This document shows, piece by piece, positions 1 through 51,631 of a stretch of 51,631 nucleotides of DNA (positions within the stretch are counted from its first letter, which is position 1; the number at the start of each line of letters is the position of its first letter). The stretch comes from Brevinema andersonii (lineage in GTDB: Bacteria > Spirochaetota > DYKD01). Made by a program: the position numbers and the translations under genes. A model generated the notes under the pieces. It searched no databases, had not been told where the DNA came from, and was given only the letters and a program-made list of their open reading frames with translations. Where the stretch lies: NCBI GenBank assembly GCA_020722765.1, contig DYKD01000016.1:1-51631 (forward strand), read 5' to 3'.

Positions 1-2
1 GT

Positions 3-116
3 GTCTTTGGCAGTAAAGAGTATTCAGATTATCTTGTCAAGTTTTTCAAGCTAGTTCGTATCTGGTCACATCCTGGAAGACCGAAAAAAATATGTCCATC
101 CTTAGCAGTTTCTTAA
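3..116 (+). pseudogene. C-terminal fragment, possibly of a REP-associated transposase
   Basis: Frame 3 is open from the window edge to a TAA at 114-116 and gives 37 residues. It includes GSKEY and a basic HPGRPKK tail. Similar GS-E-F plus GRPRK ends occur, from memory, in REP-associated tyrosine transposases (Y1_Tnp family). The link is weak by itself but fits the AGAACCGTCCCC repeats found 400 bases downstream and again near 3.6 kb. It may be the end of an intact gene that begins outside the window. Confidence 0.25.
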
Positions 117-274
117 GACAGAAAATAAGCAGCCAGTAATTGATAATTTGACATGATGTCTTTTGGTGCTTTGAATGATAAGACATTTTTGCTCCATTTT
201 GTTAACAAAATCATTCACACAGATAGTTTAGATAAAATAAGCTTTCAAATAGATCAATAATAATAATACTACTA

Positions 275-395
275 CTCTGACCGTCAGATTTCTTCCATAG
301 GCACTACGGTTTAAAACAGCCGCAAATCCAAGATTTTTAGCTGTTTTTCTCTCAATCAAGATTTGGGCAATATGAAAGAAACTTGTTGGTCAGAG
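275..395. mobile_element. MITE-like element with terminal inverted repeats
   Basis: The ends CTCTGACC (275-282) and GGTCAGAG (388-395) are perfect inverted repeats. The match continues imperfectly inward for about 26 bp, sharing TTTCTT and CATA blocks. Direct copies of ACTACTA flank the element at 268-274 and 397-403 and could be a target-site duplication. However, the left flank is part of a triplet run, so that repeat could be coincidental. There is no coding capacity, so any movement would need a transposase elsewhere. Confidence 0.5.
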
Positions 396-503
396 CACTA
401 CTACTAACAAGATACAGAAAAATGACCATTTAATAACCATACCATTCAAGTATTCAAAATGATTGTTTTTTTAGAGAAAAAAAGCAATTTCTTCTGCATT
501 ATT

Positions 504-597
504 AGAACCGTCCCCATATTTCTCCCCATTTCTGAACAGATAATCTTGGTTCGCTCCTATTGTTCCTAAGCCCCTAAAAACAGAACCGTCCCTTTTT
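504..597. repeat. two REP-like AGAACCGTCCC copies
   Basis: AGAACCGTCCCC occurs at 504-515 and AGAACCGTCCCTTTTT at 582-597, in the same orientation and about 78 bp apart. The same core recurs four times at 3585-3867. The reverse complement (GGGGACGGTTCT) is, from memory, a repeat seen in many bacterial genomes that carry REP-associated transposases. Confidence 0.6.
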
Positions 598-713
598 AGT
601 TCAGAGAATATATCGTTTTTGTAAACCTGTAAAAAGTGATGTATATTGGAAAAGATGTAAACCTTTGGAAAGAAGGACAGTCAAATAAATATCTAGTCGA
701 GGAGGCATGTACC

Positions 714-1409
714 ATGCGAAAAGTCTTAATTCTGTCGGTTATGTTGGTTCTATCGATTTCCTTATCCTTATATGCCCAGCATGCCCTGCAAGCCAGTATC
801 CTGATTGTTAAAGGTGATGTCAGCGCTGGAAATGAGTCCAAAGGATGGAGCCGAGTCAAAGTGAACGATGTCATACAAGCACAAGATCATATCCGGTGTG
901 GCTCAGATGGTGAAGTTACATTTGCCATAGGAGAAAGTATTGTCCATCTTGATGGGGAGAGCGAAGCTCTGATCTCTGAATTTGTTGATGACGAGAACAC
1001 GGAAAAAGTCCGTATTTCTCTTTTAGTTGGTCTTATTACTGTAAAGGTGAAAAAACTTCTGAAAAATGATCTCTTTGAAGTCGAGATGCCTACAGCAGTT
1101 GTTGGTGTCCGTGGTACTGAGTTTTCTGTTGCACTTGTGAGGGATGAGGTTGAAGTTGATGTTCTGGAAGGTGTGGTTGATTTCATGGATCATCGGAATA
1201 GGACTAAGATGATCAGATTGAAGAAGTATGAACGGGTAAGATTTAGGGGTCATCAGGATCGTTTTCCAGAGAGAGTGGAAAGATTGGATGCAAGACAGAA
1301 GAAATTGATCAGCGAGAAGATGGGAAAAATCCGAAACATCCAGAAAAAGCACCTCAAGAAACGGATGGAAATAAAGAGAAAAATCCAGAAAAAAAGGGTC
1401 AAAAGATAA
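714..1409 (+). CDS. secreted FecR-domain protein
   Basis: The protein has 231 residues. ATG 714 is chosen because GAGGAGG lies 8 bases upstream and a signal peptide (residues 1 to about 22, ending near LYAQ) follows at once; an upstream in-frame ATG at 636 lacks both. Residues of roughly 25-175 resemble a FecR domain, with VKGDV, a W-x-V-x-xD step and the core TAVVGVRGTEFSV. This fold is common in spirochaete-type periplasmic proteins, often without any iron role. The last 60 residues are very basic and lysine-rich (repeated KKR, KIQKK), suggesting binding to an anionic polymer such as peptidoglycan or LPS. No FecI sigma factor or TonB receptor is adjacent, so classical iron signalling is unlikely. 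Confidence 0.8.
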   Translation: MRKVLILSVMLVLSISLSLYAQHALQASILIVKGDVSAGNESKGWSRVKVNDVIQAQDHIRCGSDGEVTFAIGESIVHLDGESEALISEFVDDENTEKVRISLLVGLITVKVKKLLKNDLFEVEMPTAVVGVRGTEFSVALVRDEVEVDVLEGVVDFMDHRNRTKMIRLKKYERVRFRGHQDRFPERVERLDARQKKLISEKMGKIRNIQKKHLKKRMEIKRKIQKKRVKR

Positions 1410-1444
1410 TTCCAATTCTTAGTGATCAAGGTTTGATAGAATCT

Positions 1445-1903
1445 ATGTTGAAAAAAATCTTAATTATCTTTGTTGCTCTCGGAAGCCTGCTGGGATTCTT
1501 TTTCGGTCTTCCCCCTGCCTTCATTCTTGAAACAGGCTTTCTCTCCCATAATGTGTCCCAGGATATTTTGGATGCGCGTGTTTTCATCCTGCTATCTTCT
1601 TTCTGGGGTTATGCGACAATCCTGTTTGTAGTAGCGTTTATGGTATGGACCGTCTTTACATCCCCTAAAAAAAAGGCTGATCAGGAAAAAAAGATATATA
1701 AGAATGTTTTTGGATCAGGTCAGAAGAAAGTCCAGAAACCCATGATTCGGCAGCTTACAGGACTGGTTGATGAGGAATTGGAAAAGGTATTCAACACAAA
1801 CCAGGAGGAATTCGGTTATGAGGATTACAGGAAAGCCTACGACTATGCTGTGAGCATTGGTGTTAAAATCAGGAAAAGGGCAGGGGATATTTTACGTATG
1901 TAA
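1445..1903 (+). CDS. small two-helix membrane protein, unknown function
   Basis: I do not recognise the family. From ATG 1445 the protein has 152 residues; a TTG at 1433 would add four. Two hydrophobic segments lie near residues 3-25 and 45-68, followed by a lysine-rich cytoplasmic-type tail of about 80 residues that is hydrophilic and probably helical. No strong Shine-Dalgarno sequence is visible; AAGG at 1428-1431 suits the TTG poorly. It follows the FecR-domain gene by about 35 bases, so cotranscription is likely. Its stop lies three bases from the stop of the convergent DUF1667 gene, with no obvious terminator between. Confidence 0.6.
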   Translation: MLKKILIIFVALGSLLGFFFGLPPAFILETGFLSHNVSQDILDARVFILLSSFWGYATILFVVAFMVWTVFTSPKKKADQEKKIYKNVFGSGQKKVQKPMIRQLTGLVDEELEKVFNTNQEEFGYEDYRKAYDYAVSIGVKIRKRAGDILRM

Positions 1904-1906
1904 GCC

Positions 1907-2278
1907 TCAGGATGTTTCAATATCCCTGCTTGCCTCGACGTCTGTTCCTGTGTTTTCAAAATTCTCAATCACTTTTTGTCCACAACGGACAGGTGCTATC
2001 AGCTCGATTTTTTTTAATTGAGCGAGAAGGCTCCTTATCTTGTCTTTTGGAATCGCTGTTGTGGTCCAAACGGGACAGACGCGGTGTTTCCCGCCTTTTA
2101 CTTTCACAAGTGATGTGACGATCCTGCGGGGATCCTTCACTTCATTTCGCACATGCTCTTCACCCATTTTGCAGGCATTCCCTTCCAGTTTCGTGATGTT
2201 GTAGCCGTCAAGAGTTGTTGTGATTTCACATCCAGTGGGGCATCTTATACAGATAATTTTTTTTGTTGTGAGTGCCAT
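1907..2278 (-). CDS. DUF1667 protein, partner of glycerol-3-phosphate oxidation
   Basis: The protein has 123 residues. The start at 2278 is set by a TGATG overlap with the upstream FAD oxidoreductase stop; a longer reading from 2314 would run further into that gene. It begins with a cysteine cluster C10-x2-C13-x3-C17 (ICIRCPTGC) and C36 in the GNACKMG segment, typical of DUF1667. This family travels with GlpA-type dehydrogenases and a second FAD protein in many anaerobes. The cysteines probably bind Fe-S or Zn, and the protein may be a small electron-transfer subunit. That role is inferred from context. It is the last gene of the glycerol operon. Confidence 0.85.
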   Translation of the reverse strand: MALTTKKIICIRCPTGCEITTTLDGYNITKLEGNACKMGEEHVRNEVKDPRRIVTSLVKVKGGKHRVCPVWTTTAIPKDKIRSLLAQLKKIELIAPVRCGQKVIENFENTGTDVEASRDIETS

Positions 2279-3546
2279 CAGTTTTCCCCTGAAGGAACAA
2301 GTTCTATTTTCCATGTTGCGCCAGGGTTCCTATCCATTGAGGACATGTCTATCTTCACTTCCAGCATTTCCGCAGGTCTGGCATATTTCTTTTTCCAGGA
2401 GATGATTTTATCATTGCCAGCAGATAATATGATTTCAACAGGCTTTTCAAAAAACTGTCCTGATCTCATCTGCAATGTCACTTTTCCTTCTTCTGGCAAA
2501 GAAATCCTTTGAGGGACAACTGTTCTGATGTTCTCTCCACACTGGATGTTTATCATCTCTTTTTTCAATACCTGTTGATTTTTACTGAACAGAGCTGCAC
2601 TCCTGCCAGCGGTCTCCCCAGTCATGGAAACATGATCCACAAGATCCTGTATGTTTACCACATTTCCTGCACTAAAAATTCCTGGAATCGAGGTTTCCCT
2701 GTTTTGGTCAATGAGAGGACCTGCTGTCATGGGATCAAGAGTGATTCCTGCTTTGAGGGAGAGCTCGTTTTCTGGGATAAGGCCAACACTCAGAAGGAGC
2801 GTGTCGCAAGGAATGATTTCCTCAGTGCCTGGAATGGGGTTGAGTGAAGAATTCACTTTTACTGTTTTTACAGCTTCCAGTCTTACATCTCCGATTACAC
2901 GTTTGATTGTTGTGGACAGTTCAAGAGGGATGTCGAAATCCTGGAGGCATTGGACATAGTTCCTTCTCAGACCCGTGAGAAAGGGAAGGATTTCAACGAC
3001 TTTGATGACGTCAGCACCTTCAAGAGTGAGCCTTCTTGCCATGATCATTCCTATGTCACCTGAACCGAGTATGACGAATTTTTTACCAGGCAGGTAGCCT
3101 TCAATATTTACAAATCGTTGGACTGTTCCAGCAGTATAGACACCTGCAGGATGACTGCCTGGCAACATGATTTGTGCGCGTGTCCGTTCCCTGCACCCCA
3201 TAGCTAACACAACTGCACCTGCCTGTATCTGCTGATATCCTGTTTTTTTCCCTGTTGTTGTCAGGAACCGTTGAGGCGTGAGATCAATGACCATACTATC
3301 CAGAATGATTTCAATATTGCTGTTTCGCACTTGGTCAATGAATTTTTTGGCGTATGTAGGACCGGGAAGATCTTTTTTGAATACAAGGGAGCCGAATCCG
3401 TTGTGTATGCACTGTTGAAGGATTCCACCCAGCTCATCGCCTCTTTCAATGATAATAACTGAGCCAGCACCGTTTTTTTCTGCTTCCAACGCTGCTGCCA
3501 TTCCTGCAGCGCCTCCACCTATGACTGCCACATCCACGTTTTTCAT
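2278..3546 (-). CDS. FAD/NAD(P)-dependent oxidoreductase of the glp operon
   Basis: The protein has 422 residues, is cytoplasmic or membrane-associated, and belongs to the pyridine nucleotide-disulfide oxidoreductase fold. The FAD-binding GGGAAG is at residues 10-15, a second Rossmann motif GSGDIG sits mid-protein, and the FAD closing motif is IPGIFSAGN. It lies between the GlpA-type dehydrogenase and DUF1667, an arrangement in which this protein is thought to pass electrons from glycerol-3-phosphate oxidation to a carrier (a GlpB-like role, inferred). Start ATG 3546 overlaps the stop of a repeat-derived mini-ORF as ATGA. Truncated copies of its first ~33 bases occur upstream at 3659 and 3817. 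Confidence 0.85.
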   Translation of the reverse strand: MKNVDVAVIGGGAAGMAAALEAEKNGAGSVIIIERGDELGGILQQCIHNGFGSLVFKKDLPGPTYAKKFIDQVRNSNIEIILDSMVIDLTPQRFLTTTGKKTGYQQIQAGAVVLAMGCRERTRAQIMLPGSHPAGVYTAGTVQRFVNIEGYLPGKKFVILGSGDIGMIMARRLTLEGADVIKVVEILPFLTGLRRNYVQCLQDFDIPLELSTTIKRVIGDVRLEAVKTVKVNSSLNPIPGTEEIIPCDTLLLSVGLIPENELSLKAGITLDPMTAGPLIDQNRETSIPGIFSAGNVVNIQDLVDHVSMTGETAGRSAALFSKNQQVLKKEMINIQCGENIRTVVPQRISLPEEGKVTLQMRSGQFFEKPVEIILSAGNDKIISWKKKYARPAEMLEVKIDMSSMDRNPGATWKIELVPSGEN

Positions 3547-3659
3547 TTGGGGGGGACCTTTTTTGTCTCCCTAAGGAGGAATTGAGAACCGTCCCCTTTT
3601 TGGTCCCTTTTTGGGGAGCCAAAACAACCACCAATCACTGCCACATCCACGTTTTTCAT
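3543..3659 (-). CDS. repeat-derived mini-ORF 2 (38 aa), truncated copy of the FAD gene start
   Basis: The ORF starts with [11 protein letters not shown], identical to the first 11 residues of the downstream FAD oxidoreductase. It then leaves homology before the dinucleotide-binding glycines are complete and reads through an AGAACCGTCCCC repeat as KGDGS. Its TGA overlaps the ATG of the FAD gene (ATGA), and its own ATG overlaps the stop of mini-ORF 1. Two base differences from the real gene in this 5' copy are synonymous (Val, Ile). A stable protein is doubtful; a role in translational coupling is possible. Confidence 0.4.
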   Translation of the reverse strand: MKNVDVAVIGGCFGSPKRDQKGDGSQFLLRETKKVPPK

Positions 3660-3895
3660 TTTGGGGAGACCTCTTTTGTCTCCCTAAGGAGAAATTCAGA
3701 ACCGTCCCCTTTTTTGGTGACCTTCGTCCAAGGGAGGAATTGAGAACCGTCCCCTTTTTGGTCCCCTTTTGGGGAGCCAAAATAACCACCAATCACTGCC
3801 ACATCCACGTTTTTCATTTGGGGGAGACCTCTTTTGTCTCCTGAAGGAGAAATTCAGAACCGTCCCCTTTTTTGGTGACCTTCGTCCAAGGAACA
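3547..3895. repeat. expanded REP plus gene-start repeat block
   Basis: AGAACCGTCCCC occurs at 3585-3596, 3698-3709, 3743-3754 and 3856-3867. These alternate with copies of the 5' end of the FAD gene (reverse complement CCACGTTTTTCATT) whose start codons are at 3546, 3659 and 3817. The spacings are 113 and 158 bases; the longer unit carries one extra REP with a CCTTCGTCCAAGG segment derived from the end of the upstream gene. The block looks like tandem duplication across the gene junction, seeded by a REP insertion. Confidence 0.85.
3656..3817 (-). CDS. repeat-derived mini-ORF 1 (53 aa), truncated copy of the FAD gene start
   Basis: The ORF starts at ATG 3817, which overlaps the TGA of the GlpA-type gene (ATGA), and ends with a TGA overlapping the ATG of mini-ORF 2. 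It begins [11 protein letters not shown], like the FAD oxidoreductase, and then reads through two AGAACCGTCCCC repeats as KGDGSQF and KGDGSEF. It lacks an FAD site, so it cannot be a working enzyme. It may be translated only as a relay between the flanking genes. Confidence 0.4.
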   Translation of the reverse strand: MKNVDVAVIGGYFGSPKGDQKGDGSQFLPWTKVTKKGDGSEFLLRETKEVSPK

Positions 3896-5283
3896 TTGTA
3901 TTTTTCAGCTATCATGGCTATCACTTTTGGATAGTCAAATGAACCTTGGCAACGGCCAGTCCCCAGCCATGTACGTCTTTTTATGGCGTCATAAGTCCTG
4001 GCTGGAATAGGGGAGTTCAACGCGTCCCTGATTTCACCTTCAGTGATCAGCTCGCACCTGCAGATGATGTTTCCATAAGATGGATCCTTGGCTATCAACG
4101 CTCTCCTTTCCTCTTCGGACATGTTCCTGAAAGACGGTTTTGGCTCAAGGCTTGGAATGAATGACTTTTTTTTATTGAGGGAGAAGCCTTTCTCTTTCAT
4201 CAACTCAACAGTGTATTCAGCGATTGCTGGGGCAGAAGCCAGTCCTGGTGATTCAATCCCCGCGATGTTCACAAAACCTTTGACAGAATCCGGTATTTCA
4301 ATGATGAAATCCCTTTCCTTTGTATTGGGAGTTGCCCTGACTCCTGAAAACTGTGCAATCACATTCCTTTTTTCCAAGGAGGGGATTATTCTTTTTGCGT
4401 TTGTCAGGATATTGTCCATTCCTTCAGTTGATGTTGACCTGTCGTCCTTGTCTGTTACTTCCTGGGCATTCGGTCCGATGATCGTGTTCCCGTGCACTGT
4501 TGTTGTGACAAGGATTCCTTTGGTTCCTTTCATGGGAACTGGGAAGAGCACATGGTTCATGCTGAATTTCGTGCTGTCAAAAATCAGGTATTCGCCTTTT
4601 CGAGGAATGATCTGAAGCTCAGGACGTATACCTGCCATGTGGGCTATGTCGTCAGAAAAAAGACCTGCACAGTTAATGACAGTATCGGATGTGAAATTTC
4701 CGTTGTCAGTTTTGATTCCAAGGATGTGATTGTTTCCCTTTATCAGTCCTTTCACTTCAGTTTCCAGAAGGAAGTGAACACCGTTCAAAGCTGCTGATTC
4801 TGCTGCATGGAGTGTGGCTCTGAACGGATCTATGATTCCTGCTGTGGGAGTCCATAGGCCACCAGAAACTTCAGGATTTAGAAGCGGCTCCCTTTTCAGC
4901 ATTTCGTCCCTGTCAAGGATCTCTATCCCTTCAACTCCGTTCTCTTTTCCTCTTTGCAGCAGAGAGGGGAGGGCGTTGAATTCATCATCTCCAATTGCAA
5001 CAACATAGCTTCCAATCGGTTTGAAGGGGATGTTGAGAAGAGCTGTCAGATTTTGCCACAGCGCATTTCCGCGTCTGTTCATTTTTGATTTCAGTGTACC
5101 AGGCTGCGGGTCATATCCTGCATGAACCAAAGCCGAATTTGCAGAACTTGTACCCATGCCAACATCGGATTGTTTTTCAACCAGAAGGATTTGACTCTCA
5201 TATTTTGACAATTCTCTTGCAAGTAGGGTCCCGATGATTCCCCCACCAATTATGATGATATTGTAATGCGAGGACTTGTTCAT
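3814..5283 (-). CDS. glpA: GlpA-type glycerol-3-phosphate dehydrogenase with BFD-like Fe-S domain
   Basis: The protein has 489 residues. It oxidises glycerol 3-phosphate to dihydroxyacetone phosphate with FAD. Start ATG 5283 overlaps the glpK stop (ATGA) and has AGGA six bases upstream; an in-frame ATG at 5319 lies inside glpK. The N-terminal FAD motif GGGIIG is at residues 13-18. A DAO-type oxidase domain with [16 protein letters not shown] follows. The C-terminal [2Fe-2S] BFD-like domain has IICRCE and GTGRCQG cysteines, as in the anaerobic GlpA class rather than GlpD. The last ~20 residues ([11 protein letters not shown] onward) are encoded by the REP repeat, so the native C-terminus has been replaced or extended. 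A quinone-independent route through the FAD protein and DUF1667 is likely. Confidence 0.88.
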
Positions 5284-6788
5284 AACCATCCTATTGATTT
5301 GCTGATAGCTCTTTTCCATTGGTTCTTTAGTTTTTTCCGTTCAGGAAGGCTCATTTTTGGAATGAAGCGGGTCTCTTCTTTCCAGTGAAGTTTCAGTTCT
5401 TCTTTGTCTTTCCAGAATTCGACTGCAAGCCCTGCAGCATAGGCCGCACCCAGTGCTGTTGTTTCTGTCACTTTTGGGATAATCACAGGTTTGTCAAGGA
5501 TATCAGCCTGGAACTGCATGAGGAGATTGCTTTTTACCATACCACCATCAACCTTGAGCTCCTTGATTTTTTGTCTGGCCTCTTTTTCCATAGCTTCGAA
5601 GATTTCATCTGTCTGAAATGCTGTTGACTCAAGTACAGCACGGGCAAGGTGACCCTTGTTCGCATAGCGTGTCAGACCTGTAATCACGCCTCGTGCATCT
5701 CCTCTCCAATAGGGTGCGAAAAGTCCGGAAAAAGCCGGAACAAAATAGACATCACCATTATCCTGGACTGTGCTGGCAAGCGTATCGATTTCACTTGATG
5801 TGTTGATGATTCCGATATTGTCTCTGATCCATTGGACAAGCGCTCCTGCAATGGCGACTGAACCTTCCAGCGCATAAACATGTTTCTCTTTGCCGATTTT
5901 ATATGCGACAGTTGTTATGAGACCTTCTTTTGAACGGACAAGTCTTGTTCCTGTATTCATAAGCATGAAACATCCGGTTCCGTATGTGTTCTTTGCAGAG
6001 CCTTCTTCGAAACATGTCTGGCCGAAGAGTGCTGCTTGCTGGTCTCCTAATATTCCTGCAATAGGGATTTCCGCACCAAAGGGACCATCTTTTTTTGTGT
6101 AACCGATTATTTCTGAGGATGACCTGATTTTAGGCAGAAGGGATTCAGGAATATCAAACAGTTTGAGCAATCGCTTTTCCCATTGTAATGTCTGGATGTT
6201 CATGAGCATTGTGCGTGATGCGTTTGTGGGATCTGTAACATGTATGCCACCTTCAAGACCGCCCGTAAGGTTCCATATCACCCACGTATCCATGGTTCCA
6301 AAGAGCACACGTCCTTTTCTTGCTTCGAATTCTACGCGTGGGATGTTGTCAAGGATCCAACTGATTTTTGTTGCTGAAAAATAGGGAGAGATGGGAAGAC
6401 CAGTCATTTTTCTTGTAGATTTCTCAAGATTCCTTTTTTTTAATTCAACACATTTCTTCTCTGTCCGGGTGTCCTGCCATACGATCGCATTCCCAAAAAT
6501 ATGCCCGTCACGCTTATCCCACAGTATTGTTGTTTCCCTCTGGTTTGTGATTCCTATGGAAGCGATTTCCTCTGGATTGATGTTTCCCTTTGCTAGACAT
6601 TCCTTGATGACATGTTGTGTGTTCTCCCAGATCTCCTCCCCGTCATGTTCAACAAGACCTGGTGCAGGAAAAATCTGGTTGTGCTCTTTTTGTCCAACTG
6701 ATACGACGTTCCCTTCCTTGTTAAAAATCATGCATCTTGTGCTTGTTGTTCCCTGGTCTATGGCGCAAACAAACCGCTTCTCTGCCAT
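5280..6788 (-). CDS. glpK: glycerol kinase
   Basis: The protein has 502 residues, the usual GlpK length, and is a FGGY-family kinase that makes sn-glycerol 3-phosphate from glycerol and ATP. The N-terminal phosphate-binding motif DQGTTSTR begins at residue 11, and [10 protein letters not shown] and an intact C-terminal ATPase half follow. AGAGGAGAAGAG precedes ATG 6788. It lies 19 bases after a lipase-like hydrolase gene and shares an ATGA overlap with the glycerol-3-phosphate dehydrogenase, so uptake or release, phosphorylation and oxidation of glycerol are coupled in one transcript. Confidence 0.95.
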
Positions 6789-6807
6789 GTCTCTTCTCCT
6801 CTCTTGT

Positions 6808-7557
6808 TTATGGGGTGATGTTTTTCAAGATGAAGTCGTACGCCTTGTCAAGTATGGTCTGGGAATCGAAATCCAATGTGGCAACATGATAGGAATTTTC
6901 CAGCCAGACATGTTCCTTTTCTTTCGAAGAAATGCCTTGCATGATCATATCTGCGTTCTGTGGTGGGATAACATGATCGTTTCTGGAAGTGAAGATGATG
7001 ATTGGTTGGTGTATGGATGAAAGTTTTTTCCGTACGGATTTTTGTAGGAGTGTCGTCTGGTAAAGGCCTTGCAAGGGCGTTTTGTCATATCCGATTTCTT
7101 TCTGGTTGGGGTCTTTTATATCCGATTTCACAGCTTCAGCTGCGGGCATCAAAAACCGCAACACAGGAAGCAGGAAGAGGCGTGGATCCTTGTAGAAAAG
7201 AGCTGGATTTATCAGGATTGTCCCTTTCAGTTCAGGATGGTTTTCTGCCAAGTATAATGCCAGCAGGCCACCTACAGAAAGGCCGGATACGAAAATATCC
7301 TTACATCTTATTCTTAGTTTTGCCAGACTTGTCTCGATATTGGTTATCCATTCTTTTCTGCCTGTCATGTTGAGATCTGGCCACTGTGTCCCATGTCCTG
7401 CCAGGCAAGGGGCTTCTATGTTGAACCCTTTATCAGCAAGATGTTGGGCGAGTGGCAGCACACTGGAAGTTGTCCCTGTGTAACCGTGTATGACAAGAAT
7501 GCCGGTTTTGGATGAGGAGGAGAAGGAAAATGGTTCTGCTCCTTTCATAAAAGGCAT
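6808..7557 (-). CDS. monoacylglycerol-lipase-like alpha/beta hydrolase
   Basis: The protein has 249 residues. ATG 7557 is chosen because GGAGG lies just upstream; a start at 7599 would precede that site. The oxyanion region is [10 protein letters not shown], the nucleophile elbow is GLSVGG with Ser94, and the probable acid and base are Asp194 (SRNDHVIPP) and His224 (SYHVATLD). These match the Est30/bacterial monoacylglycerol lipase group. There is no signal peptide, so it acts in the cytoplasm. As first gene of the glp operon it probably releases glycerol from monoacylglycerols for GlpK; a short-chain carboxylesterase is the alternative. Confidence 0.8.
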
Positions 7558-7585
7558 GGATACCTCCAAATATGGTTTCAAATCT

Positions 7586-7614
7586 AAGATAATGATCAAT
7601 AGGCATTAAGGCAA
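7586..7614 (-). promoter_or_regulatory. sigma70-type promoter of the glycerol operon
   Basis: On the minus strand a TTGCCT -35 box (7614-7609) and TATCTT -10 box (7591-7586) are 17 bases apart, with the predicted start about 20 bases before the hydrolase start codon. The -35 is imperfect, suggesting moderate or activated expression. Confidence 0.4.
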
Positions 7615-7672
7615 ATTTATCTGTAGTTTAATAAAAAATGCCGATATTAATCATGATGTGGAGGCCTTAATC

Positions 7673-7774
7673 ATGAATAAACCGGTATGTCTGAAATGTT
7701 TCAACAGGAACAGGTTTGACACGAAAGAATATAACAGGTGCTGTAAGAAGGAATGTCTGAAGCGTCTGGTCTGA
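7673..7774 (+). CDS. 33-aa cysteine-rich protein
   Basis: ATG 7673 follows a full GGAGG eight bases upstream and opens 33 codons ending in TGA. The peptide is basic with five cysteines: C6-x2-C9, then C23-C24-x3-C28. This looks like a minimal zinc-knuckle or disulfide peptide. It has no signal sequence. It is divergent from the glycerol operon and convergent with the cNMP-domain gene. I do not recognise a family. The ribosome-binding site and Cys pattern support it; its small size limits confidence. Confidence 0.5.
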   Translation: MNKPVCLKCFNRNRFDTKEYNRCCKKECLKRLV

Positions 7775-7795
7775 AGTCTTGCAGGCTGAAAAGAC

Positions 7796-10300
7796 CTATC
7801 TTTTAAGCATTTCCATGTAGTCTTTCATTTCCTGAGGGACACCATCAGGATCTTTCTCATATTTCTTGAATTTGATTTCAACTTCCTTGATTCTTCTGTG
7901 CAGGACATTGTTATATTTTGTATCTATTTCCTCATAGATGGGTATTGATTTCAGTTTTTCGCGGACTTCTTTTGTGAAAGGGATGTAGCGGTAGAAGAGG
8001 TCTCGCAGAACCCTGTTCATTTTTGCTATGCCTTTGGATTCAAATTCGATATAAGTGAGATAATCTATAGCGAACCGTTCCCGGTTTGACCTGTAATTGC
8101 GGACATGCTCATCAATCTTCATTTTCGCTTCTTCAGAGAGGTTCGGATTTTTCTTGTAGAAATTGATGTAATCGAAATAGATTCCTGTTATGCCACCTTC
8201 AATGGGGTCTGCCCACTGTGGCCCTTTTTGCGTCTTGCAGATTTCCCATCTGAAACGGGCCAGCGCTAGAATAAGAGTCTTCCTCAGGTCACCGACAAAA
8301 AACTGGGGGATGGCGAACCGTGCTTTTGAACGTTTGTTGTTCGATTCCAGATCCTGCCACATCATTACACGTGATCCTGTCGTAGGAAGAATGATGAAAT
8401 CTGGAATCACTTCTGTTTCGATCAGCTCCACCCGGAACTTTGTTTTTACTATGACTTCACGGTTGAAGACAGTATAATCCAGTTTTCTTATGCTTTCAAC
8501 AACATCATCAATCTGCTGCCCATAAAGGAATGATTTGGAGGTTTCAAGCATCAATGTTTCATTGATGAGGATGGGGAGCGCTGTAGCCAAAGACTCGCTG
8601 CAGACCCTGGCGCAGGCATTGATCATCTGGTTTATTTCGAATTGCACCTTGTACCGTTTTATTTTTTCAGTGTCTGACCGTAACGCTTCCATTTCAGCAT
8701 AGGTTTTGGATTTTGCCTCTTCAAGAAGATGTTTCTCGAAAGTTAGTCCCATTTCAGTGATGCTAGGCACTTTCTCTTCGCTGTAAATCTTCTGGAGCCA
8801 GTCGTAAACATGATAAATGTCAATGAGCCCTTTGAAATCATCTCTTAATGAGAAAAGGGGAAGAGTGTTTTTTTCACTGAGCAGGGTCTCGTCCAGGAAA
8901 CCATACTTGAACATGAACTGCACTGGAAGAGGGATTGGTTGTCCATCCAGAGATTTCATGAAACAATGATAGTAGAGTGTCCAATAGCTTCTGGTGAGCT
9001 GGGCGCGAATCCTTCTTGCATCCGGGTTTGCATCCATTTTGTCTGGCAGTTTTTTGAACGCATTCAGGATCTTTGTAAGGTTGGCTTTTTCCTCTTCAGG
9101 CATGTCACTGTATTTTAGAATCTGGGAGAATGAGTTTTTCAGTTGGCTGAGCTGACTTCTGTTTTCTGAATATTCCATATCAGAGGAGCTTTGTACTGTT
9201 CCTGGTTCATCTTTAGTCTGAACAGGCTGCGCTACTCCTGAAGTGCCTATCTGTCCGAACAGGGTGGAGGCTCTGTTTACAAGGTCAGGAGCTGGCTGTA
9301 TGGCGATTTCCAGAGCTGTTTTCTGGAGCTCTGCGAATTTTCCTGAAAGGAGTTCTGTGACTTGCCTGTTGGACAGGAGAGAGCCTGTAAAATGTTTCCT
9401 GTCGAGGGAGAGCCAGAATGCAAGGATGCTGGATTTTTCTCCAATGATATGATTGATGTTTTCCAGTATGAATTTCTGATATTCAAAGAGGGATTGGAAA
9501 ATGCTGTTCAGAAGGATGGAACTGTTTTCTACTGGATACTTGAAAAGCATGGGCAACTGGCTCATCTGGGTGGAGAGGAGAGGCGCATCAATCTTCATGA
9601 AGTTGTAGAGGAATGTCAGAAGGTCGTAGTCAATGACAGTCTTTGTATCAATTAATTCATCCGCATAGTTTTTTTCAAGAGACTCCCCATGATCAGCTGT
9701 GAGAAAGCTGAAATCAGGTTGTCCTGGCATGCGACCACCGTTCTGTAAGAAGACCATGTGTTTGCTTTTGATGTTTTTCACAAGTTCCTTGAACTGGGGA
9801 TGTATATCCCTTTCAGATGTTTTTGAAAGGATTTCACCTGAAGCAATCATGAGATTGTCAAGGAGAATGAGTAATTGCTGGTATGTATTGTTGATGGTTG
9901 TCACTTTGTCTATGAGAAGGTTTGTCTTTCTCATCACGCTGCGTAGGATGTAAAGGGAAAGGTTGGAATTCGTTTTTGGAAGGTTTAAGAGCTGGTCTCT
10001 TGTAAAAGGATAGATTGAAATTTTTGATTCCTTAAGCGCACGAATGGTTACATATTCAGGGATTTTATTGATGAGGCTATACTCGCTGAAACAGTATTCC
10101 CCGGACAGTTCATAGACTTTGAGGCTGGATTTGATGATTTCATCTTCGTTCTTCCCTTCAGTGTCCCCTTCAGAGTAGAGGACTTCAAGTACTCCTGAAT
10201 GCAGGATATTCAATGAGTTGTAGCTGTTTCCTTGGATAGTGATGATTTCACCAGGTCTGATTGTGATTTCTTTCGATGTCTTCTGGTTGTCTAATGCCAT
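7796..10300 (-). CDS. large cyclic-nucleotide-binding-domain protein
   Basis: The protein has 834 residues. The N-terminus (about 10-115) is a cNMP-binding beta-barrel of the Crp/PKA type: an IRPGEIITIQGN opening, ILHSGVLEVL, then GEYCFSEYSLI near the phosphate-binding cassette. The classical FGE/RxA signature is degenerate and the domain carries an acidic insertion (EGDTEGKNEDE). No helix-turn-helix or catalytic domain follows. The remaining ~700 residues are helical and charged without a motif I recognise. It may be a sensor or scaffold. It is transcribed alone and divergently from the helicase gene. Similar long cNMP-domain proteins occur in spirochaetes, from memory. Confidence 0.75.
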   Translation of the reverse strand: MALDNQKTSKEITIRPGEIITIQGNSYNSLNILHSGVLEVLYSEGDTEGKNEDEIIKSSLKVYELSGEYCFSEYSLINKIPEYVTIRALKESKISIYPFTRDQLLNLPKTNSNLSLYILRSVMRKTNLLIDKVTTINNTYQQLLILLDNLMIASGEILSKTSERDIHPQFKELVKNIKSKHMVFLQNGGRMPGQPDFSFLTADHGESLEKNYADELIDTKTVIDYDLLTFLYNFMKIDAPLLSTQMSQLPMLFKYPVENSSILLNSIFQSLFEYQKFILENINHIIGEKSSILAFWLSLDRKHFTGSLLSNRQVTELLSGKFAELQKTALEIAIQPAPDLVNRASTLFGQIGTSGVAQPVQTKDEPGTVQSSSDMEYSENRSQLSQLKNSFSQILKYSDMPEEEKANLTKILNAFKKLPDKMDANPDARRIRAQLTRSYWTLYYHCFMKSLDGQPIPLPVQFMFKYGFLDETLLSEKNTLPLFSLRDDFKGLIDIYHVYDWLQKIYSEEKVPSITEMGLTFEKHLLEEAKSKTYAEMEALRSDTEKIKRYKVQFEINQMINACARVCSESLATALPILINETLMLETSKSFLYGQQIDDVVESIRKLDYTVFNREVIVKTKFRVELIETEVIPDFIILPTTGSRVMMWQDLESNNKRSKARFAIPQFFVGDLRKTLILALARFRWEICKTQKGPQWADPIEGGITGIYFDYINFYKKNPNLSEEAKMKIDEHVRNYRSNRERFAIDYLTYIEFESKGIAKMNRVLRDLFYRYIPFTKEVREKLKSIPIYEEIDTKYNNVLHRRIKEVEIKFKKYEKDPDGVPQEMKDYMEMLKR

Positions 10301-10329
10301 GGAACCCTTCTATTGAATAAAGTAGTAAA

Positions 10330-10358
10330 AACATACTCTTGTAACATTCAAAAGACAA
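10330..10358 (-). promoter_or_regulatory. possible promoter of the cNMP-domain gene
   Basis: On the minus strand TTGTCT (10358-10353) and TATGTT (10335-10330) are 17 bases apart, about 30 bases before the start codon. Both boxes are partial matches. Confidence 0.3.
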
Positions 10359-10412
10359 ATTTATTGAATTTAAAATTTTGATTTTTTGGTTTCCTCGGAC
10401 TTATCTTCCTTC

Positions 10413-12551
10413 ATGCCTGATTTTTCACTTTTAGCCAGACAGCTTAATGACAGACAGCTTGAAGCAGTCACAAATAATCAGTCTCCCATGCTTGTGCTTG
10501 CAGGTGCAGGAAGCGGCAAGACCCGTGTAATCACTTACAAAATCGCTTATCTTTTAATCCAAGGTATCGCACAGCCACGGGAAATCCTGGCCATCACGTT
10601 CACAAACAAGGCTGCTGAAGAGATGTCCAGAAGGGTAGTGAAGACACTGCAGGCAGACTTGAAATCCTTATGGGTAAAAACTTTTCATTCCTGCGCTCTT
10701 CTCATATTACGGTCGCACATTGAGGAACTTGGTTATTCCAAGGAATTCACGATCTATGACGAGATTGACAGGAAAAGGTTCATCAAGGAATGCCTGGAGC
10801 GGATCGGTTTGGACAAGGAGACTTATCCACCTGATGATATCATTACAAAGATAAGTCTCTGTAAGAGTACGTTGCGTGGGGAAGCTGCCATTTTTGATGA
10901 TGAGAACGAGATCAAGGCTTATCATCTTTATGAGGAATTGAAGAGGAAATTCAGCATCCTCGATTTTGACGATATACTGGAAAAATGCGTCCTGCTGTTC
11001 AAGAACAAACCTGAAATCAGGGAGAAATATAAACAGCGTTGGAGATTCATTCTTGTAGATGAGTACCAGGACGTGAATCCTCTCCAATATGAGTTCATCA
11101 GGTTGATTACAGACCGGTCAAGTTCGATCACTGTTGTAGGTGACGATGACCAGTCTATTTATGGCTGGAGAGGCGCCACACCTGAACACGTTTTCAAGTT
11201 TGAACATGATTTTGATAATGTGAAAATTGTTGTGCTCGACCAGAATTATAGGTCCACTGCCACGATCATTTCTGCGGCCTCCCACCTTATCGCGCACAAT
11301 GTCCACAGGAAACCCAAGAAACTTTGGACTGACAACGAGAAAGGCGAACCTATTGAACTTATTTCCGCATACAACGCTTTTCAAGAGGCTGATGCAGTCC
11401 TCCATAAGATCAAGTTGCTCAGAAAAGAGGGTGTTGCCTATAGTGACATGGCTGTGTTTTATAGGACAAACTACCAGTCCCAGATGTTGGAAAATGCACT
11501 TATCAAGAATAAGATACCGTATCAGATCATAGGTGGACTGAAGTTTTTTGAACGTGCTGAGATCAAGGATATCCTGGCTTACCTCAAGGTCCTGATCAAT
11601 CCGATGGATGATATCAACCTGAAACGGATTATCAATGTTCCACAGCGTGCCATCGGTGATACGTCTGTGAAGAAAGCAGCAGAAGAGGCTGTTGTCCAAG
11701 GATGTGCATTGTATCAGATCATTGCCAATCCTGGTGCTGAGCTGTTCAACAAAGGTCTTATCAAAAAGTTCCAGGATTTCTCAAAAATGATGGAGGAGTT
11801 CAGAAAGAAAAAAGAGATTTTCAATGTTGCAGAGATGGTCAAGTTTGTTGTGGAGCAGACGGGTTACATTGCCTATCTTGAGAAAAAACCTGTCATGGAG
11901 CGGGAAGGTCGGATCAGGAATGTGGAAGAGTTCATCCAACTTTTGGAACAGAAAGTGAAGGAGTCTCCTGATTTTTCATTGGAAGAGTATGTGGAAGAGT
12001 TATCCCTTTATACTGCAGTGGATGCCATGGATAATACGGAGGACAAGCTCAGCCTGATCACTTTGCACAATGCCAAAGGTTTGGAGTTTCCTGTCGTGTT
12101 CATCATTGGTCTGGAAGAGAATCTCCTGCCACACAGGAACTCTTTGGAAGAAGGGACAGTAGATGAGGAGCGCAGGCTTTTTTATGTCGGCGTGACGCGT
12201 GCGCGCAAGAAGCTTTTTCTTCTTCGTGCAACAGAACGGATGACGTATGGACAGCCTTCCAGCAATCCCCCTTCACGGTTCATCCAGGAACTTCCTGCTG
12301 ATCATATTCACGTTGTGGATCTTGTTTCAACAGTAGCAGCAAACCCGTATCCAAGAAGTGCAATTAGTTTTACGGCACCTGATGTGAATGCAGGTGGGTT
12401 CAGGAAGGGAGATATTGTCCGTCATCCGCAGTACGGTATTGGTTCCATAAGGAATATTTACGGAGAGGGAGATGATGCTGTGATTGTGACGAAATTTGAA
12501 GCTGGGGAGAAAAAGCTGATCAATAGGTTTTCGAAGCTGGAAAAGATATGA
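10413..12551 (+). CDS. pcrA: ATP-dependent DNA helicase PcrA/UvrD
   Basis: The protein has 712 residues from ATG 10413; a TTG at 10386 would add nine. Neither has a good ribosome-binding site, and ATG fits family N-termini (LNDRQLEAV). Superfamily 1 motifs run in order: Walker A GAGSGKT (31-37), DEYQD near 216-220, GDDDQSIYGWRGA, and the C-terminal VTRARK. The last ~50 residues (KGDIVRHPQYGIGSI onward) form the Tudor-like RNA-polymerase-binding tail of PcrA/UvrD. It acts 3'-5' in nucleotide excision repair and in clearing replication-transcription conflicts. Confidence 0.93.
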   Translation: MPDFSLLARQLNDRQLEAVTNNQSPMLVLAGAGSGKTRVITYKIAYLLIQGIAQPREILAITFTNKAAEEMSRRVVKTLQADLKSLWVKTFHSCALLILRSHIEELGYSKEFTIYDEIDRKRFIKECLERIGLDKETYPPDDIITKISLCKSTLRGEAAIFDDENEIKAYHLYEELKRKFSILDFDDILEKCVLLFKNKPEIREKYKQRWRFILVDEYQDVNPLQYEFIRLITDRSSSITVVGDDDQSIYGWRGATPEHVFKFEHDFDNVKIVVLDQNYRSTATIISAASHLIAHNVHRKPKKLWTDNEKGEPIELISAYNAFQEADAVLHKIKLLRKEGVAYSDMAVFYRTNYQSQMLENALIKNKIPYQIIGGLKFFERAEIKDILAYLKVLINPMDDINLKRIINVPQRAIGDTSVKKAAEEAVVQGCALYQIIANPGAELFNKGLIKKFQDFSKMMEEFRKKKEIFNVAEMVKFVVEQTGYIAYLEKKPVMEREGRIRNVEEFIQLLEQKVKESPDFSLEEYVEELSLYTAVDAMDNTEDKLSLITLHNAKGLEFPVVFIIGLEENLLPHRNSLEEGTVDEERRLFYVGVTRARKKLFLLRATERMTYGQPSSNPPSRFIQELPADHIHVVDLVSTVAANPYPRSAISFTAPDVNAGGFRKGDIVRHPQYGIGSIRNIYGEGDDAVIVTKFEAGEKKLINRFSKLEKI

Positions 12552-12573
12552 AAGGAACCGATGGATAAGCTTT

Positions 12574-13047
12574 TCATCTTTTAGTAAGATCATGAAAGAG
12601 TTCGATTTCTATGATCCGCTCATAATCATCAAATGATTTGCAACGGGCAAGTTTCTCAAGCTGTTTCCTCTTGCTGGGAAAAGAAGCACCAAGATATTGC
12701 CAGACTTCTTTATAAAAGGAGCCATCACTGTATCGAATCCAGAGAAGTGTGAGAAGAAGGCTTTCCTGAATAGGCTGTCCTGCCATCTACAATCACACAT
12801 TTGAAATGGACGCGCGGACATAACAACCGTTCCATCCTGTCAATAAGGATGGGGTGCTTGTCAAAATCTTTTCTGAAGTTGGGACCAGGTTCCTTGGCAT
12901 GAATCAGCCGTATCTGTACTCCCTCTTTCGCAAGTTCAGCAAGGACTTTGAGGAAAGAGACCATTCTTCTTCCATCATCAACATACATGTCCTTCAAGTC
13001 TGATGTGCCTAAATATCCCTGTCTGTTATGAATTCAGTTTTATCCAT
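12574..13047 (-). pseudogene. broken phospholipase-D-like (HKD) gene
   Basis: Pieces in more than one frame match a bacterial PLD-like protein. ATG 13047 opens MDKTEFITDRDI and stops. A shifted frame then gives SDLKDMYVDDGRRM, RLIHAKEPGPNF and the HKD motif HFKCVIVDGRTAYSG. After that the expected SANLTGAG and NFE segment is missing, and the frame shifts again to a tail ending at 12574. The remnants indicate at least two lesions: a deletion or frameshift after the first ~12 codons and a deletion after the catalytic motif. It is not expected to be active. Confidence 0.65.
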
Positions 13048-13144
13048 GATATATTTATCGGTAATAAATGCTGTTTTTATGTTGTCTCTATTGACAATTT
13101 GTGTATCGTTTGAAAGCCTGTGACATTTTATGATCATTGGAATT

Positions 13145-13173
13145 TTGACCTTGGATGTTTTAAACGTTATATT
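13145..13173 (+). promoter_or_regulatory. sigma70-type promoter of the SEC-C gene
   Basis: TTGACC (13145-13150) and TATATT (13168-13173) have an exact 17-base spacer, leaving a leader of about 48 bases before the SEC-C start codon. Confidence 0.55.
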
Positions 13174-13227
13174 GGATGGCAGATAAGGAAACCTAAGAAG
13201 TCGTAAACCTGGAATGAGGAGCAGTCA

Positions 13228-13587
13228 ATGGCAAAAGCAAAAGTTGATGTGAAAGAGACTAAAAAGACTGAAATCAAAGAGACCCAAAAGGCAGAACCAA
13301 AAGCTGAAGTCAAGGCCTTTGTCAAACCAGCGGACATCGGGCGGAATGACCCTTGCTATTGTGGTTCAGGCAAGAAGTATAAAAAATGTCATTGGCTTCA
13401 GGATGAGGAAGCTGAGCGAAAACTGAGTCTCCAAAAAGCTGAGATTGAAAAATCGCAGCAACCTGAAAAAGCGCCAGAGAAAACAGCCCATGAAAAGCAC
13501 GATAATCATAACAATTATGCGCCAGTGCGTCAGAACACAAATGCTGCTGCAAAGACACTCTTTAGACGTAAGATCGGAGACGGTTGA
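13228..13587 (+). CDS. SEC-C zinc-motif protein
   Basis: The protein has 119 residues. ATG 13228 has GAGGAG upstream. The centre carries the SEC-C motif GRNDPCYCGSGKKYKKCH, with C43, C45, C54 and H55 binding zinc as in the SecA C-terminus. The first ~30 residues (KETKKTEIKETQKAEPKAE) and the tail (rich in E, K, N, H) are charged and low-complexity, so the zinc knob is the only folded part. SecA uses this motif to bind SecB and ribosomes, so this small protein may contact ribosomes or the Sec pathway (inference). Confidence 0.8.
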   Translation: MAKAKVDVKETKKTEIKETQKAEPKAEVKAFVKPADIGRNDPCYCGSGKKYKKCHWLQDEEAERKLSLQKAEIEKSQQPEKAPEKTAHEKHDNHNNYAPVRQNTNAAAKTLFRRKIGDG

Positions 13588-13620
13588 AATTTCTTGACAA
13601 TGGGAAACGTCTAGGCTGAT

Positions 13621-14355
13621 ATGCAAATTCCGTCACATCTGCTCAATGAACATTATAACGACAGGTATTTCGATGTCGTGAATGCTGTTGAAGAAGCCCG
13701 CCATATCTATTTTCAAGGTAACCGGCTTCTGGAAAGGCTTCCTGAAAAATCTGCGAAGAATGAAGTGTTTCACATCGGTGAACTGGGGTTCGGCCCTGGA
13801 CGCATTGTCGCTGCTTTATGGGCTTTTCTAGAAACAAACAAACTGAAAAAATTGGACATCCATTTTCACTCTGTAGAATTGTATCCAGTCAGTCTGCAAC
13901 GTATGGGATTACTGCTTGATGATTTCCGTCCCCAGATCGGAAATGAGATTGATGGTCTCCTCTCCGTTTACGCGAAGTTGGATCTGAAGAAAACTGGTCT
14001 GCAAAGAGTGGAACTTCAAAAGTCATTTGGCACTTTTATCCTTGATCTCTGGTTCGGGGAAGCTCTGGAAATGCTCGAAGTGTTGGAGTCCCCTTGTGAT
14101 GCCTGGTTCTTGGATGGCCATGGTCCAAAAAAAAATCCTGAGATCTGGCGTCCTGAAATCATTACAATGCTTGGGAAAAAAACGGATCTTGGAGGAACTG
14201 TCGCGACCTTCACAGTAGCTGGGGATTTGCGGCGTGGTCTTGTCAATGCCGGATTTTCTGTGAGTCGCGTGCCCGGGTTTGGTGGAAAGAATGTCGTATT
14301 GAACGCAGAAAAAGTTTCCATGGATGGCGTTGGAGAAGACAAGGGAAAGATTTGA
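13621..14355 (+). CDS. mnmD: MnmD-like tRNA methyltransferase
   Basis: The protein has 244 residues and is a stand-alone version of the methyltransferase half of MnmC, which converts nm5s2U34 to mnm5s2U34 in tRNA using SAM. The motifs are SAM site ELGFGPGR, catalytic-region DAWFLDGHGPKKNPEIW and C-terminal GDLRRGLVNAGF followed by VPGFGGK. The MnmC norm is ELGFGTG, so P replaces T here. The HYNDRYFD near the N-terminus is also typical. Its 3' end overlaps the next ORF by 32 bases. The MnmC oxidase half is not in this window. Confidence 0.85.
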   Translation: MQIPSHLLNEHYNDRYFDVVNAVEEARHIYFQGNRLLERLPEKSAKNEVFHIGELGFGPGRIVAALWAFLETNKLKKLDIHFHSVELYPVSLQRMGLLLDDFRPQIGNEIDGLLSVYAKLDLKKTGLQRVELQKSFGTFILDLWFGEALEMLEVLESPCDAWFLDGHGPKKNPEIWRPEIITMLGKKTDLGGTVATFTVAGDLRRGLVNAGFSVSRVPGFGGKNVVLNAEKVSMDGVGEDKGKI

Positions 14356-14671
14356 TACGACAAGATTTTACAAAACGGTGCCGGGTCTCACGGAATTGGT
14401 TTGTTCAAACAAGATTTATTTTGAGAATGATGCTGGGAAAACCTTGAACCTGAAGGCTTTCATGGATGATGAGTCAGTGCTTGAAAAAGCCACTTTCTCG
14501 CCTGGTGAAACAGCAGAAGTGACTGTCAAAAAGGGGTCTTTCAAAGCTACAGCCACGGGTTCCAATTATAACCACTCTGTAGAAAATACTTTTAATGGGT
14601 GTGGAACGTTCTTGGTTGAATTCGACCCAGATGGGGTGAATATGTGGAAGAGGATCTCTTCCGGGTATTGA
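14324..14671 (+). CDS. small protein of unknown function
   Basis: The ORF has 115 codons and overlaps the end of mnmD by 32 bases. No Shine-Dalgarno is visible, and no better in-frame start exists before residue ~19. The predicted product is beta-rich and polar, with GKTLNLKAFMDDES, FSPGETAEVTVKKGSF and NGCGTFLVEFD. No signal peptide or membrane segment is present. I do not recognise a family. A weak hairpin follows the stop. Confidence 0.5.
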   Translation: MALEKTRERFDTTRFYKTVPGLTELVCSNKIYFENDAGKTLNLKAFMDDESVLEKATFSPGETAEVTVKKGSFKATATGSNYNHSVENTFNGCGTFLVEFDPDGVNMWKRISSGY

Positions 14672-14674
14672 CGC

Positions 14675-14710
14675 TGGTTTCATAGTCTCAGAAAACCATC
14701 ATCTATTTTT
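14675..14710 (+). terminator. weak intrinsic terminator
   Basis: TGGTTT (14675-14680) pairs with AAACCA (14693-14698) and is followed by a T-rich run. The stem is short and A/T-rich. Confidence 0.3.
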
Positions 14711-14720
14711 TAAAAAAAAA

Positions 14721-14749
14721 TTGACATTTCATATGTCATTTGTTATATT
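14721..14749 (+). promoter_or_regulatory. strong sigma70-type promoter of tRNA-Gly
   Basis: A perfect TTGACA (14721-14726), a 17-base spacer and TATATT (14744-14749) place the start about 8 bases before the tRNA. An A-tract just upstream resembles an UP element. With no terminator after the tRNA, it probably also serves tig and downstream genes. Confidence 0.7.
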
Positions 14750-14764
14750 TTCGTCCGTTGTTTT

Positions 14765-14837
<73 letters not shown>

Positions 14838-14906
14838 CATGAGGGCCGGAAGGCCATCTTGCAGTCGTCTCTATTTCATAATTTACCCCTGCGAAAAGGA
14901 TTCATA

Positions 14907-16247
14907 ATGGATGTTAAGTCAAATGTTGTAAGAAAAGAGAATGCTCATGTAGAAATAAATATGGAAATTCCTGTTGAGCTTTTACAAGACGGTTATAACC
15001 AGGAACTTGCCAAATTTCAGAAAAACTACAAGATGCCTGGATTCAGACCCGGGAAAGTTCCTTTGGGAATGATTGAAAAAAAATATAAAGGCAGTATAGA
15101 AGCTGAAGCTATTGAAACAATTATTTCAAAAGCTTACAGCAAAACCCTTTATGAGAACAGGCTATCCCCCTTTACACGGCCTGAATTTAGTAAATTTGAT
15201 ATTGATTTTACAAAACCGCTCAATCTTACTGTGAAGTTTGACACTTATCCTTTTTTGGAACTGAAGGAGTACAAGGATTTGTCTGTTGCCAAGGACAGCA
15301 TAAAGGTTTCTGACGACGATGTTGAACATGCTTTGAAACATGTCCAACAGGAAAATGCGGAACTCGTCCCCCGCACAGAAGGAATAAAACCTGATGATAT
15401 GGCAGTCTTGGACCTGGTCGGATTCAAGGATGGCGTAGAAGATCCTGAATTAAAACTGAATAATCAGAGATTCGAAGTCAAGAAAGGGCTGATGCCTGAT
15501 GACCTGTACAAAGGCCTTCTGGGTATGAAAAAAGATGAAGAGAAGGAAATTGCAGTCAAATATCCCAATGACTATCATTCTAAAAAGATTGCAGGCCAGA
15601 AAATTGATTTCAAAGTCAAAGTAAATGATGTCCTCGAAAAAAAACTTCCTGAACTGAATGATGAGTTTGTTAAGGATTTGGGAACGTTTCAGACTTTGGA
15701 AGAGATGAAAGCTGATTTACGTAAAAAACTGGAAGAAGACGCAACAAACAAGGCGAATTTTCAATATGATAGCTCAATTCTTGAGGCTATCGCGGCAAAA
15801 GGTGAGTATGGGATTCCGGATTCTTACATTAATGAGAAAATTGAAGAACAGATGAAGAGTATTAAGGACCAACTTAAATGGCGCAATATGAGTTTGGAAG
15901 AATATTTCGAACAGCAGAAGACTACCGAAGCGAAGGTCAAGGCAGATTATAAGGAGCATCTGATAAAAGATATCAAGAAGAGCCTTGCATGGTTGGAAGT
16001 TGCTCGGAAGGAATCAATCAAAGTGGGGCAGGAAGATTTTGATGCGCATATAAGGATCTTGGCGGAAAAGTATAAGCTGACAGAAGATAAAATTAGGGAA
16101 TATTACAGCAAGGACGATAAACGGGAGAATATCATGAATGAGCTCCTGTTTACAAAAACTATGGAGTTTCTCAGGACAGTTACAAAGGAGAAGAAAGGCA
16201 AGCAACTGAAATATTCGGAAATACAAAATCATGGCGAGGAAGGATAA
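14907..16247 (+). CDS. tig: trigger factor
   Basis: The protein has 446 residues. ATG 14907 is preceded by AAAAGGA; an in-frame ATG at 14796 lies inside the tRNA and is rejected. The N-terminal ribosome-docking signature is GFRPGKVPLGMIEKKYKG, the middle has a divergent FKBP-like PPIase domain, and a long helical C-terminal arm is rich in charged residues. It is a ribosome-bound chaperone for nascent chains. It heads the tig-clpP-clpX-lon protein quality-control block, with the clpP start three bases downstream. Confidence 0.95.
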   Translation: MDVKSNVVRKENAHVEINMEIPVELLQDGYNQELAKFQKNYKMPGFRPGKVPLGMIEKKYKGSIEAEAIETIISKAYSKTLYENRLSPFTRPEFSKFDIDFTKPLNLTVKFDTYPFLELKEYKDLSVAKDSIKVSDDDVEHALKHVQQENAELVPRTEGIKPDDMAVLDLVGFKDGVEDPELKLNNQRFEVKKGLMPDDLYKGLLGMKKDEEKEIAVKYPNDYHSKKIAGQKIDFKVKVNDVLEKKLPELNDEFVKDLGTFQTLEEMKADLRKKLEEDATNKANFQYDSSILEAIAAKGEYGIPDSYINEKIEEQMKSIKDQLKWRNMSLEEYFEQQKTTEAKVKADYKEHLIKDIKKSLAWLEVARKESIKVGQEDFDAHIRILAEKYKLTEDKIREYYSKDDKRENIMNELLFTKTMEFLRTVTKEKKGKQLKYSEIQNHGEEG

Positions 16248-16250
16248 TAT

Positions 16251-16838
16251 ATGATGATTCCTTATGTCATAGAGCAGAGCGGTCAGTCTGAACGTGCGTA
16301 TGATATCTATTCAAGGCTTCTCAAGGACAGGGTCATCTTTCTTGGTGAAGAGATTGATAATCACCTGGCTAATCTTGTTACAGCTCAGCTTCTTTTTTTG
16401 GAAGCCGAAGATCCTGAAAGAGATATTTACCTTTATATAAACTCTCCTGGTGGAGTGATTTCTGACGGGATGGCTATTTATGACACTATGCAATACATCC
16501 GAGCGGATGTGAGCACAATCTGTATAGGGCAGGCTTCTTCCATGGGTGCTCTTCTCCTGACTGCTGGTGCCAAAGGCAAACGTATGGCTCTTCCCAATGC
16601 ACGTATCATGATTCATCAGCCTCTCGGCGGTATGCAAGGTCAGGCAACAGATATTGAGATCCATTCCAAAGAAATCCTCAGGCTTAAGGATGATCTGAAC
16701 AGGATCATTGCCAAACATACCGGACAGAAAATTGACAAGGTGAGGAAAGATACTGAACGGGATTTTTTTATGTCTGCTGAAGATGCTGTTCACTATGGTC
16801 TGGTAGATAAGGTAATAGAAAAAAAAGAAAAGATCTGA
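16251..16838 (+). CDS. clpP: ATP-dependent Clp protease proteolytic subunit
   Basis: The protein has 195 residues. The catalytic triad is intact and at classical numbering: Ser97 in GQASSMGA, His122 in MIHQPLGG and Asp171. AGGAAGGA precedes tandem ATG codons at 16251 and 16254, either of which could start. It forms the tetradecameric chamber loaded by ClpX, encoded 15 bases downstream. There is no long propeptide. Confidence 0.96.
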
Positions 16839-16853
16839 TCCGGGAGTATTAAA

Positions 16854-18091
16854 ATGAATCCAAAGAAGAAACCGGTCTGTTCCTTCTGTGGCCGTAATTC
16901 CGATGCTGTAGAGACAATCATAGCCGGTCCAAGTGGTATCAATATCTGTAATGACTGCATTGGTGTCTGCAACACGATGTTGGCTGATGAAAAACGGAAA
17001 AAAGCAAAGAAAGACCCTTTCAACTTCCTCACTCCGAGTGAAATAAAACATAGGTTAGATGAATATGTTGTTGGTCAGGATGAGGTAAAGAAGATTCTCT
17101 CAGTCGCTGTTTATAACCATTACAAAAGGATTGTCAATAATTCTGCTTCAGCGAACAGCGATGTGGAAATCGACAAGACCAATGTCATGATGATTGGACC
17201 TACAGGTAGCGGGAAGACCCTTCTGGCTCGGACTTTGGCCAAGATATTGAACGTCCCTTTTGCCATGGCAGATGCTACGACATTGACAGAAGCTGGATAT
17301 GTCGGTGAGGATGTGGAAAATATCCTGCTGACACTCATACAAAATGCCAATTTTGACATCAAATCCGCTGAAGTGGGAATCATTTACATTGATGAGATAG
17401 ACAAGATTTCCAAGAAAGGCGAGAATGTTTCCATCACACGCGATGTCTCTGGTGAAGGTGTACAACAGGCGCTTCTTAAGATTCTGGAAGGAACAATTTC
17501 AAATGTCCCTCCAAAAGGTGGACGGAAGCATCCAAATCAGGAATATATCAAGATCAATACCACAAACATCCTGTTTATTGTTGGTGGCGCATTTGTCGGG
17601 CTTGACAAGGTCGTCAAAAAAAGGCTTGGAACCAGGCAGGTCGGGTTTGAGACTGCTCATCGGAAGACTGAATACCTGTCATCGCGGGATATTATTCCGC
17701 AGGATCTGATACGCTACGGATTGATTCCTGAATTTGTCGGACGGATTCCTGTTGTATCAAAACTACAGGAGCTGACCAAACAGGATTTAATACGCATTAT
17801 TAAGGAACCGAAAAATTCCGTTTTGAAACAGTATCGGCATCTTTTCAATATGGAACAGGTTGACCTGGAAATTTCAGATGATGCTATCGAATATATTGCA
17901 GAAGAGGCTATAAGGCGGGAAACCGGCGCACGTGGTTTGAAAGCGCTTCTTGAAGAGGTCTTGAGTGATATCATGTTTGACCTCCCCAATATGACAGGGC
18001 TTAAGAAATGCGTCATTACAAGAAACGTATTGGAGAAAAAAAGCGAGCCTTTTTTTGAATATATGAAGAAAAAATTAAAAGATCAACCAGC

Positions 18092-18095
<4 letters not shown>
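16854..18095 (+). CDS. clpX: ClpX unfoldase, ATP-binding subunit of ClpXP
   Basis: The protein has 413 residues. The N-terminal C4 zinc domain has C9, C12, C32 and C35. Walker A GPTGSGKT is near 115-122 and Walker B includes IYIDEIDKI. Downstream pore and sensor regions are intact. It recognises and unfolds substrates and threads them into ClpP. Its stop overlaps the lon start as ATGA, so the two ATP-dependent proteases are translationally coupled. Confidence 0.96.
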
Positions 18096-22676
<4,581 letters not shown>

Positions 22677-22679
22677 TTC

Positions 22680-23549
22680 TTAGAATCCCGTTTCGTATTT
22701 CCATTCAAGAACGACTTTTTGCTGTGTAAAATCGGGAATGAAGTAAAAAGCGTTTTCGCTTTTCTTATGATAAGGTGAGAATGCATAGGCATGTATGATA
22801 TTAAGGCTGTGCAGGACGCCAAGGGAAATGCCAATGACAGAAGCTGGTGCAGGGATTTCTCCTGTTGGCGGTTTAATATCAGCAATCTTCATTATGAACC
22901 CCATTAACATGAATGATTCACTTGCTATGAAAACCACTCCAAGAACAGTCTGTTTATTGTAGAATTGCCCAAGACCAGGACAGATGGCAGACCGCCAAAG
23001 TGAATCTGTAGGGGTACGGGCATTCGGATCTTTCAGCAAGTCTTGTTTTCTTTTTAAAATTTGTTGTTGTTGCCCTGCTGCAGGGGTGTCCCCCATTTGC
23101 ATTTCAAATCCATCAAATAAGAGGGTAACAGCTTCCTTGATCTGGCTACTGACAGCAAATTGGATTGTATCAGAAAACCTTATATCCCCAGTGGTTACAT
23201 CCACAATTCTGGTTGAAATGGAATAACCTTGTTTGAGTTTTGTCAGTTTTCCCATACAGATCAAATCTACATTTAACAGCCCTCCGATCTTGTTCGCTTG
23301 GCTTGTGGTGAGGCCAGTCAGGGAAAGGGATTGTTCCTTTACAAGAATATCCAGTTTCTGTCTTTCAATTAATGTGACAAGTTTGGAATTGAAAAGCGCG
23401 GATTGGAACAGGTCTGAAGCTGTTGTCGCAAGAGCCGGTTCATTTTCAGACTCAAAGGGGAGAACCGCAAGTGTGGGAGCTGCGGACAAGGAGAAGGACA
23501 TTATGGATACGATGAGAAACAGCAAAAATAGGGATGTCTTTTTTTTCAT
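22680..23549 (-). CDS. periplasmic CsgG-like domain protein with C-terminal membrane region
   Basis: The protein has 289 residues. Signal peptide residues 1-23 (ending SLSAAP) are followed by a CsgG/TolB-N-like domain with LAVLPFE, ERQKLD, LLNVDLICMGKL and RIVDVTTG. About 40 polar residues lead into a hydrophobic C-terminal part beginning RSAICPGLGQFYNKQ, similar to the DUF5683 membrane module. An analogous CsgG-like domain heads the vWA protein at 26160-28034. The function is unknown; an envelope or secretion-associated role is inferred. It may be cotranscribed with tlyA, 75 bases upstream. Confidence 0.7.
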   Translation of the reverse strand: MKKKTSLFLLFLIVSIMSFSLSAAPTLAVLPFESENEPALATTASDLFQSALFNSKLVTLIERQKLDILVKEQSLSLTGLTTSQANKIGGLLNVDLICMGKLTKLKQGYSISTRIVDVTTGDIRFSDTIQFAVSSQIKEAVTLLFDGFEMQMGDTPAAGQQQQILKRKQDLLKDPNARTPTDSLWRSAICPGLGQFYNKQTVLGVVFIASESFMLMGFIMKIADIKPPTGEIPAPASVIGISLGVLHSLNIIHAYAFSPYHKKSENAFYFIPDFTQQKVVLEWKYETGF

Positions 23550-23624
23550 TGGCTTTTTCCTTATGAATGAATGTTTGATAGTCTAATATTTTTAAGTCCA
23601 TTTGTCAATTTTAACCCAAAATAT

Positions 23625-24422
23625 TCAGTTGTTGGTTTTGTTGTCTATCATTCTTGATATTTCGCTGATGATACTGATGCTTTTTGTCCCTTGTCTTATT
23701 AGAACTAGGAATTCCCTGTTCCCCTCTTTACCTAATATGGGAGACTCAATCATTTTTTCAATGAAAAAACCTGATGTTTCAATTCTTTCTATCGCATTCT
23801 CAATGATTTCTTTTAAAAGGATAGTGTTTTTTACGACCCCATGTTTATTTAAATTATGACGTTGTGTCTCAAATTGTGGTTTAAGGAGACTGATGATGGG
23901 GCTTTCTGGATGTGCCAGAAATCTTGGTAAGGAAGAAAGTATATGGGATAATGATATAAAAGACACATCAATAGTTATAAGGTCAGCTTTTTTAGGAAGG
24001 GATTCAAGTTTTCTGATGTCTGTCTTTTCAAGATTGATGATTTTAGGGTTATTTCTCAGGGATTTGTGGAGTTGGTCAGAACCGACATCAACAGCATAGA
24101 TCAGTTGTGCATTTTTTTGAAGCAGACAGTCTGAAAACCCGCCTGTAGAGGCGCCTATGTCCAATACTATGGAATTTGATGGATCTATATCAAACATATC
24201 GAGTGCATGAGCCAGTTTTTCTCCCCCTCTGCTTACGTAAAGCATTGATTCAGTGATAGTGATAGAATCTGTTTTGTGTATGAGAGTGTTGGATTTTTTA
24301 CAGATGAGACCATTGACCAGGACTTTTCCTGCAGTGATAAGTCTGGATGCTTTGGTCCTGGATTCTACCAATCCATTATTGGTTAAATAAATATCAAGCC
24401 GTTCAGTAGTATTTTTGAACAT
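23625..24422 (-). CDS. tlyA: TlyA-family rRNA 2'-O-methyltransferase
   Basis: The protein has 265 residues. An N-terminal S4 RNA-binding domain (ERLDIYLTNNGLVESRTKAS) precedes an FtsJ-type Rossmann methyltransferase with SAM motif LDIGASTGGFSD and AVDVGSDQL. TlyA proteins methylate 16S and/or 23S rRNA and were first named hemolysins. There is no signal peptide, supporting the rRNA role. Confidence 0.9.
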   Translation of the reverse strand: MFKNTTERLDIYLTNNGLVESRTKASRLITAGKVLVNGLICKKSNTLIHKTDSITITESMLYVSRGGEKLAHALDMFDIDPSNSIVLDIGASTGGFSDCLLQKNAQLIYAVDVGSDQLHKSLRNNPKIINLEKTDIRKLESLPKKADLITIDVSFISLSHILSSLPRFLAHPESPIISLLKPQFETQRHNLNKHGVVKNTILLKEIIENAIERIETSGFFIEKMIESPILGKEGNREFLVLIRQGTKSISIISEISRMIDNKTNN

Positions 24423-24478
24423 GTCTGAATTTGTATGTCTTTGGCAGAAAAGTCAAATTGGACGTCTTTGGGCAATAT

Positions 24479-24507
24479 TTGGACTTTAGGATAGATTGTA
24501 TTATCTT
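24479..24507 (+). promoter_or_regulatory. sigma70-type promoter of the M23-like gene
   Basis: TTGGAC (24479-24484) and TATCTT (24502-24507) are 17 bases apart in the divergent region between tlyA and the peptidase gene, leaving a leader of about 90 bases. Confidence 0.4.
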
Positions 24508-24604
24508 AGGGATAAATTGAAGCAGGTTAAACACCATAAAAAAATTTAGGACTATACATGCTATATCATTTGAATTATTCGGCTTGTCAATTAACTTGAA
24601 AGGG

Positions 24605-25408
24605 ATGATACAGTTTTTTTTGTTCCTTCTATTATTATTTTTCAGTTGTAATATTCATTCCTTATATATAAAAAAGGCAACAGAAAGCTCCTTGCCAGTT
24701 GATGATACAGTTCAAGTCCAAGGCTTATTTAGGGAATGGAACGTTTATGAAAGCAGTATGAGGGAAGAGACGATTACACCCTTAGAAGCTATGACTGTGT
24801 TCACGTCACTGTATAGAAGAATAAAACATTATGGTTCTGGTTTCAGTTTTCAGGATGATGCCATCTGGGCTTTCCCTGTAGTTGGCTCAACCATTGATAA
24901 TGTCTATGAAAATGACTATCAGCCAGATTCATATTATGGAAGCTCGTCTGTAAGAGGATATACTTATTTTGATGCTAAAAAACATGGCGGGCATCCAGCT
25001 TATGACATTTTTGCTTATGATAAAAATCAGGATCTCCTTGATGATAGGACAGGAAAAACGATTCTGGTTTTAGCACCTGTTGATTTGTTGATTTTGACTG
25101 CACATCAGGAATGGAATACAAATTCAAGGATGCGGGGAGGACGTTATATTTGGGGAATTGATACGTCAAAGGACTTGCTCTATTATTTCGCACATTTGAA
25201 TGATCTTATCGTGGTGCCTGGACAGTTCGTGCCAAAAGGGACTGTCATTGCATCTATGGGGAGGACTGGTAAAAATGCCTGGGCAGCGCGGTCTCCAACA
25301 CACCTTCATCTTATGTTGCTTAAGGTGAACGGAACGAATGTTAGCCCTGTCAATTTTTATGACAAGCTGGTTTCCTCAATCCCTGTACCTATACAGGTAG
25401 CAGAGTAG
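24605..25408 (+). CDS. secreted M23-like (LytM) peptidase
   Basis: From ATG 24605 the protein has 267 residues; a TTG at 24584 would add seven, and neither start has a well-placed Shine-Dalgarno. The N-terminus is a strongly hydrophobic signal or anchor (FFLFLLLLFFSC) with a weak lipobox. The M23 features are a zinc-ligand segment HPAYDIFAYD, the mid-domain GRYIWGID and YFAHLND, and a closing HLHLML. M23 enzymes cut peptidoglycan crosslinks, and the HxxxD and HxH ligands appear intact, so activity is plausible. The mature N-terminal ~90 residues are not recognised. Confidence 0.75.
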   Translation: MIQFFLFLLLLFFSCNIHSLYIKKATESSLPVDDTVQVQGLFREWNVYESSMREETITPLEAMTVFTSLYRRIKHYGSGFSFQDDAIWAFPVVGSTIDNVYENDYQPDSYYGSSSVRGYTYFDAKKHGGHPAYDIFAYDKNQDLLDDRTGKTILVLAPVDLLILTAHQEWNTNSRMRGGRYIWGIDTSKDLLYYFAHLNDLIVVPGQFVPKGTVIASMGRTGKNAWAARSPTHLHLMLLKVNGTNVSPVNFYDKLVSSIPVPIQVAE

Positions 25409-25416
25409 GTGTTGCT

Positions 25417-26163
25417 TTATTTGTGGCTGGGACGGGAATGCCTTTTTTTAACGTGTTTTCCCCTTTGAGCAACATGAAGTGGCTTCCTTTTTTCCCTGTG
25501 TGAAAAATAAAGAAGTAAAAAAATTATGGTAATACTGAGGAGTGCTATCACTATTATGAGGAAAATATTTGTTTTGTCTGTATCTGGGTTGATTATGACC
25601 TGTGTTCTAAAAGTGACTGCATTCGGTTGTGAAAAAGTATTTTGTGCAACATCTTTCTTCCCCTGAGGCTGGATAGTTTTTTGAGAAGATGGGAGGGGAG
25701 ATGTGTAAAACTTGAGATTGTCAATTTTTGTAATGTAAATTTGCTTGTTGTTCCTGTTTTGTGGGATTTCGATGACATAATCATTTAGCGTTATAAAGTC
25801 TGATATGTAAAACTTCCTGTTATCTTTTGTTGTGATGGCATATTTGAGAAGAAGTTTCGCCCTGATATTGTTTGAAACATCAACATATTTGGAAGGTCCT
25901 GTATTAGGTGTTAATCTGCTTATGTCCTTAATGTTGGCAAGACTGATTTTCCCTGTTGTTGCAGGCTCAAGTATAAATGTCTCTTTTTCACCATCTGCGT
26001 TAACAGTTTCATATATGTCTTGCCGCCATTCAATCTGTCCAGTACGTGAAATCAGCACCCCCTCATAGGCGAACCCATCAACAGTCTTTATGGATCCGAA
26101 GTGCTCCCAGGAAAAAAGAAGGGAACCGTATAATATGAGTATTAGGAATATGGTTTTTATCAT
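25417..26163 (-). CDS. single-pass membrane protein, unknown function
   Basis: The protein has 248 residues. A signal peptide covers about residues 1-18. A beta-rich extracytoplasmic domain contains IKTVDGFAYEGVLISRTGQI. A polar linker leads to a C-terminal transmembrane helix (about 200-222, IFLIIVIALLSITII), and a very basic tail rich in K, R and H ends the protein. Its start overlaps the stop of the vWA gene by ATGA, so the two are coupled and may form a complex across the inner membrane (inference). I do not recognise the family. Confidence 0.65.
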   Translation of the reverse strand: MIKTIFLILILYGSLLFSWEHFGSIKTVDGFAYEGVLISRTGQIEWRQDIYETVNADGEKETFILEPATTGKISLANIKDISRLTPNTGPSKYVDVSNNIRAKLLLKYAITTKDNRKFYISDFITLNDYVIEIPQNRNNKQIYITKIDNLKFYTSPLPSSQKTIQPQGKKDVAQNTFSQPNAVTFRTQVIINPDTDKTNIFLIIVIALLSITIIFLLLYFSHREKRKPLHVAQRGKHVKKRHSRPSHK

Positions 26164-28034
26164 TGTGTCACCTTTGTCTGTCCAGACAAGGAGTCCAGTC
26201 GTTCTTTTTCTTTGTCAATATATTCAAATTTCGTTTTCAAGAAATCGATGATCTCAGTGTTTGCTTTTTTGATGTTGTTTTGGATCTCAGTGATTGTCTC
26301 TTTCTGTTTCTGTATGTTTTCCATCTGGAGGGAAAGTGTTTTTTCCTTCGCTTCTATGGCCTTTTTTCTTTCTTGGAGGGATTTTTCCGTTTTTTCGAGA
26401 TTTTGGTTTTTCAGTTCCAGTTCGGATTTCATTTTTTCAAGGTCAGATAATCGTGTTGCGTACTCTTTTTCCTTGCTGTCCAATGACTGCACCCTTTGGA
26501 GCAACTCGTTTTTCTGGTTTTCTATTTCAATTTTTTTCTGTTCCATTTCAGCCTGGGCTGAGGCGATTTCCTTTTTTTGAAGCTGGATGATCTCTGTTTC
26601 AGCTTTTGTTGCTGCTGTCTGCCTGAAAACTTCGCCCTTTTTTTGTTCTTCTGGGGTAAGGTCAAATCCACGTTCATCTTTTTTAATATTAAGATCGACA
26701 CTGACTCTACCGGTCCTGTCTGCCAGTGACTTATATGTGATAATATACTGGTTTTCAATGATATTATGGAGTTTGAGATATAATTCCCGTAATTTTTCAG
26801 AGCTCGAAGCTTTAAAATAGATTCCATGGGTGAGTATTGCTACTTCATTCATCACCTTGTCATCAACACCACCAAACCCGATGGAATAGATGGGAACCGG
26901 ATATTCTTTGATTGAAGTAAGAGCATCTTCAAAAGTGATTTTTTGAAGCTCAGCTCTGGCTCCACGGACATCATTTTTTCCATCTGTGAGGAGGATGATT
27001 GCCTTGTCCCCTTTTTCATTGGAGAGGTCTTTCACAGCATATTGGAGGATGTTGTATAATCCTGTGCCTCGTCCAACCTGGAGACTGTTCAGTTTTGATA
27101 TGTATGATCTTTTGTTTGTTGTATAATCTCCCAATTCAAGGGAATCATAGTCAAAAGCGACTATTTTGACACGGTCATAAGGAGCCATTTTACCAATAAA
27201 CTCAATGGCTGCGGCTTTTGCTCTTGCAAAAGGCTGTCCTGTCTGTTTCCCGTTCAGTTCTTCAAGCATACTGGGGCTTCGGTCTATGACCAATAGGATA
27301 GTCATAGGAGCTGTTTTTAAATCGGTTGATTTTACTTTTTGTACTGAAGCCATGACCATGTTGCCGTTTTCCCTGATTTCAAAAAGTTCTGGAGGTAATG
27401 AAACGGGCTCCCCAGCATTGTTCACCACATTGACATTCAACTTCATTTCTGGAAAATTATCCTTATTGATCTGTATGATGCTCACTACATCAAAATTTGG
27501 TGTGATAATATCAACTCTGGGAAAGTTCCCAGCAGCCAGTGTTCTTACCATATTATTAAGATTGGAGACTACGGAGAGAGCATCGTTTTCTACGTCTTTA
27601 GCAGTTGCAAAATTTAATACACGCCGTGTTGTTGGGATGTTTTTCTTTTGTATGTCAATGAGTTGCACCTGAAGTTCATATTTCCCATTGGACTGTAGTG
27701 TCACCTTCCCTGTCAGTATGGATTCGACATTAAAGAGGGCTCCTTTCTGCATGACACCAGTAATATCATCGGATTGGAATCCTGATAGATCCAAGTTTTT
27801 TGCGGAATTCCTGGAAACAACGAAAACCTTATCCAAGACCTCCTGGTTTGCTGTGGCGATTCGGTCAAGTTCATCTGCAAGTGTTTTACCAGATAGGATG
27901 GAAGGTTCTGGGAAGTCAGATTCAAAGTCTGTAATTAGCATTTTCATCCTGCGCGCAACAGTGATATCGTCAGGATTTGCATGAACCATGTATGCGCATG
28001 CCAATGACAGTAATAATAAGAGAATTTTTTTCAT
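26160..28034 (-). CDS. periplasmic von Willebrand A domain protein with coiled coil
   Basis: The protein has 624 residues. A signal peptide (1-19) is followed by a CsgG-like domain (about 30-170; LFNVESILTGKV, LQVQLIDI). A vWA domain (about 240-430) has an intact MIDAS: DRSPS, a following Thr region, and LTDGKND. From ~480 to the end it is a long charged coiled coil (EIIQLQKKEIASAQAEME and onward). MIDAS domains bind ligands through a metal ion. The coil predicts oligomerisation or a reach across the periplasm. AGAGGT precedes the start. It is coupled by ATGA to the single-pass membrane protein downstream. Confidence 0.8.
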   Translation of the reverse strand: MKKILLLLLSLACAYMVHANPDDITVARRMKMLITDFESDFPEPSILSGKTLADELDRIATANQEVLDKVFVVSRNSAKNLDLSGFQSDDITGVMQKGALFNVESILTGKVTLQSNGKYELQVQLIDIQKKNIPTTRRVLNFATAKDVENDALSVVSNLNNMVRTLAAGNFPRVDIITPNFDVVSIIQINKDNFPEMKLNVNVVNNAGEPVSLPPELFEIRENGNMVMASVQKVKSTDLKTAPMTILLVIDRSPSMLEELNGKQTGQPFARAKAAAIEFIGKMAPYDRVKIVAFDYDSLELGDYTTNKRSYISKLNSLQVGRGTGLYNILQYAVKDLSNEKGDKAIILLTDGKNDVRGARAELQKITFEDALTSIKEYPVPIYSIGFGGVDDKVMNEVAILTHGIYFKASSSEKLRELYLKLHNIIENQYIITYKSLADRTGRVSVDLNIKKDERGFDLTPEEQKKGEVFRQTAATKAETEIIQLQKKEIASAQAEMEQKKIEIENQKNELLQRVQSLDSKEKEYATRLSDLEKMKSELELKNQNLEKTEKSLQERKKAIEAKEKTLSLQMENIQKQKETITEIQNNIKKANTEIIDFLKTKFEYIDKEKERLDSLSGQTKVTQ

Positions 28035-28107
28035 AAATAACCTCTGTAAGTGTTTCTATTAATTTACCTTTTCATCTTAAGGAAGTCAAATCAATTAAAG
28101 AGTGGTT

Positions 28108-28752
28108 TTATTTGACAGATTGTTTCTTAAAATAAACGCATGATTCTGTCAATGAGCATAAATGACAATGAGGATGGCGGGGAAGACAGATGTTTTGACC
28201 AAATTTTACAAATGCGGAGTTTATTCTACCCCAGTATTTTTTTGGAAAAATCCTCATCAGGTTTTTTTCTGTCAGCTCGGCTGAATCGCTTTCTGGCGAA
28301 TTCAAACCTAAGTAGTTGGAAATCCTACGGACATGTGTGTCTACACATACGGCAGGAGTGCCTAAGACTTTTGAAAGGTATAGTGCTGCTGTTTTGGGTC
28401 CTATTCCAGGTAGATCGAGTAATTCTTCCTTGGTTTTTGGAAAAGGTCTGAGTGTAAGGATTTTTGCTGTGTTTTTTATGTTTCTGGCCTTTTCATTGAA
28501 AAATCCTGTTGGATGAATGATTTTGATCAGTTCGGATAATGGCATTTTATCCAGATCTGACGGTGTGGATATTTTTTTGAATAACACCTTGCAGATTTTT
28601 GCTGTTGTAGTGTCTTTTGTCCTTGCACTCAAGATGATTGAAATCATGATTTGAAAAGGATTCAGTTTTAGCTTGTCTTGGACAACCTCCAGCGGTATGG
28701 TGAATGTCCTAGTCATTTTTTCAATGGCGAGCAGGATTTTTACTGGCTCCAT
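28108..28752 (-). CDS. nth: endonuclease III
   Basis: The protein has 214 residues and is a base-excision-repair glycosylase/AP lyase for oxidised pyrimidines. The helix-hairpin-helix is LPGIGPKTA with the catalytic Lys, the catalytic Asp is in VDTHVRR, and the C-terminal [4Fe-4S] loop has spacing C-x6-C-x2-C-x5-C (CLPRHPHCHLCSLTESC). ATG 28752 gives a normal length; ATG 28716 is an alternative. It sits inside an operon of envelope genes. Confidence 0.93.
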   Translation of the reverse strand: MEPVKILLAIEKMTRTFTIPLEVVQDKLKLNPFQIMISIILSARTKDTTTAKICKVLFKKISTPSDLDKMPLSELIKIIHPTGFFNEKARNIKNTAKILTLRPFPKTKEELLDLPGIGPKTAALYLSKVLGTPAVCVDTHVRRISNYLGLNSPESDSAELTEKNLMRIFPKKYWGRINSAFVKFGQNICLPRHPHCHLCSLTESCVYFKKQSVK

Positions 28753-28768
28753 GAGATGGTCATTCTTT

Positions 28769-29788
28769 TTAACGCATGTTTTTTTTCTTAAGATTCAGCA
28801 TCATGTTCCAGTACATTTTTATATTGAAGTATCTGCCGAACTGCTTGAGTGCGAAAGCCTTTTCATAGAACTGTAGTGGGGAAAAATTAGATTCCAATTC
28901 CTTTATGCTGTTGAGAATGGTTTTCTTTATCTCTTCTGGAAGGCTCTCTTTAAGTTCATTGTCCTTGAGCATTTCGATGATTTCTTTGTATCCTGCAAGG
29001 TAATGATGTTTTATCCTGCTGATTTCCTTGTTTCTGTTCGTAGCGGGAGTCTCAGTGTAGTTCATTTTTTTTACATAGGGATCATATTCCTCAAGTTCTA
29101 TGAGAAATTCCTTGGCATCGATGTTTGTATCAAGATTGGCTATGATGACAAGTTTTGGTGTTTTCTCCTTATAAAGGGCCATGGCTTCCTTGAGAGTCGC
29201 CGCATCATAGATAGGAAAATCAAATGTTGCAAGAATGGCGAAAAGGTCTATCTTCAGTTTGAAATCTTTCACGTCAGGAATGAAAACCAACACTCCGTTT
29301 TCAGAATCAAGCACTTCAATGGGCTTGTCATGGTCAGCATATTTTTTCAAAATCTCTATGCTTTTTTCACTTGTCATGGAATTATACGGGATGATTTTGA
29401 TTCCTCTGCCAAGTCTCAGGTCGTAATAGATGACATCTTCCAAAATAATAAGCCTGCGTTTTTTTGTTGTCTTTGTGTTCATATTTACATATTCTTCAGT
29501 GGCTTGAATGATTTCCTTGATGGTCATGCTTGCATTGGGTTTGGGAAAATGTGCTGGGAATTTCTCCCTGAGTCTGTCCAAAATCATTTTGTTCGATAGG
29601 ATAGGAAACATGGTTATGTTCTGGCTTGTCAGGAATTGTATGTGTTCCTGGTTAAAGATCCCATGAAAATCGAATTTGTCCCTGAATGCTGAGATTAATT
29701 GTACGATTTTTGCGTCTTTCCGGTCATAATGGATTTCCATCTCGTCGATGTCTGGAAAATCCTTAAGGATGCTGATGTTTATTTCCAT
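28769..29788 (-). CDS. conserved-looking protein of unknown function
   Basis: The protein has 339 residues, with no signal or membrane segment. The N-terminus is acidic. A middle stretch (about 180-245) alternates beta-alpha like a degenerate receiver fold (LFAILATFDFPIYDAATLKE, KLVIIANLDT) but lacks a clear phosphorylation site. The C-terminal ~90 residues are helical. It starts four bases after pdxA and ends 16 bases before nth, so it is in the operon. I do not recognise a family. Confidence 0.6.
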   Translation of the reverse strand: MEINISILKDFPDIDEMEIHYDRKDAKIVQLISAFRDKFDFHGIFNQEHIQFLTSQNITMFPILSNKMILDRLREKFPAHFPKPNASMTIKEIIQATEEYVNMNTKTTKKRRLIILEDVIYYDLRLGRGIKIIPYNSMTSEKSIEILKKYADHDKPIEVLDSENGVLVFIPDVKDFKLKIDLFAILATFDFPIYDAATLKEAMALYKEKTPKLVIIANLDTNIDAKEFLIELEEYDPYVKKMNYTETPATNRNKEISRIKHHYLAGYKEIIEMLKDNELKESLPEEIKKTILNSIKELESNFSPLQFYEKAFALKQFGRYFNIKMYWNMMLNLKKKNMR

Positions 29789-29792
29789 GATT

Positions 29793-30791
29793 TCACCTGT
29801 ATAATTTTATTGCGTATTGGATGGCTGCATGAAGCCCTTTTATGTCTGCTTTGCCTTTTCCAGCGATGTCAAATGCAGTCCCATGATCAACAGATGTCCT
29901 GATGACTGGAAGACCTATTGTGATATTGACACTTTGTCCAATCACGCCACTTTTCACTGGGATGAGACCTTGGTCATGATACATGGCAAGGACAGTGTCA
30001 TATTTGCCTGTTTTCCAGCCTCTTGACCAAAAGCTGTCTGCGGGGAAAGGACCATCAACTTTCATCCCTTTGCTTTGACAATGCCTGATAGCTGGAAGAA
30101 TCTCGTTTTTTTCTTCATTGCCTAAAAGTCCGTTTTCACCGGCATGCGGGTTCAGACCAAGGATGGCAATGGAAGGGGCTTTGTTGATGTTACAGATGGG
30201 GTGATTGTTTAAGTTTTCAATTGATAGAATGATGTTGTTTTCGGTTATGTGTTGTGCCACTTTCTGAAGAGGTAGATGAGTAGTCACCAATCCGACGACG
30301 CCATGGGGACCTGCGAAAATCATGTTGAAGTGTTTTGTTTTAGTGGCATTCGCAATATATTCCGTATGACCAATGAAGTTTTTCAGACCGGCTCTTGCAA
30401 TGTTTTCTTTGCTTACAGGGTTGGTTGTAATGGCCATGAGGACTTTCTGCTGTGCTAATGTAATGGCCGTCTTGATGCTGGCAAGGGCAAGTGAGCCAGA
30501 GTCAATGTCTGGATGACCTGGATCATATTTGATAGGTCCCTGATAAGGTATATTGAAAACATTCAGCGCAGAGGGTTTGAGTTTTTCCTTGATCGGATCA
30601 GAAATGATGTTCAAAGGTATTTTTGTGTTATGGTGTTTCATGACCAAGGCCATCAGTTCCGCATTGGCAAGAACAAGAATTTTTGACCGAAGATCTTTAT
30701 GCTTCGTTAACAGGCTGATCGTTATTTCAGGACCAATACCGGCAGGATCACCAATGGTAAGGCCTATGGGAAGGTCAGGTTTCCTGTTCAT
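29793..30791 (-). CDS. pdxA: 4-hydroxythreonine-4-phosphate dehydrogenase
   Basis: The protein has 332 residues and works in the DXP-dependent pyridoxal phosphate pathway. The motifs are GDPAGIGPE near the N-terminus, TTNPVSKENI, FIGHTEYIA and the metal-binding AMYHDQGLIPVK. The length is normal. Its start overlaps the bactofilin 3' end by 17 bases. Dxs, which supplies the DXP co-substrate for this pathway, is encoded at 37.7 kb. PdxJ is not in this window. Confidence 0.93.
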   Translation of the reverse strand: MNRKPDLPIGLTIGDPAGIGPEITISLLTKHKDLRSKILVLANAELMALVMKHHNTKIPLNIISDPIKEKLKPSALNVFNIPYQGPIKYDPGHPDIDSGSLALASIKTAITLAQQKVLMAITTNPVSKENIARAGLKNFIGHTEYIANATKTKHFNMIFAGPHGVVGLVTTHLPLQKVAQHITENNIILSIENLNNHPICNINKAPSIAILGLNPHAGENGLLGNEEKNEILPAIRHCQSKGMKVDGPFPADSFWSRGWKTGKYDTVLAMYHDQGLIPVKSGVIGQSVNITIGLPVIRTSVDHGTAFDIAGKGKADIKGLHAAIQYAIKLYR

Positions 30792-31161
30792 AATTTTTCA
30801 GTATGTCCTGTTTTGCTATCTGTGGATTTTGGCTGTTCAAAATAAAACAATTTCCTTCAAAAACAACGCCTTTCTGTATGATAAGCTCTTTTGTATGGAT
30901 GTCTCCTAGAACCTGGGCTGTGGGCATAAGAATGAGTCTGTTCGACGAATAAATGTTTCCGATAACAATGCCTTCAATGATGATAAAATCAGCTTTTATA
31001 TCGGCCTTCACTTTTCCAGTTTTCCCAATATATAGTTCGGAGGCTTCCATGCAGGATCCTTCATAACGTCCGTCGATAGTGAGTACTTTTGTATGGAGGA
31101 ATTTTCCTGATGCAAAAGATTCTTTCGAGATGTAGCATTTGAAAGCTTCTGGTCTGCTCAT
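30775..31161 (-). CDS. bactofilin
   Basis: The protein has 128 residues with a central bactofilin beta-helix (residues ~20-105): repeated short hydrophobic strands with turn glycines (IDGRYEGS, ADIKADFIIIEG, ADF/IVIGNIYSS). It polymerises without nucleotide and commonly organises peptidoglycan-modifying enzymes or cell shape. It lies directly after a gene coupled by ATGA (31158-31161) to a TPR protein and ahead of pdxA. M23 peptidases are frequent bactofilin partners; one is encoded at 24.6 kb. Confidence 0.85.
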   Translation of the reverse strand: MSRPEAFKCYISKESFASGKFLHTKVLTIDGRYEGSCMEASELYIGKTGKVKADIKADFIIIEGIVIGNIYSSNRLILMPTAQVLGDIHTKELIIQKGVVFEGNCFILNSQNPQIAKQDILKNYEQET

Positions 31162-31958
31162 TTTGGTTTCCCTTTTTTCGAGAAAAGCCTTGGTAATTTT
31201 ACATGGTCCAGTGTTTCTTCCAGGAATTGGCTTGCCAGGGTGATTCCTTCAATGACTGTCTTATGATTCAGTTTTTTTTCTCCATAAAGCTTGTCAAATT
31301 CAAGTGGGTCTGAAGGATTCATGATGATATTCCCATGGTTGTTATAATCGGAAATGAGCATATCCAGGAATTCCTTCATGTCATGGAAAAAATCAACAGT
31401 CTCCATGATGACTGCTCGTTCTTGCTTTAAGGCCATTGTCTGGAGCTGTTTTTTGAATTCTTCACGTGGCGTATTACCCATCTGATCCAGTATTTTTGTG
31501 TATTCTTTGATTCCGCGTTTGATGTTTTCAAGGATATTGAGGAAGGCATCACGTTTGTTGGAATGGGCGTAGTCCAATGTAAGATGATAATCGCTCAATA
31601 CTCCCCAGTATTCATTCTCAAACTCTACAATGGAAGAGGCTACGAAATTTATGTCATCACTTTCTGAAAGGGGATGGACAGGCTGTATTCCAGATGTCTG
31701 TATCAGCTCATAGTGTTTGGATTCTGCTGCAGGGCTTTCTTTCTTGTCTTGGGCTGATGGGTCGTCTGTGAAATCAATAGACCCATCATCGGATCCCGCT
31801 TTCCCCTCATTGGAATCGCCTTGTATCTTCGAAATTTCCAGCTTAGCTTCCTTTATCTGCCGAAAGACACGGATACGCTGTTCCTCGTTAGGGCTTGTTT
31901 TCATGACCCCTTCGAGTTTCTTGATTATGACCTGCCACTCTTCAATGGATTTGGCCAT
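31158..31958 (-). CDS. soluble helical protein of the bactofilin operon, unknown function
   Basis: The protein has 266 residues. ATG 31958 is chosen because AGGAA lies seven bases upstream; a longer reading from 32009 runs deeper into the TPR gene. The N-terminal ~50 residues are helical (SIEEWQVIIKKLEGVMKT), then comes an acidic linker (SDDGSIDFTDDPSAQDKKE) and a C-terminal helical domain. There is no signal peptide. I do not recognise a family. It overlaps the TPR gene by 17 bases and bactofilin by ATGA, so the three are probably made in matched amounts. Confidence 0.65.
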   Translation of the reverse strand: MAKSIEEWQVIIKKLEGVMKTSPNEEQRIRVFRQIKEAKLEISKIQGDSNEGKAGSDDGSIDFTDDPSAQDKKESPAAESKHYELIQTSGIQPVHPLSESDDINFVASSIVEFENEYWGVLSDYHLTLDYAHSNKRDAFLNILENIKRGIKEYTKILDQMGNTPREEFKKQLQTMALKQERAVIMETVDFFHDMKEFLDMLISDYNNHGNIIMNPSDPLEFDKLYGEKKLNHKTVIEGITLASQFLEETLDHVKLPRLFSKKGKPK

Positions 31959-33894
31959 CTGTAGTTCCTTCCTTGATAAGTTCCTTGTACTTTGCATAGT
32001 ACTTGACACTGTTTTCCTGGTTTATCTTCTTATACAGGAGTGCAAGGTTATAATTTGTCTGTACAGATTCAGGGTTGATCTGTAATGCTTCATGGAAATA
32101 TTTTTTGGCTTTCTTGAATTCAGCACGTTCGGAATGGATGACTCCGATGTTATTGTACGCATCCAGATTCTTGCTGTTGATTTCAAGGATTTTATGGTAG
32201 TAGGAGAGCGCATCATCAAGCTGGTTCAATCCATAATAGCAGTATGCCATGTCACGGAACAAGGTCTCGCTCTTCTGTTTTGAATCTTCAAGCCTTATGA
32301 AATAATAGAGGGCTTCCTTGAAATCCTTGAGTTTCATATAAGCCTTGCCAAGAGAGGGATACAGATCCATCTTGCCAGGATGACTTTCATGGACATCGGC
32401 CAGTATTTTTCTGGAAGCCTCTTCATCTCCAGAATAGGTGTTCCATACACCAAGCAGAATCCGTATCTTGGCATCTGTAGGCCATTTTGACTTAAGTTGG
32501 TCGATGCGGTCTTTGGCAGAATCGAGGTTTTTATCATCCATATCAAGTTGTGCGAGTTGCATGAGCGCATCTTTCCCTGAAGGATAGATCTCGTGTGATT
32601 TTTGGAATGCATTTCGTGCTTCAAGGAGATTCTGGTGGTTGAGCATTAATTCGCCTAATGCATCATACATCCTGAAATCCTTAACTCTCTGATCACAGAT
32701 TGTCTTGATCATCTCTGAAAGTGAGATGAAATCATTGTGACTGAATTCCGTGGTTCGTATATAACTGATGCAGGTTTCAGCATCCAGTGTTGCCACGTTC
32801 CGTATGTCTTCGAATATTTTTCTGTTTTGTGCGGATTGGCTTATCTGTGCATTAAGGGTGATGAGCCGTGCCAGAATATCCTGGTCCCTATTGCCTGACT
32901 GATAAAGTTTCTGGTAACGGGTAAGGGCTTCCTTGTTTTTTCCACGAAGCTCGTCCATCAACCCAAGATAGAATTGGGCTTGGCTGTTTTCAGGGATGTT
33001 ATGAAGCTCCTCCTGGATTTCTTCTGCTTTTGAAATAAATCCTTGGAGGGAGAAAATATATCCGAGCATCGCCTTGTATGACACATCAATCTTGAGCTCC
33101 ATCATTTTTCTGCATTCAATCTCAGCTTTTTTGTAGTTTTCCTGCCGTAGAAGGATGTTAACGAGAATCTCCCGCGCTTCAATTTCACCAGGATACTTTT
33201 CAAGGTAAGATTCCAGCTCAGAAAGAGTCTCGTCATCCCTGTGCATCAGTGCTAAAAGTCGGATATGAAAGAAGTGGTATTCTTTGTTTTGGGGATAAAA
33301 GGAAAGGGTTTTTGTCAGTATTTCTTCAAGTGCCCCGAAATTTCTCATTCCTAAGGCATAGATCATTTTTTTTTGATAATAATCAAGAGGGAACTGATAG
33401 GAATACCTGGTTGCAAGTTTTTCAATCCGTTCGAGCTGTTCTAATAATAATGAGAATCTTTTCTCGGTTTCATAGGAGAGGTCAACCTGCTTTGATGAGA
33501 AATCCAGGTTCTGTGGGAAGTTTTGTTTTACAAGTACCAGAAAATCAGTTACAAGGTATTCTTTTGTAAGAAAAACAAGCTCTTTATTCTCTATAAGCAG
33601 TGTACTTCCTTCTTGCTCTGGATTTTCAGGAATGACGTTTTGTGAATGGGAATGGCTTTCTGAAAGAATCCTGTTTTTTTCCTGTAAAAGCAAAGAGGCT
33701 TTTTTAGTGAGTTCTTCCTCTTTTTTTTTCAGTTCTTCGATTTCAAGAGATAGAGCTGTCTTTTCACTGTTTTTGTTTTTCAAAAGGATGATCAGGAAAA
33801 TGAATGTCAGAACAAAAAGAGTTGCCGGAATAATCCAAAAAATATTTGGATTACTGTTTTGGAGGAGAAATGAGGTTATTTGTTTAAACAACAC
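31942..33894 (-). CDS. membrane-anchored TPR protein
   Basis: The protein has 650 residues from GTG 33894, which has AGGGAG five bases upstream. One transmembrane helix (about 18-38) is followed by a coiled coil (about 45-75). From ~180 to the end there are many tetratricopeptide repeats, clearest at the C-terminus (AYNNIGVIHSERAEFKKAKK, TNYNLALLYKKINQ). It probably scaffolds a membrane complex. It is the promoter-proximal gene of the TPR-unknown-bactofilin-pdxA-unknown-nth operon. Confidence 0.8.
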   Translation of the reverse strand: MLFKQITSFLLQNSNPNIFWIIPATLFVLTFIFLIILLKNKNSEKTALSLEIEELKKKEEELTKKASLLLQEKNRILSESHSHSQNVIPENPEQEGSTLLIENKELVFLTKEYLVTDFLVLVKQNFPQNLDFSSKQVDLSYETEKRFSLLLEQLERIEKLATRYSYQFPLDYYQKKMIYALGMRNFGALEEILTKTLSFYPQNKEYHFFHIRLLALMHRDDETLSELESYLEKYPGEIEAREILVNILLRQENYKKAEIECRKMMELKIDVSYKAMLGYIFSLQGFISKAEEIQEELHNIPENSQAQFYLGLMDELRGKNKEALTRYQKLYQSGNRDQDILARLITLNAQISQSAQNRKIFEDIRNVATLDAETCISYIRTTEFSHNDFISLSEMIKTICDQRVKDFRMYDALGELMLNHQNLLEARNAFQKSHEIYPSGKDALMQLAQLDMDDKNLDSAKDRIDQLKSKWPTDAKIRILLGVWNTYSGDEEASRKILADVHESHPGKMDLYPSLGKAYMKLKDFKEALYYFIRLEDSKQKSETLFRDMAYCYYGLNQLDDALSYYHKILEINSKNLDAYNNIGVIHSERAEFKKAKKYFHEALQINPESVQTNYNLALLYKKINQENSVKYYAKYKELIKEGTTDGQIH

Positions 33895-33917
33895 TGTGCT
33901 CCCTGGTTTTCAAGTTT

Positions 33918-33946
33918 ATTATGGTACAATATATTATCGTCTTCAA
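33918..33946 (-). promoter_or_regulatory. sigma70-type promoter of the TPR/bactofilin operon
   Basis: On the minus strand TTGAAG (33946-33941) and CATAAT (33923-33918) are separated by 17 bases, giving a leader of about 15-20 bases before GTG 33894. Confidence 0.5.
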
Positions 33947-34198
33947 ATATGCAATACTTAATGACAATAATAATGCCAATTCTTCAATTTTTCAAAAATA
34001 CCATATATGGAATTCTTGTTAACCAGACATGCATCTCTTGTATGTCCTGAAACTGTGGTGTATCTGAGATTCCCATTACAGTCCGATGTTACCTCCATAA
34101 ATACTGTCAAATAGGTTTTTGAGAGTTTGTTTTGAAAGATGGGACATTTTTAGAGGAGATATTGTTTAATTGAAGTAATCAAGTTTAGGAGGCCGGAC
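33947..34198. other. intergenic region without identified features
   Basis: A/T-rich divergent region. Apart from the minus-strand promoter listed separately and a GGAGG just before the gene at 34199, I see no gene, repeat or clear hairpin here. Confidence 0.5.
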
Positions 34199-34564
34199 AT
34201 GGATATCATGGATATCAGAAGCAGTTATGAAAGACGTGAAACAGATTGTGATCGGAGAGATTATCCCCGTATCCCTTTGACGGACAGACGTTCTTTAATG
34301 TTAAATGAGGCATTATTACGTCAGATGCAGGTTTATGGTTTTTCCCAGGAAAAACGCGCTTTTTATATGAGGGAAATCTATGGGTTAATCTCGTTTTCAA
34401 GAAGACATCCAAAAGGAATAAGGAAAAGGCATGTTGAAATGTATTTGATGCATAGGATTGAGCATGATCATGCGACATTGCAGGAAACTGAGGAAGCTTT
34501 GGAAGCATGTAAGTTTCTTCTTGAAAGCATATATGGGATGAATGTATTCAAGAATGCAAGTTGA
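34199..34564 (+). CDS. stand-alone integrase SAM-like (core-binding) domain protein
   Basis: The protein has 121 residues with a strong GGAGG Shine-Dalgarno. Residues ~33-115 follow the N-terminal core-binding pattern of tyrosine recombinases and integron integrases: LLRQMQVYGFSQEKRAFYMR, then GLISFSRRHP and HVEMYLMHR. No catalytic domain (R-HxxR-Y) follows; the frame ends at 34564 and the next sequence is unrelated. The first 30 residues are charged and arginine-rich (RRETDCDRRD) and unlike usual integrases. It may be a decayed integrase or a repurposed DNA-binding protein; the good ribosome-binding site favours expression. Confidence 0.6.
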   Translation: MDIMDIRSSYERRETDCDRRDYPRIPLTDRRSLMLNEALLRQMQVYGFSQEKRAFYMREIYGLISFSRRHPKGIRKRHVEMYLMHRIEHDHATLQETEEALEACKFLLESIYGMNVFKNAS

Positions 34565-34605
34565 ACAATTTTGACATTCTCATATTCCTCCTATAAAATA
34601 GGGAT

Positions 34606-35239
34606 ATGTCAGAAAATCACGTAGTCGTATTTTTGGATATTCCAGAACGGAGGACTGCCGTAATTGTATTTGCAGTCTCTTTTTGTACTGCCGATTTCTG
34701 GGATGTGCAAAGTATGATGGTGGGTATACGGGATCAGTTTGAAAAAAGGGTGATTCTTATTGCAGGAGGACCTCACCCCACAGGCGATGTTGAAGGAACT
34801 TTGAAATTAGGATTTGATTATGTTGTCCAGGGTGAGGGAGAATCTGCGTTCATTGATAATTGTAAAAGTATCATGCATGATTCAGCAGATCTGTCCTCTC
34901 TGTCAAAAGGTTCATACTGTAAAGCCAATCAGACTCCATGTTCTGTATTTGCTTTAGATGATTATCCGTCTTTCGCGTTTAAATCAAAACGCTTTAATTC
35001 CATAGAAATTACAAGAGGATGTCCCTTTGCTTGCAAGTTTTGTCAGACCTCGCGGCTTCAAGGACGGAAAATGAGACATTACGGAGTATGCAAATGCTCC
35101 TGCTGGCCGGATAAACAGGATAAGCAAAGAAATAATCAATAAAATCCAGCCCAAGCGTAAGTTTTATGGGCAATGTACGGTTCAGGAACATTTGGCTAAC
35201 AGGATTGCTGGATATTTGACGAATAGAGCCATTTTCTAA
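34606..35239 (+). pseudogene. decayed B12-binding radical SAM gene (MJ_1487-like)
   Basis: The first frame (34606-35142) has a cobalamin-domain core (AVSFCTADFWDV, LIAGGPHPTGDVEGTLKLGF, VVQGEGE) and the radical SAM cysteines ITRGCPFACKFCQTSRLQGR, then diverges into unrelated residues. A +1-shifted frame continues as EYANAPAGRINRISK and ends PKRKFYGQC...QEHLANRIAGYL at 35239. That end resembles the C-terminus of the same family, from memory. About half of the radical SAM barrel is missing, and the N-terminus also appears shortened. An internal deletion with frameshift is the simplest reading. Confidence 0.6.
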
Positions 35240-35273
35240 GGGGGCTGATTCCTTAAAAAAATATACGAAAAAG

Positions 35274-35302
35274 TTGACAAACGAGGCTATCCTGTATTAT
35301 CT
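35274..35302 (+). promoter_or_regulatory. sigma70-type promoter of the rny operon
   Basis: TTGACA (35274-35279) with a 17-base spacer to TTATCT (35297-35302); TATTAT at 35295-35300 is an alternative -10. The leader of roughly 100 bases contains a small hairpin (AAAGAC 35348-35353 with GTCTTT 35364-35369). Confidence 0.5.
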
Positions 35303-35408
35303 ATATAAATAAAGTAGAAAGTAAAATATAGATTATCAAAGGAGTAAAAAGACCCTAAAAAAAGTCTTTCGAAAAGTTAAGTAATAAAAATCATAACAGG
35401 AGGAAGCC

Positions 35409-36941
35409 ATGAATATCGTGATTTATGCGCTTCTTTCTCTGGTTTTAGGAATCGGCATCGGTTTTTTGGTCATGTACATCATCGGAAAGGTGAACCTGAC
35501 CTCGTCGGAACATAAAGCGAAACAGCTCGTGCTGGACGCTGAAAAAGAGGCTCAAACCAAACGTAAGGAGTTTGAATTAGAGTTAAAGGATCGAGTTCTT
35601 AAGGAACGCAATGAGGCTGATCGCGAAATGCGTGAACGCCGGAATGAGATCCAAAATCTTGAAAAGAGGCTTATTCAGAAAGAAGAGAATCTGGACAAGA
35701 AAGCCGACATTATTGAGAAAAAAGAAGCCGTAATCCTGAAGTTAGAGAAAGATGTTGCTGAAAAAGAGAAAAATGTAAGTTTACTTAAAGACCAATATCA
35801 GAAGGATTTGGAGAGGATTTCCGGCCTTTCCAAGGAAGATGCTCGCAAACTGTTTCTGCAGAATATCGAAGTTGAATCACGGCGTGATGCTGTAAAACTT
35901 ATGAGCAGTATTGAAGATGATGCTCGTAAGAATGCAGAAAAGAAAGCCAAAGAGATTGTTGCGCTTGCCATTCAGAAAAATGCCTATGATTATGTCTCTG
36001 AAATAACTGTATCAACTGTGCATCTGCCAGGGGATGAGATGAAAGGTCGTATCATAGGACGTGAAGGCCGTAACATCCGGACATTGGAAAATGAGACAGG
36101 CGTGGATGTGATCATTGATGATACTCCTGAAGCTGTTGTCATTTCATCTTTTGATCCGATCAGAAGGGAAGTTGCCAAGATGTCCCTTGAACGCTTGATG
36201 TCTGATGGCCGGATCCACCCTGCACGTATCGAAGAAATCGTCAAAAAAGTCAAGAAAGAAGTGGAAACCCTCATCAAAGAAGAAGGGGAAAAGACGATTT
36301 TTGAATTCGGTCTGCAAGGTGTTCATCCTGAACTTGTGGAACTTCTTGGAAAACTGAAGTATAGGACTAGCTATGGTCAAAGCATGCTTCAACATTCCAA
36401 GGAAGTGGCTTTGATTTCTGGAACGATTGCTGCAGAGCTTAACCAGAACATTAAAATTGCTGTGCGAGCTGGCTTGTTGCATGACATAGGAAAAGCGGTC
36501 TCCCATGAAGTGGAAGGCGCACATGCTCTTCTCGGTTCTGAGATCGCAAAAAAATATCATGAAAATCCGGTTGTCATCAATGCGATTGCGTCGCATCATG
36601 GTGAATCTGAAGCGACATCCATTATTGCAACAATCGTTGCAGCCGCAGACGCTATTTCAGCTGCCCGTCCAGGCGCACGCAGGGAAAGCATTGAGAATTA
36701 TGTCAAACGTCTTGAGGAACTGGAAGGGATCGCTAATTCCTTTGAAGGGGTCAGCAAATCCTATGCTATTCAGGCTGGTAGGGAGCTTCGGATCATGGTT
36801 GAAAACGAAAAGGTCAGTGATGATGATGCGAAGATGCTGGCAAGAAGCATAGCTGACAAGATCCAGCAAGACATGAATTTTCCAGGACAGATCCGGGTCA
36901 CTCTTATCAGGGAGACACGCGTTGTAGAATACGCGAAATGA
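35409..36941 (+). CDS. rny: ribonuclease Y
   Basis: The protein has 510 residues and is a membrane-anchored endoribonuclease that starts mRNA decay. The N-terminal transmembrane helix (about 3-27), long coiled coil (about 35-150), KH domain with [12 protein letters not shown], and HD domain ([23 protein letters not shown]) are all present. AGGAGGA precedes the start. It heads an operon with ymdB, dxs, the heptose kinase and probably prfB. rny-ymdB pairing is common in Firmicutes and spirochaetes. Confidence 0.95.
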
Positions 36942-36948
36942 TGGAGTT

Positions 36949-37770
36949 ATGAAGAGTACTGTAAATATCCTGTTCATTGGTGACATCATGGGGCAACCGG
37001 GGAAGTATGTTCTGAGTTCCCTGTTGCCCTCTCTACGGACCCGCTATGAGATTGATTTTGTAATAGCTAATGGAGAGAATGTCGCTGGTGGAAAGGGCAT
37101 TACGCCCAATCTTGCGGCCAAACTTTTTTCATTTGGCGTCAATGTCATCACAAGTGGAAACCACATCTGGAAAAACAGGGATGTCTTTAAGATCATAGAT
37201 TCAGAATCACGATTGCTTAGGCCTTTGAATTTTCCAAAGAATGTTCCTGGAAAGGGATATGGTGTTTTCAGGATTGGAGATCTTCCTGAAATTGCTGTCA
37301 TCAACCTGATGGGTAGGTTGAATCTGGTTAATATAGATTGTCCTTTTAGGTCTATCGAGTATCTGTTAGATACTGAATTGGATCTTAAGAACGTGAAAAT
37401 AAAAATTCTTGATTTCCATGCTGAAACCTCTTCTGAAAAGATAGCCATGGGATGGTATTTGGATGGACGTGTTTCAGCTGTTTTAGGCACACACACACAT
37501 GTTCAGACTGCAGATGAGACCGTGCTTCCAAAAGGAACAGGTTATATTTCGGATGTTGGAATGACTGGATCCCATGATTCTGTCTTAGGGATAGACAAGG
37601 ATATCATAATCAGGCATTTCATAACTCAGATGCCTGTCCAGTTCAAATTGTCAGAAACAAACCTTAAGATGAAGGCTGTTCTGTTGCGTGTTGATAGCGC
37701 GACAGGACAGACCATCAGCATAGAAAGAATAGTGGAGGATGCGCAAGGCTATGCTCCTGGAAAAGATTAA
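36949..37770 (+). CDS. ymdB: YmdB-family metallophosphoesterase
   Basis: The protein has 273 residues of the TIGR00282 type. Metal-binding motifs are intact: IGDIMGQPG with Asp, NGENVAGGKG, SGNHIW, DFHAETSSEK and GTHTHVQT. YmdB of Bacillus hydrolyses 2',3'-cyclic nucleotides and cAMP and affects biofilm and sporulation decisions. Here a cNMP-domain protein at 7.8-10.3 kb is a possible downstream reader (speculative). It starts seven bases after rny and overlaps dxs. Confidence 0.92.
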   Translation: MKSTVNILFIGDIMGQPGKYVLSSLLPSLRTRYEIDFVIANGENVAGGKGITPNLAAKLFSFGVNVITSGNHIWKNRDVFKIIDSESRLLRPLNFPKNVPGKGYGVFRIGDLPEIAVINLMGRLNLVNIDCPFRSIEYLLDTELDLKNVKIKILDFHAETSSEKIAMGWYLDGRVSAVLGTHTHVQTADETVLPKGTGYISDVGMTGSHDSVLGIDKDIIIRHFITQMPVQFKLSETNLKMKAVLLRVDSATGQTISIERIVEDAQGYAPGKD

Positions 37771-39610
37771 TGGAATTAAGGATCTTAAGAAAATTCCATT
37801 AGAAAAATTAGACGCGTTAGCAGATGAAATTCGAAAAATAATCATTAAGACAGTAACAGAGAAGACGGGGGGGCATCTTGCTTCCAGCCTTGGGGCTGTG
37901 GATTTTACGATTGCCATGCACTATGTTTTCAATGCGCCAAAAGATCATATTGTTTGGGACGTAGGGCATCAAGGTTATGCGCATAAGCTGCTGACTGGTC
38001 GTTTGAAAGATTTCCATAAAATCCGTCAATATAAAGGCCTTTCTGGATTCATGGATCCTACAGAAAGCGAATATGATACGTTTTATGTTGGTCATGCCGG
38101 ACCAGCCTTGTCATTAGCTGATGGTCTTGCTACGGCACGTGACATGTCAAAGAAAACAAACCGCGTGGTAGCTGTTGTGGGAGATGCTTCCATTGCCTCT
38201 GGTATGGCCTTTGAAGCCATCAATAATATTGGACATCACAAGAGAAGCTTGGTGGCTATTTTGAATGACAATGAGATGTCCATATCCAGGAATGTCGGGG
38301 CCATGTCCAAATATTTCAATAAACTGATTACCTTGCCTGTTTATAACAAATTCAAGAACAAAACAGGTGAATTCATCAGCCATATCCCTATCATTGGTAA
38401 GCCCATAAAGTATGTTGTGGACAAAATACAGGAATATTTGAAGAGCATCGTCCTTCCTGCTATCATTTTTGAAGAGTTGGGATTCCGTTATGTAGGACCT
38501 CTTGATGGTCATAACATCCCACAGATGGTTGACCTGTTCAGAAAATTGGAATATATGAGAGACCGTCCCGTTCTTGTCCATCTCATCACAAAAAAAGGAA
38601 AGGGATACAAGCCTGCTGAAGAGAATCCGACAGCATTTCATGGCGTAGCCGTATCATCAAAAAAAATCATTTCATTTACACAGGTCTTTTCAGAAACGAT
38701 GGTTGATTTGGGAGACAGGGACAAAAAAGTTGTTGGAATCACTGCTGCCATGAGGGATGGGACGGGATTGAAAGCTTTTTCCTTGAAACATCCTGATAGG
38801 TTTTTTGATGTGGGAATAGCGGAACAGCATGCTGTAGCGTATGCGGCTGGTATGGCAAAGGGAGGTTACAAGCCGTTTGTAGCCATTTATTCTTCTTTCA
38901 TGCAAAGGGCTTTGGATCAGATTATCCATGATGTCGCTCTCCAAGGGCTACCAGTAAGGTTATGTCTGGACAGGGCAGGAATAGTTGGTGAGGATGGTCC
39001 TACGCACAACGGTACTTTTGATATCTCGTTCCTTAGTATGATTCCAAACCTTGTTTTTTTGTCTCCTAAGGATGTCCACGAATTCAGGCAGATGCTTTAC
39101 CTGATGTGGAAATATGAAAAAGGACCTATCGCCATACGATATCCACGGGGAGCTGGAATTGATGAATTTCCTGTTTGTTCTGGTGGTGCCCAGCTTTTCA
39201 ATAATGAGACGATTGTTGAGGGACAAGAGGTCACTGTATTGGCGACAGGACCTGTTGTTTTTGAAGCAAAGAAAGCTTCTGAAATCCTAAGGAAAGAGCA
39301 TAAGATCGGTATTCGTGTGGTAAATTGCAGATGTATTAAACCGCTTGATGAAACCCATATTTTAAGTGTTGCAAAAAAATCGAAGTTGATCATTACAATC
39401 GAAGAGAATGTCGTACGTGGTGGATTTGGAAGTTCAGTTAATGAGCTTCTTATCCGGCAGGCAATGATGGACAAGAGAATCATCAACATGGGTTTGCCAG
39501 ATTCATTCATTGAAATCGGTTCCCAATCCATACTTAGGGATCTGATGGGTATAACCGCTGTGAATATTGTTAAAAATGTCTTGAAATTCTATAGGAAGGG
39601 TAAAAAATGA
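37751..39610 (+). CDS. dxs: 1-deoxy-D-xylulose-5-phosphate synthase
   Basis: The protein has 619 residues. ATG 37751 is preferred to ATG 37739, because GGAGG abuts the latter directly. It makes DXP from pyruvate and glyceraldehyde 3-phosphate with thiamine diphosphate, feeding isoprenoids, PLP and thiamine. The motifs are WDVGHQGYAHKLLTGR, TPP-binding GDASIASGMAFEA...NDNEMS, and IAEQHAVAYAAGMA in the pyrimidine domain. The usual GHSSTSIS segment reads GHAGPALS here. Its products link to pdxA and thiG in this window. The 3' end overlaps the heptose kinase by ATGA. Confidence 0.92.
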   Translation: MLLEKINGIKDLKKIPLEKLDALADEIRKIIIKTVTEKTGGHLASSLGAVDFTIAMHYVFNAPKDHIVWDVGHQGYAHKLLTGRLKDFHKIRQYKGLSGFMDPTESEYDTFYVGHAGPALSLADGLATARDMSKKTNRVVAVVGDASIASGMAFEAINNIGHHKRSLVAILNDNEMSISRNVGAMSKYFNKLITLPVYNKFKNKTGEFISHIPIIGKPIKYVVDKIQEYLKSIVLPAIIFEELGFRYVGPLDGHNIPQMVDLFRKLEYMRDRPVLVHLITKKGKGYKPAEENPTAFHGVAVSSKKIISFTQVFSETMVDLGDRDKKVVGITAAMRDGTGLKAFSLKHPDRFFDVGIAEQHAVAYAAGMAKGGYKPFVAIYSSFMQRALDQIIHDVALQGLPVRLCLDRAGIVGEDGPTHNGTFDISFLSMIPNLVFLSPKDVHEFRQMLYLMWKYEKGPIAIRYPRGAGIDEFPVCSGGAQLFNNETIVEGQEVTVLATGPVVFEAKKASEILRKEHKIGIRVVNCRCIKPLDETHILSVAKKSKLIITIEENVVRGGFGSSVNELLIRQAMMDKRIINMGLPDSFIEIGSQSILRDLMGITAVNIVKNVLKFYRKGKK

Positions 39611-40593
39611 AAAGTAGCTCGATTTTTCAACTGCTTCATGGTAAAAAGGTTTTGGTTGTTGGGGATATCATGCTGGATCGCTTTTTGTACGGAGATGTTG
39701 AAAGGATATCTCCCGAGGCTCCAGTTCCGGTGGTACTTTTTAAGGAAGAAAAATTTGCCCCTGGCGGTGCGGCCAATGTTGTTCTCAATCTTCTTGGACT
39801 GAATATGGAAGTCATCCTCGCAGGGGTCATTGGAGATGATGATACTGGCAGGAAGCTGACAGCTCGTCTTGATGGGGAGAAACGGCTTGAAAAATGCTGT
39901 ATCATCCGTGAACCTGGCAGGCGGACCACTGAGAAAATCAGGATTATTGGAAATCACCAGCAGATTGCACGTGTGGATAAGGAAGAAAAAAAATCCTGCT
40001 CTGAAAAAATATTTAACGAGATGAAAGCAGCCATCCTGTCACAAATCAAGGATATCTCTGCTGTGATTATTTCAGACTATGGGAAAGGGATGATAAACAG
40101 GAAATTGATAAATTTTATACTTGGTCTTAAAAAGAAATATGATTTCATAGTGACAGTAGATCCTAAAGTTGGTCATTTCTTTTTTTATACTGAAGTGGAT
40201 CTGATTACCCCTAATAACAAGGAAGCTAGTGAAGCTTCGGGAATCAGGATAGTTGACAGTAAGTCTTTGAAAAAGGCTGCCCAGAAGATAATAAAGCGTC
40301 TCAAATGCAAAAACCTTTTAATCACTTTAGGCTCTGAAGGGATGATTCTTTTTAACAGTCAAAATCGGGATGGCTATCATATTCCTACGCAAGCCCGGCA
40401 GGTCTATGATGTTTCCGGAGCAGGAGACACTGTTATCAGTGTCATGACTGCCATTATGAGCATCGGCGTCCACACGGAACAGGCTGCACGCATTGCAAAC
40501 CAGGCTGCAGGCATTGTCGTTGGTGAATTCGGCACAACAGCGATTACCTTGGATAAGCTGATGGACAGCATTAAAGGGAAATCAGTGAACTGA
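39607..40593 (+). CDS. hldE: D-glycero-beta-D-manno-heptose-7-phosphate kinase (RfaE1 domain)
   Basis: The protein has 328 residues, a PfkB/ribokinase-fold kinase. The N-terminal VVGDIMLDRFLYGDVERISP, GGAANVVLNL and the catalytic DVSGAGDTVISVM match the kinase half of HldE. The adenylyltransferase (RfaE2) half is absent, so it corresponds to HldA/RfaE1. It acts in ADP-heptose synthesis for the LPS inner core. Coupling to dxs is by ATGA. Confidence 0.87.
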   Translation: MKSSSIFQLLHGKKVLVVGDIMLDRFLYGDVERISPEAPVPVVLFKEEKFAPGGAANVVLNLLGLNMEVILAGVIGDDDTGRKLTARLDGEKRLEKCCIIREPGRRTTEKIRIIGNHQQIARVDKEEKKSCSEKIFNEMKAAILSQIKDISAVIISDYGKGMINRKLINFILGLKKKYDFIVTVDPKVGHFFFYTEVDLITPNNKEASEASGIRIVDSKSLKKAAQKIIKRLKCKNLLITLGSEGMILFNSQNRDGYHIPTQARQVYDVSGAGDTVISVMTAIMSIGVHTEQAARIANQAAGIVVGEFGTTAITLDKLMDSIKGKSVN

Positions 40594-40651
40594 TGATCTG
40601 ATCCCTGTCTTTTGGAAAATTTTGGAGATTACATATTAAGGAGATTTGTCA

Positions 40652-41756
40652 GTGCCTGAAATCAATGATATGATTGCTGAGTACCAGCAGAAAATAGACC
40701 ATTATCGGAGCTCACTTTGACATCACTAGAAAAGAAGAAGAAATAAGGAAAAATGAGGCTGACATCTCTGCCCCGGGATTTTGGGATAAGGACAGCAATC
40801 TCACGCAAGTTGTCATAAAAAAGACCAACACACTTAAAAAAACAGTTGAACCTTTCATGAAGATTTCCCGCGAGCTGGAAGATATTAAAGAGCTTATGGC
40901 AATGGCAACTTCAGAGAATGACAGTAATATGTTGGAAGAGTTGAAAGCACATGTTGATAAGTTCAACCAGGATTTTTTGGTGTTTGAAGACAGTCTCATC
41001 CTGAGTGGCAAGCATGACATGAGCAATGCCTATCTGTCCTTACATTCAGGGGCGGGTGGTACTGAGGCATGCGATTGGACAAACATGCTTTTACGCATGT
41101 TTGTCCGTTGGGCAGAATCTAAAAAATATTCAGTGGAAATCCTTGACCTGCAACCAGGTACTGAAGCCGGTGTAAAAAGCGTGGATTTGCGGATAGTGGG
41201 TGAAAACGCTTATGGCTATCTGAAAACAGAGAAAGGGGTCCACAGGCTTGTCCGCATATCTCCTTTTGATGCTAACAAGCGTAGGCACACTTCATTTGCC
41301 TCTGTTGACGTTACGGCAGAAGTGGATAATGACATCAAGATTGACATCCAGGAAAAGGATTTGCGGATCGACACTTATCGGTCTTCTGGAGCAGGTGGAC
41401 AGCATGTCAATAAGACTGATTCGGCTGTACGCATCACACATATCCCTACAAATATCATTGTTCAATGCCAGAATCAGAGGTCGCAACATCAGAACCGTGA
41501 AACTGCAATGAAGATGCTTGCAGCCAAACTGTTGCAGATGGAAGAAGAGAAACAGGTAAAAGAACGTCAGGTCGTAGATGGTCAGAAAAAGAAGATAGAG
41601 TGGGGTAGCCAGATACGGTCTTATGTCTTTCATCCTTATATCATGGTAAAGGATCATAGGACTTCAATAGAGACCGGGAATGGGGAGGCTGTCCTGGATG
41701 GAGATCTGGACAGTTTTATGATCGGTTATTTGAAAATGTTTCCTGGGGAAGAGTGA
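40652..41756 (+). CDS. prfB: peptide chain release factor 2, with programmed +1 frameshift
   Basis: GTG 40652 (GGAG upstream) reads 22 codons to CTT followed by in-frame TGA 40718-40720. Slipping +1 at CTT-T continues at GAC 40719 to the stop at 41756, giving a 367-residue RF2 of standard length. The downstream frame has PGFWDK, the SPF tripeptide (RISPFDAN) for UGA/UAA recognition and the GGQ motif (SSGAGGQHVNKTDSA). A gene starting at ATG 40857 alone would lose the N-terminal domain. RF2 autoregulates through this UGA. Confidence 0.95.
40707..40720 (+). promoter_or_regulatory. RF2 programmed frameshift site
   Basis: GGAG (40707-40710) acts as the internal Shine-Dalgarno, followed four bases later by CTTTGAC (40715-40721). 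Low RF2 favours the +1 slip; high RF2 terminates at TGA. Confidence 0.85.
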
Positions 41757-41770
41757 TCTTGGAGTTTTGG

Positions 41771-42715
41771 TCAGTTTGACTGTTTGAACCTGTCAATCAT
41801 TCCGGTTATCTCCTTTTTTCTGGCAAAAACATATTTTTTCAAAAAGGTTTTTACAGCAGTCTGCGGATTGACTGGAATAATGAATTCCTTGAGAAGGAAT
41901 TTCCTGTTACTGAAGAACATGGTGTAGATGTCACCTGTCGTGTGCCCTGGAAAATAACTTTTCAGTTTATGCCATACAACAAGCCTTGAAAAAGGCAGAA
42001 AAAGGTTCTTATACCAGCTATTGGCAGCTTCCTTGTAAGCCAGTTTTTCCTTCTTGTCTATTTCCAATGCGTATTGATGGAAACGGATGTGTTCAAGCAT
42101 GATGTCATATCCGCCGAATTCTGTCAATTCAATCTCATCTTTCTTATGTATGATGTCACGAAGGCCGGTCAACTCCAGGAAACTTGCATATTCCTGTTTT
42201 ACAAGGATATCCTTTGATTCTGTCTCCTTGTTCAGTTTGATAGGACTTTCGATTTCTATGACCTCAGCTTCAACGTAATCCAGCCCAAGGATTTTCATCA
42301 CGGAAATTCTATGGTTTCCATCACGGACAAAATAGGCATCATCCAATTTGTAAAGTTGTACCGGAGGAAGGGCCACTCCTGACCGGATGGCAGCATTGAT
42401 TCCTATCCAGCGTTCCCTTGTCTTGTTGGTCCGAGGAAGGAAATCCCTGTCAAAATCAGCATGACGGCCTTCACTGCCCATCACTTTTTTTATGTCAACT
42501 GTCTGGAGTCCAAGGGAGTTTTCCTGTCCAAGATCAAATCTTTTCTTTATCTCATCCAAGGATAGGAGGGTTTTTGGGAATTGTGTCCATTTATGGAATA
42601 TGGAATTCCAGAAGGCTTTGAATCTGGCACGTTCGAAATCCTGTGATGCATCGTAAAGATTCTGGGAATACTCCTGTTTTTCAATGTTATTTTGCTGTAT
42701 ATTATTTTCTGTCAT
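41771..42715 (-). CDS. ParB-like nuclease-fold protein, unknown role
   Basis: The protein has 314 residues. ATG 42715 follows AAAGGAC; an ATG at 42751 would lie in the groEL terminator. The middle has a ParB/Srx-type fold: AAIRSGVALPPVQLYKLDD and the nucleotide-binding-like VRDGNHRISVMKILG. The C-terminal half is helical with many aromatic residues. No helix-turn-helix or parS is evident, so it is not a partition ParB. An ATPase/CTPase-like or regulatory role is possible. It lies after groEL but behind a terminator, so probably has its own promoter. Confidence 0.65.
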   Translation of the reverse strand: MTENNIQQNNIEKQEYSQNLYDASQDFERARFKAFWNSIFHKWTQFPKTLLSLDEIKKRFDLGQENSLGLQTVDIKKVMGSEGRHADFDRDFLPRTNKTRERWIGINAAIRSGVALPPVQLYKLDDAYFVRDGNHRISVMKILGLDYVEAEVIEIESPIKLNKETESKDILVKQEYASFLELTGLRDIIHKKDEIELTEFGGYDIMLEHIRFHQYALEIDKKEKLAYKEAANSWYKNLFLPFSRLVVWHKLKSYFPGHTTGDIYTMFFSNRKFLLKEFIIPVNPQTAVKTFLKKYVFARKKEITGMIDRFKQSN

Positions 42716-42728
42716 ATGTCCTTTAAAC

Positions 42729-42765
42729 AAAAAAAGCAGGCATTCCTTCAATGGAACGCCTGCTT
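42729..42765 (-). terminator. intrinsic terminator of groEL
   Basis: On the minus strand AAGCAGGC (from 42765) pairs with GCCTGCTT (to 42734), with further pairing of GTTCC/GGAAT around a short loop, followed by a run of seven T. It is the clearest terminator in the window. Confidence 0.85.
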
Positions 42766-42794
42766 CGGATTTATACGTATTTTACGTATTTGAC

Positions 42795-44456
<1,662 letters not shown>

Positions 44457-44577
44457 TTAAATAGGTAAAATTTTCGGTTAATAATTTAATATCCCTGTCC
44501 TAAAAATCAAGGGGGGAGCTGAAAAAATTACGCATTAGTATAAACAGATCCCTTCCCAATATCAAATATTAATTTTC

Positions 44578-44606
44578 TTGTTTTTCCTGGTAAATAACCT
44601 TATTTT
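44578..44606 (+). promoter_or_regulatory. promoter giving a possibly leaderless transcript
   Basis: TTGTTT (44578-44583) and TATTTT (44601-44606) are 17 bases apart. The expected start is about 44612-44614, at the start codon 44613. No Shine-Dalgarno is visible. Confidence 0.4.
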
Positions 44607-44612
44607 TATAAT

Positions 44613-45866
44613 ATGAAAATCGGATTGTCGACTATATTTCTATTTCTAATGATTTGCCATGTTTCAGGACAGCATCTGCTGGTTTATATGGATAACGCGC
44701 AGACAGACCACCTTCGCGCGTATGGTGTCACTTATTGGGTTTTGCAGCATGACATAAAAGCGGAATGGTTGTTGAATTACAGAGGTGGGTCCTTTCTCAT
44801 TCCTGATAATATGGCCATAAGGGAATACGCCACTTTTCAAGGTGTTTCGTATGAACCTGTCGATGATTCTGTTGTTGCGGGTATTTATCAGGAGATAGAT
44901 GCAAATAATATGCAACGGATCTATCTGGACAAGCCTCCCCGAATTGCCGTCTATACTCCTCCGACTTCTGATCCTTGGGATGATGCTGTGACAATGGCAT
45001 TGGAATATGCCTCAATCAAATATGACAAGATATGGGATAAGGAAGTGCTCACCGGGAAATTAAAAGATTATGACTGGCTTCATTTGCATCATGAGGATTT
45101 TACAGGACAATTCGGTAAGTTTATGGCTTCCTATGGTGGGGCTGATTGGTACCAGGTGGATGTGGCAAAGAACAGGGAAATTGCATATTCTCTTGGATTC
45201 AAATCAGTACAGCAGGCGAAGTTTACAGTAGCCAAGATGATACAGGCGTATGTGGCTGATGGAGGGTTTCTGTTTGCCATGTGTGCTGCCTGCGATACGA
45301 TCGATATCGCTTTGGCTGCAGAAGGATTGGACATTGTCCCCCCTGAAATTGATGAGACGCCTATCACACCTGATGTGCAGAACAAACTTGACTTCACAAA
45401 GACTTTTGCCTTTCAGGATTTCAAGCTGGTTTTAAATCCCTATGTTTATGAATTTTCAGATATTGATGTGGATCCTGTCAAGGAAGGGATATATGCAGGA
45501 GCTCCGCCTTTTCAGCTTTTTGAGTTTTCTGCAAAGGAAGATCCTGTCCCGACGATGCTAAACCAGAATCATACGTTTATTGTTGATGATTTTTTAGGAC
45601 AGACAACTGCTTTCATGGAAAATACTATCAAGCGGAATATCACTATTTTGGGACGGACTCCCGGGACATCAAGGGTGAAGTACATCCATGGCGAATTGGG
45701 GAAAGGGACATTCACTTTTTATGCTGGCCATGACCCGGCTGATTTCAAACATATGGTAGGCGATCCGCCTACGGATCTTTCCTTGCATAGGAATTCTCCG
45801 GGATATAGACTGATTTTGAATAATGTATTGTTCCCTGCAGCTAGAAAAGAAAAGAGGAAGACGTAG
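44613..45866 (+). CDS. secreted protein of the family often labelled asparagine synthetase B
   Basis: The protein has 417 residues. A signal peptide (1-19, ending VSGQ) is followed by YMDNAQTDHLRAYGVTYWVL and LLNYRGGSFLIPDN. From memory, this matches a Bacteroidetes-type protein annotated asparagine synthetase B although no glutaminase or synthetase motif is present. The middle segment FAMCAACDTIDIALAAEG and a late HGELGKGTFTFYAGHDP resemble a GATase-like or ThuA-like fold. The function is unknown and the usual name is probably wrong. It is divergent from groEL. Confidence 0.75.
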   Translation: MKIGLSTIFLFLMICHVSGQHLLVYMDNAQTDHLRAYGVTYWVLQHDIKAEWLLNYRGGSFLIPDNMAIREYATFQGVSYEPVDDSVVAGIYQEIDANNMQRIYLDKPPRIAVYTPPTSDPWDDAVTMALEYASIKYDKIWDKEVLTGKLKDYDWLHLHHEDFTGQFGKFMASYGGADWYQVDVAKNREIAYSLGFKSVQQAKFTVAKMIQAYVADGGFLFAMCAACDTIDIALAAEGLDIVPPEIDETPITPDVQNKLDFTKTFAFQDFKLVLNPYVYEFSDIDVDPVKEGIYAGAPPFQLFEFSAKEDPVPTMLNQNHTFIVDDFLGQTTAFMENTIKRNITILGRTPGTSRVKYIHGELGKGTFTFYAGHDPADFKHMVGDPPTDLSLHRNSPGYRLILNNVLFPAARKEKRKT

Positions 45867-45911
45867 TCTTTAAGTTGGAAGATGTGATGATAGATGGAAT
45901 ACGGAATGCTT

Positions 45912-45984
45912 AGCCCAAAGTCAGAATCGAACTGACGACCTGCTCATTACGAATGAGCTGCTCTACCAGCTGAGCTATTTGGGC
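45912..45984 (-). tRNA. tRNA-Thr (anticodon CGT)
   Basis: On the minus strand a 73-base cloverleaf: acceptor GCCCAAA/TTTGGGC, D-arm GCTC...GAGC, anticodon stem GCTCA/TGAGC around TTCGTAA, and T-arm GTCAG-TTCGATT-CTGAC. CCA is not encoded. Confidence 0.94.
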
Positions 45985-45999
45985 AATCAATACAATTTC

Positions 46000-46028
46000 A
46001 ATATACTTGGACTTCTTTGAATTTTCAA
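46000..46028 (-). promoter_or_regulatory. sigma70-type promoter of tRNA-Thr
   Basis: On the minus strand TTGAAA (46028-46023) and TATATT (46005-46000) are 17 bases apart, about 15 bases before the tRNA 5' end. Confidence 0.6.
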
Positions 46029-46089
46029 CTTTTTTAATTTATTTACGCTAATTTGATTTTTTAATCCTGAAACCATATCCTTACTATCT

Positions 46090-46869
46090 ATGAATAAGAA
46101 TGACCCACTCATTATCGCTGGCAAGGAATTCTCTTCCCGCCTTTTTCTTGGTACTGGAAAATTCGGTTCCCATGAAACGATGGCCAAGGCCTGTGAAGTA
46201 TCCGGCGCTCAGATTGTCACTGTTGCAGTTCGCAGGGTCGATATCCATAACCCTCAAGCCAATATTATCTCATTCCTTGATTCTGCAAAATACCTTGTTT
46301 TGCCGAACACTTCAGGTTGTCGTACAGCTGAGGAAGCTGTACGGCTTGCCCGCCTTGCTCATGCTGGTGGACTTCCCAAATGGATCAAACTGGAACTTAC
46401 CCCAGACCTTCGTTATCTCCTTCCTGATCCCATAGAGACTTTGAAAGCTGCTGAAATCCTTGTAAAGGAAGGATTCATTGTACTCCCTTACATCAATGCT
46501 GATCCTATACTTGCAAGACGTCTGCAAGATGTTGGAACAGCTACTGTTATGCCCCTCGCAGCTCCCATTGGTTCAAACCAAGGTGTGCGCACCAAGGAAT
46601 TGATACAGATCATCATCGAACAGGCGACTGTTCCTGTTGTTGTTGATGCTGGTTTAGGGAAACCTTCTGAAGCGGCATATTGTATGGAAATCGGTGCTGA
46701 TGCTGTATTGGTGAATACTGCCATCGCTTCTGCTGCTGACCCAGTCCTCATGGCACAAGCTTTCCGTGATGCTGTCATTGCTGGGAGGAATGGATTCCTG
46801 GCTGGTCCTGGTTCTGTCTCGGATACAGCTCGTGCCTCTTCACCCTTAACAGGTTTTCTTGGGGCATGA
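46090..46869 (+). CDS. thiG: thiazole synthase
   Basis: The protein has 259 residues and condenses DXP, ThiS-thiocarboxylate and dehydroglycine into the thiazole of thiamine. [20 protein letters not shown], the Schiff-base Lys in WIKLEL, and [11 protein letters not shown] with [10 protein letters not shown] are typical. The start ATG 46090 has no strong ribosome-binding site. It is coupled to thiH by ATGA. ThiS, ThiF and ThiC are not in the window. Confidence 0.93.
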
Positions 46870-47975
46870 ATTTCTCATCTTTTTTCAATGCCAAAGATGT
46901 TTCCTTACTTGTCAAGACTTCTTTGAATGCTTCAGTTTTTGATGTCCAAAAAGTTCTTTCTTCTGAAAATAGGACATGGAAGGATCTTGCCGTTCTCCTT
47001 TCGCCTGCAGCTTCTGGAATGCTTGAACCTTTGGCAGAGAAGGCCTCCTCAATCACAAAGAGAAGGTTTGGAAACGTCATTCAGATGTATATTCCTCTTT
47101 ATCTCTCCAATGAATGTGATAGCATGTGTCTCTATTGTGGTTTCAGGAAAGATCAATCCCCAAGACGTTATACGCTCACTCTTGATCAAATCAATGCTGA
47201 AGCCTGTGCCATAGAAAAAATGGGATTCAGCCACCTGCTTCTCGTAACAGGCTCCGCACCCAATATCGTCAACATGCCTTATCTTAAATCTGCCATTGCT
47301 TTGTTGAAAGAAAAATTCGCATCTCTTATCCTTGAAATCCATGTGCTAGGAGAATCACAGTATAAGGTGCTTAAGGATATTGGTGCTGATGGCGTCACGA
47401 TATATCAGGAAACCTACGATCAGTCTGTTTACTCAAGTGTCCATCCCTCTGGGTGTAAGAAAAATTTTACCTGGCGTCTGGATGGACCAGACAGGATTTG
47501 TAGGGCAGGGATGCGCAAAGTGAATCTCGGTTTCCTGCTTGGGCTTTCTGATTGGAGGTTTGATGCCCTGTCTGTAGGATTTCACTGTCATTATCTCTAT
47601 AAGAACTATTGGCAGACTCAGGTATCTGTCAGTTTCCCACGCATCACTAATTTTCCTAAGGATTTTTCTATAACACCTGTTTCAGATAAGGCCCTAGTTC
47701 AGATGATTCTTGCCTTCAGGATTGTTTTTCCGGACATGAATATTGTCATTTCAACACGGGAAAGGGCTGATTTACGCATGAAACTTATCCCCCTGGGTGT
47801 CACACAGATCAGTGCGGGTTCTAAAACAACACCAGGCGGATACGCTCAGGATGCAGATGAGAAAGATGGACAGTTTAATACTGAAGACAAACGCTCCCCC
47901 GCACAGATTGCCTCAGAACTTAGAAAAATGGGGTATGAACCAGTCTGGAAAGACTGGGATCAATCTCTCCTTTGA
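46866..47975 (+). CDS. thiH: 2-iminoacetate synthase (tyrosine lyase)
   Basis: The protein has 369 residues and is a radical SAM enzyme that cleaves tyrosine to dehydroglycine and p-cresol. The cluster motif is CDSMCLYC within [14 protein letters not shown]. The partner motifs [10 protein letters not shown] and [11 protein letters not shown] are typical of ThiH. This oxygen-sensitive route, instead of glycine oxidase ThiO, fits an anaerobic or microaerophilic lifestyle. ATGA overlap with thiG. Confidence 0.93.
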
Positions 47976-48055
47976 ACACTTCTTCAATATCTATTATTTG
48001 CTAAAATAACTGTTTTTTTGTATCTTTAGATGGTTAATCAAACTAAGGATTTATC

Positions 48056-49237
48056 ATGTCTTCACCCAAAACATCCAATAAGAAACATTTAAAAGAGGAT
48101 TCTAGTAAAGTATATATTTCAAAGTTCAATGGTTATGATGATTCTTCCCTCAATGGATTTGTAAGGGATCTTCTTTATGCTTCCAAGATCGATTTTAAGA
48201 ATAAAAGAATTCTTCTAAAACCAAACCTGCTTCTAGCAAAACCAGCAGATAGGGCTGTCACAACTCATCCTGCTGTTCTTGAAGCTGTTATTCTTGCTTT
48301 GAAAGAACAGAATGCAAAAGTGTTTGTAGGGGACAGTTCAGGCATGCCTGTTTCCATGCAATCCATTGCTGCCACTACAGGTCTTCTTTCTGTCATAAAA
48401 AAACATGGGGCTGAGTTTGTTGATTTTAACCGACATCCTATTACTTTGTCGCGGAAAGACAATCGCTTGGTTAAAAGTTTTACGCTCGCACGTATTGTCA
48501 ATGAAGTTGATCTTATCATTAATCTTCCCAAACTCAAGACACACGTCCAGGCAGTCTATTCAGGTGCTCTCAAGAATATGTTCGGTTGTATCCCTGGTCT
48601 TCTCAAGCCTCAGTTCCATTTTAAGTTCCCAGACTCCGAGCGTTTTGCCCGTATGATTGTTGACCTGAATCACATTGTTATGCCTTCTTTCACCATCCTT
48701 GACGGAATTGTTGCTATGGAAGGGCAGGGACCTTCGAATGGTTCTCCCTATCCTCTTGGTCTGCTGATTGCATCAAAAGATCCTGTTGCAGTGGATGCGC
48801 TTGCCTGTAATATGATTCATCTGGATCCTTACGATGTCCCTATACTACGCATGGCAGGGGAAGACCACCTTGGAATTTTGGATGTTTCCAAGCTGAATGT
48901 TATTTCTGATGTGCCACTTTCTTCTTTACGTGCTCCTTCTTTCAGGCTGATGAAGAAAAATACTGCGATGCGTATGGGACCAAGTGCCATACAAGGATTC
49001 CTTAGGCAATATGCGGTTTCCCGTCCAGTGATTGACAGTAAGAAATGTATTAAATGTCATATCTGTGTCAGCGTCTGTCCTGCAGATGCTTTGCATAAGG
49101 GCGCTGCGGGCAATGCTCCGGAATTCGAATACAGCAAATGTATCCGTTGCTATTGCTGTCATGAGATGTGTCCAGAAGGAGCGATCCACAAGAAAGGAAC
49201 ATGGCTCAGTTATATTTTTGAAAAGTTTATGGCATAG
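48056..49237 (+). CDS. DUF362 protein with 2[4Fe-4S] ferredoxin domain
   Basis: The protein has 393 residues. AAGGATT lies just before ATG 48056. An N-terminal DUF362 domain (LLKPNLLLAKPADRAVTTHP, VFVGDSSG, NLPKLKTHVQ) is followed by a C-terminal ferredoxin pair, CIKCHICVSVCP and CIRCYCCHEMCP. DUF362 proteins are widespread in anaerobes with no settled function. A redox or metal-related role is likely. It is nine bases upstream of the HIT gene. Confidence 0.85.
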   Translation: MSSPKTSNKKHLKEDSSKVYISKFNGYDDSSLNGFVRDLLYASKIDFKNKRILLKPNLLLAKPADRAVTTHPAVLEAVILALKEQNAKVFVGDSSGMPVSMQSIAATTGLLSVIKKHGAEFVDFNRHPITLSRKDNRLVKSFTLARIVNEVDLIINLPKLKTHVQAVYSGALKNMFGCIPGLLKPQFHFKFPDSERFARMIVDLNHIVMPSFTILDGIVAMEGQGPSNGSPYPLGLLIASKDPVAVDALACNMIHLDPYDVPILRMAGEDHLGILDVSKLNVISDVPLSSLRAPSFRLMKKNTAMRMGPSAIQGFLRQYAVSRPVIDSKKCIKCHICVSVCPADALHKGAAGNAPEFEYSKCIRCYCCHEMCPEGAIHKKGTWLSYIFEKFMA

Positions 49238-49245
49238 GAGGATGG

Positions 49246-49719
49246 ATGAAAAGGATTTTTGCACCTTGGAGAATCGGTTATATCCAAGGCCCTAAAGAGC
49301 AAGGATGTGTCTTCTGCCGTCTGGCAAAGGACGCACCAAGCAATAAGAATTTTATCCTGAAGAAAAACAAGAATACGTTTGTCATGCTCAATCTTTATCC
49401 TTATACGTCAGGCCATCTGATGATCATTCCCTATAAGCATACTGCTGTCCTTGCAGAATTGGATGATGAGACCTCTGTTGAGCTTATGAATGAAATGAAG
49501 GTTTGGACAGAAATCGTCAAGAAAAAATTGAAGGCTGAGGGGTGTAATGTGGGTATGAATCTTGGCCAAGCTGCAGGTGCAGGAATTGCCGATCATCTTC
49601 ATGTGCATATAGTCCCGCGTTGGGTCGGCGATGAGAATTTTATGCCTATTATTGGTGAGACCAAAGTCCTACCAGATAGCATGGAGTCCATATATCTGAA
49701 ACTTAAGGAAGAGGAGTGA
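49246..49719 (+). CDS. HIT-family Ap4A phosphorylase/hydrolase-like protein
   Basis: The protein has 157 residues. The catalytic histidine triad DHLHVHIVPRW and the preceding NLGQAAGAGI match the HIT subgroup that includes mycobacterial Ap4A phosphorylase; VFCRLAK gives a Cys pair-like N-terminal site. Likely substrates are dinucleoside polyphosphates or AMP-X adducts. It is cytoplasmic and clusters with DUF362 and the glycosidase. Confidence 0.88.
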   Translation: MKRIFAPWRIGYIQGPKEQGCVFCRLAKDAPSNKNFILKKNKNTFVMLNLYPYTSGHLMIIPYKHTAVLAELDDETSVELMNEMKVWTEIVKKKLKAEGCNVGMNLGQAAGAGIADHLHVHIVPRWVGDENFMPIIGETKVLPDSMESIYLKLKEEE

Positions 49720-49725
49720 TTTAAA

Positions 49726-51631
49726 ATGCAAAAATCAAAGGTCTTTCAGGCCGATGTTTTGCTTGGAGAGAAAAGCCAGCGCGTTTTCAAAGGCGATGAT
49801 CTTGCACAGATCGCTTTCCCCCTTGGTGGGTTAGGGACAGGATCGGTTTCCATCAATGGATATGGTGGCTTGCAGGACTTTTCCATTCGCAATAAGCCCC
49901 GTCTTTCAGCCCTTCCTGATGGACAGAACGATCATGATGCGGCTTTTGCAATCCTTCATATTAAAGGAAAAAGTCCTGTTACAAAGCTTGTGGAAGGGTC
50001 TCTTCCTTCCTCGAAAATATATGCCAATGGCCTCAAATCCCAGGGGTTTCGTGAAGGTGGATATGAAGGACTTCCCAGGTTCAGGGAATCGTCATTCCAA
50101 GGTGAGTTCCCATTCGCTTACGTCAATCTCAAAGATCCAGAAGTGCCTATGCAGGTTTCAATCCGTGCTTATAATCCTTTTATTCCTACAGACGATAAGA
50201 ATTCTGGCATCCCCTGCGCTATCCTGGAATATACGTTCAAGAATACATCTCCTCAGAAAATTGAATTTGATTTTTCCTACCACCTTTCCCATTTGGCTCC
50301 AGGAAATTCCCCTGATTGCGAGAAGTCTAAAAATGACGCTATCGAGAATATTGGTGTATTCCTCTATAATGCTGAAAATGGCAATGACGAGAATTTTGGA
50401 AGCGCAGCTCTTATTGCTCTTGACCAGAAACCCCTTATCAAATCCATGTGGTTCAGAGGTTCATGGTTTGATGCGATCACTAAACTCTGGCATGAGATTA
50501 CACACGATTCTTTTGTAGCAAATCGAATTCCGAATACGAGCGATCGTAAAGGCCGGAATGGAGCCTCTCTTCTTTTTAAAATGTCTCTTGAACCTCAGGA
50601 AAAGAAGACTGTCCCAGTGGCGATCTCCTGGTATTTCCCTAATTCCCTTTTTTCGAATGGTCATCTCTCTGAGATGAAACCGGAAACTCCTAAATCAAAA
50701 TCACCATCAAAATGTAAGACATGGTATTCTACACAGTGGAATGATGCCAAAGATGTCATCCTGTATCTGCGGAAGAATTTTTCCATCCTAAGGGAGAAGA
50801 CTGAAAAATTTCATGAGACACTCTTTTCTTGTTCTTGCCCCTCTTATGTCCTTGACGCAGTCTCCGCTAATCTCGCCATTTTGAAATCCCCTTCAATTTT
50901 TAGGCAGGACTCTGGCGCTATCTGGGGATGGGATGGTTCCTTGCCGAACCCTGGCAGTTCCCCAAGTTATTCTGCACATATTTGGAACTATGCACAGTCC
51001 TTGCCACATCTCTTTCCTGCACTCGAACGGACTCTCCGTGAACAGGAATTTCTTAGTCTTATGGATGAAAAAGGTGCAATTCCATCAAGAGCTTCTATTT
51101 CTCAAGGCTCGACAAAACATGACATAGGATCTGCTACGGATGGACAACTTGGCGCTATTTTGAAAACTTACAGGGAATGGCAGATTTCAGGTGATGACAA
51201 GTGGTTGAAAAAAATCTATCCTGCCATGAAAAAAAGCATGCAGTATAGTATTCAGCATTGGGATCCGAAACATAAAGGACTTGTTGAAGAGCCCCATCTT
51301 AATACTTACGAAGTGGAGTTGTGGGGCCCAGAACCCATGTGTTCCAGTATCTATATAGCCGCTTTGTCTGCTATGGCTGTCATGTCTGAGGTCTGTGGAC
51401 AAAAAATAGATTCAAAAAAATATGTAGAGATGGCAACCAAAGGAGCCAAGTATCTTGATAAGTCCCTTTTCAATGGGGATTATTATTTTCAAAAAGTTGA
51501 ATATAGGAACTTGAAAAATAAGGAAATGGTAAACAGGATTGAAGCCATAAAGAAAAAAGGTGATAGTGCCACTACGTCAGAAAAGTTGCTTCTTTCTGAA
51601 GGCCCTAAATACCAATATGGTAATGGTTGCC
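49726..51631 (+). CDS. GH116 (GBA2-type) glycosidase, truncated by window end
   Basis: An open frame of 635 codons runs from ATG 49726 (GAGGAG upstream) to the window edge. The N-terminal GH116 signature is FPLGGLGTGSVSINGYGG with DFSIRNKP. The catalytic domain begins with SATDGQLGAI and has LNTYEVELWGPEPM, where the Glu is the likely nucleophile of the NTYD/E-E-x-W/YGP motif. The family hydrolyses beta-glucosides or xylosides, including glucosylceramide in GBA2. There is no signal peptide, so it is probably cytoplasmic. The last part of the (alpha/alpha)6 barrel lies outside. Confidence 0.8.
   Translation, partial: MQKSKVFQADVLLGEKSQRVFKGDDLAQIAFPLGGLGTGSVSINGYGGLQDFSIRNKPRLSALPDGQNDHDAAFAILHIKGKSPVTKLVEGSLPSSKIYANGLKSQGFREGGYEGLPRFRESSFQGEFPFAYVNLKDPEVPMQVSIRAYNPFIPTDDKNSGIPCAILEYTFKNTSPQKIEFDFSYHLSHLAPGNSPDCEKSKNDAIENIGVFLYNAENGNDENFGSAALIALDQKPLIKSMWFRGSWFDAITKLWHEITHDSFVANRIPNTSDRKGRNGASLLFKMSLEPQEKKTVPVAISWYFPNSLFSNGHLSEMKPETPKSKSPSKCKTWYSTQWNDAKDVILYLRKNFSILREKTEKFHETLFSCSCPSYVLDAVSANLAILKSPSIFRQDSGAIWGWDGSLPNPGSSPSYSAHIWNYAQSLPHLFPALERTLREQEFLSLMDEKGAIPSRASISQGSTKHDIGSATDGQLGAILKTYREWQISGDDKWLKKIYPAMKKSMQYSIQHWDPKHKGLVEEPHLNTYEVELWGPEPMCSSIYIAALSAMAVMSEVCGQKIDSKKYVEMATKGAKYLDKSLFNGDYYFQKVEYRNLKNKEMVNRIEAIKKKGDSATTSEKLLLSEGPKYQYGNGC

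Follow-up and report, generated by a model that had tools for sequence, protein, structure and literature searches.

A recurrent TPR–X–bactofilin–PdxA gene order in Spirochaetota suggests a bactofilin scaffold cassette with a candidate helical adaptor

Bactofilins set cell shape and the zones of wall growth, and to our knowledge the cytoplasmic partners of the spirochaete bactofilins are largely unknown. As far as the accessible text of three reports describes them, bactofilin polymers lie at the inner face of the membrane and recruit wall enzymes (PMC10945521, PMC13393453, PMC12448750). In Hyphomonas and Rhodospirillum, the bactofilin BacA is paired with the M23 endopeptidase LmdC, and the two genes form a small overlapping cluster like the one described here (available part of PMC10945521). 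Spirochaete examples, like ours, are BbbA, BbbF and BbbG of Borrelia, where two bactofilins are essential, BbbF and BbbG direct the zonal insertion of peptidoglycan and BbbG adjoins an M23 gene; the available part of that report mentions no link to PdxA or to a protein resembling the X described below (PMC13393453). LbbD of Leptospira, a spirochaete bactofilin which also stands beside an M23 gene, affects helical shape (available parts of PMC10945521 and PMC13393453).

The window, by which we mean the whole stretch of 51,631 nucleotides that was analysed, comes from a genome of 3.6 Mb in 371 contigs. Between 33894 and 25417 lie eight genes on the minus strand, which are met by a convergent peptidase gene; their coordinates, strands and order were re-checked and are correct:

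31942..33894, minus strand: TPR protein with one N-terminal hydrophobic stretch
31158..31958, minus strand: X, an uncharacterised helical protein without a Pfam or NCBIfam family
30775..31161, minus strand: bactofilin of the X-linked clade, BacX (PF04519, E 4.8e-23)
29793..30791, minus strand: PdxA, 4-hydroxythreonine-4-phosphate dehydrogenase (PF04166, E 1.2e-89)
28769..29788, minus strand: Y, with a receiver-like domain at about residues 164-266 (from a predicted model and alignments)
28108..28752, minus strand: Nth-like DNA glycosylase, a neighbour (HhH-GPD, E 2.5e-22)
26160..28034, minus strand: exported vWA/coiled-coil protein, a neighbour (VWA, PF00092, E 7.3e-14)
25417..26163, minus strand: TM-basic, a single-pass protein with a basic tail, a neighbour (signal-like start, stretch at 200)
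24584..25408, plus strand: M23-family peptidase, a convergent neighbour (PF01551, E 1.3e-8)

We read the first four genes as a spirochaete bactofilin scaffold cassette with a helical adaptor, to which synthesis of pyridoxal phosphate (PLP) is coupled. We give this reading a probability of about 0.5 and no higher, because X and BacX also occur apart, their co-variation fails and the gene order may be ancestral.

The genes are as tightly packed as an earlier, sequence-only reading had held, with four of the junctions overlapping: TPR–X by 17 nt (counting X from its ATG), X–bactofilin by 4 nt, bactofilin–PdxA by 17 nt and vWA–TM-basic by 4 nt. That reading had rightly joined the last pair and described the TM-basic tail as very basic; the tail is rich in Lys, Arg and His. 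The remaining junctions are gaps of +4 nt (PdxA–Y), +16 nt (Y–Nth) and +73 nt (Nth–vWA). The start codon of X is probably the ATG at 31958 and not the GTG at 32009, because a GGAAGGA-type site precedes this ATG and the starts of relatives, judged by eye, agree with it. Upstream of the cassette is a decayed spot, where a fragment of a phage-type integrase N-terminus (PF13495) at 34199-35142 on the plus strand is followed by an apparent truncated radical-SAM gene (by eye).

The sequence-only reading had left X and Y unassigned, and neither has a Pfam family over cut-off or any NCBIfam family. For the window X the best Pfam match has an E-value of 0.14, below the cut-off, and for Y none was returned; across 28 members of X no Pfam family matches more than two (best E 0.0011). 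The predicted structure (mean pLDDT 84.7) has helices at residues 5-21 and 25-45, a low-confidence segment at 48-80 and long helices between 101 and 253, a model that describes a helical hairpin, a linker taken to be flexible and a four-helix bundle. It finds no Foldseek match in the PDB at 1e-3, and its best helical structural match (Z 10.1) is uninformative. Identification as a hemerythrin-like or other known bundle was considered and dropped, there being one weak Pfam match among the 28 members and no outstanding fold match. We propose that X is a family of its own, without known Pfam or NCBIfam identity, and a candidate bactofilin adaptor.

Among 60 genomes used for sequence comparison (the window's own and 59 relatives of the same phylum), X is matched in 38, its own included. 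A profile search extends this to a match in 112 of 198 Spirochaetota genomes, with X-type matches in at least 95 of the 198, counted among the matches listed and leaving weak ones unclassed. The rest of the listed matches belong to a separate spirochaete family of about 600 residues, the C-terminal part of which resembles X residues 110-255 (for example L147:1148-2938, L149:1672-3378 and L150:1368-3188); three members tested have no Pfam or NCBIfam name. In a pattern scan of named genomes, X was found at six loci, five in Spirochaetota records and one in a record named 'bacterium'.

We examined 86 X loci, the window included and 9 of the 95 left out, of which 82 could be read downstream. The order X–bactofilin–PdxA is found at 44 of these (14 family labels), X–bactofilin–other at 10, X–PdxA at 9 and neither gene at 19. 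A bactofilin thus lies directly downstream of X in 54 of the 82, and in 53 PdxA comes next after X or after the X–bactofilin pair. The former adjacency is this frequent although each of the 198 genomes, all of which have bactofilins, carries only one to eight of them. The window bactofilin itself is a clear family member (PF04519, 81.7 bits against a cut-off of 27.9, residues 10-105; 6e-7 against the PDB bactofilin 6ria). By eye, its start, MSRPEAFKC, is unlike the MFSKKKK motif, reported as a bactofilin membrane motif in the accessible part of PMC12448750. In a bactofilin tree, 54 X-linked rows fall on one side of a single branch and 41 others on the opposite side (support 96/98); this tree is built from few alignment columns with a warning of long branches from the tool, and the exact place of the window bactofilin is unsure because its row is long-branched.

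A profile of 18 X-linked bactofilins was then run on 40 genomes, comprising 29 with an X that lacks an adjacent bactofilin (28 readable loci and G183, cut by a contig end), nine without X and two X-linked controls. The scores separate, with a best match of at least 160 bits in 23 of the 40 genomes and the other matches listed at 141 or below. BacX stands elsewhere in 17 of the 29 genomes whose X has no adjacent bactofilin and is not found in the other 12. It is also present in four of the nine genomes without X. In the genome G075, the relatives of BacX all score low (best 84 bits, against 160 or more). Each protein occurs without the other, and therefore neither absolutely needs it. Mirror-tree analysis was tried as evidence of X–BacX binding and not used, as it is not robust to family sampling: across 42 loci the correlation is 0.72, but 0.27 is left when each family contributes a single locus (13 loci), and once family f30 is removed it equals that of X with PdxA.

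The pdxA gene had been taken for a passenger of the cluster. It is instead the most persistent neighbour of the BacX clade. PdxA directly follows BacX at 19 of the 20 readable BacX loci that are unlinked to X (21 such loci in all) and, with the 44 X-linked cases, at 63 of 74 readable loci in 21 family labels; because the pair recurs so often, and usually in overlapping frames, pdxA is no random passenger. Of 42 loci, 39 place PdxA at an approximate distance of -20 to +6 nt from BacX, and by the same approximate measure the frames overlap in 34 of the 42. Of seven non-BacX bactofilin loci returned by the profile search, six have an M23-like gene alongside and none has PdxA after the bactofilin. 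Eleven loci depart from the BacX–PdxA order: L303, and ten in families f3, f23 and f28 where BacX follows X. At three f28 loci an aminotransferase gene of cluster c49 follows BacX in the place of PdxA (L109:10270-11322, L196 and L199:6871-7941), PdxA standing elsewhere there; Pfam assigns this protein to class I/II in the two members tested, and it is not PdxA. We found no paper on a bactofilin gene with pdxA in overlapping frames, within a literature search for which subscription journals lay mostly outside reach.

The PdxA proteins of these loci look intact. That of the window scores 334.2 bits against TIGR00557 (cut-off 290.35), and histidine occupies all three of the columns which we take to be metal-binding in 69 of 69 aligned sequences, including the window and nine from X–PdxA loci without BacX. 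A degenerate enzyme was considered on the strength of a GHTE text pattern present in only 25 of 51 sequences, but the alignment shows the residues to be kept. An ordinary, intact PdxA, together with a PdxJ elsewhere in the same genome (L211, 11619-12341, by eye), means that PLP synthesis fully explains the gene, and this favours the strongest alternative, in which X, BacX and PdxA belong to an ancestral housekeeping operon, co-transcribed by descent and translationally coupled with no shared function, PdxA being carried along by a constitutive bactofilin gene. The weak tracking of BacX distances by PdxA distances (0.25) points the same way, and the conserved order may indeed be nothing more than ancestral operon inertia. 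Neutral adjacency, however, usually decays over such depth, which counts against this explanation: BacX and PdxA stay together across 21 family labels while the genes upstream differ between families. On balance we regard inheritance without shared function as unlikely, though a serious competitor to a functional cassette.

Upstream of X, the window has a TPR protein with hits to TPR-type families of NCBIfam; among the matches listed, no family exceeds its cut-off. Its N-terminal hydrophobic stretch is followed by basic residues, and from the sequence it is probably anchored in the membrane with its TPR part in the cytoplasm. At nine of the 86 loci, the window included and five family labels represented, X is directly preceded by a TPR-cluster gene. 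A search of the other 197 genomes at 1e-20 returned nothing for the window TPR protein, and it is therefore the position that is kept and not the sequence. The upstream genes at the 86 loci are FlaA–FlaA (11), FlaA–FlaA–TPR (3), TPR alone (6), an RpoN-like gene with FapA (6), a divergent M23 gene (11), a member of the transglycosylase cluster no more than three genes away (13), pairs of SPFH-like genes (5) and others (31). The 31 loci without a named upstream partner, like the 19 where neither bactofilin nor PdxA follows X, count against the scaffold reading. These labels rest on Pfam checks of six FlaA members and of one member each for FapA, transglycosylase and LysM–M23, with RpoN and SPFH assigned by eye. 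The SPFH-like pairs (stomatin-type) directly precede X at L092, L153, L155, L175 and L201, all members of one family and without BacX. As gene-order evidence, the FlaA pairs, FapA, M23, transglycosylase and TPR partners point to the cell wall and the periplasmic flagella.

The same neighbours raise the possibility that X acts mainly in the flagellar sheath or in motility, with FlaA or FapA as its chief partner, the bactofilin being recruited only sometimes. FlaA pairs lie upstream of X at 14 of the 86 loci, in seven family labels and three times with a TPR gene between, the FapA cluster adds its six, and at L107, L108, L178 and L204 X stands beside FlaA pairs in genomes without BacX. Most X loci, however, have no adjoining FlaA or FapA gene, and in eight genomes without X, the tandem FlaA pairs have neither X nor a bactofilin alongside. 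Nor is X found beside the tandem FlaA pair of the window's own genome (L210). FlaA is present in 195 of the 198 genomes, so that its co-occurrence with X is uninformative. A primarily flagellar role for X is accordingly improbable in our judgement, well behind a bactofilin scaffold with X as its adaptor.

Downstream of PdxA the arrangement is more variable. At the 41 X–BacX–PdxA loci that are readable, a small hydrophobic protein is encoded directly after PdxA in 20 and one gene further on in 7, and a relative of it, often low-scoring, follows 12 of the 19 X-unlinked BacX–PdxA pairs; the one member tested has no Pfam family (example L206:8014-8469). It may be an additional component of the cassette; the window does not have it, and there, as in G011, Y takes its slot. 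Y is matched in 15 of the 60 genomes, its own included. Outside the window it follows PdxA at L081 and L110; the PdxA that it follows in genome G024 is a piece on another contig. The Y model (AF2 pLDDT 91.2) resembles response-regulator receivers at residues 164-266, best DivK (VIA Z 12.8, rmsd 2.3, 97 residues), and a six-row Y profile aligns weakly to CheY (best E 0.039) with G at the phospho-acceptor Asp. None of the 8 rows aligned has Asp in that column, which holds A, G, T or M, the M row being gapped there. With a profile of 22 rows, the matches were mainly of chalcone-synthase type and fell elsewhere in Y, none better than E 0.016. The model thus predicts a receiver fold which, in contrast to DivK and CheY, is without the phospho-acceptor Asp and has extra N- and C-terminal parts. 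In four genomes Y also follows PrmC (by Pfam in three and by similarity in the fourth), and in one of them, G010 (L213:3255-6221) the order PrmC–Y–CheW–bactofilin occurs on one strand, with a bactofilin that scores low against the BacX profile.

The neighbours beyond Y behave differently. The Nth-like protein (TIGR01083, 144.6 bits, below the cut-off of 211.7) had been called a passenger, and it remains one: at the loci read, no copy adjoins the cassette. Outside the window's own genome, TM-basic finds no match among the 59 relatives. The vWA protein, in which a weak TolB_N-like N-terminal match (E 0.029) is followed by the VWA domain and a long coiled coil, is matched in 35 of the 60 genomes, in most cases through the VWA domain only. 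The coiled coil is shared by just two relatives, both in G012, on contigs other than that of its X locus and without an adjoining TM-basic gene; by eye they look like lipoproteins. The window M23 gene, cast earlier as the wall enzyme of the system, has its end over 5 kb away from the bactofilin gene, towards which it points, and we found no conserved link between the two. It is not supported as the orthologue of the X-linked M23 proteins; it has no LysM match, and the one X-linked M23 protein tested from a relative carries LysM.

The proposal that all eight genes form one system, with TPR, X, bactofilin, Y, vWA coil and TM-basic proteins bridging the envelope together with the M23 peptidase, drew on the compact row, the vWA–TM-basic overlap, the signal-like start of the vWA protein and a membrane-bound basic protein, and it is very improbable given that TM-basic occurs in 0 of 59 other genomes, that vWA–coil relatives are confined to G012, away from X, and that neither nth nor the window M23 is seen beside the cassette in the loci read elsewhere. 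Neighbourhood conservation in relatives, the check that had been suggested, gives co-occurrence for four or five of the genes and none for the other three. What survives of the one-system grouping is TPR, X, bactofilin and PdxA, with Y in three family labels, and what survives of the envelope scaffold is the TPR–X–bactofilin order, which recurs in other families of the phylum; Nth falls outside the grouping, and the vWA and TM-basic proteins, without a conserved link in relatives, fall outside both. From gene order, then, the eight-gene system is rejected, and TPR–X–bactofilin–PdxA(–Y) emerges as the conserved unit.

In the mechanism we favour, BacX would polymerise in the cytoplasm by the inner membrane, as bactofilins are known to do, and X would bind it as a dedicated adaptor that joins the polymer to a clade-specific envelope partner. 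Here that partner would be the membrane TPR protein, acting as an anchor; in relatives it would be the FlaA pairs, FapA, an M23 peptidase or a lytic transglycosylase. Such a scaffold could position cell-wall remodelling or functions of the periplasmic flagella along the cell. The divergent M23 gene at 11 of the 86 X loci recalls the BacA–LmdC pairs, whereas the fixed partners of the window bactofilin are X and PdxA, and the other M23 of its genome adjoins the other bactofilin. At that second bactofilin (L211:5994-9112), a divergent M23 gene with LysM-like repeats lies on one side and a TPR-like gene downstream, both by eye, and the PdxJ gene is on the same contig.

Translation of PdxA from a frame overlapping that of BacX would make PLP synthesis follow BacX expression, and this coupling could match PLP supply to growth. 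Class I/II aminotransferases use PLP, and the replacement of PdxA by such an enzyme in f28 fits a wiring between bactofilin and vitamin B6. A more specific version, in which PdxA is co-translated with BacX and perhaps held on the polymer via X, matching PLP supply to bactofilin-directed growth, is a speculation that we rate as a long shot. In Campylobacter, mutation of pdxA leads to loss of both PLP and flagellar motility (accessible part of PMC3735588), a result which shows only that PLP can limit flagella. In Bdellovibrio, the gene for the PLP-binding YggS adjoins that for DivIVA, the bactofilin gene lies elsewhere and is co-transcribed with parB, and the authors suggest that the level of PLP may signal to division (available text of PMC7186360). 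If PdxA were so held, PLP for wall precursors (for example D-alanine) or for flagellar modification would be matched in place and amount across much of the phylum. On the broader reading, X is a candidate bactofilin partner, widespread in the phylum and tied to a defined bactofilin subclade, and the cassette provides a way to test for a link between metabolism and cell shape.
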